From contig NZ_AP025470.1 of assembly GCF_024347375.1 (NCBI RefSeq), positions 868,001 through 932,000 on the forward strand: a stretch of 64,000 nt of DNA, given 5' to 3'. The DNA is from Vibrio coralliirubri (GTDB lineage: Bacteria; Pseudomonadota; Gammaproteobacteria; Enterobacterales; Vibrionaceae). The notes under the pieces were generated by a model. It did not search any database, had not been told where the DNA came from, and was given only the letters and a program-made list of their open reading frames with translations. Below, one piece after another: positions 1 to 64,000 of this stretch (position 1 is its first letter; each line of letters opens with the position of its first letter). A program made the translations under genes and the position numbers.

Positions 1-291
1 ATGAGCGACCTTGCTTCTAACATGTAACCAATGATAAGAATATCGAGCGCGTTAAAAAATGAGATAGAGTGATGAGAGCACAGCTTACTTGTTACTGACA
101 TCCAGTGGTGTGCTATCCGCTAGATTGAGCGCAGGTTACCCAAATTCTAGGTAGAACGTCGTTAGAAGTCGTTTTACCTCAAACATACGACAATATTTAA
201 TGCAGATGTTGCCGGTAAGCCACTTTAATGTCTTGTGTTTATTGATTGGCTTACAGTAACATGCAAAAAGAATAAATTAAGGGAGATAGAC
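1..291. other. Region upstream of dapA, no gene seen
   Basis: No reading frame of useful length is visible on either strand. It holds the dapA leader, ending in a GGGAGATAGAC ribosome-binding stretch just before the start codon. In E. coli the divergent neighbour of dapA is gcvR. The few minus-strand codons at the left edge are too short to assign to it. Confidence 0.5.
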
Positions 292-1170
292 ATGTTTTCA
301 GGAAGTATCGTTGCGCTAGTTACGCCATTTAATACAGATGGTGAAGTGGATTTCGACAGCCTTAAAAAGTTAGTTGAGCACCATGTTGCTGCAGGTAGTG
401 ATGGTCTGGTTGCGGTTGGCACAACAGGTGAGTCTTCAACACTCACTATTGAAGAGCATGTCAAAGTCGTCAATAAGATCGTTGAGTTTGCTGATGGTCG
501 TATTCCCGTTATCGCTGGTACAGGTGCAAACGCAACTCACGAATCTGTTCTATTCAGCCGTTTGTTGAATGGTTCTGGTATTGCTGGTTGCCTGAGCGTA
601 ACGCCTTACTACAACAAACCGACTCAAGAAGGTTTGTACCAACACTACAAAGCGATTGCTGAAGTCAGTGACGTTCCACAAATCCTATACAATGTTCCTG
701 GTCGTACTGCTGTAGACTTGCTGCCAGAAACGGTTGCTCGTCTTGCTGAGATCGAAAACATCGTTGCACTGAAAGATGCGACGGGTGATCTCGACAGAAT
801 TGCAATTCACCGTGAACTTTGTGGCGAAGACTTTATCTTACTAAGTGGTGATGACTTAACAGGTCTAGAATTTGTTAAGCGTGGTGGCGATGGCGTGATC
901 TCTGTAACGAATAATGTTGCAGCCGCTGATATGGCAACCATGTTCAAGCTAGCGAAAGAAGGTAAGTTTGAAGAAGCAGAAGCGATCAATGAGCGTTTGA
1001 TGCCTCTACATAAGAATTTGTTCGTTGAGTCTAACCCTATTCCCGTAAAATGGGCGGTTCATAAAATGGGTCTGATTGCTGAAGGTGGCTTACGTCTACC
1101 GCTGACTGAACTGTCAGAGCCAGCTCAACCTGTTGTTGCTCAAGCAATGACTGAAGCGTGCATTTACTAA
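292..1170 (+). CDS. dapA: 4-hydroxy-tetrahydrodipicolinate synthase DapA
   Basis: Condenses pyruvate with aspartate semialdehyde, the first committed step of the diaminopimelate/lysine branch, in the cytoplasm. The 292-aa product matches the usual family length. Visible signatures are the GTTGES motif at residues 43-48, the YNVPGRT motif starting at Tyr134, and the Schiff-base lysine at about K162 in ALKDATGD. A frame open from 235 would add 19 residues, but the ATG at 292 follows a good GGGAG ribosome-binding site and begins the family N-terminus ([13 protein letters not shown]). bamC follows 49 bp downstream, as in E. coli, and the pathway partner dapE lies about 2 kb away on the other strand. 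Confidence 0.97.
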
Positions 1171-1184
1171 AAACGTATGAAGTG

Positions 1185-1207
1185 ATGCCGAAGCGAACCT
1201 TCGGCAT
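1185..1207 (+). repeat. dapA-bamC intercistronic hairpin
   Basis: A perfect 9-bp inverted repeat, ATGCCGAAG and CTTCGGCAT around a 5-nt loop, lies between the dapA stop and the bamC ribosome-binding site. Only a short T run follows. It is more likely an attenuator or mRNA-stability hairpin than a full terminator. Confidence 0.6.
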
Positions 1208-1219
1208 TTAGGAGTATAA

Positions 1220-2266
1220 ATGAAGTATTCTCACCAGCTAGTGATTGGGTCACTGGCTGTTTTCGTTCTTACAGCATGTTCTGGCAGCCCGACTCAACGT
1301 CGTCAAGCCAAAGATGATTTCGAATACTTAGAAACACCTGAGTTTTCACAATGGCAGTTGCCTGAAGATGCTCAGCCTCAGTTCTACCCAAATTATGACA
1401 TCCCGAGCGGTGACTTCACTGGTGGTGTAGGCCCTGCTGTGGATATTCGTCCACCACAACAGGTACTTGAGTTGATCCCTGGTGCTCGTGCGGAGCGTCA
1501 AAACGGTGAAGTAACGTTATGGCTGCTTCGTGCTGAAGAAGCAGACCGTGTATGGCAAACGGCTGTCGACATGTTAGCTCAACGTGGTATTGGTATTCGT
1601 GAACAGTCTGAGAATGAGATTGAGACCGATTGGGTTACTTGGGTTTCTGAAGACGAAGACGTAGAGATTGGCAGCCGCTACTCTATCTCTCGCTTCCAAG
1701 CGAACAACCGTCATGGCTTCAAGATTAATCTGATTGATTGGCGTGAAGGTACTGAAGAGAAACCGGTAACGGCAACCAATAAAGAGCGTTACAACGCGTT
1801 CCTGACTAACCTAGTTATGGCTAAGTACGATGAAAACCTTCGTGCTGAAGCGGAGCTGAAAGCGCAAGAGTTGGTGAAGCATATTCCAATCTCAATCGGT
1901 GCTGACCGCAGTGGTTTCCTGGTGATTATTGCTCGTACACCATACAATGTATTCTGGCAACATCTGCCTAGCTTGTTGCCTGAAATGGGCTTTGAGCTTG
2001 AAGAACGCAATCAATCTCAGGGTACGGTGAAGGCGAAGTACGCCGCGCCAGATGATGAATTCTGGGAAGAAATTGGCCTACAGCCTATCGACTTAGCGCC
2101 AGGCACTTACAACTTCCTATTTGGTGACCTTGGCAACCGTACGTCAATCAACGTAACGGATGCATCAGGTAAGCCAGTAGAAGAAGAGCTGCTTAAATCA
2201 ATGGTTCCGATATTAGCGCATATTGCTGACCAAACCAAAGATGACAAAGAAGCGAAAGCTGAGTAG
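1220..2266 (+). CDS. bamC: Outer membrane assembly lipoprotein BamC
   Basis: Lipoprotein subunit of the BAM complex that inserts beta-barrel proteins into the outer membrane. The 348-aa protein starts with a lipoprotein signal peptide; the lipobox LTAC puts the acylated Cys at residue 20. It is followed by a disordered segment rich in charged residues, as in the known BamC N-terminus that lies over BamD, and then the two helix-grip regions. The position directly after dapA is the conserved enterobacterial and Vibrio arrangement (formerly nlpB). An AGGAG site precedes the ATG. A strong terminator follows. Confidence 0.93.
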   Translation: MKYSHQLVIGSLAVFVLTACSGSPTQRRQAKDDFEYLETPEFSQWQLPEDAQPQFYPNYDIPSGDFTGGVGPAVDIRPPQQVLELIPGARAERQNGEVTLWLLRAEEADRVWQTAVDMLAQRGIGIREQSENEIETDWVTWVSEDEDVEIGSRYSISRFQANNRHGFKINLIDWREGTEEKPVTATNKERYNAFLTNLVMAKYDENLRAEAELKAQELVKHIPISIGADRSGFLVIIARTPYNVFWQHLPSLLPEMGFELEERNQSQGTVKAKYAAPDDEFWEEIGLQPIDLAPGTYNFLFGDLGNRTSINVTDASGKPVEEELLKSMVPILAHIADQTKDDKEAKAE

Positions 2267-2322
2267 TCATTCAAGCCGTCACAAGCTGAGTTAAATCAGC
2301 GTTGTGATTAGCTCAAGCAAAT

Positions 2323-2354
2323 AAAAAAGAGGACACACTGTGTCCTCTTTTTTG
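2323..2354. terminator. Bidirectional terminator, bamC / DUF2897 gene
   Basis: GAGGACAC and GTGTCCTC around a 3-nt loop, flanked by A6 on the left and T7 on the right. It can stop both the rightward bamC transcript and the leftward transcript converging from 2412. Confidence 0.9.
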
Positions 2355-2411
2355 TATTCGTTGTCATCTGGCTATATTGGTCAATCAAGCTGATTAGCCA
2401 AAGCAAAAAAG

Positions 2412-2621
2412 CTATGCGTCTTTATTGTTTTTGGATTCTTCTTTTTCAGCTTTCTCTTGGTTAAGTTTATCCAAGCGATTGAGCTTATCTAAGTCTCGCT
2501 CGGTTTTACCACGCCCCGTCAGATCCATATTGGCGGTCTGTTTGAGCGCTGCGATGTTACCCACCACAACGCTAACCACGATGATGATGATAACCCAAGG
2601 GTTTGTAAGCCACTCCAACAT
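2412..2621 (-). CDS. Small membrane protein, DUF2897-like
   Basis: A 69-aa protein with one N-terminal transmembrane helix (about residues 7-27, PWVIIIIVVSVVVGNIAAL) and a highly charged, Lys/Glu-rich cytoplasmic tail. This shape and sequence fit the DUF2897 family, found beside dapE-type loci in vibrios. No function is known. It lies 8 bp after the M15 peptidase gene and is probably cotranscribed with it and dapE. E. coli has a different small membrane protein (YpfN) in the equivalent position, so the slot may be functionally conserved, which is inference only. Confidence 0.8.
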   Translation of the reverse strand: MLEWLTNPWVIIIIVVSVVVGNIAALKQTANMDLTGRGKTERDLDKLNRLDKLNQEKAEKEESKNNKDA

Positions 2622-2629
2622 AAGCGCTC

Positions 2630-3304
2630 CTAATGACTGATATTCGCTACGAAGCGCGCATAGATCTCGTCTAGCTGCTCTATAATAATCTCATACCCTA
2701 ATATTGGCTTAGATTGGAGTTGCTTGCCAAGTAAAGTCGGAGATAACTGTGATAAGCACGACTCCGATACTTTGCGATGGCTGATATGCCACGGTTCGAT
2801 TGCCACACCGCCGAGGTCTTCGCTATAAGGAAAAAAGAACCCAAATTGCGAAGCGTGAACAAATAACCATTGGTAAAACGCTTGCTGGTGGCCAGTAAGG
2901 TATTCCCATGGCTCTAATTGCAGCTGTGTGCCTTCAGGTAAGTCGTTTCGAGCAAAGACATCAAAGTCACAACCCCAATGGTGACGGCTTGCTCCGGGAA
3001 GGGCAGACCACCTCAGGATTGCCGATAACTTTTGATGTTCAGTCAGTGTTGATGGATCAAGAGGTTGGCTTTCTGAATCTAATATCGGAGCTTCGCCAGA
3101 AAACTTACGGTTCCAAATCAGAGATTGCCTTTCATAGTCGCGAAAGCCACTGGCAATCTCCATTTTAAAACCAGCGAGCTGAGCAGCTTCAATCAAATTA
3201 TTCAGGTCATTCTTAACCTCACTGTGGACCAAAAAGCTCTTGGTGCCGATCAGGCAAGGCTCTAGATGAGAATCTGATTGTCCGGTAAGCTGCTCTGGTG
3301 TCAT
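2630..3304 (-). CDS. M15 family D-alanyl-D-alanine carboxypeptidase-like protein
   Basis: A 224-aa protein of the VanY/DacY-type M15B peptidases, which trim the terminal D-Ala of peptidoglycan stem peptides. The zinc-site motifs are visible: SRHHWGCDFDVF supplies the first His and the Asp (HxxxxxxD), and EPWHIS supplies the catalytic Glu and the second His. An SGFRDYERQ motif, typical of the family, lies upstream of these. No clear signal peptide is seen, so it may act in the cytoplasm or be exported by another route. It sits between dapE and the DUF2897 gene on the same strand, giving a cell-wall/DAP-related neighbourhood. Confidence 0.85.
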   Translation of the reverse strand: MTPEQLTGQSDSHLEPCLIGTKSFLVHSEVKNDLNNLIEAAQLAGFKMEIASGFRDYERQSLIWNRKFSGEAPILDSESQPLDPSTLTEHQKLSAILRWSALPGASRHHWGCDFDVFARNDLPEGTQLQLEPWEYLTGHQQAFYQWLFVHASQFGFFFPYSEDLGGVAIEPWHISHRKVSESCLSQLSPTLLGKQLQSKPILGYEIIIEQLDEIYARFVANISH

Positions 3305-3349
3305 AACGAGTCTCTCAATAATTAGATGCTATGAATCGCTGATGAAAGA

Positions 3350-4486
3350 CTATTTAGCGAACAGGTTCACTAATGTTCTTTCGTACATGTCAGTTAGCTT
3401 TTCTAAATCGGCTACCTTCACGCATTCGTTAACCTTGTGAATCGTTGCATTGACAGGGCCTAGTTCAACCACTTGTCCGCCCATACGTGCAATAAAGCGA
3501 CCATCAGACGTACCGCCAGTCGTTAGCAGAGCTGGTTTCACATCATTGACGTGACCCACAGCATCAACAATAGCATCAAGCAGTGAACCTGCGTCGGTTA
3601 AGAACGGGTCGCCATTGAATGTCCACTTAAGGTCGTATTCGAAATCATATTTGTCGAGTGTTGTTGTGATGCGCTCAACGATGATGTCGTTGCTTAACTC
3701 GGTACTAAAACGTAGGTTAAACTGAACATTAAACTCACCAGGGATCACGTTTGAAGCGCCAGTACCCGCACTCACATTTGGAATCTGGAAGCTCGTTGGC
3801 GGGAAGTAATCATTACCTTTGTCCCACTCAGTTGTTGCCAGCTCATTAATAGCAAGCAGGGAGCTATGTACTGGGTTGTTTGCTAGGTGAGGGTAGGCAA
3901 CATGACCTTGTGTACCTTTAATCGTTAGATCGCCTGTGATAGAGCCACGACGGCCGTTCTTCACAACATCGCCTACGAACTCAGTGCTTGATGGTTCACC
4001 AACAATACACATGTCGATGTTCTCACCACGAGCCATCAGAGCTTCAACAACACGTACGGTACCGTTGATGAACGGGCCTTCTTCATCCGATGTGATAAGG
4101 AAACCGATTGAACCTGTGTGGTTTGGATGCTCCGCAATGAACTGCTCGACTGCAACAATCATTGAAGCCAGAGAGCCTTTCATGTCCGCTGCGCCGCGGC
4201 CGTGTAGGAAACCGTCTACGATAGTCGGTTCGAATGGTTTAGTGTTCCACTGCTCAATCGGGCCAGCAGGAACAACATCAGTGTGGCCAGCAAAGGCAAA
4301 CAGAGGCGCTTCGGTACCACGACGAGCCCAAAAGTTCGTCGTATCTTCAAATACCATCACTTCGATTTCAAAACCGAGCGCTTTTAAGCGATTAATCATC
4401 AGCTCTTGGCAGCCTGCATCTTCAGGTGTTACCGATTGACGGCTAATGAGGTCTTTTGCCAGAGCCAAAGTTGGGCTATCTGTCAT
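3350..4486 (-). CDS. dapE: Succinyl-diaminopimelate desuccinylase DapE
   Basis: Zinc-dependent hydrolase that converts N-succinyl-LL-DAP to LL-DAP and succinate, in the same pathway as DapA. At 378 aa it matches the family. M20 motifs are seen: FAGHTDVVP (metal His and Asp), GRGAADMKG (bridging Asp), TSDEEGP (general base Glu), and a C-terminal [10 protein letters not shown] with the second metal His. It heads a leftward group with the M15 peptidase and DUF2897 genes, and yffB lies upstream on the same strand, as in E. coli where yffB-dapE are adjacent. Confidence 0.96.
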
Positions 4487-4585
4487 CCTTGAATTCCTTG
4501 TTTAAATAAAACGTCTAGTCATTAATTTTTAGGGCGCTGATTCAATGATCAACGTCCTGTTGTCTGTCTATGTCAATACGACGAT

Positions 4586-4933
4586 CTAAGCAAAAATAGC
4601 CGCGTATTGGTCGGCTTTAAATCCGATGTGAAGCTTGCCCTCTACTTTTAAGATTGGGCGCTTGATCATTGCAGGTTGTTCAACAAGCAAAGTCACCGCT
4701 TTTTCTTCTGTTAGGGTGTCTTTCTGTTCCTGAGAAAGTTGGCGATAAGTCGTACCACGTTTGTTTAGCACAAGCTCCCAACCTAGCTCAGAGCAGAAGC
4801 TTGTTACTAGCTCTTCTGTGATGCCTTGTTTGCGATAATCGTGAAATTCGAACTCGATACCTTCAGCTTCGAGCCATTTCTTTGCTTTTTTAATGGTGTC
4901 GCAATTTGGGATACCAAACATGGTGATAGTCAT
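4586..4933 (-). CDS. yffB: ArsC/Spx-family protein YffB
   Basis: A 115-aa thioredoxin-fold protein of the ArsC/Spx superfamily. The opening MFGIPNCDTIKKAKKWL is nearly that of E. coli YffB, with one Cys in a CDTI context in place of the CxxC of true redox proteins. Later motifs are NKRGTTYRQL and PAMIKRPIL, the latter typical of the superfamily's substrate loop. YffB has been proposed to be a glutathione-dependent thiol reductase; its role is not settled. It lies about 100 bp upstream of dapE. Confidence 0.9.
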   Translation of the reverse strand: MTITMFGIPNCDTIKKAKKWLEAEGIEFEFHDYRKQGITEELVTSFCSELGWELVLNKRGTTYRQLSQEQKDTLTEEKAVTLLVEQPAMIKRPILKVEGKLHIGFKADQYAAIFA

Positions 4934-5138
4934 TATTCTTCCTTTGAGTGATTTTATTTCATTGTTATGAGTTGAATCCTATCAGGAAGCAGCAACTCAG
5001 ACAAAATAGAGTGATGAATATTTCATAGAGTGAAAAAAAAGCGTAAGAAAATGTCACTATTGGAGACTTATTGATCAGCCTCAACATGTTGTCAGCGAAA
5101 AAAGAAATAATTGAGCTGCACATATATAGGAGGTGTCA

Positions 5139-5426
5139 ATGGAGTTGAGTCCTGTTTTTGCAAGGCGGCTATATTTAGCATTGTTAGTGGAAAGCCTTGA
5201 TAGGCCAAATGTGCCTAAACTCATCGAAAAAACGGGGTGGCCTCGTCGTACTATTCAAGATGTACTCAAGGCGTTACCGGGGATCGGTATCGAACTTATG
5301 TTTGTTCAAGATGGGCGACGTCATAATGATGGCTATTACCAGTTATCCGACTGGGGGCCATTTGATAGTCAATGGGTTATCCAGCGTAAAGGCGATATAG
5401 CAACAAGCCTTGGATTTAGTGCATAA
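5139..5426 (+). CDS. Small winged helix-turn-helix protein
   Basis: A 95-aa putative DNA-binding protein. The LIEKTGWPRRTIQDVLKAL segment has the pattern of a helix-turn-helix and the C-terminal half could form the wing. It resembles the small winged-HTH family often listed as HTH_43, but I am not certain of the family. The ATG at 5139 is chosen over a GTG at 5133 because AGGAGG at 5128-5133 is then spaced correctly. It is a single-gene unit: divergent from yffB and closed by a strong terminator. Its targets are unknown. Confidence 0.75.
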   Translation: MELSPVFARRLYLALLVESLDRPNVPKLIEKTGWPRRTIQDVLKALPGIGIELMFVQDGRRHNDGYYQLSDWGPFDSQWVIQRKGDIATSLGFSA

Positions 5427-5454
5427 GCCAGCGAAAGCTGGCTTTCTTTTTTTA
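5425..5454 (+). terminator. Terminator after winged-HTH gene
   Basis: AGCCAGC and GCTGGCT with a GAAA tetraloop, followed by a T-rich run. It begins at the stop codon of the preceding gene. Confidence 0.85.
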
Positions 5455-5517
5455 GAATAGAAATAGTAGGGAGCACCTCGCTCATTTGAGTGGTGAGCGA
5501 GCTCATTACGTTTCTAT

Positions 5518-5850
5518 TTACTTACACAGATAGGCAGTTCCCAGCATAGTCACGGATGTGGAAAAATCTTGGGGAAGTGTGAATATCACGGTATCTGCAC
5601 CTAGCTCAATCGTATTCGACTTGAGTTCATTCATGGCGCCTTGAATTAATGTGTCATTCGGGTAAAACAGGTAGCTGTACCAATGGCCTTCGCTGCCTGT
5701 GACTTCCCCTTTATACTCGCATTGCTCGATATTAATCACACCGTGGTAATCCATTTGCACTTTGTCAGCTTCGCTATGAGGTATTGATGTTGGTGTTGTG
5801 CAACCTAACAATGCACCACTCATAGCTAAAGCGATTAATTCCTTTTTCAT
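5518..5850 (-). CDS. Putative lipoprotein, DUF4156-like
   Basis: A 110-aa protein with a lipoprotein signal peptide (MKKELIALAMSGALLGC, lipobox LLGC, Cys17). The mature part has one further pair of cysteines (EQCEYKGEV near the start and YLCK at the end) that could form a disulfide. The pattern of a Cys-x-x-x-Gly-x-Val strand and a late AMNELKSNTIELGADTV helix resembles DUF4156 lipoproteins. The family assignment is by eye and moderate. It is 12 bp downstream of the DUF2956 gene on the same strand, so the two are probably cotranscribed. Function unknown. Confidence 0.7.
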   Translation of the reverse strand: MKKELIALAMSGALLGCTTPTSIPHSEADKVQMDYHGVINIEQCEYKGEVTGSEGHWYSYLFYPNDTLIQGAMNELKSNTIELGADTVIFTLPQDFSTSVTMLGTAYLCK

Positions 5851-5862
5851 ACGATTACCCTG

Positions 5863-6207
5863 TTATTTCATCAAATAAATCGCGAAGCCTATCCAGCTAG
5901 CGATCAGTAGTAGCCACGGTAATTTGCTGCCGTGATTTGATGTTGTTTCAACACTCGTGTCGACATTCTGTTCTTGGTCTTGATTAGTCTGTTGAGTTTG
6001 TTTCTCTTTCTGTACACGCTTTTTTGCTTTGTCGGCTTGGCGACTGCGCTCTTTTTGCTGTTTCTTGTACAGTGCGATGCCTTTCTCGATACCTTGAGCA
6101 ATCAACTTGGTTTGTTCTTTGGTTTGAGCTGGCTTTTGAGTCGCTTTGGCTATCTTCAGTGCTTCTTGTTGAGATTCAACAGACGGCGTATTAGTTTTCT
6201 TTTTCAT
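5863..6207 (-). CDS. DUF2956 family protein
   Basis: A 114-aa protein opening MKKKTNTPSVESQQEALKIA, with a QTKEQTKLIAQGIEKGI segment characteristic of DUF2956. A very basic, Gln/Lys-rich middle part, probably helical, is followed by one C-terminal transmembrane helix (LPWLLLIASWIGFAIYLMK), suggesting a tail-anchored inner-membrane protein. The start at 6207 is preferred to an in-frame upstream start at 6252 because it gives the family N-terminus. It is divergent from the DUF2919 gene. Function unknown. Confidence 0.8.
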   Translation of the reverse strand: MKKKTNTPSVESQQEALKIAKATQKPAQTKEQTKLIAQGIEKGIALYKKQQKERSRQADKAKKRVQKEKQTQQTNQDQEQNVDTSVETTSNHGSKLPWLLLIASWIGFAIYLMK

Positions 6208-6307
6208 ACTGAGTTCGATAATTAAAACGGATTGGCTACTAAGATAACGCAAAGCTAGTTAAGTATGAATGATTTGCGTTAAAGTGTTGGTTTGAAAATA
6301 ACTGAAA

Positions 6308-6778
6308 GTGAGATTTGTGCGGTACTCCATAGAACAATACGATAAGCACGGCTTTTTAAAAGCCCCAATCCTATTATGGTTAGGTTGGCTGTTTCTGGCG
6401 AAAGCTTTGGTTGTTTTCATTGTCGCAGGAGCAAGCCGAGAGTCGGGCACTGACATACTCGAAATTATCTATCCAGATCATCAAATGTTTTATGTTGGGA
6501 TCGCGTTGAGTGTGCCTAGTTTGCTACTGATGTGGCTATTTGGACTAAGATCGCCAGATAGAAAACGCCTCAATAAAGTCGTGTCTTGGGGGCGTTGGGT
6601 CACCATGACGGCTATCTTGGCGCAGAGCTCACATACGATTTATTTGATCTATTTGGATAATGGATGGTTCCGCTGGTCCAATGGCATCACTTTATTGCTG
6701 CTTTTATGGTTATCGCTTTACCTGACTAATAGCCATGCTGCTAGGGATTGCTTTAAAGTGGTTGAGCACGAAGACTGA
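6308..6778 (+). CDS. DUF2919 (YfeZ-like) inner membrane protein
   Basis: A 156-aa protein with four hydrophobic segments (about residues 20-42, 58-78, 92-112 and 122-140) and the YSIEQYDKHGFLKAPILLWL opening typical of DUF2919/YfeZ. The start is uncertain: GTG at 6308 as given, or GTG at 6317, which has AAAGTGAG upstream. The next gene is a YfeX-type peroxidase; yfeX and yfeZ are also close neighbours in E. coli, which supports the assignment. No function has been established for the family. Confidence 0.8.
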   Translation: MRFVRYSIEQYDKHGFLKAPILLWLGWLFLAKALVVFIVAGASRESGTDILEIIYPDHQMFYVGIALSVPSLLLMWLFGLRSPDRKRLNKVVSWGRWVTMTAILAQSSHTIYLIYLDNGWFRWSNGITLLLLLWLSLYLTNSHAARDCFKVVEHED

Positions 6779-6844
6779 TTCTCATCAAAACATTTGTCCC
6801 ATTCCCAATTATACTTAGAAGCTAAAAAATGAAAGGATTAATCT

Positions 6845-7768
6845 ATGCTTAACATCTCAAATGAGCAGCCTAAAATTCAAAGCGCTATCTTGCCAGAAGC
6901 TGGGCCTTTCGCTCTTTATGTTCAACTGAAAGTGAATGCTAACGCTGCTAATGTTTTAGCGGAACTTCAAAAGCTTCCGAGTTTAATCGACGAATTAAAC
7001 CAAACTCAACCTGATGCGAACTTAACGGCATCGGTTGCGTTCTCAAAAGCTTTTTGGGATAAGTTCGAACAAGCAGCGCCCGCTGATTTGATTGACTTCC
7101 CTGCGCTGGGTGAAGGTGATATCACTGCACCGAGCACACTGTCTGACGTTCTGATTCACTGTCATTCAAATCGACATGATCTGCACTTCTTTATCTTGCG
7201 TAAATTGCTATCTGAAGTAGCGGCTGATGTTGAAGTGGTTGATGAAACTTATGGTTACCGCTTCCTAGACTCTCGTGACATGACAGACTTTGTTGATGGC
7301 ACTGAAAACCCGAAAGATGCACAACGTGCTGAAGTCGCTATTGTGCCTGAGGGTGAATTCGCTGGTGGTAGTTATGTGATGGTGCAGCGTTTTGTGCACA
7401 ACCTGCCAGCTTGGAATCGTTTGAATGTATCGGCACAAGAGAAAGTGATTGGCCGAACTAAACCTGATTCAATTGAGTTAGATGATGTTCCTGCGGCGTC
7501 TCACGTTGGCCGTGTGGATATCAAAGAAGAAGGCAAGGGGCTTAAGATTGTTCGCCACAGCCTACCTTATGGTACTGCTACGGGCGATCACGGCTTATTG
7601 TTCATTGCTTACTGTAACGTTCGTCATAACTTCGATGCGATGTTAGAGAGCATGTACGGCGCAACAGATGGCAAAACAGACCAACTGCTTCGCTTTACCA
7701 AAGCAGTGACTGGCGCTTACTACTTTGCACCTTCAACTGACATGTTGAGCGCATTAACGATTAAGTAA
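6845..7768 (+). CDS. yfeX: Dyp-type heme peroxidase, YfeX-like
   Basis: A 307-aa cytoplasmic dye-decolorising peroxidase. Key residues are visible: the catalytic Asp151 in FVDGTENP (the GXXDG region of the family), the likely proximal heme ligand His220 in ASHVGRVD, and the distal Arg237 in IVRHSLPYG. The C-terminal LLRFTKAVTGAYYFAPS is near-identical to E. coli YfeX, and no Tat signal is present, which separates it from EfeB. YfeX has been linked to porphyrinogen oxidation and heme chemistry. A strong terminator follows before the flagellin genes. An AAAGGA site precedes the ATG. Confidence 0.93.
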   Translation: MLNISNEQPKIQSAILPEAGPFALYVQLKVNANAANVLAELQKLPSLIDELNQTQPDANLTASVAFSKAFWDKFEQAAPADLIDFPALGEGDITAPSTLSDVLIHCHSNRHDLHFFILRKLLSEVAADVEVVDETYGYRFLDSRDMTDFVDGTENPKDAQRAEVAIVPEGEFAGGSYVMVQRFVHNLPAWNRLNVSAQEKVIGRTKPDSIELDDVPAASHVGRVDIKEEGKGLKIVRHSLPYGTATGDHGLLFIAYCNVRHNFDAMLESMYGATDGKTDQLLRFTKAVTGAYYFAPSTDMLSALTIK

Positions 7769-7790
7769 ATCACCTCATCTGCAGTAAAGA

Positions 7791-7815
7791 AAGGGAGCCT
7801 CAGGGCTCCTTTTTT
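7791..7815 (+). terminator. Terminator after yfeX
   Basis: GGGAGCC and GGCTCC arms with a TCAG loop, then T6. The -35 box of the flagellin promoter begins only 3 bp after the T run. Confidence 0.88.
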
Positions 7816-7817
7816 AT

Positions 7818-7844
7818 TAAAGCTTTATATGAACTGGTCGATAT
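7818..7844 (+). promoter_or_regulatory. Sigma-28 (FliA) promoter of first flagellin gene
   Basis: TAAAGCTT, an 11-bp spacer, then GTCGATAT, against the consensus TAAAGTTT-N11-GCCGATAA. It ends 45 bp before the flagellin start codon. Confidence 0.8.
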
Positions 7845-7889
7845 AAGAGCAATCGTGAGTTTTATTCATCTTTTTGTAAGCGAAGGTCT

Positions 7890-9023
7890 ATGGCTATCAC
7901 TGTTAATACGAATGTCTCGGCGTTAGTGGCTCAGAGAAACCTCTCTAATGCTAATAACATGCTGAACCAATCTTTGGAGCGCTTAGCTTCAGGGAGCCGT
8001 ATTAATAGCGCAAAAGACGACGCTGCTGGCTTACAGATCTCGAATCGATTAGAAGCACAGATGAGTGGCATTGATGTTGCCGTTCGAAATGCTAACGACG
8101 GTATCTCCATTATGCAGACTGCAGAAGGAGCGATGAATGAAACCACTAATATCATGCAGCGCATGCGAGACTTATCCCTACAAGCGAGTAACGGCTCGAA
8201 TAGTTCATCGGAACGAATCGCTATTCAAGAAGAAGTCACCGCCTTAAATGACGAGCTGAATCGAATTGCCGAAACCACCTCATTCGGTGGTAAAAAGCTC
8301 CTTAACGGCAGTTTTGGGCACACCTCGTTTCAAATCGGCGGCAGTTCGGGCGAAGCCGTGCAGATTGGTTTGAAAAGCATGCGTACTGATGACATCAACA
8401 TGGGCGGCTTTAGCTACGTTGCTAATGGCATGGCCAGTGATTCATGGGAAGTGAAATCAAACCAGAATGATATGACGATGTCGTTTACTGATCGTTTTGG
8501 TCAGCTACAAGAGATCACCATCAACGCGAAAGCGGGTGATGACATTGAAGAGTTAGCGACTTACATTAATGGTCAAACCGATCTCGTATCGGCTTCTGTT
8601 AATGATGACGGACAGCTTCAGATTTATATGTCTGGTGAAGATACCTCGGGCACGATCTCTTTTTCAGGTTCGTTAGCCAGTGAGCTTTCCATGTCTGCGG
8701 GTTATTACGAATCAGTCGATGACATCAATGTAACGGATGTGGGTGGTGCTCAGCGTGCTGTCTCTATTTTGGATACGGCGATGAAGTATGTCGATAGCCA
8801 TCGCTCTGAATTAGGGGCAATGCAAAACCGCTTTGATCATGCCATTAATAATCTTGAAAACGTTCATGAGAATTTGGCGACATCAAACAGTCGAATCAAA
8901 GATACCGACTACGCCAAAGAAACCACTCAAATGCTCAAGCAACAAATACTTCAGCAAGTGAGCACAACGATACTCGCTCAAGCCAAGCAAGCGCCGAACC
9001 TTGCCTTAACCTTATTAGGGTAA
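7890..9023 (+). CDS. Flagellin (polar filament subunit), first copy
   Basis: A 377-aa flagellin of the Vibrio polar family (FlaA-FlaF group; which paralogue cannot be fixed here). The N-terminal D0/D1 part ([36 protein letters not shown]) and C-terminal D1/D0 part ([18 protein letters not shown]) are canonical, with a variable D2/D3 region at about residues 170-280. There is no signal peptide, as expected for type III export. It lies 296 bp upstream of a second flagellin of exactly the same length. Its Arg codons are often CGA, and overall codon choice looks much less optimised than in the second copy, which suggests a minor filament component. Confidence 0.95.
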
Positions 9024-9211
9024 TAAATCACCTCAAATCTTATAAAGGTGTTTCAACTTAATCAGTCCATTTGGTTAATTAAAATACAAATTATCGCTCG
9101 ACCGACTTATCGGCAACTTTAGCGTTTTTCTCATCTTTTTTTGATAATTTCACTGCCAGTCACGCTTTCTTCTCCTTTATCGCTATTTCTTTAATTTTGT
9201 TGTTTTTTTCC

Positions 9212-9238
9212 TAAAGGTTTCGCTAATCACGCCGTTAT
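9212..9238 (+). promoter_or_regulatory. Sigma-28 (FliA) promoter of second flagellin gene
   Basis: TAAAGGTT, an 11-bp spacer, then GCCGTTAT, a close fit to the FliA consensus. Transcription would start near 9245, leaving a leader of about 75 nt. Confidence 0.82.
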
Positions 9239-9264
9239 TAAAAGTAACTTAGAGATAACTACTT

Positions 9265-9287
9265 GGTTTTCCGAGACGTCGGAAACC
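9265..9287 (+). repeat. Hairpin in the flagellin mRNA leader
   Basis: A near-perfect inverted repeat, GGTTTTCCGA and TCGGAAACC around a short loop, inside the predicted leader and 32 bp before the start codon. It may stabilise the mRNA or modulate translation, which is inference. Confidence 0.6.
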
Positions 9288-9319
9288 GCTATACCGGAAA
9301 ATCAATTGGAGAAGTCACC

Positions 9320-10453
9320 ATGGCAGTGAATGTAAATACAAACGTTTCAGCGATGACAGCGCAACGTTACCTAAACAACGCAAACAGCGCACAACAAACA
9401 TCAATGGAGCGTCTAGCTTCAGGTTCAAAAATCAACAGCGCAAAAGATGACGCTGCGGGCCTACAAATCTCGAACCGTTTGAACGTTCAAAGTCGTGGTC
9501 TTGATGTTGCTGTACGTAACGCGAACGACGGTATCTCAATTGCACAAACAGCTGAAGGTGCAATGAACGAGACGACGAACATCCTGCAACGTATGCGTGA
9601 TTTGTCTCTACAATCTTCAAACGGCTCAAACTCAAAATCTGAGCGTGTAGCGATTCAAGAAGAAGTAACAGCACTGAACGACGAACTAAACCGTATCGCG
9701 GAAACGACGTCTTTTGGTGGCAACAAGCTGCTTAACGGTACTCACGGTACAAAATCATTCCAAATCGGTGCGGACAACGGTGAAGCGGTAATGCTTCAAC
9801 TGAAAGACATGCGCTCTGATAACGCTCAGATGGGTGGTAAGAGCTACCAAACTGAGAACGCGAAAGACAAAGACTGGAACGTTCAAGCAGGCTCTAACGA
9901 CCTAAAACTGTCGTTCACTGATAACTTCGGCCAAGCACAAGAAATCGACATCAGCGCAAAAGCGGGTGACGACATCGAAGAGCTAGCAACGTACATCAAC
10001 GGTCAACAAGATTCTGTTAAAGCGTCTGTCACTGAAGACGGTAAGCTACAAATGTTTACTGGTAACAACAAAGTTGAAGGCGAAGTGGCATTCTCTGGCA
10101 GCCTTGCGGGTGAACTAGGCATGCAACCTGGCAAAGATGTAACCGTTGATACTATCGATGTAACATCAGTTGGCGGCGCACAAGAGTCTGTAGCAGTTAT
10201 CGATGCGGCACTTAAGTATGTAGATAGCCACCGTGCTGAGCTAGGTGCTTTCCAAAACCGTTTCGACCACGCTATCAGCAACTTAGACAACATTAACGAG
10301 AACGTTAATGCATCTAAGAGCCGTATTAAAGATACCGACTTCGCGAAAGAAACGACTCAGATGACTAAGTCTCAGATCCTTTCTCAAGCTTCAAGCTCGA
10401 TTCTTGCTCAAGCGAAGCAAGCTCCGAACTCGGCACTTAGCCTACTAGGTTAA
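9320..10453 (+). CDS. Flagellin (polar filament subunit), second copy
   Basis: A 377-aa polar flagellin closely similar to the copy just upstream in the N-terminal 150 and C-terminal 100 residues ([35 protein letters not shown]), diverging in the middle. A frame open from 9263 would add 19 residues, but the ATG at 9320 follows GGAGAAG and gives the canonical [12 protein letters not shown] start. Codon usage is strongly biased to preferred codons (CGT for Arg, CTA and AAC-rich), unlike the first copy, consistent with a major, abundantly made subunit. A sigma-28 promoter and a leader hairpin precede it, and a terminator follows. Confidence 0.95.
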
Positions 10454-10532
10454 TCGATTGAAAGGCCACGTTGACTCTAGTGTTAACGTAGGACCTCCAC
10501 AAATTAGCTCGTGGTGAGAGATGAGCGCTAAA

Positions 10533-10558
10533 CAAACCCAGCTTCGGCTGGGTTTTTT
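10533..10558 (+). terminator. Terminator after second flagellin
   Basis: AAACCCAGC and GCTGGGTTT around a TTCG tetraloop with a T6 tail. It lies about 80 bp after the stop codon. Confidence 0.92.
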
Positions 10559-10622
10559 ATTGCCCGTTATTTGGCGAGTATGTATTTAGAAAAGTGCAAT
10601 GTTGGTAGGCAGGAGCAAAAGC

Positions 10623-10664
10623 GAGATCCCCTATCACGTTCGTGCCTCACTGTAAGGGTAGTAT
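10623..10664 (+). repeat. Degenerate solo REP-like element
   Basis: It begins GAGATCCCC and continues with CGTTCGTGCCTCACT, aligning with one indel to the GAGATCCCCAACTCGCTCG half-element repeated before gltA. Confidence 0.5.
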
Positions 10665-10942
10665 TGATCCATTGTTTACCTGAATCGAAGCCTCTAGTCG
10701 TCATCTCAGAATCGAGTAGAACGAGATATCAGAGATCTGCTGTTTGTTAAAATTCACAAGTGTAATTTGATGTATGGGTGAAATGCTTTGAATAGCGCTT
10801 AACAACGTTTAGTAAAAAACTAGTTCGATAGCAGGGGACAAACGGTCAGTGTGTTTGTCACTGGTTGAGGGAGCTAGGAGAAGGTTTTCGGTGTGATACT
10901 CAGTAATGCCTATCTGAGGTATTGAACAAATATAACAGGTAC

Positions 10943-10972
10943 AAAAAACGCCACCCTTAGGTAGCGTTTTAA
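10943..10972 (-). terminator. Terminator of the ptsH-ptsI-crr operon
   Basis: On the minus strand, AAAACGCTACC pairs with GGGTGGCGTTTT around a short loop, followed by a T run, 23 bp beyond the crr stop codon. Confidence 0.85.
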
Positions 10973-10995
10973 TTAAAGCAGATAAGTAATCGAGA

Positions 10996-11505
10996 TTACT
11001 TAGTTACTTTAAGAACTGGAGTTTCGCCAACAGTTACAGAACCAGAAAGCTTGTTCAGCTCCTTGATTTCGTCCATGTTAGAGATAACAACTGGAGTAAG
11101 CGTAGATTTCGCTTTCTCTTCTAGAAGCGCTAGGTCGAAAGTGATGATAGTGTCACCAGCTTTAACAGATTGACCTTCTTCAGCTACACGAGTGAAGCCT
11201 TCGCCTTTAAGCTCAACAGTATCGATACCGAAGTGAACGAAAAGCTCAACACCGTCGTCAGACTCGATAGAGAATGCGTGGTTAGTTTCGAAGATCTTAC
11301 CGATAGTACCGTTAACTGGAGCTACCATTTTGTCGCCAGCTGGTTTGATAGCGATGCCGTCACCAACGATTTTTTCAGCGAAAACTACATCTGGCACGTC
11401 TTCGATGTTTACGATTTCACCAGAAAGAGGTGCGATGATTTCGATTGCACCAGCATCAGCGCTGTCATCAGATACAAGCTTTTTCAGTTTGTCAAACAGA
11501 CCCAT
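10996..11505 (-). CDS. crr: PTS glucose-specific EIIA component Crr
   Basis: A 169-aa cytoplasmic phosphocarrier of the glucose PTS branch and the regulator of inducer exclusion and adenylate cyclase. The phosphorylated His is H91 in [14 protein letters not shown] and the paired His is H76 in FETNHAF, matching H90 and H75 of E. coli (numbered without Met). It is the last gene of ptsH-ptsI-crr. Because the nagE product in this window carries no IIA domain, Crr is the probable phosphate donor for GlcNAc uptake too (inference). A hairpin separates it from ptsI. Confidence 0.97.
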
Positions 11506-11565
11506 TGTGTCATGCTCCTAACGTTTAGTTTTATTCTGTAGAATATACTATACCAATCTAACAAA

Positions 11566-11591
11566 TTAGACGACTATTTTTAGCCGTCTAA
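11566..11591 (-). repeat. ptsI-crr intercistronic hairpin
   Basis: TTAGACG and CGTCTAA arms separated by 12 nt, in the 106-bp gap between ptsI and crr. A processing or stability element is more likely than a terminator, as no strong T run is present. Confidence 0.5.
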
Positions 11592-11611
11592 CTTTATTAA
11601 GCATTTGGCGA

Positions 11612-13336
11612 TTACTGAGTTTTCTCAGCGATGAATTTTTCTACGCAAGCTTCAATTTCTGCAGCTGTAGGTAGAGATAGTGCTTCGTCAGCCATAGCTT
11701 TAACTTCAGCGAAGTTAGAGTTACGGATTACTTTCTTCACTTTAGGGATAGAGATACCGCTCATAGAGAACTCATCTAGACCCATACCAAGAAGAAGTAG
11801 CGTTGCACGTTCATCACCAGCAAGCTCACCACACATACCAGTCCACTTACCTTCAGCGTGTGATGCATCGATCACTTGCTTGATTACTGTAAGAACAGCA
11901 GGAGATAGTGGGTTGTATAGGTGAGAAATCATTTCGTTACCACGGTCTACCGCAAGAGTGTATTGCGTTAGGTCGTTAGTACCGATAGAGAAGAAAGATA
12001 CTTCTTTCGCTAGGTGGTGTGCGATTGCAGCAGCTGCTGGAGTCTCAACCATTACGCCGATTTCGATTTCTTCATCGAAAGCTAGGCCTTCAGCGCGAAG
12101 TTCAACTTTGTACTCTTCGATTGCTTTTTTCAGTTCACGGATCTCTTCAACAGAAATGATCATTGGGAACATGATACGTAGTTTACCGTGTGCAGAAGCA
12201 CGTAGGATACCACGTAGTTGGTCACGTAGGATTTCACGACGATCCAAGCTGATACGTACTGCACGCCAGCCTAGGAAAGGGTTCATCTCTTGAGGAAGGT
12301 CCATGTATGGTAGGTCTTTATCGCCACCGATATCCATAGTACGGATAATCACTGACTCGCCTTCCATTGCTTCTGCTACTTCTTTGTAAGCAACGTATTG
12401 CTCTTCTTCAGTAGGAAGCGCGTCACGGTCCATAAATAGGAACTCAGTACGGTACAGACCAACGCCTTCACCGCCGTTACGCAGGATACCGTCACAGTCT
12501 TTTACTGTACCGATGTTGCCACAAACTTCTACACGGTGACCGTCTAGAGTTTCAGCATGTAAATCTTTTAGTTTTGCTAGTTCAACAGCTTCTGCTTCGA
12601 AATCTTCTTTGATTTTCTTAGCTTCTGCTAATTCAGCATCTGAAGGGTTTATGATGATCTTGTTGTTCATCGCGTCTAGCACAAGCATGTCGCCGTTCTT
12701 AACTTGCTTAGTGATATCGTTAGTACCAACGATAGCTGGAAGCTCAAGAGAACGTGCCATGATTGAAGTATGAGATGTACGACCGCCGATGTCACAAGCG
12801 AAACCAAGAACGTAGTCTAGGTTGATTTGTGCAGTTTCAGATGGCGTTAGGTCGTAAGCAACTAGGATAACTTCTTCATTGATATCTGCTAGAGATACAA
12901 TGTTGATGCCTAGAGCATTTTTAACGAAACGAGTACCGATATCACGGATATCAGTTGCACGTTCTTTTAGGTACTCATCATCAAGAGACTCTAGTGCAAC
13001 AGCTTGCTCTTCGATCACAGTGTGGATCGCGTTGTCTGCGTGCATTTTGTCTTTCTTGATGAGTGCTAAAATCTCTTCTTCTAGCTCTTCATCTTCAAGC
13101 AGCATGATGTGGCCTTCAAAGATTGCTTCTTTTTCTTCGCCAAAAGTTTCAAGTGCTTTTTGCTTAACAACTTCAAGTTGCTGAGAAGATTTGTTACGAG
13201 CGTCAAAGAAACGCTGTACTTCTGCTTCAACTTGGTCGTCAGAGATAGATTGAGTGTTTAGGACAATTTCATCTTCTTGAAGTAGTAGTGCTTTACCGAA
13301 AGCAATACCAGGAGATGCTAGGATGCCTGAAATCAT
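11612..13336 (-). CDS. ptsI: PTS enzyme I (phosphoenolpyruvate-protein phosphotransferase)
   Basis: A 574-aa enzyme I, first phosphotransfer step of the PTS, taking phosphate from PEP and passing it to HPr. The active-site His lies in [18 protein letters not shown] (about residue 189). The C-terminal PEP-binding barrel shows [16 protein letters not shown] (here [12 protein letters not shown]) and [19 protein letters not shown] motifs, and the catalytic Cys region GMCGELAGD is intact. It lies between ptsH and crr in the usual order. The ribosome-binding site AAGGTAAGG precedes the ATG. Confidence 0.97.
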
Positions 13337-13425
13337 AGCCTTACCTTAGTTGTTCAACTGTAAACGGGAGAGTGTGTGACTTTAAGTCGTCGACTAATGT
13401 CGCGCTTATTCCTATCTATTTCGAA

Positions 13426-13456
13426 CAAAGCCACTTTGCTATGCAAAATGGCTTTG
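13426..13456 (-). repeat. ptsH-ptsI intercistronic hairpin
   Basis: Perfect CAAAGCCA and TGGCTTTG arms with a 15-nt loop sit just after the ptsH stop codon. A hairpin here could help ptsH to be expressed above ptsI, which is inference. Confidence 0.55.
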
Positions 13457-13472
13457 AAAGAAGGAGACCGTA

Positions 13473-13730
13473 TTAGTGTAGTTGATCCATAAGAGCAACT
13501 AGGTGGTCTACTGCTTGCTGAGCTTGAGGACCTTCAGCTGAAATAGTAACGTTAGTACCTTTTACTAGGCCTAAAGTTTGTAGTTTGAACAGGCTTTTCG
13601 CGCTAGCGCTTTTGCCGTTAGAAGTCACTGTGATGTCAGCGTCGAAAGATTTTGCTTCTTTAACGAACTGTGCAGCTGGACGAGTGTGAAGACCGTTTTC
13701 TGCTGTGATTTCTACTTGCTTCTCGTACAT
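13473..13730 (-). CDS. ptsH: PTS phosphocarrier protein HPr
   Basis: An 85-aa HPr. The phosphorylated His15 lies in [16 protein letters not shown], and Ser46 in [10 protein letters not shown] occupies the site regulated in Gram-positive homologues. It passes phosphate from enzyme I to the sugar-specific EIIA proteins. It is the first gene of ptsH-ptsI-crr, with a leader of about 300 bp before the next gene (cysK) on the same strand. Confidence 0.98.
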
Positions 13731-14032
13731 TTTATATACCCCAATTAATTTATTTTTTGTAAGTTTGTAACCAGATTAGCTTAACTGCTTTAGCCCAAAT
13801 GCGCTAGAGGCTAGTACGCCATGTTCGTGTTAGAACTTAGACTGGTTATAAATTTTTATCCAGCCATGGTCGTCTTTTGTTGAGTACTCATGACTTTCAG
13901 AATTTGTTTATTGCTTCTTTTATTTTGAAGCGAAAAATAAAACAGACCCGATATTACCAAAGGTGGGGCAGGGATCAACAAAAAAGCCCCTAAACGGGGC
14001 TTTTTTGGACGAAAAATTGATTTGACCACATA
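13731..14032. other. ptsH upstream region
   Basis: It holds the cysK terminator at the right end and the promoter region of the pts operon. No gene is seen, and I could not point to a convincing CRP site. Confidence 0.5.
13980..14006 (-). terminator. Terminator of cysK
   Basis: AAAAAAGCCCC and GGGGCTTTTTT around TAAAC, symmetric enough to work in either direction. It is 27 bp beyond the cysK stop. Confidence 0.9.
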
Positions 14033-15001
14033 TTATTGTTGGTTCTCTTTTTCCGTAAAGATGCCAGCAAATAGGGCTGTGCTTAGGTAACGTTCACCAG
14101 AACTTGGTAGTACGGTAACGATAGTTTTTCCTGCAAATTCAGGTAGTTCGGCGATTCTGTTCGCTGCTACAACTGCCGCGCCAGATGAGATGCCTGCAAG
14201 AATACCTTCTTCTTTCATTAGGCGTTGAGCCATCTCAATAGCTTCTTCAGAAGTTACCGATTCAACACGGTCAATAATCTCTAAATCTAGGTTTCCAGGG
14301 ATGAAACCTGCGCCGATACCTTGAATTTTGTGTGGAGCTGGTTTGATTTCTTCGCCTGCAAGTGCCTGTGCAATCACTGGAGACTCTGCTGGCTCAACCG
14401 CTACTGAAGTGATCGCTTTGCCTTTTTCACCTTTAATGTAACGACTTGTACCTGTGATAGTACCGCCTGTACCTACACCCGCGACAAATACATCGATTTC
14501 GCCGTCTGTTGCTTCCCAAATTTCAGGACCAGTCGTCTGCTCGTGAATCTGTGGGTTGGCTGGGTTGTTGAACTGTTGTAGTAGTAGGTACTTGTCTGGG
14601 TCTGAAGCAACAATCTCTTCTGCTTTAGCAATCGCGCCATTCATACCTTTTGGTGCTTCAGTTAGCACTAGGTTTGCGCCAAGCGCTTTAAGCAACTTAC
14701 GACGTTCTAGGCTCATTGATTCAGGCATAGTTAGCGTTAGTTTGTAACCGCGTGCTGCTGCTACGAATGCAAGTGCAACACCTGTGTTACCACTGGTAGG
14801 CTCAACAAGCTCGATACCTGGCTTAAGCGTACCCGCTTTTTCTGCTTCCCAGATCATGTTTGAACCGATACGACACTTAACACTGAAGCTTGGGTTACGA
14901 GCTTCGATCTTAGCTAGGACGTTACCTTTGCTTACTTTGTTAAGGCGGACTAGAGGTGTGTTACCAATCGTTAGGGTGTTGTCTTCGTAGATCTTGCTCA
15001 T
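14033..15001 (-). CDS. cysK: Cysteine synthase A
   Basis: A 322-aa PLP-dependent O-acetylserine sulfhydrylase, the last step of cysteine synthesis. The PLP lysine is K42 in [12 protein letters not shown], the asparagine/substrate loop is [12 protein letters not shown], and the phosphate-binding GTGGT loop is [10 protein letters not shown]. The start at 15001 is chosen over an in-frame ATG at 15016: an AAGGA site lies 7 bp before the former and overlaps the latter, and [17 protein letters not shown] is the family N-terminus. cysZ, a sulfate permease gene, lies upstream on the same strand, as in E. coli. Confidence 0.97.
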
Positions 15002-15162
15002 GCGATATTCCTTCATTTAATGACAGAACTAAACGTAGTATATCAATCACTTTACCGTCTAGTGTCTTACGATGTTTATTCAGCTTGAATTTAGATTAAA
15101 CAAGTTGAAAAAAAGGTAAAAGGATTAAAAAGTTATATCATATAGATATGTAGCAGAATTCA

Positions 15163-15203
15163 CGCCTATCTATATTGAAATCAGAACTTCAAAAAGATAG
15201 GCG
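15163..15203. repeat. Inverted repeat between cysZ and cysK
   Basis: CGCCTATCT and AGATAGGCG, perfect 9-bp arms 23 nt apart, lie just beyond the cysZ stop. Without a T run it is not a typical terminator. Confidence 0.5.
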
Positions 15204-15225
15204 AGACTAGGGCGTGTAGGAAGGG

Positions 15226-15984
15226 TTATAGACGAGAACGCAGAGCTTGGTCTTTAAACTCAGCAACCCACATTGCCGTCGCGCCGCAAACGGCAACGGG
15301 CATTACGATCAGGTTTAGAATTGGAATTGTGGTGAACACAGAAACAAGCGCGCCAAAGCTGTAGCTCTTGCCTTGTTTTTGTTTCAAATTGTTTCTCATG
15401 TCATCAAACTTGATTTTATGGTTATCGAATGGGTAGTCGGCGTATTGGATCGCTAACATCCATGCTGTGAAAATGAACCATAAAAACGGTGCAACGGTTT
15501 GTCCTAGTGCTGGAATTAACAAAAGCAGGAATAAACCGATCGCTTTTGGCAGAATGTAGACAAGCTTGCGCCATTCTCTCGCTAATATACGTGGGGTATC
15601 TTTGAGAACATCAAGTAAACCATCGTCATTAACTTTTTTACCACTCAACAACTCTTCAACTTTTTCCGCGAGTAAACCGTTGAACGGTGCGGCAATAAAG
15701 TTAGCGAGCGTACTAAAGAAATACGAGAACGTGGCCAAAACGGTTAACACAAGCAGTGGCCATAAAATGTATGACAACCACGACAAGAAACTTGGCAATG
15801 CACCAATCCAACCTTCAATCCAAGTGTTTAGGTTGGAGAAGATATAAAACAAGGCACCACCAACGAGTAACACGTTCGCGATAAGTGGCATTAGTACAAA
15901 CTTACGAATGCTCGGTGATAAAGCGATTTTTATTCCGAAAATAAAATAGCCAAAGCCGGAGCGGGGAATAGATTCAATAGTCAT
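15226..15984 (-). CDS. cysZ: Sulfate transporter CysZ
   Basis: A 252-aa inner-membrane protein supplying sulfate for cysteine synthesis. Four long hydrophobic stretches are seen (about residues 28-50, 66-95, 142-172 and 205-235), as in the CysZ fold. Family motifs include SGFGYFIFGIKIALSPSIR at the N-terminus, FIAAPFNGLLAEKVE, and YADYPFDNHKI. It precedes cysK and is divergent from zipA, the same arrangement as in E. coli. Confidence 0.95.
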   Translation of the reverse strand: MTIESIPRSGFGYFIFGIKIALSPSIRKFVLMPLIANVLLVGGALFYIFSNLNTWIEGWIGALPSFLSWLSYILWPLLVLTVLATFSYFFSTLANFIAAPFNGLLAEKVEELLSGKKVNDDGLLDVLKDTPRILAREWRKLVYILPKAIGLFLLLLIPALGQTVAPFLWFIFTAWMLAIQYADYPFDNHKIKFDDMRNNLKQKQGKSYSFGALVSVFTTIPILNLIVMPVAVCGATAMWVAEFKDQALRSRL

Positions 15985-16213
15985 ATTTAAATTAGGTCAC
16001 ATGTGAATTTGGTTAAATAGCAAACATGTCTAGTGTACTCGACCGAAATTAAGAAAAAAAGCGTGGCGAAAATCACACCATGTAAGGAACTAATTGTATT
16101 AAGTTGTTCTAAAACAGTGGCTACTTTTGATAGAGTAGTGAGATTAGCCAAATTAACCCAACTTAGTGACAGCGTGTTTATAGCTAGTTGACTAAGAAAG
16201 CTGAGAGCGAAAA

Positions 16214-17257
16214 ATGCAGGAATTGCGATTTGTACTCATTATTGTTGGCGCATTAGCTATCGCCGCATTATTGTTCCATGGTCTATGGACGAGTAAAAAA
16301 GAAGGGAAAGCAAAGTTTGGAGATAAGCCGCTCGGTAAGCTTGATAACGACAGCTTAGATGAAGCAGAAACTATTCCAAACCGTTCATTCGCCCCAGAAG
16401 ATGATTTTGAGATAATCCGAAAAGAACGTAAAGAGCCGGATTTTGCTGTTTCACCCTCTGAGACTGATCCGCTGATCGATTCAGATCCGCTAACAGCGCC
16501 ACAATCGAAAGAAGCTTACGAAGATGACATCGAATTGAATGATCTTCCTTCTTTCAGCGTAGAAGACCCAATTAAGGTTGAAAGTGAACCTGAAGTGATT
16601 GAGGAAGAGAAGGTCGTTGAGCCTGAAGTTCCAAGTTTTGAGTTGACTGACGAGCAAAAAGAAAACCATGCCGGCTTTAAAGAGCAGTACGGTTCGTTTG
16701 AAGAACCTTCTGAGACAGTTGATGAGCCAGTCGTTCCAAACGAAACGCTTACTCAACGAGAGCCTGTTGTTGCGAAAGAAGTAGTGACTCCGCAAAGTGC
16801 GCCTGTTGAAGAAACTAAGCCAGATGAAGAACTTGGCTTAGAAGTTATCGTTCTTAATGTTCATTGTGCTGGAGAGATCCCATTCGTGGGTACTGAACTT
16901 TTCCGCAGCATGGAGAACAACGGTTTAACTTATGGTGAGATGTCTATCTACCACTGCTTTGCACAATCTACAGACGCTCCAAAAGTTATTTTCAGCGTAG
17001 CGAACATGATGCAACCGGGTACTTTAGAACATGACGACCCAGCTGATTTCACGACGAAAGGTATTTCGTTCTTTATGACGCTACCTTGTTACGGTCAAGC
17101 TGACCAAAACTTCAATGTGATGCTGAGTGCGGCGCAGAAAATTGCCGACGATATGGGCGGAAACGTGTTGGATGAGTCACGCAACTTAATGACACCAAAC
17201 CGTTTATCTGACTACCGCAAGCAAATCAGAGACTTTATGACGGCATCGAATGCCTAG
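16214..17257 (+). CDS. zipA: Cell division protein ZipA
   Basis: A 347-aa bitopic inner-membrane protein that tethers FtsZ at the septum. It has an N-terminal transmembrane helix (about residues 4-25, [20 protein letters not shown]), a long acidic, Pro/Glu-rich linker (about 30-205) and a globular FtsZ-binding domain starting near EVIVLNVHC. The linker is of low complexity and probably disordered. It is divergent from cysZ and upstream of ligA, the conserved gammaproteobacterial order. Confidence 0.95.
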
Positions 17258-17295
17258 CCGTATTGTTTAGCCTTGTAAATAATCTATATTTATAG

Positions 17296-19362
<2,067 letters not shown>

Positions 19363-19385
19363 GTAAATACAGATAAAAAAAGCTC

Positions 19386-19417
19386 AAAGGCACTCATTTC
19401 AAGGGAGTGCCTTTTTT
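19386..19417 (+). terminator. Terminator of ligA
   Basis: AAAGGCACTC and GAGTGCCTTT arms with a 9-nt loop, then a T6 run. Confidence 0.9.
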
Positions 19418-19742
19418 GTTTCTGATATAAAAATGAGGGCTTTTTAATTGTTGAGAATTTTGTTCCTATACGAACTCTAAAATCAGGACAGTGACGCTGC
19501 TCAACATTAATGAAATACCGTTATAGTTGTATCAAAAATGCGAGTCACTTCTATGTTTATAAGAACACCATTGGATTAAGTGTTTGATATTTATTGTTTT
19601 TATTGTTTTTGGTTGTGAGCTTTACAATTTATCGATCTGGATCACTAAGTACCTACTAAATTTGCACCAACTCATATTTTTTTAGATGAAAATTAAGTTC
19701 TCATTGATCTTTTTGAGGGCGAAGTTAGTCTTAATGCCATGG

Positions 19743-19759
19743 ATGCACACGATGTGCAT
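19743..19759. promoter_or_regulatory. Palindrome in the porin leader
   Basis: ATGCACA, CGA, TGTGCAT: perfect 7-bp arms with a 3-nt centre, about 130 bp before the porin start codon. It could be an operator or an RNA hairpin; no factor is identified. Confidence 0.4.
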
Positions 19760-19887
19760 AACCAGAAAGGAAATAGAGAATTCAGAGTTTAGGGTTCTCA
19801 AACAAGAAAAGGTATTTCTCTCTACGGCGGCCAACTTTAGGCGGGGAATATTCAAACAGCTATATCCATTTTTAGGAGTTTTATTCC

Positions 19888-20991
19888 ATGGAAAACAAAA
19901 TTTTCAAACGTACTCTACTAGGTGCATCCGTTGCACTTTTATCGACAGGTGTAATGGCGAAAGAAGTTGGTATCAACTCTGACTTCAACGTTGACGTATA
20001 CGGTGTTGCAGCTATTTCAATGGTTAACTACAACACAACAGACAATAATAATAACAGCAAGGGCTTCGTTGTTGAGAATGAATCTCGCATCGGTTTCCGT
20101 GCTCATAAAGATATGTTTGAAGACGTTACAATCACAATGCAGATTGAATCTGGTTATGTAGATAGCACAGACTGGTCTCACGGTGGCGTTTCAGGCGGTG
20201 TGCTAGGTTTCCGTGATACTTTCGTTGGTGCTTCTGGCTCTTGGGGTAACCTACGTGTGGGTCGTGTTCTTACACCACTATACGAAATCGTCGATTGGCC
20301 ATTCTCTAACCCTGGTCTAGGTTCTGTATTCGATTGGGGCGGCATCAACGGTCACTACGATCGTCAATCTAACCAAGTACGTTACGATTCAGCTAAATTT
20401 GGTGGTTTCTCTTTTGCAGCTTCTGTTGGTCGTGATGATGATAACAATGGTGGCGGCAATGCGACACGCGATGCTAACTTTGCTGGCGCAAGCGCTAAGT
20501 ACAGCTTCGAAAAAATCACTTTGATGGGTGCAGTTGAATCTGGTACTCGCGTGACACCTGCAGTTGATGCTGGATTTGAGTTCAACCCAGAGACAGGTGC
20601 TTCAGACCCTGTAGCTGCAGTTGCAGAAATCAAAGATGACACATTCGCATACATCGTTGGTTTTGAAGCTAGCCTTCCTGCGGGCTTCGGTTTAGCAGCA
20701 GCTTATAAAGGCGAAGAGTTGGATAATAATATCCGTAAAGTGACTCAAGATTCTTACTCAATCATTGGTCAATACTGGAATGGCCCAATCGGTTTCAAAC
20801 TAGGTTACGCTGCCAACCTTGAGTCTGAAACAAACGGTTCTAAAGATGCTAACACAGATAGCAACACTATCTCTGGTCAGTTAATGGCTGTTCACAACGG
20901 TTTCGTACCTTACCTACGTGTAGCGGGTCGTACTGTTGGTGACGCTGATACAGATATCGTAACTCGCGTTGGTCTTGAGTACGGTTTCTAA
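19888..20991 (+). CDS. Outer membrane general porin (OmpU/OmpC-type)
   Basis: A 367-aa outer-membrane porin with a cleavable signal peptide (about residues 1-24, ending GVMA before KEVG). The mature protein shows the 16-strand porin pattern: early DVYGVAAISM, the NESRIGFRA segment after an Asn-rich loop, the GSWGNLRVGR constriction-loop region, and a C-terminal strand ending in Phe (VTRVGLEYGF), the signal for BAM assembly. Codon usage is well optimised, suggesting high expression. The position after ligA matches a porin gene in V. cholerae. It is related to, but not clearly, OmpU. Confidence 0.9.
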   Translation: MENKIFKRTLLGASVALLSTGVMAKEVGINSDFNVDVYGVAAISMVNYNTTDNNNNSKGFVVENESRIGFRAHKDMFEDVTITMQIESGYVDSTDWSHGGVSGGVLGFRDTFVGASGSWGNLRVGRVLTPLYEIVDWPFSNPGLGSVFDWGGINGHYDRQSNQVRYDSAKFGGFSFAASVGRDDDNNGGGNATRDANFAGASAKYSFEKITLMGAVESGTRVTPAVDAGFEFNPETGASDPVAAVAEIKDDTFAYIVGFEASLPAGFGLAAAYKGEELDNNIRKVTQDSYSIIGQYWNGPIGFKLGYAANLESETNGSKDANTDSNTISGQLMAVHNGFVPYLRVAGRTVGDADTDIVTRVGLEYGF

Positions 20992-21026
20992 GCTAGAATT
21001 ATCAGCTTAAACAGTTAGATAAAATC

Positions 21027-21058
21027 AAAACGCTGGTAAATTTTTTTGCCAGCGTTTT
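21027..21058 (+). terminator. Terminator of the porin gene
   Basis: AAAACGCTGG and CCAGCGTTTTT arms around an A/T-rich loop. It ends 30 bp before the start of the lipoprotein gene. Confidence 0.9.
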
Positions 21059-21087
21059 TCCATAGTGAACATAAGGAATTAGTCATA

Positions 21088-21891
21088 ATGAATAAAGTTA
21101 GTGTAGTTGTATTATCATTATTTTTGGGAGCTTGTAGTTCACTCGATTCAAAAAGTAATTTTGTAGACTCAGTGGCGGATGTGCAGCCTAAAGGTGGTTA
21201 CATTCAAGTTACTGGACAATCTTATGTAGCGGAAAACAAAGCGAATGTCGGGGCTGACATCCTGAAATCGTCACTTTATTTTACATATAATAAAGAAGTA
21301 ACACAGAACTCAGCTCCAGAATCTTCAATCACTATGGATGTGAGTTACTTCCAGAGCTATAAAGAGTACGAAACCGTTAGCTTTTTTGGTAAGACATTAG
21401 AGCTAGAAGAGAGACAAGTTCCAAGAGAAAGTTGCAGCGAACATTGTACAAAGACTCAATATATTAAATTCCCATTAAGCGACGCTGATATACAGCAAGC
21501 AAGAGAAAAGAACTTAGAGTTTACGCTTGATGGGCAAAACTCAGTCATGAGTACAACTTTCATTGTGCCGAAAGCGTATATCGACACAATTTATAATGGT
21601 GCAAATAATCATACGGCTATCGCTGTTGCTCCGGTTGCGGTACCTGTTGCGGCTGTAGTTGCTGAAGAACCAAAAGCGTCTCAAGCTCAAGAGATGGTTA
21701 ATTACTGGTATGGACAAGCGACAAAAGAAGAGCAATCTGCTGTGACGGATTGGGCATTCCAAAACCGTAAGAACGCGACGCCAGCATCACTAGAAGGCTC
21801 AAAAGAGATCGAAATGGTTTCATATTGGTTTAATAAGCTAGACAGTGAAGAAAAATCTCAAACTATGATTTGGCTGTTAGAGCAAGAGTAG
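21088..21891 (+). CDS. Uncharacterised lipoprotein with C-terminal tandem repeat
   Basis: A 267-aa protein that I do not recognise. It has a lipoprotein signal (lipobox LGAC, Cys16), then a probable beta-rich domain (about 40-180) with a close cysteine pair in ESCSEHCTKTQ, then an Ala/Val/Pro-rich hinge (VAVAPVAVPVAAVVAEE), and finally two copies of a 24-residue motif at about 202-225 and 242-265. The motif has the pattern E-M-V-x-Y-W, then E-E-x-S, then W. The start at 21088 is preferred over an upstream in-frame start that lies inside the porin terminator; AAGGAATT precedes it. It is flanked by terminators on both sides. Confidence 0.75.
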   Translation: MNKVSVVVLSLFLGACSSLDSKSNFVDSVADVQPKGGYIQVTGQSYVAENKANVGADILKSSLYFTYNKEVTQNSAPESSITMDVSYFQSYKEYETVSFFGKTLELEERQVPRESCSEHCTKTQYIKFPLSDADIQQAREKNLEFTLDGQNSVMSTTFIVPKAYIDTIYNGANNHTAIAVAPVAVPVAAVVAEEPKASQAQEMVNYWYGQATKEEQSAVTDWAFQNRKNATPASLEGSKEIEMVSYWFNKLDSEEKSQTMIWLLEQE

Positions 21892-21923
21892 GCTTCTAAC
21901 GTAAGTCTCTAGCTATGTTTTTC

Positions 21924-21960
21924 AACCGCAGTATTGTATAACAACAGTACTGCGGTTTTT
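21924..21960 (+). terminator. Terminator after the lipoprotein gene
   Basis: AACCGCAGTATTG pairs with CAGTACTGCGGTT, with one G-U wobble, followed by a T run. It lies just upstream of cueR. Confidence 0.9.
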
Positions 21961-21984
21961 CATTTTAGGCTTACAGGTAAGATT

Positions 21985-22377
21985 GTGAATATTGGTGAAG
22001 TAGCGAAACGTGTTGGTACAACAGCGAAATCCATTCGTTTTTACGAAAGTAAAGGCATGATGAGTCCACCGCACCGATCAGAAAATGGTTACAGGCAATA
22101 TGGCGAGATTCATATCGAACAGTTAGAGTTCGTATTGAGAGCTAAAATGGTTGGTTTCACTCTCGAAGAGTGTAAGTCACTTGTCGAGTTGGCAATTAAT
22201 CCAAACAGAGAAAGCTACGAAGTAAAGAAGAAGGCCACTCAGAAGTTAGATGAAATAGAGTTGAAGCTTGCGGAGTTAAACAAGATGAAGGTGCAGCTAC
22301 AATCTTGGGTACATGACTGCCCTGGAGATACTTCAACGGAATGTCCTATCTTGAATAATCTCTCTGGCCGCAGTTAG
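21985..22377 (+). CDS. cueR: Copper-responsive MerR-family regulator CueR
   Basis: A 130-aa MerR-family activator. The N-terminal winged helix (VNIGEVAKRVGTTAKSIRFYE) is followed by a dimerisation helix (about 80-108). The metal-binding loop has Cys112 and Cys120 in CPGDTSTEC, the exact positions and C-x7-C spacing of E. coli CueR, so monovalent copper (Cu+, Ag+) sensing is expected. The GTG at 21985 follows AGGTAAG; an upstream in-frame start at 21934 lies in the terminator. No copper efflux gene is adjacent, so its targets (copA or cueO type) must be elsewhere. cueR also precedes nfeD-qmcA-cnoX-ybbO in E. coli. Confidence 0.9.
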   Translation: MNIGEVAKRVGTTAKSIRFYESKGMMSPPHRSENGYRQYGEIHIEQLEFVLRAKMVGFTLEECKSLVELAINPNRESYEVKKKATQKLDEIELKLAELNKMKVQLQSWVHDCPGDTSTECPILNNLSGRS

Positions 22378-22441
22378 GTTATTCCAGTTCTAAATAATCG
22401 TCAGGCAGCAATTTCATTACTAGCCTGACTTTAATCACCTA

Positions 22442-22621
22442 TCACAGCACCTTTCCGCCGTAATGTTTACAGATCAACAGTGGTACATGAGTGACTGCGT
22501 TACCATCTGAACACTTAACGATAGGCCCCATGTTTCCGTTACCAGGAGACTGACTGCTCGCGAGAGCGCTTCCGAATGATAAGCTGAAAATTGCGGTTAG
22601 AATTATCAAAAAATGTCTCAT
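22442..22621 (-). CDS. Small secreted protein of unknown function
   Basis: A 59-aa protein with a clear Sec signal peptide (MRHFLIILTAIFSLSFGSALA, cut before SSQS), leaving a mature part of about 38 residues with two cysteines (KCSDGN and LICKHYGG) that could form a single disulfide in the periplasm. The start at 22621 is preceded by TGGAG. A longer frame from 22672 would disrupt the signal peptide. It converges on cueR. I do not recognise a family. Confidence 0.65.
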   Translation of the reverse strand: MRHFLIILTAIFSLSFGSALASSQSPGNGNMGPIVKCSDGNAVTHVPLLICKHYGGKVL

Positions 22622-22940
22622 AAAAACTCCATTAGGTTTATCTCTGATTGAGATAAATGAAAGTATGGACAAGGAAAGGAAAATTTCAAAAATTGGACGG
22701 ACTTAACATTTTTAATAATTATAATTAAGCGAGAGTCAGGCTAATTATTCATATATATCTTGAGTAAGAAATCTGGCTTTCTTATACCTTTTTAGCTCAA
22801 TCAAACTTTTTAGCTTTACGAAATAAGAACTTATTTTTTTTTCAATTCAATCTATCGCAATGATAATTCGAATATTATTAAGATTCAAAAATATAAAAAG
22901 CCTGCATTTATTGAAAATGCAGGCTTCATATAGCTCTTGT
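22622..22940. other. AT-rich gap between the small secreted gene and nfeD
   Basis: It contains the promoter region of the small leftward gene and the terminator of the nfeD operon at its right end. The rest is strongly AT-rich, with no ORF or RNA gene seen. Confidence 0.5.
22894..22926 (-). terminator. Terminator of the qmcA-nfeD operon
   Basis: AAGCCTGCATTT and AAATGCAGGCTT arms with a 5-nt loop, followed on the minus strand by a T run, 15 bp beyond the nfeD stop. Confidence 0.9.
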
Positions 22941-23390
22941 TTATAAAGGTTCTATTATTAGAACGATTCCGTCTAAAGCGACAATCTTAATTTCGGTGCC
23001 AGATGGAATATCTTGACTAGCCTTTGCTGACCAAGAAGAGTCACCGAACTTAATTCGACAGCTACCTTTCTTTACGTCTTCACTTAGAATAACGGTTTGA
23101 CCTACCAGTTGTTTTTCTCTTTGGTTTAGCTCTCGCACTGCATCTGACTGCTTGTCATTAGACAGTTGTCTTCTCCACCACAACCAAGTGGTAATAAGAG
23201 AAAAGCTAGCGAAGGACAGCCATTGCATCTGCCAACCGATTGGTAATGCGCCTAATAGGGCACCGACCAACATGGCAGATATGCCTATCCATAAAAAGTA
23301 ACCAGCGGTTCCAATTAGCTCAAGCGCTAACAATGCTAGACCAAACGCTAACCAATGCCAGTGGTTTACTTGTTCTAGTAATTCGACCAT
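22941..23390 (-). CDS. NfeD-family membrane protein (YbbJ-like)
   Basis: A 149-aa NfeD-like protein with N-terminal hydrophobic segments (about residues 12-70, LAFGLALLALELIGTAGYFLW and following) and a C-terminal OB-fold domain (about 90-149, GQTVILSEDVKKGSCRIKFGDSSWSA). NfeD proteins partner SPFH/stomatin proteins and are thought to shape membrane microdomains. It starts 3 bp after the qmcA stop, a classical two-gene operon (ybbJ-qmcA in E. coli). Confidence 0.9.
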   Translation of the reverse strand: MVELLEQVNHWHWLAFGLALLALELIGTAGYFLWIGISAMLVGALLGALPIGWQMQWLSFASFSLITTWLWWRRQLSNDKQSDAVRELNQREKQLVGQTVILSEDVKKGSCRIKFGDSSWSAKASQDIPSGTEIKIVALDGIVLIIEPL

Positions 23391-23393
23391 ATG

Positions 23394-24323
23394 TTAGTCC
23401 TTACTACCTTTGTCATTCTTATGTGCAAACATCTCCGCGATACCCGCGACAGAACCCATAAGGCCAGTTGCTTCGAGTGGTAGCATGATGATCTTGCCGT
23501 TTTCAGCTTGGCCTATAGATTTCAATGCGTCGGTGTAACCTTGTGCAATAAAGTAATTGACCGCTTGCATGTCACCTTGAGCAATCGCCGTTGATACCAT
23601 TTCTGTCGCTTTAGCTTCTGCTTCTGCGGCACGCTCACGGGCTTCTGCTTGCAATATTGCGGCTTGCTTCTCACCTTCTGCTTTCAGGATCTCTGATTGT
23701 TTGTGGCCTTCTGCTTTCAAGATCTCAGCTTGTCGTACACCTTCTGCCTCTAGGATATCAGCGCGTTTATTACGCTCGGCTTTCATCTGGGCATTCATCG
23801 CAGCAGTAAGGTCTGCTGGTGGCTGTACGTCTTTAATTTCGATACGGGTGACTTTTACGCCCCAAGGGTTTGTCGCTTCATCAACGATATTCAGTAGCTT
23901 GGTATTGATCATGTCACGCTGGCTAAGCATCTCATCCAGCTCCATCGAGCCAAGTACAGTACGGATATTGGTGAGGGTTAAGTTACGGATCGCATGTTCA
24001 AGGTCATTAACTTCATAAGCTGCTTTAGGCGCGTCGATAACTTGAACAAAACACACCGCATCGATAACTACATTGGCGTTGTCTTTAGAGATGACCTCTT
24101 GTGCTGGGATGTCGAGAACACGCTCCATCATGCTGATGCGCTGTCCAACTTTATCAATAAATGGAATGATTAAGTTAAGACCCGGTTTAAGGGTGTGTGT
24201 GTATCGCCCGAAGCGTTCAACGGTCCAGTTGTTGCCTTGTGGAACGGTTTTTACGCCAGCGAAGATAAATAACAGTGCGACGGCAGTAAAGGCGCCGATA
24301 GTAATCAAGGTATCAATAGGCAT
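23394..24323 (-). CDS. qmcA: SPFH/stomatin-family protein QmcA
   Basis: A 309-aa protein with one N-terminal membrane helix (about 5-22), then an SPFH/band-7 domain ([26 protein letters not shown] to about 185) and a long Ala/Glu-rich coiled-coil region with repeated ILKAEG(H/E)KQ motifs (about 195-240). These proteins oligomerise into large membrane cages; QmcA is reported with FtsH/HflKC-type complexes in E. coli. AAAGGA precedes the ATG. It is cotranscribed with nfeD and lies downstream of cnoX. Confidence 0.94.
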
Positions 24324-24408
24324 ACAAAATCCTTTGCAAGTTTAAGTTTTTGATAGTTCAGTATTGATACTGGCTCATATTTAAATTCTGAGCAAATTTA
24401 TAAACGAG

Positions 24409-24447
24409 AAATGGGCCATAAAATATTGATTTTATGGCCCATTTTAC
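24409..24447 (-). terminator. Terminator-like hairpin after cnoX
   Basis: AAATGGGCCATAAAAT pairs with ATTTTATGGCCCATTT, a 15-bp or longer stem, between cnoX and qmcA. The hairpin separates cnoX from the qmcA-nfeD operon. Confidence 0.8.
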
Positions 24448-24520
24448 ATTCTGTTATTCGATAAACTAATTGATTGAATGGTCAATTTTCGATGTTTAAT
24501 CTACCGCTTTTTAGGTTTAA

Positions 24521-25375
24521 CTAGTAAAGCAGAGAGTACAGTTGTCGACGGTACTTACTGGCAACTGGGTTACCTTGTCCAAGCGCACTCAAAATGTCCA
24601 TGAACTCTTTCTTCATGTCACCATCGAGAGCATTAAGATCTTTGGCTAGGAAAGACCATAATAGATCCATAGCTTCTTCACTGCGGTTCACTTGGTGATA
24701 TTGCAATGCTAATTCAGATGCTGTTTTAGCGTCGCTCGGATTTTGCTGAAGAGCGGCTTCTAATGCTTGTATTTCAGGGCTGTCTGCTGCTTGTTTATGA
24801 AGTTCAAGCTTTGCAACTAAGCCTTTGTAGTAGTTGTCTTGGTACTCAAGAGGGATAGTTGCTAGCTGAGTTTCAGCAAGGTCAAATTGTTGCGTTTCTA
24901 ACAAACACTCTGCGATCGCCAGTTTTACTTCACCTTTATTCGTCAGCTCTGCTGGTAGTTGCTGCATTGCTGCTAGTGCCTGTGTGTGCTCGCCAGCTTG
25001 CATTTGCTCAAGCGCTTGGCGTAAAGCAAGTTCATCTTGGCTAGGAAGGTGCTTGCTTAGCATATCGACGATAGCTTCTATGCTTTGAGGGCCACCGAGC
25101 CCATCGACTGGCTGACCGTTAACAAACAGTGCAATAGTAGGCAGTGCTTGAACACCAAACTGGCTAGCAATAGCTTGCTCTTGTTCGCAATTGAGCAGGG
25201 CTAAGGTGAAGGCACCGTTGTATTGCTGAGTTAAAGTTTGAAGTTCAGGAATGACTTGGGCGCTCTCTTGGCTCATTGGTGCCCAAAAATGGATGAGTAC
25301 AGGGGTCTGCATCGAACCTTCTAATACTTGACGAAAGTTCTGCTCATTAAGTTCAACAATATGCGGAGATTGCAT
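24521..25375 (-). CDS. cnoX: Thioredoxin-fold co-chaperone CnoX (YbbN)
   Basis: A 284-aa protein with an N-terminal thioredoxin domain (about 1-110) and C-terminal TPR-type helices (about 115-284, ALEQMQAGEHTQALAAM, ASELALQYHQVNRSEEAMDLL). CnoX holds unfolding proteins during oxidative stress and hands them to GroEL/DnaK. The active-site CxxC is absent: the segment reads FWAPMSQES, with Ser at both Cys positions. E. coli CnoX has SxxC here, so this copy also cannot be a disulfide reductase at this site. Its neighbours qmcA and ybbO match E. coli. Confidence 0.93.
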   Translation of the reverse strand: MQSPHIVELNEQNFRQVLEGSMQTPVLIHFWAPMSQESAQVIPELQTLTQQYNGAFTLALLNCEQEQAIASQFGVQALPTIALFVNGQPVDGLGGPQSIEAIVDMLSKHLPSQDELALRQALEQMQAGEHTQALAAMQQLPAELTNKGEVKLAIAECLLETQQFDLAETQLATIPLEYQDNYYKGLVAKLELHKQAADSPEIQALEAALQQNPSDAKTASELALQYHQVNRSEEAMDLLWSFLAKDLNALDGDMKKEFMDILSALGQGNPVASKYRRQLYSLLY

Positions 25376-25479
25376 TTACGTTCCTTGAGGTTTGTTTTGT
25401 GGATACGTTGCAAATATGGGGGGATTAGTCGGTAACTTCAAGATCTAACTCGGTTATCTCTGATAAAAAGAACCAAAAA

Positions 25480-25541
25480 TAGAAAAACGCTATGCTTCGA
25501 TGCTGATAGAATTGTTATCTCAACATGGAAGGCATAGCGTT
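25480..25541 (-). terminator. Hairpin terminator of the 21-codon ORF
   Basis: On the minus strand AACGCTATGC and GCATAGCGTT form perfect 10-bp arms (36-nt loop) followed by TTTTTCTATTTTT. It lies about 40 bp beyond the stop codon of the small ORF at 25579-25644. Confidence 0.65.
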
Positions 25542-25578
25542 ATCATCGAGGTAGTCAGTGAGGCGTTGCGTGAGATAC

Positions 25579-25644
25579 TCAAAACAGAATAAACAACGTA
25601 ATAGCCAGACCCACACCTACCCAATTAAGGCGGTTTAAAGTCAT
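25579..25644 (-). CDS. Candidate 21-aa single-helix membrane peptide
   Basis: An ORF too short for usual gene calling: ATG to TGA, predicted peptide MTLNRLNWVGVGLAITLFILF in two parts (a polar start, then one hydrophobic helix at about residues 8-21). TGGAAA lies 6 bp before the ATG, a weak ribosome-binding site. Its own hairpin with a T-rich tail lies about 40 bp downstream, and an inverted repeat lies upstream, so it has the layout of a complete small transcription unit. Size and hydrophobicity fit bacterial small membrane proteins, but I recognise no family and there is no direct proof of translation. Confidence 0.45.
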   Translation of the reverse strand: MTLNRLNWVGVGLAITLFILF

Positions 25645-25662
25645 GAGATTTCCAGAGTAGAA

Positions 25663-25686
25663 CCATCAATTGGGAGTAATTGATGG
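25663..25686. promoter_or_regulatory. Inverted repeat upstream of the 21-codon ORF
   Basis: CCATCAATT and AATTGATGG, perfect 9-bp arms 6 nt apart, end 18 bp upstream of the small ORF. It could be an operator or a leader hairpin. Confidence 0.45.
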
Positions 25687-25771
25687 GATAGGATAATCAT
25701 GACATCTTATTGTTACGGAAAAATTACATCGTTACATTAAAGTTTGCGACTCTGCATTCAAAGTTAGTAAT

Positions 25772-26587
25772 TTATGCAGCTTTTCTCAAAATAGGGTCTA
25801 GCAAGCGACTCGGTAGGATCCTTTTCAATACCGCGAACACTTTAGTCGGGGTTGTAACTCGGTATCTTAGCTTGGGCTTGTCGGCGGTGAGAGCATGGAA
25901 TACCGGCTCAATACAACTTTCTGGAGGTAGAACAAAAGCATTATTCGATGATTCTTTTGCGAGTCGATCTTTTTGTTGTTGGTAAGCGCTGCCAGAAATG
26001 TTGATCCATTTATTGAACGCTTTCAGGGCATTAGTTCTAAATTGAGTCTCAATTGGCCCTGGTTGCAGTAATGAGATCTGTATACCGCTGCCATGCAGTT
26101 CTAATCGTAAGGTATCCGTCCAACCCTCAATCGCGAATTTAGAAGCATTATAAGCACCACGATACTTCATGGCTGCAAAACCTAATACGGAACTGTTTTG
26201 TACGATTCGACCTTCGCCACGCTCGCGCATGTGCGGAAGGATCTGACAGACGAGATGATGCCAACCAAAGAAGTTAGTTTCGAATTGTTCTCTGAGTCCT
26301 TGGGTTGGTAAGTCTTCTAGCGCACCTGCTTGACCGTAAGCACCGTTATTGAATAATCCATACAATCCATTAGGTGCGAGATCAATAGCAAGCTTGGCGC
26401 CATGCTCAATACTTTCTTGGTTGGAAAGGTCTAATTGAATACAGGTGAGGCCTTCATCTTGAAGGCGTTGAACATCTTGTGGATCACGACAAGATGCAAT
26501 GACATGAAAACCACGCTTTTGAAGTGCATGAGCACATGTATAGCCAATACCTGTTGAGCAACCGGTAATAAGAATCGACTTGTTCAC
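25772..26587 (-). CDS. ybbO: Short-chain dehydrogenase/reductase, YbbO-like
   Basis: A 271-aa NAD(P)-dependent SDR. The cofactor motif is TGCSTGIG near the N-terminus, the NNGAYG motif (NNAG equivalent) follows, and the catalytic Ser and YxxxK are in SSVLGFAAMKYRGAYNASK. The GPIETQF motif after the active site and the C-terminal ILPSRLLDPIL tail match E. coli YbbO, an aldehyde/retinal-type reductase. It lies upstream of cnoX on the same strand, as part of the cueR-ybbJ-qmcA-cnoX-ybbO neighbourhood. A Gly replaces the Ala of the usual NNAG motif. Confidence 0.9.
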   Translation of the reverse strand: MNKSILITGCSTGIGYTCAHALQKRGFHVIASCRDPQDVQRLQDEGLTCIQLDLSNQESIEHGAKLAIDLAPNGLYGLFNNGAYGQAGALEDLPTQGLREQFETNFFGWHHLVCQILPHMRERGEGRIVQNSSVLGFAAMKYRGAYNASKFAIEGWTDTLRLELHGSGIQISLLQPGPIETQFRTNALKAFNKWINISGSAYQQQKDRLAKESSNNAFVLPPESCIEPVFHALTADKPKLRYRVTTPTKVFAVLKRILPSRLLDPILRKAA

Positions 26588-26630
26588 ACTTAATCCTTTA
26601 TTAGAGTCTCTATCGCTCTAGGGTAAAGAA

Positions 26631-27545
26631 TTAGTCTTGATGTTGTAACAAGTTTTTTAGTGCTGGCTCGATTCTTGAGTAACTAAAGATGAACCCCATC
26701 TCAGTGAGTTTCTTCGGCTTGGAGCGAATGCTGTCAAATAGCAAGCAAGATGATTCCCCCATTAGAATCGACATTGCCCATTTTGGCGTGAATAAGAAAT
26801 GCGGTCTGCCTAATTGTTTCGCTAACGTGCTGCTGAACAGTTTGTTGGTCACAGGGTGAGGGGCACACATATTGAATTCCCCTTGAGCGTGAGGGATAGA
26901 CAATAAGTGGTTGATGGCTCTCACCATATCGAGAATGTGAATCCATGGCATGTACTGCTCACCTGAACCTAGTGGGCCACCGACGCCGAGTTTATAGGGC
27001 AATAACATCTTCTTGAGTGCGCCGCCATTCTCACCGAGTACAACCCCTGTTCGCAGTAGTATCACGCGTGTGCTTTCTGATTGTGCTCGCTTGGCTATCT
27101 CTTCCCAGTGGGCACAGACTTTATGAGGAAAGCTTTCATCTTCTACTTGCAGTGACTCGTCAAAGGGATGCTGCTGTTGATCGCCATAGTAACCCACGGC
27201 TGAACCGCTAATAAAAGCGTGTGGCGGGTTGCTACTGGCATGAATTAATTCGACCAGCTTTTCAGTGATGTGCCAGCGGCTGTTACAGATCCTCTCTTTT
27301 TGCTCTGTACTCCAACGCTTATCGGCAATCGGTTCACCCGCGAGGTTGACCACCACATCAAATTCATTGAGATCACTGAGCTCATCAAGGGATTGAATGT
27401 AATGAAGGTTGTTCTGGTTGAGGTGATTTAGGTTTTGCTTCGCATTTTCAGGACTCCGCGTCAGCAATGTCACGTCGTCAGTGTTCCAACTCTTGACCAA
27501 TTCAGAGCCAATAAATCCAGTACCACCCGTTAACAATATCTTCAT
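26631..27545 (-). CDS. yfcH: TIGR01777-type NAD-dependent epimerase/dehydratase YfcH
   Basis: A 304-aa extended SDR-like protein. The nucleotide-binding motif is LLTGGTGFIGSEL; VNLAGEPIADKRW and EQKERICNSRW are nearly identical to E. coli YfcH. SGSAVGYYGD gives the YYG variant of the active site, and the C-terminal DUF1731 region contains FLFTPKWAMSILMGESS. The substrate is unknown. The start at 27545 is chosen because GGGAG precedes it; an in-frame start at 27578 adds 11 residues without a visible ribosome-binding site. It is divergent from the DUF1538 operon. Confidence 0.92.
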   Translation of the reverse strand: MKILLTGGTGFIGSELVKSWNTDDVTLLTRSPENAKQNLNHLNQNNLHYIQSLDELSDLNEFDVVVNLAGEPIADKRWSTEQKERICNSRWHITEKLVELIHASSNPPHAFISGSAVGYYGDQQQHPFDESLQVEDESFPHKVCAHWEEIAKRAQSESTRVILLRTGVVLGENGGALKKMLLPYKLGVGGPLGSGEQYMPWIHILDMVRAINHLLSIPHAQGEFNMCAPHPVTNKLFSSTLAKQLGRPHFLFTPKWAMSILMGESSCLLFDSIRSKPKKLTEMGFIFSYSRIEPALKNLLQHQD

Positions 27546-27834
27546 ACCAATCTCCCTATTAAACATAATTATAGACATGGCTTGTTTTTAGTCGCCAATC
27601 AATACGAAAAAATCACTATAACGATCATAAGGTTTCAATCGTGTGATGCCCAAATTACGCCTTTTTCAATTTACAAAGGAATGAAATTAAATTCATCAAG
27701 TCAGGATGTGTATCGTTATCACACTTATGCACTTTACTCGGATATGTTACCAACTGCGTAATATTTGTCACATAAGCAATGATAAGGATTTGCCATGATT
27801 ATTATTAATTCATAACCAGCGACAAGGAATTGCG

Positions 27835-28569
27835 ATGACGGCGGTGCTTGCTTTGTTTCGATCCATGTTAGGTAGCCTGAGGGATCTATTGCCAATCGTA
27901 GCGGTAATCGCTTTCTTCCAGCTTGCTGTCTTACAAGAGCCACTTCCTCATCTTTTATCTATTCTGACTGGCTTAGTGCTCGTCGTTTTTGGACTCACTT
28001 TCTTTATTTTTGGCCTTGAAATGGGGCTGTTTCCAATTGGCGAATCGATGGCTCAAGCATTTGCCAGAAAGGGGAGTGTGTTCTGGTTATTGATCTTCGC
28101 CTTTTGTTTGGGGTTCGGTACCACCATAGCCGAGCCAGCGTTAACCGCAGTCGCTGCCGAAGCCGCAGAAGTGGCAGCTGAGGGAGGTGTAATCCCCAAT
28201 ACGTTAGATGAAATGGAGCAGTATGCCGATGGCCTGCGCTTTACTGTGGCACTGTCAGTCGGTATCGCTATTTTACTCGGTGTGCTGAGAATCTTAAAAG
28301 GCTGGCCAATCCAGTACATGATCATCGGTGGATATATTGGAGTGGTGGTGCTCACGGCATTTGCTCCGGAAAACATCATTGGAATTGCGTATGACTCTGG
28401 CGGAGTAACGACATCGACGATCACCGTCCCGTTAGTAACTGCGTTAGGGGTGGGTTTAGCCTCGGCAATTAAAGGACGCAATCCGATGATAGATGGTTTT
28501 GGGTTGATCGCGTTTGCTTCGTTGCTGCCGATGATGTTTGTCATGGTGTACGGGATGGTGGTGACATGA
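27835..28569 (+). CDS. DUF1538 membrane protein, first copy
   Basis: A 244-aa polytopic inner-membrane protein with about six hydrophobic segments. Conserved points are FQLAVL (28-33), LFPIGE (65-70), the GTTIAEP loop (95-101), and [10 protein letters not shown] (186-195) followed by [17 protein letters not shown] (214-230). The pattern of two polar re-entrant-looking loops in a duplicated membrane protein suggests a transporter or channel, which is inference. It starts the operon after AAGGAATTGCG and overlaps the next gene by 4 bp (ATGA). The next gene is a second copy of the same family. I know of no experimentally established function. Confidence 0.85.
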
Positions 28570-29360
28570 TCAGTGCTCAACAATTTATCGACACCTTTCT
28601 CGGCACTGTGATGGATGTGATCCCGATTGCGGTCATCATCTTCGGTTTTCAGTTGGCGGTATTACGAAAGCCAGTCAATAACCTAGCCAAAGTGCTCATC
28701 GGTTTCTTCTACGTCATTCTTGGCTTATCACTCTTTTTGATGGGGTTGGAACTCGCGTTGTTTCCTTTGGGGGAGACGATGGCAATGCAACTCACCGAAC
28801 CAAGCTTTTTGACTGAGTTTAAGATCAGTTCTGGTCTTGCTTTGGCTTGGTTTGATTATTATTGGGTTTATCTTTTCGCGTTTTGCATTGGTTTCAGCAC
28901 CACGATAGCCGAGCCCTCTTTGATTGCTGTAGCGATTAAGGCAAACCAAGTTTCCGGTGGCAGTATTAGCGTCAATGGGCTGAGGATCGCCGTGGCATTG
29001 GGCGTTGCTATCGGTATCTCACTGGGTAGCTACCGTATCGTTGCGGGTGACCCGATCCATTACTACATCATTTTTGGTTATGTCGTTGTGGTCATTCAAA
29101 CCTTTTACGCCCCAAAACTCATTATTCCATTGGCCTACGACTCGGGTGGCGTAACCACATCAACGGTGACCGTCCCCTTAGTGACAGCGCTCGGGCTTGG
29201 GCTCGCTTCAACCGTACCAGGAAGAAATCCTGTCATTGATGGCTTTGGATTGATCGCCTTTGCCAGTTTATTTCCCATCATTTCAGTGATGGGCTATGCC
29301 CAAATAACACAATGGTTAAACCGTTTACACACCTCTAAGGAGAGCAAAGATGCGCTTTAA
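28566..29360 (+). CDS. DUF1538 membrane protein, second copy
   Basis: A 264-aa paralogue of the preceding gene. It repeats the same landmarks in order: FQLAVL (28-33), LFPLGE (65-70), STTIAEP (111-117), [10 protein letters not shown] (191-200) and [17 protein letters not shown] (from 219). An extra charged/aromatic segment ([18 protein letters not shown]) before the TIAEP loop has no counterpart in the first copy. The two probably make a heterodimeric membrane complex. The start overlaps the first copy by 4 bp, and its end overlaps the PII-like gene by 11 bp, so the subunits are probably made together. Confidence 0.85.
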
Positions 29361-29700
29361 ACTTATCTTAGCGTTTGTAGAAGAGAGTAAGACCGACACT
29401 GTGCTGGATGCCGCGCGTGATGCGGGCGCGACTGGAGCAACGGTGATTAACAACGCCAGAGGGCAAGGCTTAAACCAAAAAACCACCTTCTTCGGCTTAA
29501 CGTTAGAGGTGCAAAAAGATGTGTTGCTGTTTGTGGTTGAGGAACACTTAGCTCGGCATATTCTCGAAACTATTGGCGAAGTCGGTGAGTTTGACCAAGA
29601 GTCAGGACAAGGTATAGCGGTGCAGATCGATATCGAAGACGCAGTCGGGGTTGCGCATCAAGTCGAGACATTAACTAAGGTTGTGGAGGATGAGTTATGA
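29350..29700 (+). CDS. PII-like regulatory protein
   Basis: A 116-aa protein of the GlnB/PII ferredoxin-like fold. The strand-helix pattern [32 protein letters not shown] and the C-terminal SGQGIAVQIDIEDAVGV (the B-loop and beta-4 region) fit the family. The T-loop (about residues 38-56, RGQGLNQKTTFFGLTLEVQK) has no Tyr equivalent to the uridylylated Y51, so it is not a canonical GlnB/GlnK. It overlaps both flanking genes, like glnK with amtB, and presumably gates the DUF1538 pair in response to a small molecule (inference). Confidence 0.85.
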   Translation: MRFKLILAFVEESKTDTVLDAARDAGATGATVINNARGQGLNQKTTFFGLTLEVQKDVLLFVVEEHLARHILETIGEVGEFDQESGQGIAVQIDIEDAVGVAHQVETLTKVVEDEL

Positions 29701-30104
29701 GTACCAGTGAAAAAATCCGAGTAGGTGATGTCATGGCCAATACGTACGTGATTATCGATGGGCTAACCACTGTGTTAGAAGCGATAGAGACGGCGAAGAA
29801 GCATAAGGTGAAAGCAATTATTGTCGATAAGCGCCACGAAGATGACGAATACGGCATCGTATTGATGAATGACATTGCCAAGAAAGTACTGGCTAAGAAC
29901 CGATCTCCAAAGCGAACCAATGTTTATGAGATCATGACCAAGCCTGCGCTAAGCGTGTCTGCAGAGATGAACGTAAAGTATTGTGCTCGCCTGTTTGAAC
30001 GCTTTGGTATCAGTCGTGCGCCAGTAGTTCGTGATAACAAGATAGTCGGTATGGTTAGTTACAATAATATCGTGATCAACGGTATGGTGAGAGATGACGT
30101 GTAG
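29697..30104 (+). CDS. Tandem CBS-domain protein
   Basis: A 135-aa protein made of two CBS motifs. The first is about 5-65 (VGDVMANTYVIIDGLTTVLEA to YGIVLMNDIAKKVL) and the second about 78-130 (YEIMTKPALSVSAEMNVKYC to IVGMVSYNNIVING). CBS pairs bind adenosine nucleotides and regulate transporters or enzymes. It overlaps the PII-like gene by 4 bp and is the last gene of the operon. Together they suggest two soluble sensors acting on the membrane pair, with the ligand unknown. Confidence 0.88.
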   Translation: MSTSEKIRVGDVMANTYVIIDGLTTVLEAIETAKKHKVKAIIVDKRHEDDEYGIVLMNDIAKKVLAKNRSPKRTNVYEIMTKPALSVSAEMNVKYCARLFERFGISRAPVVRDNKIVGMVSYNNIVINGMVRDDV

Positions 30105-30151
30105 CATTTAGATACGTACAATAGGCTCATAAATTTTATGGAGAAGTACGT

Positions 30152-30697
30152 GTGAAATTATTTTTTGCTTCAGACCTACACGGTTCGCTGCCAGCAACAG
30201 AAAAGGTATTAGAACTCTACCAAGCGTCTGGTGCGCAATATTTAGTTCTATTGGGTGACATTCTGAATCATGGACCAAGAAATCCGATCCCAGAAGGATA
30301 CAATCCGCCGGCGGTTGCAGATAAGTTGAATGCGTTTTCTCAAGAGATCATTGCCGTTCGCGGTAACTGCGATAGCGAAGTGGATCAGATGCTGTTGTCT
30401 TTTCCAATGATGATGGATTACTCGTGGGTGCTATTAGAATCAGGTCAACGTATCTTCCTAACGCATGGCCATTTGTACAACACCAATAAACGCCCTGCGC
30501 TGAAGGCGGGCGATATCATTGCACACGGTCATACCCATATTCCTGTCGCCGAATACCAAGATGACATCTTTATCTTTAATCCTAGCTCGGTGACATTCCC
30601 ACGAGAGGGACACGCGGCGAGCTATGGCATCTATGAAAACAATACCTTCAAAGTCATTAGCCTTGAAGGTGATGTTCTCGTGAGTGGTCAGCTTTAA
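30152..30697 (+). CDS. yfcE: Phosphodiesterase YfcE
   Basis: A 181-aa calcineurin-like metallophosphoesterase of the YfcE type, active on model phosphodiesters in E. coli. All metal-binding blocks are visible: FASDLHGS, LGDILNHGPRNP, RGNCDSEVD, LTHGHLYN and AHGHTHIP. The GTG start at 30152 follows ATGGAGAAG at a good distance. It lies 47 bp after the CBS gene on the same strand, so it may share the operon, though no functional link is evident. The physiological substrate is not known. Confidence 0.92.
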   Translation: MKLFFASDLHGSLPATEKVLELYQASGAQYLVLLGDILNHGPRNPIPEGYNPPAVADKLNAFSQEIIAVRGNCDSEVDQMLLSFPMMMDYSWVLLESGQRIFLTHGHLYNTNKRPALKAGDIIAHGHTHIPVAEYQDDIFIFNPSSVTFPREGHAASYGIYENNTFKVISLEGDVLVSGQL

Positions 30698-30721
30698 ATC
30701 ATTGGATCGGCTGTGAAAGGC

Positions 30722-31042
30722 TTATTTTGAGTCTACGTGGCCGAGATCTCTGTCTGGAGCAATGATGTTTCGCACTCTTTGCTTCAGAACTTTCGCCTCT
30801 GGAAAACCGTTATCTGCTTTTCTTTCCCAAATCTGCACACCATTACAAAAGATTTCGAACCTGCCTCCGGTGTCTGGGTGTAAGCTCACTTGTTCAACTT
30901 CTTCGCTGAAGGTATGCAGTAGCTCTTGGCATAACCAACTAGAGCGAAGCATCCAGTTGCATTGACGGCAATAGTGTATGGCGATTGTGGCTTTTGCTGT
31001 TGTTTCTTTCGCTGGCGCTAGATTGGGTTGTTCCGTCTTCAT
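30722..31042 (-). CDS. SelT/SelW/SelH (Rdx) family protein
   Basis: A 106-aa thioredoxin-like selenoprotein-W-type protein in its Cys form. The redox motif is CRQC in HYCRQCNWMLR, followed by the family's GGRFEIFCNGVQIWERKADNGFPEAKVLKQ region. Such proteins are thought to have redox roles, without defined partners. An N-terminal extension of about 20 residues is rich in Ala, Lys and Thr. It is 18 bp downstream of the TauE/SafE permease gene on the same strand and is probably cotranscribed. Confidence 0.88.
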   Translation of the reverse strand: MKTEQPNLAPAKETTAKATIAIHYCRQCNWMLRSSWLCQELLHTFSEEVEQVSLHPDTGGRFEIFCNGVQIWERKADNGFPEAKVLKQRVRNIIAPDRDLGHVDSK

Positions 31043-31060
31043 AGTTAATCCTTTTAAATT

Positions 31061-31816
31061 CTATATCAGTAGTTTAATGCCAACGGCAAACGTCAATATT
31101 TCAAAAGCGGTTTTGACGAGCTGATTACTTGAACGGTTGGCTAGATAGGCTCCTAAACTGCCACCTAAAAATGAACTTGCCAACAATATTGGTAGCCATA
31201 ACCAGTAGACGGGGGCTCCTGCTTGAACGATGGCGAACCCACCAATACCATTCCAGAACAAACCCACGCATATCATGGTGAGTGCAACCGCCTGTTTGTA
31301 TGTGAAGCCAAACCACCGAACGAGAAACAAGGTCACCAATAGCCCTGAACCTGCGGTAAGTGAGCCGTTAATAACGCCGATCAGTGCCAGACCAAAGCCA
31401 CCTATGATCCACCCTTTGGTATTGCGGTTTTTCAGGTGTTCCTCTTGGCCTAGTTGCTTCTTTAGACGAGAGTAGACACCTAACGCCAAGATCATTGCCC
31501 CAAGCAGTTTCTGAGCAATATTGTCGGGAATCAGTAGCACAATATTCGCGCCAATGACCACGCCGATGCTGCCGACAACAATCAAGTAGCAGCAAAGCTT
31601 CCAATTCAGAGTACCGCCTTTAATGTGGGTATACGCGGCGCCCAAACCTAATGCGACACTGGCGACTTTGTGAGTGGCTAAAGCAACGGAAAAGGGTAAG
31701 CCAAGAAATATAAGCAGTGGGAATTGCAGGAGTCCTGCTCCGCCACCCGATAAGGAGGCTAAGGTATTGGCGATTAAAGAGCCAAAGAACAGAGCTAGCG
31801 AGTTTATCCAATCCAT
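31061..31816 (-). CDS. TauE/SafE-family sulfite/anion exporter
   Basis: A 251-aa inner-membrane permease with about eight hydrophobic segments. The two half-repeats start with the family-type ANTLASLSGGGAGLLQFPLL and VINGSLTAGSGLLVTLFLV. The start at 31816 is used; an in-frame start at 31849 would be a TTG inside the upstream terminator. Members export sulfite, sulfoacetate or related anions, but this one's substrate cannot be read. It forms a two-gene unit with the SelW-like protein. Confidence 0.87.
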   Translation of the reverse strand: MDWINSLALFFGSLIANTLASLSGGGAGLLQFPLLIFLGLPFSVALATHKVASVALGLGAAYTHIKGGTLNWKLCCYLIVVGSIGVVIGANIVLLIPDNIAQKLLGAMILALGVYSRLKKQLGQEEHLKNRNTKGWIIGGFGLALIGVINGSLTAGSGLLVTLFLVRWFGFTYKQAVALTMICVGLFWNGIGGFAIVQAGAPVYWLWLPILLASSFLGGSLGAYLANRSSNQLVKTAFEILTFAVGIKLLI

Positions 31817-31847
31817 AGAGTCTTCGTATTTGTTAGCTTCAGATAAC

Positions 31848-31872
31848 AAAAAGGGGCTTCATGCCCCTTTTT
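31848..31872 (-). terminator. Terminator of toxRS
   Basis: AAAAAGGGGC and GCCCCTTTTT with a TTCAT loop, 60 bp beyond the toxS stop and just upstream of the permease gene. Confidence 0.92.
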
Positions 31873-31932
31873 CTATTGGTTTTCCGTTTCATAGTATTCA
31901 GCTATTCATAAACAGTAAATAGCGATCCAATC

Positions 31933-32448
31933 TTAGTTTGAAAACAATACGGTAGAACCATGATTTAAGCTAGTCAGTAGCAGTGCCTTCGGGTTAACGA
32001 TGTCTATGCGGCGGCTTTGCTCTGCGTCCATCTTAATGACTTGAGTGATCAGCTCTAGCTGTTCTTCTGAAAAGTCTTGGCGCTGAGCCGAAGTCACATC
32101 TTTAAACTCCGTTGGCGAAACCAGTAAGTAGTTATCGTTAATATCCCACTGACCCGTTTCAGAGATGTTGATGACATTCGCAGGCTCAGTTTGATTACCG
32201 TAAAGTCTCACCACTGACATTCTTAAATATGTACCATTTGGTAGGTATTTCGCATTCGATGATAGTTCAACTCTACGAAGCGGGCCGATTGAGTCAGCTT
32301 GCTTGTTATCGCTAATCAGCGTCACCATTTTCGACTGCCACTCATGCTGAGTGAGCAAGCGCTCTACTTTTGCATCGCTGCCCCAATATAACCAACCACT
32401 CAAGAATGCAGATAGAACCAGTAAAATAATCGATACTTTTAATTTCAT
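31933..32448 (-). CDS. toxS: ToxR-stabilising membrane protein ToxS
   Basis: A 171-aa single-pass protein with an N-terminal membrane helix (about 2-24, LKVSIILLVLSAFLSGWLYW) and a periplasmic domain. In V. cholerae it binds the ToxR periplasmic domain, protects it from proteolysis and takes part in bile sensing. The ATG at 32448 comes 1 bp after the toxR stop. A GTG at 32460 would overlap toxR and add four residues. Features such as PLRRVELSSNAKYLPNGTYLR and the C-terminal VNPKALLLTSLNHGSTVLF match ToxS. Confidence 0.94.
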   Translation of the reverse strand: MKLKVSIILLVLSAFLSGWLYWGSDAKVERLLTQHEWQSKMVTLISDNKQADSIGPLRRVELSSNAKYLPNGTYLRMSVVRLYGNQTEPANVINISETGQWDINDNYLLVSPTEFKDVTSAQRQDFSEEQLELITQVIKMDAEQSRRIDIVNPKALLLTSLNHGSTVLFSN

Positions 32449-32449
32449 G

Positions 32450-33361
32450 TTACTGACCACCGTTACAAATGTCGTTTAGATCCGACTGATTTGCGTAAAT
32501 TCTTAGAGTTACATTTTCGCTCGAGTAATCTTGCGGGTGAATGTAGTTGAGGGCTAGGTTATTGGTTTGTCCACCTGTCGCGATCACTTCAGTCGGCTTT
32601 AGCATGCCAGTGTGATTCGTGTTGTAACGTAATACACACTTTTCTATCGCTGGTAGCCAACTGCTGAGGTCTGGGTGGTTAACCGGTGATTGAACCTTTA
32701 CGCCATCGACTTCAGCCAATGTTTTGAACTCGGACTCTGCCGGGTTGGTAAACGTTAAAACGAGAATCGGCATGATGAAAGCGGCAAGCAGCAACCAAAA
32801 TGTTAGCCATTTATTGGTGCTTTTAGTCGGAGCCACAACAGGAGCTGTTGCTGGTTCTACTTCTACCTTGTTCTCTTGAACTTTTGCAATTGGCTCAGGT
32901 TCAACCGTTTCAGTGATCGCATCTTCAGTCGCTGCAGGCGTTGCAAACGTTAGGATAGGCTCTACGTCATTTTCTGCAATTTCAGCGGCTACTGGCTGAT
33001 CATTTGATGATAGTGGGGCAGAGCGCTCAACGGTCGCAATAAATTGGTAGCCGCGCTTAGGTACTGTCTTTACGAATTCAGGAGATTTAGTCGAGTCTTT
33101 GAGCATTTTTCTCAGCGTCGATACGGCTTGCGTCAAGCTTGAGTCATCCACCTCAAAGCCTTGGTCTCGCCAAACATACTCGTGCAACTCATTGCGAGTG
33201 ATAACTTCATTGGGTCTTTCTGACAGCATTAGGAGAATGCGGCTTTCATTGCTACCAAGACGTACGACTTCACCGTCGCTCATTTGATCAACAAGTGAAT
33301 TGCTGTTTGGGTCGAATACGAACCGCTGTGCGAGAATAAACTTTGTGCCGATATTGCTCAT
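32450..33361 (-). CDS. toxR: Transmembrane transcriptional regulator ToxR
   Basis: A 303-aa membrane-bound transcription factor. The N-terminal OmpR-type winged helix (about 5-110) includes VITRNELHEYVWRDQGFEV and the conserved TVPKRGYQFIA end. A variable, acidic and Pro-rich tether (115-180) precedes a single transmembrane helix (about 185-204). The periplasmic domain has the two conserved cysteines, C242 and C299, that form the regulatory disulfide. It controls porins and stress genes in vibrios. It is transcribed divergently from htpG and forms an operon with toxS. A porin gene lies in the same window but regulation of it by ToxR is not shown. Confidence 0.97.
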   Translation of the reverse strand: MSNIGTKFILAQRFVFDPNSNSLVDQMSDGEVVRLGSNESRILLMLSERPNEVITRNELHEYVWRDQGFEVDDSSLTQAVSTLRKMLKDSTKSPEFVKTVPKRGYQFIATVERSAPLSSNDQPVAAEIAENDVEPILTFATPAATEDAITETVEPEPIAKVQENKVEVEPATAPVVAPTKSTNKWLTFWLLLAAFIMPILVLTFTNPAESEFKTLAEVDGVKVQSPVNHPDLSSWLPAIEKCVLRYNTNHTGMLKPTEVIATGGQTNNLALNYIHPQDYSSENVTLRIYANQSDLNDICNGGQ

Positions 33362-33526
33362 TGAATTCTTCTATTTTGGGTTGTTTTGGGTGCGAAATAG
33401 ACAAATCTCAGGTGAAGTTCCGTTAATTCTTCACCAAATCATGGCTTCTTTTATGTTCTTTTATATTTATCAGACTCAAGGATAATAAAAACAGATCAAA
33501 AAAACAGTGTTTTTATGATTTTTGAC

Positions 33527-33554
33527 CTTGAATTTACATTTGTCATCCTCATGT
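33527..33554 (+). promoter_or_regulatory. Sigma-32 heat-shock promoter of htpG
   Basis: CTTGAA, a 14-bp spacer, then CCTCATGT, against the consensus CTTGAA-N13/16-CCCCATNT. It lies 78 bp before the htpG start in the toxR-htpG divergent region. Confidence 0.8.
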
Positions 33555-33631
33555 TAATGAACAGAAGAGTGGCATCAAGTGTTACGCCCCTATGATTATT
33601 CAACATAAAGTATAGATGTTTTGGAGTAAAA

Positions 33632-35536
33632 ATGAGCGAAACGGCAACGCAAAATAAAGAGACTCGTGGCTTTCAATCTGAAGTAAAACAACTACTTCAT
33701 CTAATGATTCACTCACTGTATTCAAATAAAGAAATCTTTCTACGTGAGCTGATCTCTAACGCATCTGACGCGGCTGATAAGCTTCGTTTTCAAGCTCTAT
33801 CGAACGGTGACCTTTACCAAGGTGATGCAGATCTAGGTGTAAAACTTTCATTCAACGCGGAAGCAAACACGTTAACCATTTCTGATAACGGTATCGGCAT
33901 GAACCGCGACAACGTTATTGAGCATTTAGGTACAATTGCTAAGTCAGGCACTGCAGACTTTTTCTCAAAGCTGTCTGAAGACCAAAGCAAAGATTCTCAA
34001 CTGATTGGTCAATTTGGTGTGGGTTTCTATTCTGCATTCATCGTTGCAGATGCGGTAACGGTTCGCACACGTGCAGCTGGCCTGCCGAACAATGAAGCTG
34101 TTCAGTGGCACTCTGCAGGTGAAGGCGATTACACAATCGAAGACATCACTAAAGAGTCTCGTGGTACTGACATTATTCTTCATATGCGTGAAGACGGTAA
34201 AGAGTTCTTAAATGAGTGGCGTCTGCGTGAAGTGATTGGTAAATATTCTGACCACATCGGCATTCCTGTTTCTATCTTCACAGCAGTGAAAGATGACGAA
34301 GGTAAAGACACCGAAGAGAAACATTGGGAACAGATCAACAAGGCGCAAGCGCTTTGGACTCGTAACAAGTCTGATATTGAGAAAGAAGAGTACCAAGAGT
34401 TTTACAAACATGTATCTCACGACTTTGCTGATCCACTAACCTGGAGCCACAACAAGGTTGAAGGTAAGAACGACTACACAAGCTTGCTTTACATCCCAGC
34501 GAAAGCACCTTGGGATATGATGAACCGTGACCACAAGAGCGGCTTGAAGCTTTATGTGCAGCGTGTATTTATCATGGATGACGCAGAACAGTTCATGCCA
34601 TCTTACATGCGTTTCGTTCGCGGTCTGATTGACTCAAACGATCTGCCATTGAACGTGTCTCGTGAAATCCTGCAAGACAACAAGGTAACTCAGTCTCTTC
34701 GTGGCGCATGTACCAAGCGTGTACTGACTATGCTTGAGCGCATGGCAAAGAATGACAATGACAAGTACCTAGAGTTTTGGAAAGAGTTCGGCCTAGTATT
34801 GAAGGAAGGCCCAGCTGAAGACATGGCGAACAAAGAGAAGATCGCTGGTCTACTTCGTTTCTCGTCAACGGAAGTGGATTCTGCTGAACAAACCATCAGC
34901 CTAGAATCTTACGTTGAGCGCATGAAAGAAGGCCAAGATAAGATTTACTACCTAACAGCAGATAGCTACGCTGCCGCTAAGAACAGCCCACACTTGGAGC
35001 AGTTCAAAGCTAAAGGTATTGAAGTGGTTCTAATGTACGATCGTATTGATGAATACGTAATGAACTACCTGACTGACTTTGACGGTAAACAGTTCCAATC
35101 GATCACTAAAGCGGGCTTAGATCTAAGCAAGTTTGAAGGTGAAGAAGAGAAAGAGAAGCAAAAAGAGACAGAAGAAGAGTTCAAATCTGTTGTTGAGCGT
35201 ACTCAATCTTACCTAGGTGGTCGTGTTAAAGAAGTTCGTACGACCTTTAAGCTAGCAACAACACCTGCGGTTGTCGTAACTGACGACTTCGAAATGGGCA
35301 CGCAAATGGCGAAGCTTCTTGAAGCTGCGGGTCAAGCGGCACCGGAAGTTAAGTACATCTTTGAGATTAACCCTGAGCACGCACTTGTGAAACAGATGGC
35401 TGATGAAGCTGATGAGCAAGCATTCGGCCGTTGGGTTGAGTTACTCCTTGGCCAAGCTATGCTAGCTGAGAAAGGCTCAATGGAAGATCCGTCACAATTC
35501 TTGGGTGCAATCAACGAGCTACTAACAAAGCGTTAG
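33632..35536 (+). CDS. htpG: Chaperone HtpG (Hsp90)
   Basis: A 634-aa bacterial Hsp90, an ATP-dependent dimeric chaperone. GHKL ATPase motifs are clear: [25 protein letters not shown] and [11 protein letters not shown]. The middle domain carries the catalytic Arg region ([10 protein letters not shown] to [11 protein letters not shown]), and the C-terminal dimerisation domain ends at [10 protein letters not shown]. Length matches the E. coli protein (624 aa). The heat-shock promoter upstream and the divergent toxR reproduce the V. cholerae arrangement. Confidence 0.98.
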
Positions 35537-36569
<1,033 letters not shown>

Positions 36570-36603
36570 TTGGCTAACAGCCAGTTTTAGAATTTGATAT
36601 ATT

Positions 36604-36631
36604 GGAAGCGACCTTAAGGGTCGCTTTTTTT
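36604..36631 (+). terminator. Terminator of adk
   Basis: AAGCGACC and GGTCGCTT arms with a TTAAG loop, then T7. Confidence 0.88.
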
Positions 36632-36846
36632 GTTTCAATTTTTAGTACGATACCAATCTAGATAATTTGATTGCACATGATTCAGAACGGTTCAGGCCCG
36701 ATGGTAGTGGCTAGCAATTGAGAGTGGATGTTGTGTATCTCATATGAAGAATGATTATTCAGACTTTCATTGAGGCGCAATGATCTTAAACTTATGCAGA
36801 TTAGTATATTACTTTCCAGAAAATCACATATTGGTCTCAGGTATCT

Positions 36847-37809
36847 ATGGAAAATAATAAAAAGCAGGGCGTTTTACTGGTGAACTTAGGAACACCAGAC
36901 TCGGCGACCCCAGCTGGCGTTCGTCGATTTTTGAGTGAATTCTTACACGACAAGCGAGTTGTAAACCTAACACGTTGGCTTTGGTGTCCTATATTACATG
37001 GCGTGATTTTACCGATTCGCTCGCCTAAAGTTGCTAAGCTGTATCAGTCTGTTTGGATGGATGAAGGCTCACCACTGCTTGTGTACTCTCAAAGACAAGC
37101 TGAAAAACTCCAGAAGAAACTAGAGATGCCTGTTGCACTGGGTATGACTTATGGTAACCCAAGCCTAAAGACAGGTGTTGAGCAACTGATGGAGCAGGGC
37201 GTTGAGGACATCATCGTACTGCCTTTATATCCTCAGTACTCTGGCACAACCACAGCGGCGGTTTCTGATGGTTTAACCAAAGCCTTTAAACAGATGCCGG
37301 TCATCCCGAGCTATCGCTTTATTCGTGACTACTACGCGCACCCAAGCTATGCAAAAGCATTGGCTGAAAGCGTTCGCAGCCATTGGGATAAAAATGGCAG
37401 AGCCGATCATTTAGTGTGTTCTTTCCACGGTATTCCTAAGCGACTGGCTGATGAAGGCGATATCTACCCTCAGCATTGTGAAGCGACAACAAAACTGCTT
37501 GCGGCAGAGCTAGGTTTATCAGCAGACGATATCACCATGACCTACCAATCGCGATTTGGTCGAGAAGAGTGGTTGAAGCCATACACTGACGAGACACTTG
37601 AATCACTGCCAAGCAAAGGCATCAAGAAGATCGATATCATGGCACCTGCCTTTTCGGTTGACTGTTTGGAAACGCTGGAAGAGATTTCAGACCAGTGTAA
37701 AGAGACGTTCATTGATGCTGGTGGTTCAGACTTTAGCTACATTATGTGTCTGAACGACAGAGACTCGCATATCGATATGATGGCAGAGTTAGTCGCTCTA
37801 TATCGCTAA
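36847..37809 (+). CDS. hemH: Ferrochelatase HemH
   Basis: A 320-aa enzyme that inserts Fe2+ into protoporphyrin IX, the last step of heme synthesis. Recognisable blocks are [22 protein letters not shown] at the start, the [15 protein letters not shown] motif, and the catalytic His in [11 protein letters not shown]. Near the C-terminus, [16 protein letters not shown] holds the conserved Cys/Glu region. It follows adk, as in many gammaproteobacteria. The terminator at its end is shared with the converging POT transporter. Confidence 0.97.
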
Positions 37810-37871
37810 CAGCTGCTGAGCCTTGATTATGGCTTATCGCTAACCGTCGTAAGATGCATAATACAAATAAC

Positions 37872-37901
37872 AAAAGGGCTGCTCATTGAGCAGCCCTTTT
37901 T
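37872..37901. terminator. Bidirectional terminator, hemH / POT transporter
   Basis: AAAAGGGCTGCTC and GAGCAGCCCTTTTT arms around ATT, between two converging genes. Confidence 0.93.
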
Positions 37902-37935
37902 GATCAGGATATTTCGTTTTGAAACAGCTTGAGAG

Positions 37936-39333
37936 TTAAGCCACAGATGTCTCTGTTGCTTGCTTAGCTTTAGGCTCTGCTTCAAGCGTCATGTTGGTTT
38001 CTACGCCATGCATCCATGACACAAGCTTACCAGCACAAAGCAGCAGTAATATGCCACTCACCGTTGCTGTGATAGCAATACCACTGAAGATAGACATAGC
38101 ACCAAGCTCACCAACGTGAGAACCAACCAGGCCCGCCACGTAGTTTGCCACCGCATTGAAGCCAAACCATGCACCCATCATCAATGATGCTAGGCGAAGC
38201 GGAGCTAACTTAGTGACCAACGACAGGCCAATAGGAGATAGACAAAGCTCACCAAGGGTATGGAAGAAGAAAGCACCGACTAGCCATAGCATTGATGTTT
38301 TCACTGTTAGGTCGCCGCCTTGCTCCATTACCGCGCCCATCATGCACACAAAGCCAAGTGCTAAGAAGAACAATGCCATTGCAAACTTAACAGGAGAGTT
38401 GGGTTCACGCTTACCCAGTTTCACCCAGAACGCAGCAATGATTGGAGCAAGTGTAATGATGAAGAATGGGTTCAAAGATTGGAACCACGCAGCAGGAATT
38501 TCAAAGCCACCAATCATACGGTCAGTATATTGTTGAGTGTAGATGTTCATTAGGCCGCCAGCTTGTTCAAAGCCCGCCCAGAAAACAATCACAAACAGAC
38601 CCATGATAAGAATCACTTTTAGTCTGTCGAACTCTTCTTTGGTCAGTGGCGCTTTTTCTTTAGATTTGTTCAGTGCTTTCGCTCGAGCAGCAGCAGGTAC
38701 AGAACCGATGTTGCCTAACCAAGACTGAGCCATTGTCACTTGCATGATCAAGCTAATAACCATACCAATACCAGCGGCTAGGAAACCTGCTTTCCAACCG
38801 AACGAATCGACAGCAGCCCCTGAAATTAAGCCACCAAGCAGCGCACCTAAGTTGATGCCCATGTAGAAAATGGTGAAAGCACCGTCACGGCGGTTATCGC
38901 CTTCTTGGTACAGGTCACCTACCATGGTTGAGATGTTCGGCTTAAACATACCGTTACCACTGATTAGCAGTGCTAAACCAAGGTACAGAGCGTTCACTTG
39001 GTCTAAACCGATGAAGCCGTTAGGTAGAGCCAGTGTAAATTGGCCAAGTGCCATTAATACACCGCCAATCAGAATTGATTTACGCTGACCTAGGTAGTTA
39101 TCGGCAATCCAGCCACCAATTAATGGTGTGATGTAGACTAAGCCGGTGTAAATACCGTAGAGATCGAGTGCGTCTTTTGTTGACCAACCCAGTCCACCGT
39201 TGATGGTAGTGTCAGTCAAAAATAAGACAAGGATGGCACGCATCGCATAGTAAGAGAAACGTTCCCATAGCTCTGTGCTAAAAAGTAGAAATAGGCCTCT
39301 AGGGTGGCCAAAGATGTTGTGGTTGCTTGGCAT
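37936..39333 (-). CDS. POT-family proton-dependent oligopeptide transporter
   Basis: A 465-aa major-facilitator permease of the PTR2/POT family, importing di- and tripeptides with protons. The N-terminal ELWERFSYYAMRAIL contains the E-x-x-E-R proton-coupling motif, and FYMGINLGALLGGLISG is the second POT signature. About 14 membrane segments can be counted, in keeping with bacterial POTs. It is close to E. coli DtpA/DtpB-type proteins, but the exact paralogue cannot be named. An intergenic region of about 500 bp separates it from the divergent rfaH. Confidence 0.92.
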   Translation of the reverse strand: MPSNHNIFGHPRGLFLLFSTELWERFSYYAMRAILVLFLTDTTINGGLGWSTKDALDLYGIYTGLVYITPLIGGWIADNYLGQRKSILIGGVLMALGQFTLALPNGFIGLDQVNALYLGLALLISGNGMFKPNISTMVGDLYQEGDNRRDGAFTIFYMGINLGALLGGLISGAAVDSFGWKAGFLAAGIGMVISLIMQVTMAQSWLGNIGSVPAAARAKALNKSKEKAPLTKEEFDRLKVILIMGLFVIVFWAGFEQAGGLMNIYTQQYTDRMIGGFEIPAAWFQSLNPFFIITLAPIIAAFWVKLGKREPNSPVKFAMALFFLALGFVCMMGAVMEQGGDLTVKTSMLWLVGAFFFHTLGELCLSPIGLSLVTKLAPLRLASLMMGAWFGFNAVANYVAGLVGSHVGELGAMSIFSGIAITATVSGILLLLCAGKLVSWMHGVETNMTLEAEPKAKQATETSVA

Positions 39334-39835
39334 AAGTTTTACTAATTTTAGGTATTAAAAGATTTTATAGTCATTCATGTATACACAGTGGGATAAAAGT
39401 CTGCAATAGACGTATTTTATGGTCACGATAACTCGGTTTGGCTAAAGTGTTGATATTAATGACTTTTACTTTTAATGTTGCCCATTTTAAGTGTGCTGCA
39501 AACTAATTTTCCAGATTTGAGCTGGTTGGTTAATAACCTTCTTTAAAGTCATGTTGAATAAAGATGTTTAGATGTATTGCTCTGGTGTATCGTTTTGAAT
39601 TTAAATGGAATGACATTCTCATTAATTGGGGCGTACATATGATTACAACAATGAGCCTTTTGATCTCTAAATTATCCCTGTACAATGCTTAACCACTTTC
39701 GACACCTATAACTTTTTGTTGATAAATTGGTCTGCTACGCATTATTTTTCGTTCGCGACGATTCATTTTATTAATGGCGATTCAACCGTTTTAGGCATGT
39801 GGTAAAATATCCAAAAATATAAAATGGTTAGTTAA
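39334..39835. other. 502-bp region between POT transporter and rfaH
   Basis: Divergent promoter region. A 17-codon frame at 39639 has a weak upstream GGGGCG, but nothing else supports it. No RNA gene or repeat is seen. Confidence 0.5.
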
Positions 39836-40342
39836 ATGAAACGTTGGTATTTGCTTTACTGTAAGCGTGGTGATCAAAAACGCGCCCAGCAGCACTTAGA
39901 GAATCAAGGGGTAGAGTGCTTTTACCCTCAAATAGAAGTCAAAAAGGTGGTGAGAGGGAAAGAAAAGCAGGTCAAAGAACCGCTGTTTCCATCTTACATC
40001 TTTGTTCGCTTCGACTATGAGCAAGGCCCTAGCTTCACGACCGTTCGTTCAACACGTGGCGTCGTGGACTTTATTAAGTTCGGTGCGAGGCCGCACGAGG
40101 TCCAAGGAGACTTGGTGTTTGAACTCAAAGAGTTTGAGAAGTGCTGCAGTAACGAAGTGGAAGATTGTTGTGTTGAGTTTGAATCTGGGCAGGTAGTCAA
40201 GATTCAGAGTGGCCAGTTTGCCGGGGTTGAAGCTATTTTCGATCAGAAAGACGGTGAGGCTCGATCGATTATGCTGGTGAAAATGATCAGCCAAGTCGTT
40301 CCAATCAGTATTGAGAACGAAGCACTACAAGCTCGCGCATAA
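39836..40342 (+). CDS. rfaH: Transcription antiterminator RfaH
   Basis: A 168-aa NusG-family antitermination factor that loads at ops sites to carry RNA polymerase through long surface-polysaccharide and similar operons. The N-terminal NGN domain (KRWYLLYCKRGDQKRAQQHL, FPSYIFVRFD) and the C-terminal KOW region (FESGQVVKIQSGQFAGVEAIF) are in the usual order. A run of cysteines (CCSNEVEDCC) in the linker is unusual. No ops element could be seen in the window, so its target operons lie elsewhere. Confidence 0.92.
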   Translation: MKRWYLLYCKRGDQKRAQQHLENQGVECFYPQIEVKKVVRGKEKQVKEPLFPSYIFVRFDYEQGPSFTTVRSTRGVVDFIKFGARPHEVQGDLVFELKEFEKCCSNEVEDCCVEFESGQVVKIQSGQFAGVEAIFDQKDGEARSIMLVKMISQVVPISIENEALQARA

Positions 40343-40370
40343 CTGCAGTAATAAAAAATAGGCTTAAAAC

Positions 40371-40396
40371 AAAAAGGCGCATAATGCGCCTTTTTT
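40371..40396. terminator. Bidirectional terminator, rfaH / asnB
   Basis: AAAAAGGCGCAT and ATGCGCCTTTTTT arms form a tight hairpin between converging genes. Confidence 0.92.
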
Positions 40397-40422
40397 AGTT
40401 TTTAGGATTTGTTCAAAATGCC

Positions 40423-42093
40423 CTAAGCGTTGTAAGCATCGTTGTGAACGGCTTGTACTGCACGGCCTGATGGGTCGACACAGTTTTTGAATGACTCATC
40501 CCACTCAATCGCTTTCGCTGATGAACAAGCAACTGAAGGACCACCAGGTACACACTCTGCCGCAGATTCTAGAGGGAATAGCTCCTCAAAGATTTCACGG
40601 TAAGCATAACCTTCTTTGGTTGTTGGCGTGTTGTAAGGGAAACGGAACTTAGCAGCTTCCATTTGTTGATCCGTTACTTTTTCTTCAGCCGTTGCTTTCA
40701 ATGTATCAATCCAATCGTAGCCAACACCATCAGAGAACTGCTCTTTTTGACGCCATGCGATTGAATCTGGTAGGTAGTCTTCAAAACACTCACGCAGGAT
40801 GTGCTTCTCCATCTTACCGTTACCACACATCTTGTCTTCAGGGTTTAGACGCATTGCGACATCGATGAACTCTTTATCCAAGAATGGTACACGGCCTTCA
40901 ACACCCCATGCCGCTAGCGATTTGTTTGCACGAGCACAGTCGAACATGCTTAGAGCAAGCAGTTTACGTACTGTCTCTTCGTGGAACTCTTTCGCGTTTG
41001 GCGCTTTATGGAAGTACAGGTAACCACCAAAGATCTCATCAGCACCTTCGCCAGACAATACCATTTTGATGCCCATTGCTTTGATCTTACGAGCAAGCAA
41101 GTACATTGGCGTTGATGCACGAATCGTCGTTACATCGTAAGTCTCGATGTGGTAGATAACATCACGGATGGCATCTAAGCCTTCCTGAATGGTGTAAGTC
41201 ATCTCGTGGTGCACAGTACCGATCTTGTCCGCAACTTCACGAGCAGCGATAAGATCTGGTGCGCCTTCAAGGCCAACAGCGAATGAGTGCAGTTGTGGCC
41301 ACCAAGCTTCAGATTGCTCATCATCTTCGATACGCATTGCAGCAAAGCGTTTTGCGACTGCTGAAGTAATTGATGAATCAAGGCCACCAGATAGAAGTAC
41401 ACCGTAAGGAACGTCAGTCATTAGTTGACGTTTAACTGCTGCTTCTAGCGCTTCAGTCAGTTCTTCTTTGCTTGTGCTGTTGCCTTGTACCGCAGCGTAC
41501 TCGTTCCAATCGCGGATGTAGTAGCGTTGAGGTTCAGCATCTTTCGAAGAGTAGAAGCTACCAGGAGGGAATTCACTGATCGTCTTACATACTTCAACCA
41601 ATGCTTTCATCTCTGAAGCCACGTAGTAGTTACCGTGCTCATCGTAACCTTGGTAAAGCGGGATAATACCAATATGGTCGCGGCCGACTAGGTATTCGTC
41701 TTTCTCTTCGTCGTATAAAACGAATGCGAAAATACCGTTAAGCTCTTCTAGAAGGTCTGCACCCATCTCTTGGTATAGCGCTAGGATAACTTCACAGTCA
41801 GAATCGGTCTGGAACTGGTACTTATCTTCATAGCGTGCGCGAAGTTCTTTGTGGTTATAAATTTCACCGTTTACTGCGAGAATATGCTTTTTGTCTTGGC
41901 TGTATAGTGGTTGAGCACCACTGTTCAAGCCAACAATAGCAAGACGTTCATGAGCAAGGATTGCTTTTTCACCAGCATAGATACCAGACCAGTCTGGACC
42001 ACGGTGACGAAGCTTCTTAGACATTTCTAAAGCAATAGGGCGAAGTGCTGCGGCATCACTTTTAATGTCGAGAATGCCAAATACTGAACACAT
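40423..42093 (-). CDS. asnB: Asparagine synthetase B (glutamine-hydrolysing)
   Basis: A 556-aa ATP-dependent amidotransferase converting aspartate to asparagine. The N-terminal class II glutaminase begins with catalytic Cys2 (MCSVFGI) and has RLAIVGL and NGEIYNH motifs. The synthetase domain carries the PP-loop SGGLDSS at about residues 233-239 and LSGEGADEIFGGY. Length matches E. coli AsnB (554 aa). Confidence 0.97.
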   Translation of the reverse strand: MCSVFGILDIKSDAAALRPIALEMSKKLRHRGPDWSGIYAGEKAILAHERLAIVGLNSGAQPLYSQDKKHILAVNGEIYNHKELRARYEDKYQFQTDSDCEVILALYQEMGADLLEELNGIFAFVLYDEEKDEYLVGRDHIGIIPLYQGYDEHGNYYVASEMKALVEVCKTISEFPPGSFYSSKDAEPQRYYIRDWNEYAAVQGNSTSKEELTEALEAAVKRQLMTDVPYGVLLSGGLDSSITSAVAKRFAAMRIEDDEQSEAWWPQLHSFAVGLEGAPDLIAAREVADKIGTVHHEMTYTIQEGLDAIRDVIYHIETYDVTTIRASTPMYLLARKIKAMGIKMVLSGEGADEIFGGYLYFHKAPNAKEFHEETVRKLLALSMFDCARANKSLAAWGVEGRVPFLDKEFIDVAMRLNPEDKMCGNGKMEKHILRECFEDYLPDSIAWRQKEQFSDGVGYDWIDTLKATAEEKVTDQQMEAAKFRFPYNTPTTKEGYAYREIFEELFPLESAAECVPGGPSVACSSAKAIEWDESFKNCVDPSGRAVQAVHNDAYNA

Positions 42094-42328
42094 AGAACTT
42101 CCTTTTAAATAATTTCCAAATCAACTGCATTCAATTTGCCATTCTGGCTAAAAAAAGCAACCGGATGTGAGCAAAAAAATAATATAAAGGGTGTTCTGTT
42201 AGAAATTATCTAATTTTTATGAGCTTTTGGTGTGTGATGTTTAATTGTGGTTGATTTTTTAAACAAAAACCTCTCAAAAGTGCGAAAAATAGGCAATTTT
42301 GAGAGGTTTAGTTGAACACCGTCTAATA

Positions 42329-43915
42329 CTAGATTTTATTGATATTTGGATTTAACTGTTCGCAAACGTGGCGAGCAAAACCACTACCAGCCTCGCTGTA
42401 AATGTTAAATGCCGCATCAACGCCATTCTCTTTCAGTGTTTCGAGTTGATCGGGATATTCAGCAATAGCCGCAATTTGGCCTTTAAAGTTACGTGACTTT
42501 AATTGTTCTAAAGCGGTTTGATTACCTTGGTGGTGAGGCATTGCCAAAATCACCAGTTTTACGTTTGCTGTATCTAGAATTCGCTCCCAGAAATCTGGGT
42601 CAGTCGCGTCGCCAGAAATTACGTTTCTGCCATGGCTTCTGTGGTTGTGTGCGGCTTCTTCACGAACTTCGACACCTAAGCTGACTTTGCCGTAGCGAGA
42701 ACGTAACTCGTCATAAGCACCAGTACCAATTCGTCCCATACCAAGAATTAGCACTTGAGCCCGACCCGGGTCAATTCGCTTATCACGTTGGTGAAGTTTC
42801 TCTGCCGCATGTTCTTTTAACCAACGACCTGATTGTTGATAAAGCTTGTGACCCGCTTTATTGAGAGGTGCAGCGATTAAGAAGGATAGTGAAACTGCAA
42901 TCGCTACTGCCACCAAAATGTCACCAGACATCCAACCCATCTTGAAGGCAAGACCGCCGACGATAAGGCCAAATTCACTGTAGTTAAACAGTGATAGAGA
43001 CGCGAGTAGGGACGTTCGAACACGGAACTTGAATCGGTTGAGCACCAAGAAGTACAACATGCCTTTCACTGGCAGTAACAACAAGAACAAGACTGCAAGC
43101 ATAAAGCCTTGAATGGTCGGTTGTTCGGACAAGCCAATATTCAAGAAGAAGCAGACGAGGAAAAGCTCTTTGAGGTTAAACAGCGACTTCGATAGCTCTG
43201 AAGCTTTTGGATGACCAGCGAGCAACATACCTAAGATAAGAGCGCCTAAGTCTGGCTTTACACCTACAAACTGGAACAAACCCGCACCAACAACTAATGC
43301 GAAGAAGATGCCGAACAGTACCAACATTTCACCGTGTCCAACCCAATCGAGGATCTTGTAGAACAATGGGCGAAAGAAAGGCAAAGCGAACAATGCGATG
43401 GCATACCACTCTGGAATCTTGCCTGTCGATACGGTCAAAAAGACCACGGCGAAGATATCCTGCATCACCAGAATACCGATCGCTAGCGTGCCATAGGTCG
43501 CATTCATCTCGCCTTTATCTTGTAGAGATTTAACCGCGAATACAGTACTAGAGAATGAAAGGGCAAACCCGAGTAGAACGATCTGTTCCATCGACATGGC
43601 TGCCAGAGATGAAATACCTAGGAACTTAAAACCAAATAGGGCGACCGCAAAAAACAGAGTAGATAAAAGGTTGTGGATTGTTGCGCCAGCCCAGATCTCC
43701 TTAGAGAGCAAGGTTTTGATGTCGAGCTTTAAGCCAATAGTAAATAGGAGCAGGGTGACACCAAGGTCAGCCAAGGTAATGATGGTGTCATTAGTTTCAA
43801 AGCCTAGGGCAAAGAGCCCGAAACCTGCGACCAAAAATCCAACTAATGGAGGAAGTTGACATTTTAAAGCAATAAATCCTGCGATAAACGCAGTGGATAT
43901 TAATATAAGTTCCAT
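42329..43915 (-). CDS. CPA2-family cation:proton antiporter with RCK domain
   Basis: A 528-aa protein with about 12 N-terminal membrane helices (to about residue 370) and a C-terminal RCK/TrkA-N nucleotide-binding domain (LILGMGRIGTGAYDELRSRYG, a Rossmann GxGxxG). It is related to KefB/KefC and YbaL. Motifs such as LADLGVTLLLFTIGLKLD are typical of the CPA2 core. The ion (K+ or Na+) cannot be read from the sequence. It has no KefF-like neighbour. It lies between asnB and nagC on the same strand. Confidence 0.9.
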   Translation of the reverse strand: MELILISTAFIAGFIALKCQLPPLVGFLVAGFGLFALGFETNDTIITLADLGVTLLLFTIGLKLDIKTLLSKEIWAGATIHNLLSTLFFAVALFGFKFLGISSLAAMSMEQIVLLGFALSFSSTVFAVKSLQDKGEMNATYGTLAIGILVMQDIFAVVFLTVSTGKIPEWYAIALFALPFFRPLFYKILDWVGHGEMLVLFGIFFALVVGAGLFQFVGVKPDLGALILGMLLAGHPKASELSKSLFNLKELFLVCFFLNIGLSEQPTIQGFMLAVLFLLLLPVKGMLYFLVLNRFKFRVRTSLLASLSLFNYSEFGLIVGGLAFKMGWMSGDILVAVAIAVSLSFLIAAPLNKAGHKLYQQSGRWLKEHAAEKLHQRDKRIDPGRAQVLILGMGRIGTGAYDELRSRYGKVSLGVEVREEAAHNHRSHGRNVISGDATDPDFWERILDTANVKLVILAMPHHQGNQTALEQLKSRNFKGQIAAIAEYPDQLETLKENGVDAAFNIYSEAGSGFARHVCEQLNPNINKI

Positions 43916-43941
43916 AACTTGTTGTTGTAGTTCCCTAGCTT

Positions 43942-43978
43942 AAAAAAAACGGGCCGTGTTCATACAAACACGGCCCGC
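43942..43978 (-). terminator. Terminator of nagA-nagC
   Basis: GGGCCGTGTT and AACACGGCCC form a perfect 10-bp GC-rich stem; on the minus strand a T8 run follows. It lies 22 bp beyond the nagC stop. Confidence 0.93.
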
Positions 43979-44000
43979 GGAAAATCAGAATTGTTTTTCT

Positions 44001-45215
44001 TTAGTCTTCGAGAAGCTTTTGAAGCAACACACCGTTGAGCATTGCGCGCTTAATCATAGCAAAAGCTCCCATCGTAGGATGTTTATCGATCTGTGATGCT
44101 ACAATAGGCAGGCCGCTATGGAAAGTCGTTAACGACTGATTCTCTACATTGCGCTTAATTGCAGGGAAAACAATCTCTTGTGCCTTGGTAATATCACCAG
44201 CAATGATAACTTTCTGAGGGTTAAATAAGTTAATCGTCATCGCGATAGCCTTACCTAACTGGTTTCCTACTCGAACTAAGCTTTGCTTGGCTAGCTCATC
44301 ACCATTAATTGCGTGGTCACAAACGTCTTGAATCGTAATATGTTCAAGCTCTGTTAAAGAAGACTCATAGCCTTGCTTAATCAGCTTTTGCACTCGTTCA
44401 ACGATCGCTGGGTTTGCCGCTACGGTTTCAAGACAGCCGAAATTACCGCATTGGCATTGCTCGCCGAGCGGATCAATTTGGATATGACCAATTTCACCCA
44501 CGTTACGGTTATGACCTAGGAAAACCTGACCATTAACGATAATACCTGCACCTGTACCACGGTGAACACTGACCAAAATAGAATCTTGGCTGTCTTTACT
44601 TGCACCGAAGTAGTGCTCAGCAAGCGCCATTCCACGAACATCGTTACCAACAAAACAAGCAACATGGAATGTATCGCGAATAATGTCGCTTAATGCGAGG
44701 TTATCGATGTCGGTATTCGGCATATACTCAACAACACCGGTCGTTGGGTTAACTAAGCCTGGAAGCGTGACACCAATAGCAATCAGTTGGTCGATCTTTG
44801 GTTGATGCGCAGCAATGAAAGCTTTGAGGCTATTGACCAAGCCTTGGGTAAGGTCTGATTGGTCTGAATAATTCAGGTCTTGCTGTTGGAAAGCCAATTC
44901 ACGACCACCAAGGTCATGCAGGCTTATTTGAATGTAGTCTCGACCCAAACGCACAGCGACAGAATGGAAAGGCTCTACTTCTGTGGTTAGGGAGATAGCG
45001 CGTCTACCGCCAGTAGACGCTTGCTGCGCAACCTCTTTAATTAGGCCGCGCTCTAAAAGTTGGCGGGTAATTTTTGTAACACTTGCCGGTGCGAGTTGGC
45101 TTACATCAGCCACTTGTATACGACTGATAGGCCCTTGTTGGTCTATAAGTCGATATACCGCCGCACTGTTTAGTTGTTTAACTAAGTCTACGTTACCTAT
45201 TTGTCCGCCATTCAT
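44001..45215 (-). CDS. nagC: N-acetylglucosamine repressor NagC
   Basis: A 404-aa ROK-family repressor. The N-terminal winged helix-turn-helix (VYRLIDQQGPISRIQVADVSQLAPASVTKI) precedes the ROK sugar-kinase-like domain, with VHRGTGAGIIVNG and the zinc motif CQCGNFGCLE. NagC senses GlcNAc-6-phosphate and controls GlcNAc uptake, catabolism and chitin genes. It starts 2 bp after the nagA stop, so nagA-nagC is an operon. The likely operator at 46722-46743 lies before nagE. Confidence 0.95.
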   Translation of the reverse strand: MNGGQIGNVDLVKQLNSAAVYRLIDQQGPISRIQVADVSQLAPASVTKITRQLLERGLIKEVAQQASTGGRRAISLTTEVEPFHSVAVRLGRDYIQISLHDLGGRELAFQQQDLNYSDQSDLTQGLVNSLKAFIAAHQPKIDQLIAIGVTLPGLVNPTTGVVEYMPNTDIDNLALSDIIRDTFHVACFVGNDVRGMALAEHYFGASKDSQDSILVSVHRGTGAGIIVNGQVFLGHNRNVGEIGHIQIDPLGEQCQCGNFGCLETVAANPAIVERVQKLIKQGYESSLTELEHITIQDVCDHAINGDELAKQSLVRVGNQLGKAIAMTINLFNPQKVIIAGDITKAQEIVFPAIKRNVENQSLTTFHSGLPIVASQIDKHPTMGAFAMIKRAMLNGVLLQKLLED

Positions 45216-45217
45216 AC

Positions 45218-46354
45218 TTAATTGTGCTCGTATTGTCCGTTAACAACAGTCGCTTTAACGTTAAAGTCTCGGTCAAATACAGCTAGGTTTGCAACCATGC
45301 CTTTTTTGATTCGACCTAGCTTGCTTTCTACACCGATAGCCGTAGCTGGGTATAGCGTAGCCATGCGAAGAGCTTCGTCTAAAGCGATACCAGCGTGCTC
45401 AACTGTATTCTGAACTGCTTCAATCATAGTCAGAGCTGAGCCGCCCAGTGTGCCGTTTTCATCAACACACTTACCATCACGGTAATATACTTTCTTACCG
45501 ACAAAAATAAAGTATTCCATGTCAGCACCTGCAGGAGCTGTGGCATCCGTCACTAATACCAACTTTTCTCCCTTGATTTTATGCGCAATTCTGATGTTTG
45601 CGTAATCAACGTGGAAGCCGTCGGCAATAATGCCTGCATAAACCTCAGGAGTATCGTAAATCGCGCCAACAACGCCAGGCTCACGACCAACCATCGGCGT
45701 CATTGCATTGAACAGGTGAGTGGCGAACGTGATACCAGACTCGAAACCTTGGCGCGCTTCTGCGTAAGTTGCGTTGGTGTGGCCGATAGAAACGACAACG
45801 CCAGCTTTGTGCAGGCATTCGATGTGTTCTGGGTCGTTAAGCTCTGGAGCCAATGTTACTTTTGCAACAAGGTCACGGTTTTCACAGATAAGCTCAATCA
45901 TTTCGCTGTCAGATTTACGAATGTGATCGACGCTATGAATGCCTTTTTTCGCAACGTTTAGGTAAGGGCCTTCAAGGTGCAGACCTAAAGATTGGTTTTG
46001 GTACTGGTTATGGTATTCACGAGCTGCCGTAATAACCGCACGCATATCTTCGTCTGAAGAGGTGATAAGCGTTGGTAGGAAGCTAGTACAGCCAGATTTC
46101 AGATTTGCTTTGTGCATGATCTGCATGGTTTCTGCAGTGATCTCATCGTTAAGCATTACACCGCCACAACCATTCAGTTGTAGGTCAATGAAACCTGGGC
46201 TTAGGTTTGCTCCGTCTAGGTCGCGAACCTCGATTCCTTCTGGTAATTCAGAGATAGGACAGACTTTTTTGATCAGTTCGTTTTCGATTACAACAGCATG
46301 ATCGGTTAGAACATCACTACCAGTGTAAATTTTACAGTTACTTAGCGCGTACAT
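45218..46354 (-). CDS. nagA: N-acetylglucosamine-6-phosphate deacetylase NagA
   Basis: A 378-aa amidohydrolase that removes acetate from GlcNAc-6-P to give GlcN-6-P. Metal and catalytic motifs are [23 protein letters not shown] (metal Glu), SIGHTNATY and THLFNAMTP (metal His), and VTDATAPAG (catalytic Asp). It begins the nagA-nagC operon and is divergent from nagE. The nagB deaminase gene is not in the window. Confidence 0.96.
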
Positions 46355-46693
46355 AGTCAGCTAATCCTTATTTCGTGAGATCTTTTAAATTCGTTCGTTA
46401 CCTAAATGTGGACTTAGTTTTCGAGCATCATTTACGTAACGATTTATCTTTTATGGGCAAACGGCTTCAAAGTGGGAAGCGATTTAAGTTATTGAAAAGC
46501 ATATGAAAAATTGATAGTTATTATACATTTAGGTTCATCATTAATGATTATTCACGGAGCTCTATAAGCTCTGAGATACCATCTTTTTGCCTAATGATTA
46601 GATTTAGATTTTATCTATAAATGTTCATTTTTTTGAATGATAAAATAAGTTTTATGATCTCGCTAGCAAAAACCTCTGGATTTGGTAAAAACT

Positions 46694-46709
46694 GGTGATT
46701 AGGATCACA
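46694..46709 (+). promoter_or_regulatory. Candidate CRP site upstream of nagE
   Basis: GGTGATTAGGATCACA, against TGTGA-N6-TCACA, with nine of ten key positions matching. It lies about 28 bp before the NagC-type palindrome. Confidence 0.6.
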
Positions 46710-46721
46710 AATGGTAAGGTT

Positions 46722-46743
46722 TTAATTTGCGGAGCAAAATTAA
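46722..46743 (+). promoter_or_regulatory. Candidate NagC operator upstream of nagE
   Basis: TTAATTTGC and GCAAAATTAA arms around GGA form an almost perfect palindrome about 88 bp before the nagE start. The location between nagA and nagE fits NagC control. Confidence 0.6.
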
Positions 46744-46829
46744 TTGAATACACTGAATAGGACTAAATTGAGCGACTAAAATAAGTTTCTCAAACGAATT
46801 CTAAAAAATCCTATAGGGGGAAACAACTG

Positions 46830-48389
46830 GTGAATATTCTAGGATATGCACAGAAGCTTGGTAAGGCGTTAATGCTACCAATCGCAACGCTTCCGATTGC
46901 GGCGCTTCTTTTACGTTTAGGTCAAGGCGATCTACTTGATATTCCATTCATGGCGCAAGCTGGTGGTGCTATCTTCGGTAACCTACCATTGCTCTTTGGT
47001 CTAGGTATCGCGATTGGTCTTTCTAAAGACGGTAACGGCGCAGCAGGTCTTGCTGGTGCAGTTGCTTACTTCGTACTAACTGCTACAGCAACGACAATTA
47101 ACGCAGACGTTAACATGTCATTCTTCGGCGGTATCTTCGCAGGTATCATCGCAGGTCACTCTTACAACGCTTTCCACGCGACACGCCTTCCAGAATGGCT
47201 GGCTTTCTTCGCGGGTAAACGTTTAGTACCTATCATGGCCGGTCTATTTGCACTTGTTGCAGGTGCTGTGTCTGGTGTGGTTTGGCCTGGTGTTCAATCT
47301 GGTCTAGACGCACTTGCTCATGCAGTATCAACGTCTGGCGCTATCGGCCAATTCGTTTACGGTACTCTTAACCGTGCACTTATCCCTGTAGGTCTACACC
47401 ACGTATTGAACTCATACTTCTGGTTCGGTATGGGTACATGTCAAGAAATCATCGTTGCTGGTCAAGGCGCATTCGCTAACATCACTCAACTTTGTGTTGA
47501 CCCAGCACTTGCTAAAACTCTAGTTGTTGGCCAAGAGCACACATTCACATTCGCTAACTCTGTAACTCCAGAAATCACTACTGTAGTTAAAGAAGTGACT
47601 GAAACTGTTAAATCTGGCGACCTACACCGTTTCTTCGGCGGCGATAAAGGCGCTGGCGTATTCATGAACGGTTTCTTCCCAGTAATGATGTTCGGTCTAC
47701 CAGGTGCTGCACTTGCAATGTACCTAGCTGCTCCTGCTGAAAAACGTAGCCAAGTTGGTGGCGCACTATTCTCAGTTGCATTCTGTTCATTCCTAACAGG
47801 TATCACAGAACCGCTAGAATTCATGTTCGTATTCCTAGCTCCTGCTCTATACGCAATGCACGCTGTATTTACAGGTCTGTCTCTAGTAGTTGCTAACATG
47901 TTTGGTACTCTGCACGGTTTCGGTTTCTCTGCTGGTCTTATCGACTTCGTATTGAACTGGGGTCTAGCAACTAAACCATTCGTACTACTACTAATCGGTC
48001 TTGGCTTCGGTGCTCTATACTTCTTCACTTTCTCTTTCGCAATCCGCGCTTTCAACTTGAAATCGCCAGGTCGTGAAGATGATGACGAAGCTGTTGCTGC
48101 TCCTGCTGGCGACGCACCAAAGGGCGACCTTGCACGTCAATACTTGAAAGCTCTAGGTGGTCACGAAAACCTAACTTCAATCGACGCTTGTATCACTCGT
48201 CTACGCCTAACTCTTAAAGACCGCTCTGTTGCAGATGAAGTTGTTCTTAAGAAACTAGGTGCTAAAGGTGTGGTTAAACTAGGTGAAAACAACCTACAGG
48301 TTATCCTAGGCCCACTAGCTGAAATCGTAGCTGGCGAAATGAAAGCTATCGGTGCAGGCGAAGACCTATCTGATGTAAAACTTCCATAG
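46830..48389 (+). CDS. nagE: PTS N-acetylglucosamine-specific EIICB component NagE
   Basis: A 519-aa membrane permease phosphorylating GlcNAc during uptake. The IIC domain (about 1-400, eight or more helices) begins LGYAQKLGKALMLPIATLP; the IIB domain has the phosphorylated Cys454 in SIDACITRLRL. The C-terminal IIA domain of E. coli NagE (648 aa) is absent, so EIIA-Glc (Crr) must supply phosphate. A GTG start follows TAGGGGG. It is divergent from nagA. Codon usage is strongly optimised. Confidence 0.95.
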   Translation: MNILGYAQKLGKALMLPIATLPIAALLLRLGQGDLLDIPFMAQAGGAIFGNLPLLFGLGIAIGLSKDGNGAAGLAGAVAYFVLTATATTINADVNMSFFGGIFAGIIAGHSYNAFHATRLPEWLAFFAGKRLVPIMAGLFALVAGAVSGVVWPGVQSGLDALAHAVSTSGAIGQFVYGTLNRALIPVGLHHVLNSYFWFGMGTCQEIIVAGQGAFANITQLCVDPALAKTLVVGQEHTFTFANSVTPEITTVVKEVTETVKSGDLHRFFGGDKGAGVFMNGFFPVMMFGLPGAALAMYLAAPAEKRSQVGGALFSVAFCSFLTGITEPLEFMFVFLAPALYAMHAVFTGLSLVVANMFGTLHGFGFSAGLIDFVLNWGLATKPFVLLLIGLGFGALYFFTFSFAIRAFNLKSPGREDDDEAVAAPAGDAPKGDLARQYLKALGGHENLTSIDACITRLRLTLKDRSVADEVVLKKLGAKGVVKLGENNLQVILGPLAEIVAGEMKAIGAGEDLSDVKLP

Positions 48390-48691
48390 TAAGGGAAGTA
48401 CTTAATTAAGATGTAAAGTTACTCTTAAGTAAGTGTCAAATTGAAAGCCTCCCACATGGGAGGCTTTTTTGTGTCTGCAGTTTAAGATGAGCGAACACGG
48501 TTCGTTCTATTCTTCATCGAATAGTAGAAATAATCGCAATTAACGGACGGTTCTTATTGTGCAAAGGCTAAGAATTGTGGATGATTAGCAACAATGATCT
48601 TTCTATCTTTGACTGGCGCTATAAGCGACCGTTTTCTTGGAGACGAAAGATAACTTTCTCTGACAATACTAAATACATAGAGGTGCTATAG
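48390..48691. other. nagE-glnS gap
   Basis: It contains the nagE terminator and the glnS promoter region, with a TTGACT hexamer near 48618 but no convincing partner -10. No gene is seen. Confidence 0.45.
48444..48471 (+). terminator. Terminator of nagE
   Basis: AAAGCCTCCC and GGGAGGCTTT arms with an ACAT loop, then T6. Confidence 0.92.
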
Positions 48692-50359
48692 ATGAGTGAA
48701 GCTGAGGCTCGTCCATCGAATTTCATTCGCCAAATTATTGATAAAGATTTAGCGGATGGTACACACAGTAGCGTGCATACTCGTTTCCCGCCGGAGCCAA
48801 ATGGCTACCTGCACATTGGTCACGCTAAATCTATTTGCTTGAACTTTGGTATTGCTCAGGACTACCAGGGACAATGTAATCTTCGTTTCGATGATACAAA
48901 CCCTGAAAAAGAAGACGTTGAATACGTTGAGTCAATTAAGAATGATGTAAGCTGGTTAGGCTTCGAATGGTCTGGTGATATTTGTTACTCATCAAACTAC
49001 TTCGATACGCTTTACGCTTATGCTGTGGAATTAATTAATAAAGGCTTAGCGTATGTTGACGAGCTAAGTCCTGATCAAATCCGTGAGTACCGTGGCACGC
49101 TAAAAGAGCCAGGTAAAGCGAGCCCATACCGTGATCGTAGCTCTGAAGAGAACCTAGCGTTGTTTGAAAAAATGCGTGACGGTGGCTTTGAAGAAGGTAA
49201 AGCGTGTCTACGTGCTAAGATCGACATGAGCTCTTCGTTCATGGTTATGCGCGATCCTGTTATCTACCGTGTTCGTTTTGCTCACCACCATCAAACGGCT
49301 GACAAGTGGTGCATTTACCCAATGTACGACTTTACTCACTGTATCTCTGATGCGCTGGAAGGTATTACGCACTCTATCTGTACGCTTGAATTCCAAGATA
49401 ACCGTCGTTTGTACGATTGGGTTCTAGATAACATCACGATTGATTGCCAACCTCGTCAGTACGAGTTTAGCCGCCTGAATCTTGAATACACAGTGATGTC
49501 TAAGCGTAAGCTGAACCAACTTGTGGTTGAAAACCTAGTTCAAGGTTGGGATGACCCACGCATGCCTACTATTTCTGGCCTACGTCGTCGTGGTTTTACT
49601 TCAAGCTCGATTCGTGAATTCTGTAAGCGTATTGGTGTGACTAAGCAAGAGAACATGATTGAGTTCGGTTCACTTGAATCTTGCATCCGTGATGATCTGA
49701 ACGAAAATGCACCTCGTGCAATGGCTGTTCTGGATCCAGTTAAGATCGTTATCGAAAACTACGAAGCAGATACAGTAGAAACGCTAACGGTTGCAAATCA
49801 CCCAAACAAGCCAGAAATGGGTACTCGTGAAGTACCATTTACACGTGAAGTTTGGATTGAGCGTGATGACTTCCGTGAAGAAGCAAACAAAAAGTACAAG
49901 CGTTTGGTTCTAGGTAAAGAAGTTCGTCTACGTGGCGCTTACGTGATCAAAGCTGAACGTATCGAAAAAGATGCAGAAGGCAACATTACGACTATCTTCT
50001 GTTCTTACGACAATGAAACATTGGGTAAGAACCCTGCAGATGGCCGCAAAGTGAAAGGCGTTATCCACTGGGTATCTGCTGATAAAGCGCTGCCTGCTGA
50101 GATTCGTTTGTACGATCGTCTATTCACAGTGCCAAACCCAGCCGCTGCTGATGACTTCGCTGCAACGCTAAACCCTGAATCACTTGTTACGCTAAATGGT
50201 TTTGTTGAACCTAGCTTAGCAGAAGGTGTGGCAGAGCAAGCGTACCAGTTTGAACGTACAGGTTACTTCTGTGTGGATTCGAAAGACTCTAAAGCAGATG
50301 CACTAGTCTTCAACCGTACGGTTGGTCTACGTGATACTTGGGGTAAAACTGAAGCTTAA
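48692..50359 (+). CDS. glnS: Glutaminyl-tRNA synthetase
   Basis: A 555-aa class I aminoacyl-tRNA synthetase charging tRNA-Gln. The HIGH motif is in [15 protein letters not shown], the KMSKS equivalent is VMSKRKL, and [11 protein letters not shown] lies in the ATP-binding region. The C-terminal anticodon-binding beta-barrels end with [14 protein letters not shown]. Length matches E. coli GlnS (554 aa). Confidence 0.98.
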
Positions 50360-50394
50360 TGCTTAAGTATTTAGTTTGTTAAAAACGACCCAAT

Positions 50395-50422
50395 AAAAAA
50401 CCGGCTTAGAGCCGGTTTTTTT
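50395..50422. terminator. Bidirectional terminator, glnS / prepilin
   Basis: AAAAAACCGGCT and AGCCGGTTTTTTT arms with a short loop, between converging genes. Confidence 0.92.
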
Positions 50423-50491
50423 GTATCTTAAATTTGATTACTAAGGCGCTTCTAGTGACCAACTGGCGTTTTAAGCACTAGAGCCAGAGCT

Positions 50492-51109
50492 TTAGGGATT
50501 ATTAGGGTCTTGTTGGGTTACTTCACCCGTGCGTGAGTTGTACCAGAAAACATAACCTGCATTTCCAGGATCGCTGTCGAAATCGACTCCAGTGTAGATG
50601 TAGTAGCAAAGCGCGAGTTTGTTTTGAGGAGTACCGTCTTTGGCAACAAAACTATGGTTTTGACGGCGGGTAATAAAATCAAAATTGTTGGACTGATTCG
50701 GGTCTGTGGTAGCGGTTAGGTCGGTTGTCATAATGGCATTCCATATTGACACACACCCTTGATCACCTTGACCTATGTTGTAAGGCTGCCCCATAGGGTT
50801 ACCTTTATCGACGCCAAGTGGGTAGCCGACGTCATTTATGTCCAATTGAGCATTGCCGTCTGCGTCTTCGCCAAAACCTGGCATGTCATTCATTTCAGCG
50901 TTGCCGCCGCCGCTGACTAGCCATTTACTGTGAGCAAACGTGATCGCACTTTGAAATTGAGATTGAGCAGCGTCAAACAGAGCGATACGGCCATCGGTTT
51001 GAATGTTAAGAAAACGGGGAAGGGCAACAACAGCAAGTACGGCGATAATCACCACAACAACCAACATCTCAATTAAAGTAAAAGCCTTAACTAGCGGGAT
51101 TCTTTTCAT
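50492..51109 (-). CDS. Orphan type IV prepilin-like protein (MshA-like N-terminus)
   Basis: A 205-aa protein with a type IV prepilin N-terminus: short basic leader MKRIPLVKA, then FTLIEMLVVVVIIAVLAVVA with Glu at +5. The residue before the cleavage site is Ala9, not the usual Gly, so processing by the prepilin peptidase may be less efficient. The PRFLNIQTDGR segment resembles MSHA-type pilins. Residues 82-93 form an EF-hand-like loop (D82-x-D84-x-N86-xxx-D90-xx-D93). Two cysteines (C119 and near C-terminus, LALCYYIY) may make a disulfide. No other pilus gene is nearby. It is separated from fur by a terminator. Confidence 0.83.
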   Translation of the reverse strand: MKRIPLVKAFTLIEMLVVVVIIAVLAVVALPRFLNIQTDGRIALFDAAQSQFQSAITFAHSKWLVSGGGNAEMNDMPGFGEDADGNAQLDINDVGYPLGVDKGNPMGQPYNIGQGDQGCVSIWNAIMTTDLTATTDPNQSNNFDFITRRQNHSFVAKDGTPQNKLALCYYIYTGVDFDSDPGNAGYVFWYNSRTGEVTQQDPNNP

Positions 51110-51132
51110 GGATACTTTATGGAGCCCTATAT

Positions 51133-51159
51133 AAAAAACGCCGGCCTAAGCCAGCGTTC
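51133..51159 (-). terminator. Terminator of fur
   Basis: On the minus strand AACGCTGGC pairs with GCCGGCGTT, loop TTAG, then a T6 run, between fur and the prepilin gene. Confidence 0.88.
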
Positions 51160-51163
51160 TGTA

Positions 51164-51613
51164 TTACTTCTTCGCTTTATGCGCGTCTGGATTGCCTTTG
51201 CAATCTCCGCTAATGCTTTTGCCGTACAAGTACAAACTGTGGTTTGTTAGTTGCACGTTGTAACGCTGAGCAATCTCTTTTTGTCTTTCTTCGATGATGT
51301 CATCAGAGAATTCGATCACTTCGCCACAATCTAAACATACAAGGTGGTCGTGGTGGTGCTGTGTAGAAAGTTCAAATACAGACTTGCCGCCTTCGAAGTG
51401 GTGACGAGTTACAATGCCAGCGTCATCGAATTGGTTAAGTACTCGATAAACGGTTGCAAGACCGATTTCTTCACCTAGGTCGATCAGCTTCTTATATAAA
51501 TCTTCAGCACTAATATGTTGGCAGTCTGGCTGTTGTAATACTTCTAAAATTTTGAGCCGTGGAAGGGTCACTTTAAGACCTGCATCTTTTAGCGCTTGAT
51601 TATTGTCTGACAT
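51164..51613 (-). CDS. fur: Ferric uptake regulator Fur
   Basis: A 149-aa iron-dependent repressor. The N-terminal winged helix (LKVTLPRLKILEVLQ, GLATVYRVLNQF) is followed by the metal-binding dimerisation domain with HHHDHLVCLDCGEV. A second Cys in SISGDCKGNP is the usual C-terminal zinc residue. The start at 51613 is chosen because AGGAAAG precedes it and it gives the family N-terminus. fldA lies 0.8 kb upstream, close to the E. coli fldA-fur arrangement but with a divergent DUF4442 gene inserted between. Confidence 0.97.
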   Translation of the reverse strand: MSDNNQALKDAGLKVTLPRLKILEVLQQPDCQHISAEDLYKKLIDLGEEIGLATVYRVLNQFDDAGIVTRHHFEGGKSVFELSTQHHHDHLVCLDCGEVIEFSDDIIEERQKEIAQRYNVQLTNHSLYLYGKSISGDCKGNPDAHKAKK

Positions 51614-51820
51614 ATACTTTCCTGTTGATGATCTGCAGCAATTAACAGAATTCAATATTAATACCATTATAGTTTAGTCAGGCATAACAATAAACCACGA
51701 ACTTCAAAGGGTTACTTACTGACATCACAATCTGTTTTGTAAATTGGAAGTATCTCACTTATAGTAGAGGTACGACCAGTCAAGGTGACGGTGTTTCTGA
51801 TATGAACATGGAATGTTGTT

Positions 51821-52327
51821 ATGAATAAGCAACTCGCAAAAATATATAAACCCAACATTGTAAAATTTGCTCTTAATATTTGGCCTCCCTTTTGGGGAGC
51901 GGGTATTCGAATAGCCCACATTAGCGCTGACTTTAGGGTTGTTAAGACAGTACTTAAACTACGCAGGTGGAATAAGAACGCCAATCGTACTCAATATGGC
52001 GGCAGTATTTTTTCTCTTACCGATCCCGTTTACTCATTGATGTTAATGGGAATTTTAGGTGAGCGGTATTATGTTTGGGATAAAGAAGCGAGCATTAATT
52101 TCATCAAGCCGGGGCAATCGGACTTGTATGCAGATTTTGAGATAAGCCAAGGGCAGCTTGACGATATCTATCGTCAGACGCAACTCGGTGAAAAGTGTTT
52201 CCCCGAATTTATTATTCACGTGAAAGATAAGCAGGGTAATGTGGTTTCAGAAATTCAACGCACCCTCTATGTAAGAAAGAAGCCGCAATTTAGAGATGAC
52301 GATGAAACATTAGAAGCTGAGTGCTAA
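51821..52327 (+). CDS. DUF4442 hotdog-fold protein (PaaI-like thioesterase-like)
   Basis: A 168-aa protein of the DUF4442 family in the hotdog superfamily. The segment NRTQYGGSIFSLTDPVYSLMLMGIL corresponds to the central hotdog helix region, and the family is predicted to act on acyl-thioesters; activity here is inference. It is divergent from fur and converges on fldA. In E. coli this slot has no such gene. Confidence 0.82.
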   Translation: MNKQLAKIYKPNIVKFALNIWPPFWGAGIRIAHISADFRVVKTVLKLRRWNKNANRTQYGGSIFSLTDPVYSLMLMGILGERYYVWDKEASINFIKPGQSDLYADFEISQGQLDDIYRQTQLGEKCFPEFIIHVKDKQGNVVSEIQRTLYVRKKPQFRDDDETLEAEC

Positions 52328-52346
52328 TTAATAGATTTTAAATAGC

Positions 52347-52374
52347 AAAAAACCTCCTATAAGGAGGTTTTTTT
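52347..52374. terminator. Bidirectional terminator, DUF4442 gene / fldA
   Basis: AAAAAACCTCC and GGAGGTTTTTTT arms around TATAA, between converging genes. Confidence 0.9.
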
Positions 52375-52424
52375 CATATCTACATAATGGTTATTAATTG
52401 TAACAATTAACAACCACTAGAGAA

Positions 52425-52958
52425 TTAGTCTTCTAGCTCTGCTAGGCACATCTCTTCGTGGATTTGTTTAACCCAGTTAGATACGCGCTCATCAGTTAGC
52501 TCAGGTTGACGGTCTTCATCGATACATAGACCAACGAATTGGCTGTCATCGCCTTCAACTAAACCTTTCGATGCTTCGAATTCGTAGCCTTCAGTTGATG
52601 TGTGACCTAGGATAGTACCGCCTTTCGCTTCAACGATGTCACGGATAGTACCCATAGCATCACAGAAGTATTCTGCGTAATCTTCTTGGTCGCCACAACC
52701 AAAGATAGCAACAAGCTTAGTTGAGAAATCAATAGCTTCTAGCTCTGGGAAAAAGTCATCCCAATCACATTGTGCTTCGCCGTAGTACCACGTAGGGATA
52801 CCAAGCAGCAGTAGATCGAAGTTATTGATATCTTCTTTGCTGCTTTTTGCAATGTCTTGAACGTGAACGAGCTGTTTGCTCAATTGCTTTTGAATCATCT
52901 TAGCAACAGCTTCAGTGTTACCTGTATCGCTACCAAAGAAGAGACCTACACTTGCCAT
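52425..52958 (-). CDS. fldA: Flavodoxin FldA
   Basis: A 177-aa long-chain flavodoxin, a low-potential FMN electron carrier. The phosphate-binding loop is GSDTGNTEAVAK, and FMN-stacking regions are GIPTWYYGE and FGCGDQEDYAEYF. The start at 52958 gives MASVGLFFGSDTGN with AAAGG upstream; an ATG at 52976 lies before that ribosome-binding site. It is followed on the same strand by nothing cotranscribed, and a DUF2788 gene lies upstream. Confidence 0.96.
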   Translation of the reverse strand: MASVGLFFGSDTGNTEAVAKMIQKQLSKQLVHVQDIAKSSKEDINNFDLLLLGIPTWYYGEAQCDWDDFFPELEAIDFSTKLVAIFGCGDQEDYAEYFCDAMGTIRDIVEAKGGTILGHTSTEGYEFEASKGLVEGDDSQFVGLCIDEDRQPELTDERVSNWVKQIHEEMCLAELED

Positions 52959-53016
52959 AGAATCATTACCTTTCATTTTGTCTGTTGTCGGTGTAATAAA
53001 GTTCGGAAGAGAATCG

Positions 53017-53235
53017 TTAGATCCCAGTTCCTTCCCAGCTTAGTTGGATTATCCCTTTGGCGATAAAACCCGCACAGCCAAGGAAAAGTACTAACCATAC
53101 GATGCGACGACCAAATGGAGGAACATTTCCCTGCTTGAGAACGTCCTTAATTGCCATACCGATTAAAAAGAAAATCGCGGCAAACAGGAGATCTAAACCA
53201 ACAGATTCGATGATGTTCATGTAGTCGTAAAGCAT
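53017..53235 (-). CDS. DUF2788 small membrane protein
   Basis: A 72-aa protein with two hydrophobic helices (about residues 13-31 and 45-64) separated by DVLKQGNVPPFGRR, the pattern of DUF2788. It occupies the position of LexA-regulated ybfE between ybfF and fldA in E. coli, but is unrelated to it. The start at 53235 has AAGGTTCCC before it. Function unknown. Confidence 0.85.
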   Translation of the reverse strand: MLYDYMNIIESVGLDLLFAAIFFLIGMAIKDVLKQGNVPPFGRRIVWLVLFLGCAGFIAKGIIQLSWEGTGI

Positions 53236-53343
53236 GGGAACCTTATATACCAATTTTGCTTGGGCGCACTATATCACTGTTGTGAGATAAAGTTAATCTG
53301 CAGTAATTACACAGCTCTCATTTATCTGCACGAAAAAGCGCAG

Positions 53344-54105
53344 TTAAGCGATGAATTTTCTAATTGCTCGAAGTACTTCTGCTGGTTTTTCAGCATGCAG
53401 CCAGTGACCGGTGTTGGCAATGACGTGCGCTTTTGCGTTAGAAAATTGCTGCTGAACGGCTGCTTGATGTTCTGCTGTGAGGTAATCAGAATCCCCGCCT
53501 TTTATGAGTAAGGTTTTGACCGAGGTTTTCTCGATCGGTTCCCAGCCAATGATGTGCGCGTAATTAGCGAGCAGTGATGCGACGTTAAAGCGCCACTCCA
53601 TGATGCCTTGCTCTGTTTTGAACAAAGATTTGGTTAAAAACTGGCGAACGCCATCGATCTCGATATGTTTTGCGAGAACCTTGAGTGCGTCTGAGCGTGA
53701 AGTCGGTTTTTCTTCTATCACGGCTTGTAGGCCTGCGAATACGTTGTCGTGGCGACTTTGAGTGTACGCGACTGGCGCCATATCCAAGACAATCAATTTA
53801 TGCAGTGCAAGATGCTGTGTCATTGCCATCGCTACTTTGCCACCCATCGAGTGACCAATCACAGTGACGTCTTCTAACTTAAGATCATGCAGCAGTTGAG
53901 CCACGTCTTGTGCCATCGCTTGATAGTTATGAGTGTCACTATGGAAGGATTGACCGTGGTTGCGGAGATCAATACTAAGTACCTGATGATCGGCTTTTAG
54001 ATCCCTAGCGAGCAAGCCAAGGTTGTCCAGATTACCGAATAATCCATGGATCAAAACAATGGTGTGACCCTCACCTTCAATTTTATAGTTGAGCTGTACT
54101 GACAT
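53344..54105 (-). CDS. ybfF: Alpha/beta hydrolase (esterase) YbfF
   Basis: A 253-aa alpha/beta hydrolase. The oxyanion motif VLIHGLFGNLDNLG, the nucleophile elbow GHSMGGK and the late His in ANTGHWLHAEKP all match E. coli YbfF (254 aa), an acyl-CoA esterase. The start at 54105 gives the right length; ATG at 54120 is an alternative. It is divergent from seqA and, with fldA and fur nearby, repeats the E. coli pgm-seqA-ybfF-fldA-fur order. Confidence 0.94.
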   Translation of the reverse strand: MSVQLNYKIEGEGHTIVLIHGLFGNLDNLGLLARDLKADHQVLSIDLRNHGQSFHSDTHNYQAMAQDVAQLLHDLKLEDVTVIGHSMGGKVAMAMTQHLALHKLIVLDMAPVAYTQSRHDNVFAGLQAVIEEKPTSRSDALKVLAKHIEIDGVRQFLTKSLFKTEQGIMEWRFNVASLLANYAHIIGWEPIEKTSVKTLLIKGGDSDYLTAEHQAAVQQQFSNAKAHVIANTGHWLHAEKPAEVLRAIRKFIA

Positions 54106-54198
54106 TTTTATCTTATTCATGGTGGGTTTGACGTAGAGTATCCGCGCGGATCTCGCTATAATCCCCCAGAGTTTAAACATTGAGATTGTGAAAAGCGA

Positions 54199-54738
54199 AT
54201 GAAAACAATTGAGGTTGATGAGGACCTATACCGTTTTATTGCGGGTCAGACAGAACGTATTGGCGAAAGCGCTTCAGATATTCTGCGCCGCTTGTTACAG
54301 GTTGATAGCCAAGGCATGGCTCCGTTCGAAGAGATCGTTGAGCCAAAAGGTATCGTTGTTAGCAAAGAGGTAGGCTTTACTCCAGAGAAGTTCGATGGCG
54401 TTAAAGAAATGCGCTCACTACTAATATCAGATGAGTTTGCATCACTAAAGAAAGCCATTGATCGTTTCATGCTTGTGTTATCAACACTGCATAAAATCGA
54501 CCCTTTAAGCTTTTCAGAAGCAACTCAAGTAAAAGGCCGTAAGCGCGTTTACTTTGCAGATAACGAAGCGACGTTGCTAGCAAACGGCAACACGACTAAG
54601 CCTAAAGCTATTCCACAAAGTCCTTTTTGGGTTATTACTAATAACAATACAAGCCGAAAAAGACAGATGGTTGAGCAGCTTATGAGCCGCATGAGTTTCC
54701 AAGCAGAATTGATAGAAAAAGTAACAGGTTCAATTTAA
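54199..54738 (+). CDS. seqA: Replication initiation regulator SeqA
   Basis: A 179-aa protein that binds hemimethylated GATC sites, sequestering oriC and organising new DNA. The N-terminal oligomerisation motif is MKTIEVDEDLYRFIAGQTERIGES in two parts, followed by a variable linker and the C-terminal DNA-binding domain (KVKGRKRVYFAD-type, here QVKGRKRVYFAD; IPQSPFWVITNNNTSRKR). It precedes pgm, as in E. coli, but a terminator separates them here. Confidence 0.97.
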   Translation: MKTIEVDEDLYRFIAGQTERIGESASDILRRLLQVDSQGMAPFEEIVEPKGIVVSKEVGFTPEKFDGVKEMRSLLISDEFASLKKAIDRFMLVLSTLHKIDPLSFSEATQVKGRKRVYFADNEATLLANGNTTKPKAIPQSPFWVITNNNTSRKRQMVEQLMSRMSFQAELIEKVTGSI

Positions 54739-54752
54739 CGAAATCTGATTTA

Positions 54753-54797
54753 AACCTCATAATATCCATGGATAAGAAGATATTATGAGGTTTTTTT
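54753..54797 (+). terminator. Terminator between seqA and pgm
   Basis: AACCTCATAATATC and GATATTATGAGGTT arms form a 14-bp stem followed by T7, 34 bp before the pgm start. Confidence 0.92.
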
Positions 54798-54830
54798 GTT
54801 TTTAAATTTTATATATAAGGATGTCGAAAA

Positions 54831-56477
54831 ATGGCTATGCACCCTCGTGCTGGGCAGAAAGCTCAGCAGGAAGATCTTCATAATATCCCGGCTTTAGTTG
54901 CTAACTATTTCTTACAGCAACCGGATGCTACTAACCCAGATCATAAAGTACTTTTCGGTACTTCAGGTCACCGCGGTACAGCAGACAAATCAACATTTAA
55001 CGAAAACCACATTCTAGCAATTGCACAAGCGGTTGCTGAAGTTCGTGCCGAGCAAGGTACAACTGGCCCTCTTTTCTTAGGTAAAGATACTCACGCTCTA
55101 TCTGAGCCTGCATTCTCTACGGTTATCGAAGTGCTTGTAGCGAACGGTGTTGAAGTTATTATTCAAGAAAACAACGGCTTTACTCCAACACCTGGTATCT
55201 CGCACGCGATTCTTACGCACAACCTAGTGAATGACAAAAAAGCTGATGGCATTGTTATCACGCCTTCACATAATCCACCTCAAGACGGCGGTATTAAATA
55301 CAACCCGACACACGGTGGCCCGGCTGAAGCTGAATTGACTCAAGCGATTGAAGACCGTGCGAACGTGATCATTGCTGAGCAAATGCAAGGTGTTAAGCGT
55401 ACGCCTATCGCACATGCTAAACAGTCTGAGCTAGTAAAAGAAGTTGACCTAGTGGCGCCATACGTCGCTGATTTGGTTAACGTTGTGGATATGGAAGCGA
55501 TCCAGAAAGCAAACATCAAGATTGGTGTTGATCCACTGGGTGGCAGCGGTATTGATTACTGGCGTCAAATTGGTAAAGCGTACAACCTAGATCTTACTCT
55601 GGTAAGTGAAGCGGTGGACCCTTCATTCCAATTCATGTCTCTAGATAAAGATGGCGTGGTTCGTATGGACTGTTCTTCTCCATACGCAATGGCAGGCTTA
55701 CTGGCGCTTAAAGACGAGTACGCTCTAGCGTTTGGTAACGACCCAGATTACGATCGCCACGGTATCGTGACACCTAAAGGCTTGATGAATCCAAACCACT
55801 TCTTAGCGGTTTGTATTGATTACCTATACCGTAACCGTGAAGGTTGGGGTAAAGACGTTGCTGTTGGTAAGACACTGGTATCAAGTGCATTAATCGATCG
55901 CGTAGTTGCTGACTTAGGTCGTGAGCTTTGCGAAGTGCCAGTTGGTTTCAAATGGTTCGTTGATGGTCTATACAACGGCCAGTTTGGTTTTGGTGGTGAA
56001 GAGAGTGCAGGTGCTTCTTTCCTACGTAAAGACGGTACGCCTTGGTCAACAGATAAAGATGGCCTGATTCTTTGCCTACTTGCGGCTGAGATCACTGCTG
56101 TGACGGGTAAGAACCCACAAGAATACTACGAAGAGCTTGCCGCTAAACACGGTGAATCTAAGTATAACCGTATTCAAGCGGTAGCAAATGGCGCACAAAA
56201 AGACGTGCTTAAAAAGCTATCTCCAGAGATGGTTTCTGCTGAGACGCTGGCTGGTGATGCAATTACTGCACGTTTAACACACGCTCCAGGTAACGGTGCT
56301 GCGATTGGTGGCTTGAAAGTGACAACTGAGAACGGCTGGTTTGCTGCGCGTCCATCAGGCACTGAAGACATCTACAAGATCTACTGTGAAAGCTTTAAGG
56401 GTGAAGAGCACCTGAAAGCAATCGAAGCAGAAGCTCAAGAGATTGTTAACCAAGTATTTGCAGCCGCTGGCCTATAA
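54831..56477 (+). CDS. pgm: Phosphoglucomutase (alpha-D-glucose phosphate-specific)
   Basis: A 548-aa enzyme that interconverts glucose-1-P and glucose-6-P. The phosphoserine loop is [12 protein letters not shown], the metal loop [10 protein letters not shown], the sugar-binding loop [10 protein letters not shown], and the phosphate loop [12 protein letters not shown]. The opening [21 protein letters not shown] is typical. Its location after seqA is conserved. Confidence 0.97.
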
Positions 56478-56515
56478 TCGAATCTCGATTACTAGAGTTG
56501 CTACGTAAATAGAAG

Positions 56516-56546
56516 AAGGGTTGATGTGAAAGCATCAACCCTTTTT
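56516..56546. terminator. Terminator between pgm and DUF1853 gene
   Basis: AAGGGTTGATG and CATCAACCCTT arms with a TGAAAG loop, then T5. It can serve both converging genes. Confidence 0.9.
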
Positions 56547-56598
56547 ATTTGTGTTGGTTTCGTATAATTGGGAAAGGTAACTGAGTTAGCTCAGACGA

Positions 56599-57357
56599 CT
56601 AACCGTGTGGCCAGCTTTGCGGCATCACAAACCAGAATTGCCCCGACTTTGTTTGCCCATGGACGAAGCGATCACCGAACTCGGTGATAGGCTGACTGCT
56701 GAAATCATCCGTACCAGCTGCCCATTGCTCTTTGGTGAGAGGGTAGAGCGCTTCAGTGATTAGATGAACTTGGTCTTGATAGCACCAAAACCCGTTAACT
56801 TGGCTCGAGTTAATGTCGTAGGCCAAACATGCAGTAGGTACGTTTTGCTCTAAGAATGGGTTGGTATATAGGCGACCTTGCATCAATAAGTGCTTTGAGT
56901 CGACATCGATCTCTGGATATTGCTCAACAAAGGCGGCAGAAGAGGACATTTCGAGTTGGTGGCTGAGCATCCTGTCGAGTTTCTTATCCAATTGGTCGTG
57001 AGAGTTGGGTCCAAACCATGTTTGTTCGTGGAGCAGATAAAACTTAATCGCCACTTCCCAATGTTCTAGCTTTTGGCTGCTCTCTTCTTCAAGAATAAAG
57101 TCGATTGCACCGAGAGTTCTGCCTTCCACATTGATCTGAATCTCATCGTGCTTTATCGAGTAATTCGGTGAGGCAGTGATCACTTGTTCACATAGATGCT
57201 GGTAGAGGAAGCCTAATCTAGGATTACCATCATAAGTATGTGATGAGTCGATGGCATGGTGGCTAGAGAATGCACTGAGATCCGAAATCGGTGGCTTGAT
57301 TTCTAGTAATGGCGGTGAGTCGATGACCCATTGGTAAAAACGTTGCAGTGCTGTCAT
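56599..57357 (-). CDS. DUF1853 family protein
   Basis: A 252-aa protein of DUF1853. The order is RLGFLYQHLCEQVI, a central GRTLGAIDFIL, then HWEVAIKFYLLHEQTWFGPN, and LMQGRLYTNPFL near residue 170. The Asp in AIDFIL and the Glu/Lys in EVAIK, at a distance typical of PD-(D/E)xK folds, suggest a nuclease-like core, which is inference. It is divergent from ybgI and no partner gene is obvious. Confidence 0.85.
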   Translation of the reverse strand: MTALQRFYQWVIDSPPLLEIKPPISDLSAFSSHHAIDSSHTYDGNPRLGFLYQHLCEQVITASPNYSIKHDEIQINVEGRTLGAIDFILEEESSQKLEHWEVAIKFYLLHEQTWFGPNSHDQLDKKLDRMLSHQLEMSSSAAFVEQYPEIDVDSKHLLMQGRLYTNPFLEQNVPTACLAYDINSSQVNGFWCYQDQVHLITEALYPLTKEQWAAGTDDFSSQPITEFGDRFVHGQTKSGQFWFVMPQSWPHG

Positions 57358-57447
57358 CTCTTCCTCATAAACTCATCGTGGGGCTTTCGACATTCTACCC
57401 GTAAATTGATATAACGACGTTATTATAAAGGTAAGCTGGAAAGAAAA

Positions 57448-58206
57448 ATGAATAACTTACAATTAGAAAAGCTACTTAACGAAAAACTGCAGCCACAGCA
57501 GATTAAAGATTACTGTCCTAATGGTCTTCAAGTTGAAGGTGCAACAGAAGTGAAGCGAATTGTTACTGGTGTGACAGCTTCTCAAGCCTTGATTGATAAA
57601 GCGGTAGAACTGAACGCAGACGCTTTGTTAGTCCATCATGGCTTTTTCTGGAAAGGCGAGTCAGAAGCGATTCGTGGCATGAAGGGTAAGCGCATTCGTA
57701 CCCTGATTAAGAATGACATCAACCTTTTAGGTTATCACTTGCCGCTTGATATCCACCCTGAGCTTGGTAACAACGCAAAATTGGCAGAGTTACTTGAGAT
57801 AGAAGTCGAAGGTGGCTTGGAAGGGCATCCACAATCGGTTGCTATGTTTGGTAAATTAAAAGCGCCAATGACAGGTACTGAATTTGCAGCAAAAATCGAT
57901 CAAGTTCTGAATCGTAAACCACTGCATATCGCGCCAGAAAACCAAGACAAAATGATTACGACCGTCGGTTGGTGTACTGGTGGTGGTCAAGACTACATTG
58001 AACTTGCAGCTTCTCAAGGTATTGATGCGTTCATCTCTGGTGAAATTTCAGAGCGCACTACTTACTCAGCACGCGAGCAAGACATTCATTATTTTGCTGC
58101 TGGTCACCACGCGACTGAGCGCTACGGTGTAAAAGCGCTAGGTGAATGGTTAGCGAAAGAGCATGGCTTGGATGTTGAGTTTATTGATATCGATAATCCG
58201 GTATAA
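57448..58206 (+). CDS. ybgI: Nif3-like dinuclear metal protein YbgI
   Basis: A 252-aa NIF3-family protein with a dimetal site: HHGFFWKG, GYHLPLDIHPELGNN, TGGGQDY and AGHHATERYG carry the His/Asp/Glu ligands. E. coli YbgI forms a toroidal hexamer; the physiological reaction is unclear (GTP cyclohydrolase-type and other roles have been proposed). It precedes the REP-like array and gltA, roughly as in E. coli where ybgI lies near gltA. Confidence 0.93.
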   Translation: MNNLQLEKLLNEKLQPQQIKDYCPNGLQVEGATEVKRIVTGVTASQALIDKAVELNADALLVHHGFFWKGESEAIRGMKGKRIRTLIKNDINLLGYHLPLDIHPELGNNAKLAELLEIEVEGGLEGHPQSVAMFGKLKAPMTGTEFAAKIDQVLNRKPLHIAPENQDKMITTVGWCTGGGQDYIELAASQGIDAFISGEISERTTYSAREQDIHYFAAGHHATERYGVKALGEWLAKEHGLDVEFIDIDNPV

Positions 58207-58298
58207 GAGCAGTTGCGAGATGAGGGATACGAGTCGAGAGTATGCATCATTTTCTAGCATTGAGCAGGTAACCTGTAGAGTTGATCTGCTCGCTTAAG

Positions 58299-58866
58299 GA
58301 GATCCCCAACTCGCTCGTTCCTCGCTCTTGAGGATGACGACATTGTTTCGTTTTATAGGCTCCGTCATTCCCTAGGCTGACGGAGGAAGGAATAGGGAAT
58401 CTCTTAAGTTTCTTTATAAACTAAATGAGATCCCCAACTCGCTCGTTCCTCGCTCTTGAGGATGACGACATTGTTTCGCTCTATAAGTACCGTCATTCCC
58501 TAGACTGACGAAGGAAGGAGTAGGGAATCTCTTAAGGTTCTCTATAAACTGATTGATATCCCCAACTCACTCGTCCCTCGTTCTTGAGGATGACGAGTAA
58601 CTATAAATTTGTATCCTTCGATTAGGCGGGCTAATTAGAACTCTAATGGACTCAACTTAGAGAGTTCATAAGTAATTCGTCATTCCCTAGACTGACGGAG
58701 GAAGGAGTAGGGAATCTCTCAAGGTTCTCTATAAACTGATTGATATCCCCAACTCACTCGTCCCTCGTTCTTGGGGATGACGATATTATTTTATTCGTTC
58801 ACTTCGCACTCTTGGGGATGACGATATTATTTTATTCGTTCACTTCGCACTCTTGAGGATGACAGA
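58299..58866. repeat. REP/BIME-like inverted-pair repeat array
   Basis: Four GAGATCCCCAACTCGCTCG-type half-elements (58299-58339, 58427-58467, 58555-58595, 58742-58782) alternate with three CGTCATTCCCTAGACTGACG-type halves (58363-58403, 58491-58531, 58678-58718), each about 41 bp. The second type is approximately the reverse complement of the first (both carry GATGACG/CGTCAT and GAGAT/ATCTC ends), so each pair is a head-to-head inverted repeat. The flank TATAAACTGATTGAT recurs. The right end carries a 41-bp tandem duplication. Confidence 0.8.
58771..58852. repeat. 41-bp tandem duplication inside the array
   Basis: Two identical consecutive 41-bp units, each from TTGGGGATGACG to TTCACTTCGCACTC, then a partial third copy starting TTGAGGATGAC. 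Confidence 0.85.
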
Positions 58867-58884
58867 GTTGAGAGCGTACAAAAG

Positions 58885-58918
58885 AAAAGGGGTTGATGTT
58901 CTCACATCAACCCCTTTT
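58885..58918 (-). terminator. Terminator of gltA
   Basis: AAAAGGGGTTGATG and CATCAACCCCTTTT arms with a TTCTCA loop, 20 bp beyond the gltA stop. Confidence 0.92.
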
Positions 58919-58938
58919 AACATTATGATTTATAGTAA

Positions 58939-60228
58939 CTATTCACGTTCGTGAAGTGCTTTAAAGTCACGTTGTTCTTCACCAGTATACAGCTGACGAG
59001 GACGACCGATACGGTTCGTCGGATCGCTGTGCATTTCGTTCCAGTGCGCAATCCAACCGATGGTACGAGACATCGCGAAGATTACAGTAAACATAGATAC
59101 TGGAATACCGATTGCTTTCAGAATGATACCTGAGTAGAAATCTACGTTCGGGTATAGTTTCTTAGAAACAAAGTACTCATCAGAAAGAGCGATACGCTCA
59201 AGTTCCATTGCTACGTCTAGTAGTGGATCTTGGATGTTTAGCTCTTTAAGTACTTCGTGACACGCTTCGCGCATTACTGTTGCACGTGGATCGTAGTTCT
59301 TGTAAACACGGTGACCGAAGCCCATCAAACGGAATGGGTCATCTTTGTCTTTTGCTTTCGCAACGTATTCTTCAATGTTATCTACGCTACCGATCTCTTC
59401 AAGCATGCGCAGACAAGCTTCGTTTGCACCGCCGTGAGCTGGCCCCCAAAGTGATGCGATACCTGCTGCGATACACGCAAACGGGTTAGCACCAGATGAA
59501 CCAGCAAGACGCACTGTTGACGTAGAAGCGTTCTGTTCGTGGTCAGCGTGTAGAGTAAAGATTTTATCCATTGCACGAGCAACGATAGGGTTCACTTCAT
59601 ACTCTTCACATGGGTTTGCAAACATCATGTGTAAGAAGTTTTCTGCGTAGCCTAGGTCGTTACGTGGGTAGATAAACGGCTGACCGATTGAATATTTGTA
59701 ACACATTGCAGCCAGTGTTGGCATTTTTGAAATCAGGCGGTATGCCGCAATTTCACGGTGTGTATCGTTGTTGACATCAAGTGAGTCGTGGTAGAACGCC
59801 GCTAGAGCGCCTACAACACCACACATTACAGCCATAGGGTGAGCGTCACGACGGAAGCCGTGGAAGAAACTAGCGATTTGCTCATGCACCATAGTGTGAC
59901 GTGTCACGGTAGTCTTGAACTTTTCGTACTCAGTTCGAGATGGGGCTTCACCGTAAAGAAGTATGTAACATACTTCTAAGTAATCAGCGTTATTGGCAAG
60001 TTGGTCAATTGGATAACCACGATGTAAAAGAATGCCTTTTCCACCGTCAATAAAAGTGATTTGAGACTCACAGGATGCAGTGGCAAGAAAACCAGGGTCA
60101 AAAGTGAAAAAACCATTAGAACCTAGTGTACGAACATCGATCACTGGAGTACCAAGTACACCTTCTGTAATCGGCAGCTCGATTGGCGCTTGACCTTCAA
60201 TGTGAAGGGTAGCTTTCTTATCCGCCAT
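58939..60228 (-). CDS. gltA: Citrate synthase GltA
   Basis: A 429-aa type II hexameric citrate synthase, condensing acetyl-CoA and oxaloacetate at the start of the TCA cycle. The catalytic His lies in [15 protein letters not shown] and the second in [14 protein letters not shown]; the catalytic Asp is in [20 protein letters not shown] NVDFYSG. A zinc-like N-terminal extension typical of type II is present. It is divergent from sdhCDAB, an arrangement shared with E. coli. Confidence 0.98.
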
Positions 60229-60645
60229 AACAATCTCCTTTGTTTATTATTTAATCCGTCCAGGATGTTTATGTGCCATTTTTTTACTGGTCTTACGTGG
60301 GAAAGTCAATTTTTCTGAAGCTTTGTGTGCACTTGTTAGTGTTTTTTACATTAAATTCGTTAAAAATCTGGTCTGTGTAGCATTATTTGTTACATCAATT
60401 GTATTAGAATGTTGCCAGCCGTATAGTGGCGCTGAAAAGTTTGGTTAAAACCTTATAAATGCAAGGCTAAGAAGAAATGTGAGGTGTCTTTCTTAATCGA
60501 GCAGTTAACAATTATTTTACAATTATCTAAGGCTCAACTTCAGTTATTTGTTAAGTTAATGTTAAATTTTGAAGGTTTGCAATCAAATTTTGTCCATAAC
60601 AATATCATAAGGTTATTTAATGACCATAATGCTCAATGGAGCTGA
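60229..60645. other. gltA-sdhC divergent regulatory region
   Basis: A 417-bp AT-rich region with no gene. It contains an ArcA-like direct-repeat cluster at 60550-60565 and additional TTAA-rich motifs. Confidence 0.55.
60550..60565 (+). promoter_or_regulatory. Candidate ArcA box upstream of sdhCDAB
   Basis: GTTAAGTTAATGTTAA has two GTTA repeats 11 bp apart with a third between, the spacing preferred by ArcA. It lies about 80 bp before the sdhC start. Confidence 0.5.
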
Positions 60646-61038
60646 GTGAGCAAGCCCGTGAAAGAAAGAAAGACAAGACCTGTTAATTTAGATTTACAGA
60701 CCATCCACTTTCCAATCACAGCAATAGCTTCCATCCTACACCGTGTGTCTGGGGTGATAACTTTTGTCGCGATTGGAATTTTGCTTTGGTTACTATCCAT
60801 TTCCCTCTCATCCCCAGTAGGCTTTGCCGAAGCTAGCGACATTGTCGATGGTTTCTTCGTGAAGTTTATTCTGTGGGGCATTTTAACCGCTTTGGCTTAC
60901 CACATTGCTGGTGGTATTCGTCACCTTCTTATGGACCTTGGTCACTTTGAAGAGCTGGAATCTGGCGCTAAGAGCGCTAAGGTTGCATTCGCAGCAACAG
61001 CGGTATTGTCTCTACTAGCGGGGATCTTAGTATGGTAA
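60646..61038 (+). CDS. sdhC: Succinate dehydrogenase cytochrome b556 subunit SdhC
   Basis: A 130-aa inner-membrane subunit with three helices, holding heme b and the quinone site with SdhD. The signature SILHRVSG gives the quinone-site Ser/Arg; the heme ligand is H86 in AYHIAGGIRHLLMDLGH. The GTG start follows ATGGAGCTGA. It overlaps sdhD by 7 bp. Confidence 0.97.
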   Translation: MSKPVKERKTRPVNLDLQTIHFPITAIASILHRVSGVITFVAIGILLWLLSISLSSPVGFAEASDIVDGFFVKFILWGILTALAYHIAGGIRHLLMDLGHFEELESGAKSAKVAFAATAVLSLLAGILVW

Positions 61039-61379
61039 ACAACGTTTCTACTTTTGGTCGTAATGGTGTCCACGATTATCTATTGATTCGTGCTACTGCC
61101 ATCATTATGACGCTTTACACTATCTACCTAGTTAGCTTCTGTGCTTTCTCTGGTGATATCTCTTACGCATCTTGGACGCAATTCTTTGGTGGAACCTTCA
61201 CTAAAGTCTTCACCATGTTAGCGCTTACTTCTGTTTTGGTTCACGCGTGGATCGGCCTATGGCAAGTACTAACTGACTACATCAAATGCGCAAAACTGCG
61301 TGTTGGTCTTCAAGTCGGTGTTGTTGCAGTTCTTCTTGGATATTTCTTCTCTGGTCTGTTTATTTTGTGGGGTGCGTAA
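61032..61379 (+). CDS. sdhD: Succinate dehydrogenase membrane anchor SdhD
   Basis: A 115-aa three-helix anchor. The heme ligand is H71 in VLVHAWIGLWQVLTDY, and the quinone-site Tyr is in the same DY motif. It overlaps sdhC by 7 bp and is followed directly by sdhA with no gap, so all four sdh genes form one operon. Confidence 0.96.
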   Translation: MVNNVSTFGRNGVHDYLLIRATAIIMTLYTIYLVSFCAFSGDISYASWTQFFGGTFTKVFTMLALTSVLVHAWIGLWQVLTDYIKCAKLRVGLQVGVVAVLLGYFFSGLFILWGA

Positions 61380-63146
61380 GTGACTATTCCTGTTCGTGAG
61401 TTTGATGCCGTAGTTATCGGCGCTGGTGGTGCAGGTATGCGTGCCGCACTGCAAATTTCTGAGCAAGGCCTTTCTTGTGCATTGCTTTCTAAAGTTTTCC
61501 CTACTCGTTCTCATACGGTTTCAGCGCAAGGCGGCATCACTGTTGCTCTTGGTAACGCGCATGAAGATCATTGGGAACAACACATGTACGACACAGTAAA
61601 AGGTTCTGATTACATCGGTGACCAAGACGCTATCGAATACATGTGTAAAAACGGTCCTGAGTCGGTAATCGAACTTGAAAAAATGGGCCTACCTTTCTCT
61701 CGTTTTGAGAACGGTACTATTTACCAGCGTCCTTTCGGTGGTCAATCTAAAAACTTTGGTGGTGAGCAAGCGGCTCGTACCGCAGCTGCAGCCGACCGTA
61801 CTGGTCACGCTCTGCTACACACGCTTTACCAACAAAACATTAAACACAAAACGACCGTTTTCTCTGAGTGGTATGCACTGGATCTTGTTAAGAACGAAGA
61901 TGGTGCAATCTTAGGTACTACTGCGCTTTGTATGGAAACCGGTGAGGTTTGCTACTTCAAAGCGAAGGCAACAATCCTTGCTACCGGTGGTGCTGGTCGT
62001 ATCTACGCATCAACAACCAATGCTCACATTAATACTGGTGACGGTGTTGGTATGGCGATTCGTGCTGGCGTTCCTATGCAAGACATCGAAATGTGGCAGT
62101 TCCACCCAACGGGTATCGCTGGTGCAGGTGTATTGGTAACGGAAGGTTGTCGTGGTGAAGGTGGTTACCTTCTCAATAAAGACGGCGAACGCTTCATGGA
62201 ACGTTACGCACCAAACGCTAAAGACTTAGCGGGTCGTGATGTTGTTGCTCGTTCAATGATGGTTGAAATTCGTGAAGGTCGCGGTTGCGATGGCCCTTGG
62301 GGTCCACACATCAAGCTTAAGCTTGATCACCTAGGTAAAGAGACACTTGAATCTCGTCTTCCTGGTGTATGTGAACTTTCTCGTACCTTTGCTCACGTTG
62401 ATCCAGTGAAAGAGCCAATCCCAGTAATCCCGACATGTCACTACATGATGGGTGGTGTTCCAACACAAGTTTCTGGTCAAGCTATTAAGCAAACCGAAGA
62501 TGGCAGAGATGTTGAAATCCAAGGTCTATTTGCTTGTGGTGAAATCGCATCAGTATCAGTACATGGTGCTAACCGTCTAGGTGGTAACTCACTGCTTGAT
62601 TTAGTGGTATTTGGTCGTGCGACAGGTCTACACCTAGGTGAGACACTGAAGAAGCAAGACGAAGCGAAACCTGCAACTGAAGCTGACATTGAGCGTTCAC
62701 TAGAGCGTTACAACCGTTGGGAAAACAGCACAGACGGCGAAGATCCAGCGCAAATCCGTAAAGATCTTCAGCAATGTATGCAGAACAACTTCTCGGTATT
62801 CCGTGAAGGCAAAGCAATGGCTGAAGGCCTAGAAGAGCTAAAAGCGATTCGCGAGCGTCTGAAGAATGCACACCTATCTGATAAGTCTACAGAGTTCAAC
62901 ACTCAACGTATTGAGTGTCTAGAGCTTGAAAACTTGATGGAAACGGCATTCGCAACCGCTGTTGCTGCAAACTTCCGTACAGAGAGCCGTGGCGCACACG
63001 CTCGATTCGATTTCCCTGACCGTGATGATGAGCAATGGCTATGCCACTCACTTTACAACCCAGAGTCAGAGAGCATGACTAAGCGTGGTGTAAACATGGA
63101 ACCTATCCATCGTGAAGCGTTCCCACCAAAAGCACGTACGTACTAA
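61380..63146 (+). CDS. sdhA: Succinate dehydrogenase flavoprotein subunit SdhA
   Basis: A 588-aa FAD subunit oxidising succinate to fumarate. The Rossmann GAGGAGM motif is near residue 14, the covalent FAD His is H45 in [12 protein letters not shown], and the dicarboxylate-site residues lie in [11 protein letters not shown] and the late [19 protein letters not shown]. The GTG start abuts the sdhD stop. Codon use is well optimised. Confidence 0.98.
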
Positions 63147-63158
63147 GGAGATATGACC

Positions 63159-63872
63159 ATGAAACTGAATTTCTCTTTATACCGTTACAATCCAGATGTC
63201 GACCAGAAGCCTTATATGAAGGAATACACTCTAGAAGTGGATGAAGGTTCAGACATGATGCTTTTGGACGCGCTTATTCTGTTGAAAGAGCAAGATCCAA
63301 CAATCTCATTCCGTCGCTCATGCCGTGAAGGTGTATGTGGCTCGGATGGTTTGAACATGAACGGTAAGAATGGCCTAGCGTGTATCACGCCATTGTCTGC
63401 GCTTTCTGGCCAAGACAAGATTGTGATTCGCCCACTGCCTGGCTTACCCGTTGTTCGTGACCTGATTGTAGACATGACTCAGTTCTACGATAACTACGAA
63501 AAAGTGAAGCCATTCTTAGTGTCTGATGGCAATGTGCCACCGGCTCGTGAAAACTTACAAAGCCCTGATGAGCGTGCTCATTTAGATGGATTGTACGAAT
63601 GTATCATGTGTGCATGTTGTACAACGTCATGCCCATCGTTCTGGTGGAACCCTGACAAATTCATCGGACCAGCAGGCCTGCTTGCAGCGTACCGTTGGCT
63701 AATTGATAGTCGAGATACAGCGACAGACGAACGTTTGTCCGATCTTGATGATGCATTTAGCGTTTTTCGTTGCCATGGCATCATGAATTGTGTAAGTGTT
63801 TGTCCTAAGGGATTAAATCCGACGAAAGCGATTGGTCACATCAAGACCATGCTAGTGAATCGTTCGGTTTAA
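63159..63872 (+). CDS. sdhB: Succinate dehydrogenase iron-sulfur subunit SdhB
   Basis: A 237-aa iron-sulfur subunit. The 2Fe-2S ligands are in CREGVCGSDGLNMNGKNGLAC in two parts; the 4Fe-4S and 3Fe-4S ligands are in CIMCACCTTSCPSFWWN and CHGIMNCVSVCPKGLNP. The start at 63159 is preferred over ATG at 63153, because AAGGAG lies 8 bp before the former and only 2 bp before the latter. It follows sdhA by 12 bp. Confidence 0.97.
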   Translation: MKLNFSLYRYNPDVDQKPYMKEYTLEVDEGSDMMLLDALILLKEQDPTISFRRSCREGVCGSDGLNMNGKNGLACITPLSALSGQDKIVIRPLPGLPVVRDLIVDMTQFYDNYEKVKPFLVSDGNVPPARENLQSPDERAHLDGLYECIMCACCTTSCPSFWWNPDKFIGPAGLLAAYRWLIDSRDTATDERLSDLDDAFSVFRCHGIMNCVSVCPKGLNPTKAIGHIKTMLVNRSV

Positions 63873-63886
63873 GTTATATAAAAATT

Positions 63887-63917
63887 GCCGCCCTAGAAGT
63901 TTTGGGGCGGCCTTTTA
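63887..63917 (+). terminator. GC-rich hairpin between sdhB and sucA
   Basis: GCCGCCC and GGGCGGC arms with an 11-nt loop, then CTTTT. It may be a partial terminator or attenuator between sdhCDAB and suc genes. Confidence 0.7.
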
Positions 63918-63969
63918 ATAGCTCGGCATAGACCGCAGCAAACGTGAAAACTACTGGTTAAGGGAAAAT

Positions 63970-64000
63970 ATGCACAACGGCGTGATGAAGGCATGGCTCG
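63970..64000 (+). CDS. sucA: 2-oxoglutarate dehydrogenase E1 SucA, 5' end only
   Basis: The first ten codons (MHNGVMKAWL) run off the window. They match the SucA N-terminus (MQNSALKAWL in E. coli), and AAGGG precedes the ATG. Its place directly after sdhB is the conserved TCA operon order, so the identity is fairly safe in spite of the short stretch. Confidence 0.75.
   Translation, partial: MHNGVMKAWL

Follow-up and report, generated by a model that had tools for sequence, protein, structure and literature searches.

The four-gene operon described here probably encodes an UmpAB-type heterodimeric Na+(Li+,K+)/H+ antiporter together with its own cytoplasmic regulators, a PII-like protein and a CBS-domain protein. 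It is located in a stretch of 64,000 nucleotides of the Vibrio coralliirubri genome, which as a whole is referred to as the window. A preliminary description of this DNA had presented the system as undescribed and as having no assigned substrate. Neither point can be upheld, as UmpAB is a known Na+(Li+,K+)/H+ antiporter according to the available text of PMC5484666, and NCBIfam holds models for both UmpA and UmpB. A substrate of DUF1538 proteins had thus already been established, in one heterologous-expression study (PMC5484666, available in part). Apparently new to the literature searched is the regulatory module that accompanies the known antiporter.

Table 1. Genes of the putative antiporter operon and their positions in the window.
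Feature	Position	Strand	Evidence
umpA-like gene, DUF1538, 244 aa, predicted multi-pass antiporter subunit	27835-28569	+	ORF, Pfam, NCBIfam
umpB-like gene, DUF1538, 264 aa, predicted second antiporter subunit with hydrophilic C-terminal tail	28566-29360	+	ORF, Pfam, NCBIfam
PII-like protein gene, 116 aa, candidate dedicated regulator	29350-29700	+	Pfam, AlphaFold2, Foldseek, recurrent neighbour
Tandem CBS-domain protein gene, 135 aa, candidate adenylate sensor, optional component	29697-30104	+	Pfam, CBS-CP12 match

The four genes occupy positions 27835-30104 on the plus strand, and umpA, umpB, and the genes for the PII-like and CBS proteins overlap successively by 4, 11, and 4 bp (Table 1). The ORF coordinates confirmed to the base the overlaps given in the preliminary description. 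Its reading of the products as two paralogous membrane proteins, a PII-fold protein, and a tandem CBS protein was likewise correct, as Pfam assigned DUF1538, DUF1538, P-II, and two CBS domains. The operon is followed on its 3' side by a phosphodiesterase gene starting at position 30152 (PRK09453 model, 269 bits versus a cut-off of 117). Scanning for promoter and terminator consensus sequences yielded no signal clearly exceeding those obtained with shuffled sequences. The Vibrio assembly that includes the window consists of 2 contigs with a total of 5.74 Mb. The best named relative of the window UmpB occurs in Vibrio sp. 14G-20 (99% identity), and those of V. crassostreae, V. splendidus, and others are 94-99% identical.

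Both membrane proteins matched DUF1538 (PF07556; cut-off 22.6 bits), UmpA with 236.4 bits (E 2.7e-70) and UmpB with 229.9 bits (E 2.6e-68). The two subunits are 56% identical across 222 aligned residues and are encoded by adjacent genes whose stop and start overlap. When compared with the NCBIfam equivalog models for UmpA and UmpB (NF041627 and NF041628), the product of the first gene was best matched by the UmpA model (383.7 bits, versus 193 for the UmpB model) and that of the second gene by the UmpB model (355.2 bits, versus 211.2 for the UmpA model). The scores of both proteins stayed below the respective equivalog cut-offs of 490 and 500, indicating that the window pair is a close relative of UmpAB rather than a certified equivalog, and that the substrate in the clade of the window could differ.

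The functional assignment of the family goes back to Meng et al. 2017 (PMC5484666). In its available parts, this study describes UmpAB, the DUF1538 pair of Halomonas zhaodongensis, as a heterodimeric Na+(Li+,K+)/H+ antiporter that was obtained by selection in antiporter-deficient E. coli, with exchange reported at pH 6.5 to 9.5. UmpA and UmpB were co-immunoprecipitated, both genes together were enough to confer the antiport phenotype in E. coli, and sections of the paper are devoted to the antiport activity of everted vesicles and to K0.5 values for Na+, Li+, and K+. Like the window genes, those of Halomonas form a pair overlapping at stop and start (by one base in Halomonas), and NCBIfam separates the window genes into the same two subunits, the first being UmpA and the second UmpB. 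The homologue set of the paper includes Vibrio ezurae, the locus of which (L101) displays the four-gene order of the window. In contrast, the cloned Halomonas fragment of 4.2 kb reportedly comprised three complete ORFs and a truncated one, with umpA and umpB in the last two places, and no ORF of this fragment is described as PII or CBS in the available text, in which the terms 'PII', 'P-II', and 'CBS domain' have 0 occurrences each. Further work, likewise available in part, ties UmpAB homologues of cable bacteria to saltier habitats (PMC10030654, PMC12093952), and in a machine-learning study of 2026, DUF1538 is tabulated among the genes associated with growth pH (PMC13255231).

A structural model was generated with AlphaFold2 on the natural fused UmpAB of locus L131 (498 aa), based on 36 alignment rows, with only 11 rows for the second half. 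The model (mean pLDDT 88.5, pTM 0.88) displays two broken helices per half. The Glu residue of an AEP motif (positions 101 and 355) is placed within the gap of the first broken helix of each half, and the Asp residue of a DSGG motif (positions 177 and 431) about 5 residues before the second gap, within the final turns of the helix that leads up to it. All 155 DUF1538 domains that were aligned have both the Glu and the Asp, and 153 share an Arg; loci L046-L111 were left out of this set to limit near-duplicates, and the set precedes the later loci L162-L181. In antiporters, carboxylates at helix breaks are the expected place of cation or proton binding, and on these grounds we propose the AEP Glu and the DSGG Asp as the site; judging from the model, they likely constitute the cation/proton site of both UmpA and UmpB. 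Comparison of the UmpAB model with solved transporter folds (NCX, DASS, and glutamate transporter) gave no convincing structural match. One of 17 fused proteins, encoded at positions 3816-5543 of L176, has a first half without the AEP Glu, which is perhaps a degenerate or regulatory half.

The product of the third gene matched Pfam P-II (PF00543) with 41.9 bits (cut-off 25, E 1.3e-10), and its AlphaFold2 model, calculated as a single chain (pLDDT 80.5), has the E-H-E-loop-E-H-E arrangement of the PII fold. Using this model, Foldseek retrieved GlnK and PII structures with a best E of 1.4e-7. Also matched was CPII of Thiomonas (5d4n to 5d4p; E 1.5e-6 to 3.3e-6), which shares the PII fold and whose entry titles name ADP/AMP, but which is just 20-21% identical to the window protein in the structural alignment. 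The genome of the window contains three PII-family matches, of which two score high (123.5 and 117 bits) and are read as GlnB and GlnK, and the third (41.4 bits) is the divergent PII-like protein of the operon. Key residues were compared with those of GlnB and GlnK from the same genome and among 34 members of the PII-like family, using an alignment that is uncertain in the T-loop. Thr29 was kept in 34 of 34 and Gly89 in 33 of 34 members. The column of Lys90 holds I, V, L, or F in 33 of 34, and that of Arg101 holds Gly in 32 and a gap in 2. We take Lys90 and Arg101 to be residues of the ATP site and Tyr51 to be the PII T-loop tyrosine for uridylylation. The window protein has no T-loop tyrosine, the aligned residue being V within the uncertain part of the alignment. 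As K90, R101, and the tyrosine are missing, binding of ATP/ADP by the PII-like protein is uncertain; judged by these residues, nucleotide binding appears plausible and uridylylation unlikely. In GlnK-AmtB and SbtB-SbtA, a PII-type protein regulates a membrane transporter. The window operon resembles these systems in that a PII-fold protein is encoded beside a transporter, and the Foldseek matches comprise GlnK, PII, and, at rank 48, SbtB. It differs from them in that the transporter belongs to another family, in that the canonical K90, R101, and T-loop tyrosine are lacking, and in that docking is here a proposal.

In the product of the fourth gene, Pfam recognized two CBS stretches (E 1.3e-17). 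By sequence, the nearest protein of solved structure is CBS-CP12 of cyanobacteria (PDB 5nmu, 92.8 bits), the tandem CBS core of which aligns with residues 9-127. The window protein (135 aa) differs from it in gene context and in that it ends just before the portion corresponding to CP12 in the 208-aa chain. CBS-CP12 is described as an AMP-binding hexamer in the available text of PMC9406205, and by this similarity the window CBS protein would bind adenine nucleotides, most likely AMP.

The conservation of this arrangement was surveyed in three sets of loci, in which a gene was regarded as next to another if located on the same strand at a distance of at most 400 bp, overlaps included. The Vibrio-type set consisted of the best 80 of 178 confirmed relatives from Vibrio and near relatives. 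For other Pseudomonadota, 40 regions (about 1-2 per genus, with the window's own family left out) were chosen from 126 DUF1538-bearing genomes among 398 sampled. Beyond Pseudomonadota, the survey covered plasmid loci; the plasmid set comprised 7 loci from 8 plasmid records found, 5 of them clostridial and two from the same species, Paraclostridium bifermentans. The order umpA, umpB, PII, CBS occurred in 80 of 80 Vibrio-type loci, these being the best 80 of 178. In the other Pseudomonadota, a PII gene followed DUF1538 in 36 of 40 regions and was adjoined by a CBS gene in 25; no adjacent PII gene was found in 4 of the 40, and no CBS gene next to PII in 15, including these 4. At the plasmid loci, PII followed DUF1538 in 7/7 and CBS in 0/7. 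This survey, which the preliminary description had proposed, thus demonstrated that the PII gene is conserved beside DUF1538 and that the CBS gene is conserved only partly. The earlier notion of a heteromeric transporter with two sensor-type partners is supported, the PII-like partner occurring beside it across phyla.

Several loci displayed peculiarities. The umpA gene is apparently split across two frames in 4 of the 80 Vibrio-type loci (L033, L095, L097, L109). A DUF1538 pair with PII is carried by a Chelativorans plasmid typed as conjugative (L152) and by a Methylocystis plasmid typed as mobilizable (L153). On one strand of L127 (2496-6687), a fused UmpAB, PII, CBS, a second PII, and an unfused DUF1538 pair form two systems in one cluster.

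We also approached the association from the PII side, comparing 118 PII-like matches of at least 102 bits with the listed DUF1538 matches in the 398-genome sample. Among the matches listed, 92 of the 118 PII-like genes were located 36-1582 bp downstream of DUF1538 on the same strand and 26 were not; at distances near 800 bp, only the first subunit was among the matches listed. Conversely, five of the listed DUF1538 loci, which stem from 93 genomes, were without such a downstream PII gene, and one of these (G266:C58) has a partial match of 83 bits. Thirteen regions of the 26 PII-like matches without a listed DUF1538 neighbour were inspected, and another is located in L123. Two of the thirteen do have DUF1538 upstream (L168, L172) and two are at contig ends (L164, L167). 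Six PII-like genes directly follow a gene for an SH3-domain protein (L162, L163, L165, L166, L173, L174), an assignment confirmed with Pfam for L162, L163, L173, and L174, and no DUF1538 gene was found in these six regions. In the remaining three, PII and then CBS are located beside a MaeB-type malic enzyme or a fragment thereof (L169, L170, and L171 in genomes G084, G116, and G156); Pfam recognized malic enzyme and PTA domains in L170 and a PTA domain in L171, and L169 was judged by eye. Genomes G084 and G116 harbour an umpAB locus without PII on another contig (L139, L147). Six weaker PII-like matches were all positioned beside DUF1538 genes (L175, L176, L177, L179, L180, L181).

Seven of the 40 regions encode UmpA and UmpB joined in one polypeptide of about 500-650 aa, which fits the heterodimer reported for UmpAB. 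All five clostridial plasmid loci encode a fused UmpAB followed by a PII-PII tandem. Two separate PII genes follow the fused UmpAB in L179 and L180, the second PII scoring 21.8 and 34.8 bits, respectively; in L175 a second PII is doubtful (9.4 bits), and the remaining fused loci have one PII. The adjacent divergent PII genes of L179 (5211-5977) and L180 (4709-5423) presumably recall the NifI1/NifI2 pair.

The distance matrices of PII and UmpB were correlated across 51 pairs (Mantel r 0.789), none of 2000 permutations being as high (permutation maximum 0.273); this null covers the PII-UmpB co-variation only, and shared species history contributes to the correlation. Regions L138 and L148 each contain two systems, and the PII paralogues within a region share just 29-32% identity. 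Outside its own region, each of the two unfused systems has its nearest PII and its nearest UmpB in one and the same locus, and each of the two fused systems has them in different loci within the fused class.

The gene order, its recurrence, the co-variation of PII and UmpB, and the predicted folds are observations from which a mode of action can be proposed. UmpA and UmpB would perform cation/proton exchange, and the PII-like protein, probably as a trimer, would dock on the cytoplasmic face via its T-loop region (KTFFGL) and throttle this exchange. The CBS protein, occupied by an adenine nucleotide, most likely AMP, would set the strength of the action of the PII-like protein, and at low energy the proton-consuming extrusion of Na+ would be restrained. 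Docking, trimer, ligand, and direction of control are the parts of this scheme that we infer. Antiport in E. coli was conferred by umpAB without further partners, so transport as such does not depend on the PII-like and CBS proteins, and both are best read as modulators, most likely as dedicated regulators of UmpAB. E. coli is among the genomes with a P-II match and the host thus has PII proteins of its own, so the published UmpAB assay does not exclude a PII role.

A broader and more tentative reading appears quite possible to us: UmpAB may be gated by a dedicated PII-family protein, with a CBS AMP sensor as second input, a mode of control without precedent in the literature searched; PII-CBS may represent a portable cassette that also acts on targets like malic enzyme, and some lineages with fused UmpAB may have doubled PII to match, as a PII-PII tandem in Clostridia and as two PII genes in some Pseudomonadota. 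We found no report linking UmpAB to PII or CBS proteins in the open-access literature searched, which was covered partly by best-ranked matches. In public annotation, the neighbours are labelled 'P-II family nitrogen regulator', indicating that the adjacency of DUF1538 and PII is visible in databases and apparently uninterpreted in the literature searched.

A different ion or solute might be moved in the clade of the window, with the PII-like and CBS proteins regulating that flux and Na+/H+ exchange being a side activity upon overexpression. Such a difference would be in line with NCBIfam scores below the cut-offs for both subunits, with an occurrence in Clostridia and on plasmids of Alphaproteobacteria that is not obviously linked to salt, and with the origin of the functional assignment in one heterologous study (PMC5484666, by title the sole one on the function of the family among the papers found under the family name). 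We nevertheless consider this unlikely, as the Glu and Asp carboxylates are conserved in DUF1538 domains, as everted-vesicle antiport and K0.5 for Na+, Li+, and K+ are covered in the available parts of that study, and as UmpAB homologues of cable bacteria are tied to saltier habitats (PMC10030654, PMC12093952, both available in part).

Somewhat less probable still is that the PII-like and CBS proteins act mainly on other targets, such as carbon or redox enzymes, and are simply co-transcribed with the antiporter. The PII-CBS pairs beside malic enzyme or its fragment in G084, G116, and G156, the umpAB loci without PII elsewhere in G084 and G116, and the six PII-like genes that follow an SH3-domain gene with no UmpAB nearby would all be in line with such a role. 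However, the commonest context of the PII-like genes is downstream of DUF1538, PII and UmpB co-vary, and tandem PII accompanies the fused UmpAB in all five clostridial loci. Ordinary operon drift, by which the neighbours would be functionally unlinked, might be invoked since the link between the proteins is based on gene context and not on direct interaction. Yet the recurrence data render drift very unlikely: the order was kept in all 80 Vibrio-type loci (the best 80 of 178), PII is adjacent in distant phyla, and in Clostridia fusions occur on both sides, in UmpAB and in PII-PII.

Regulation of an UmpAB-type antiporter by its own PII-like and CBS proteins is directly testable, as an E. coli assay for UmpAB is available in which the antiporter has already been studied in the absence of both proteins. 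For bacteria that live in salty or alkaline waters, it is important that Na+/H+ exchange is controlled by the energy state. If UmpAB is indeed gated by PII-like proteins, the transport processes under PII control would come to include monovalent cation/proton antiport in a wide range of bacteria, and proteins presently annotated as nitrogen regulators would gain a different role.
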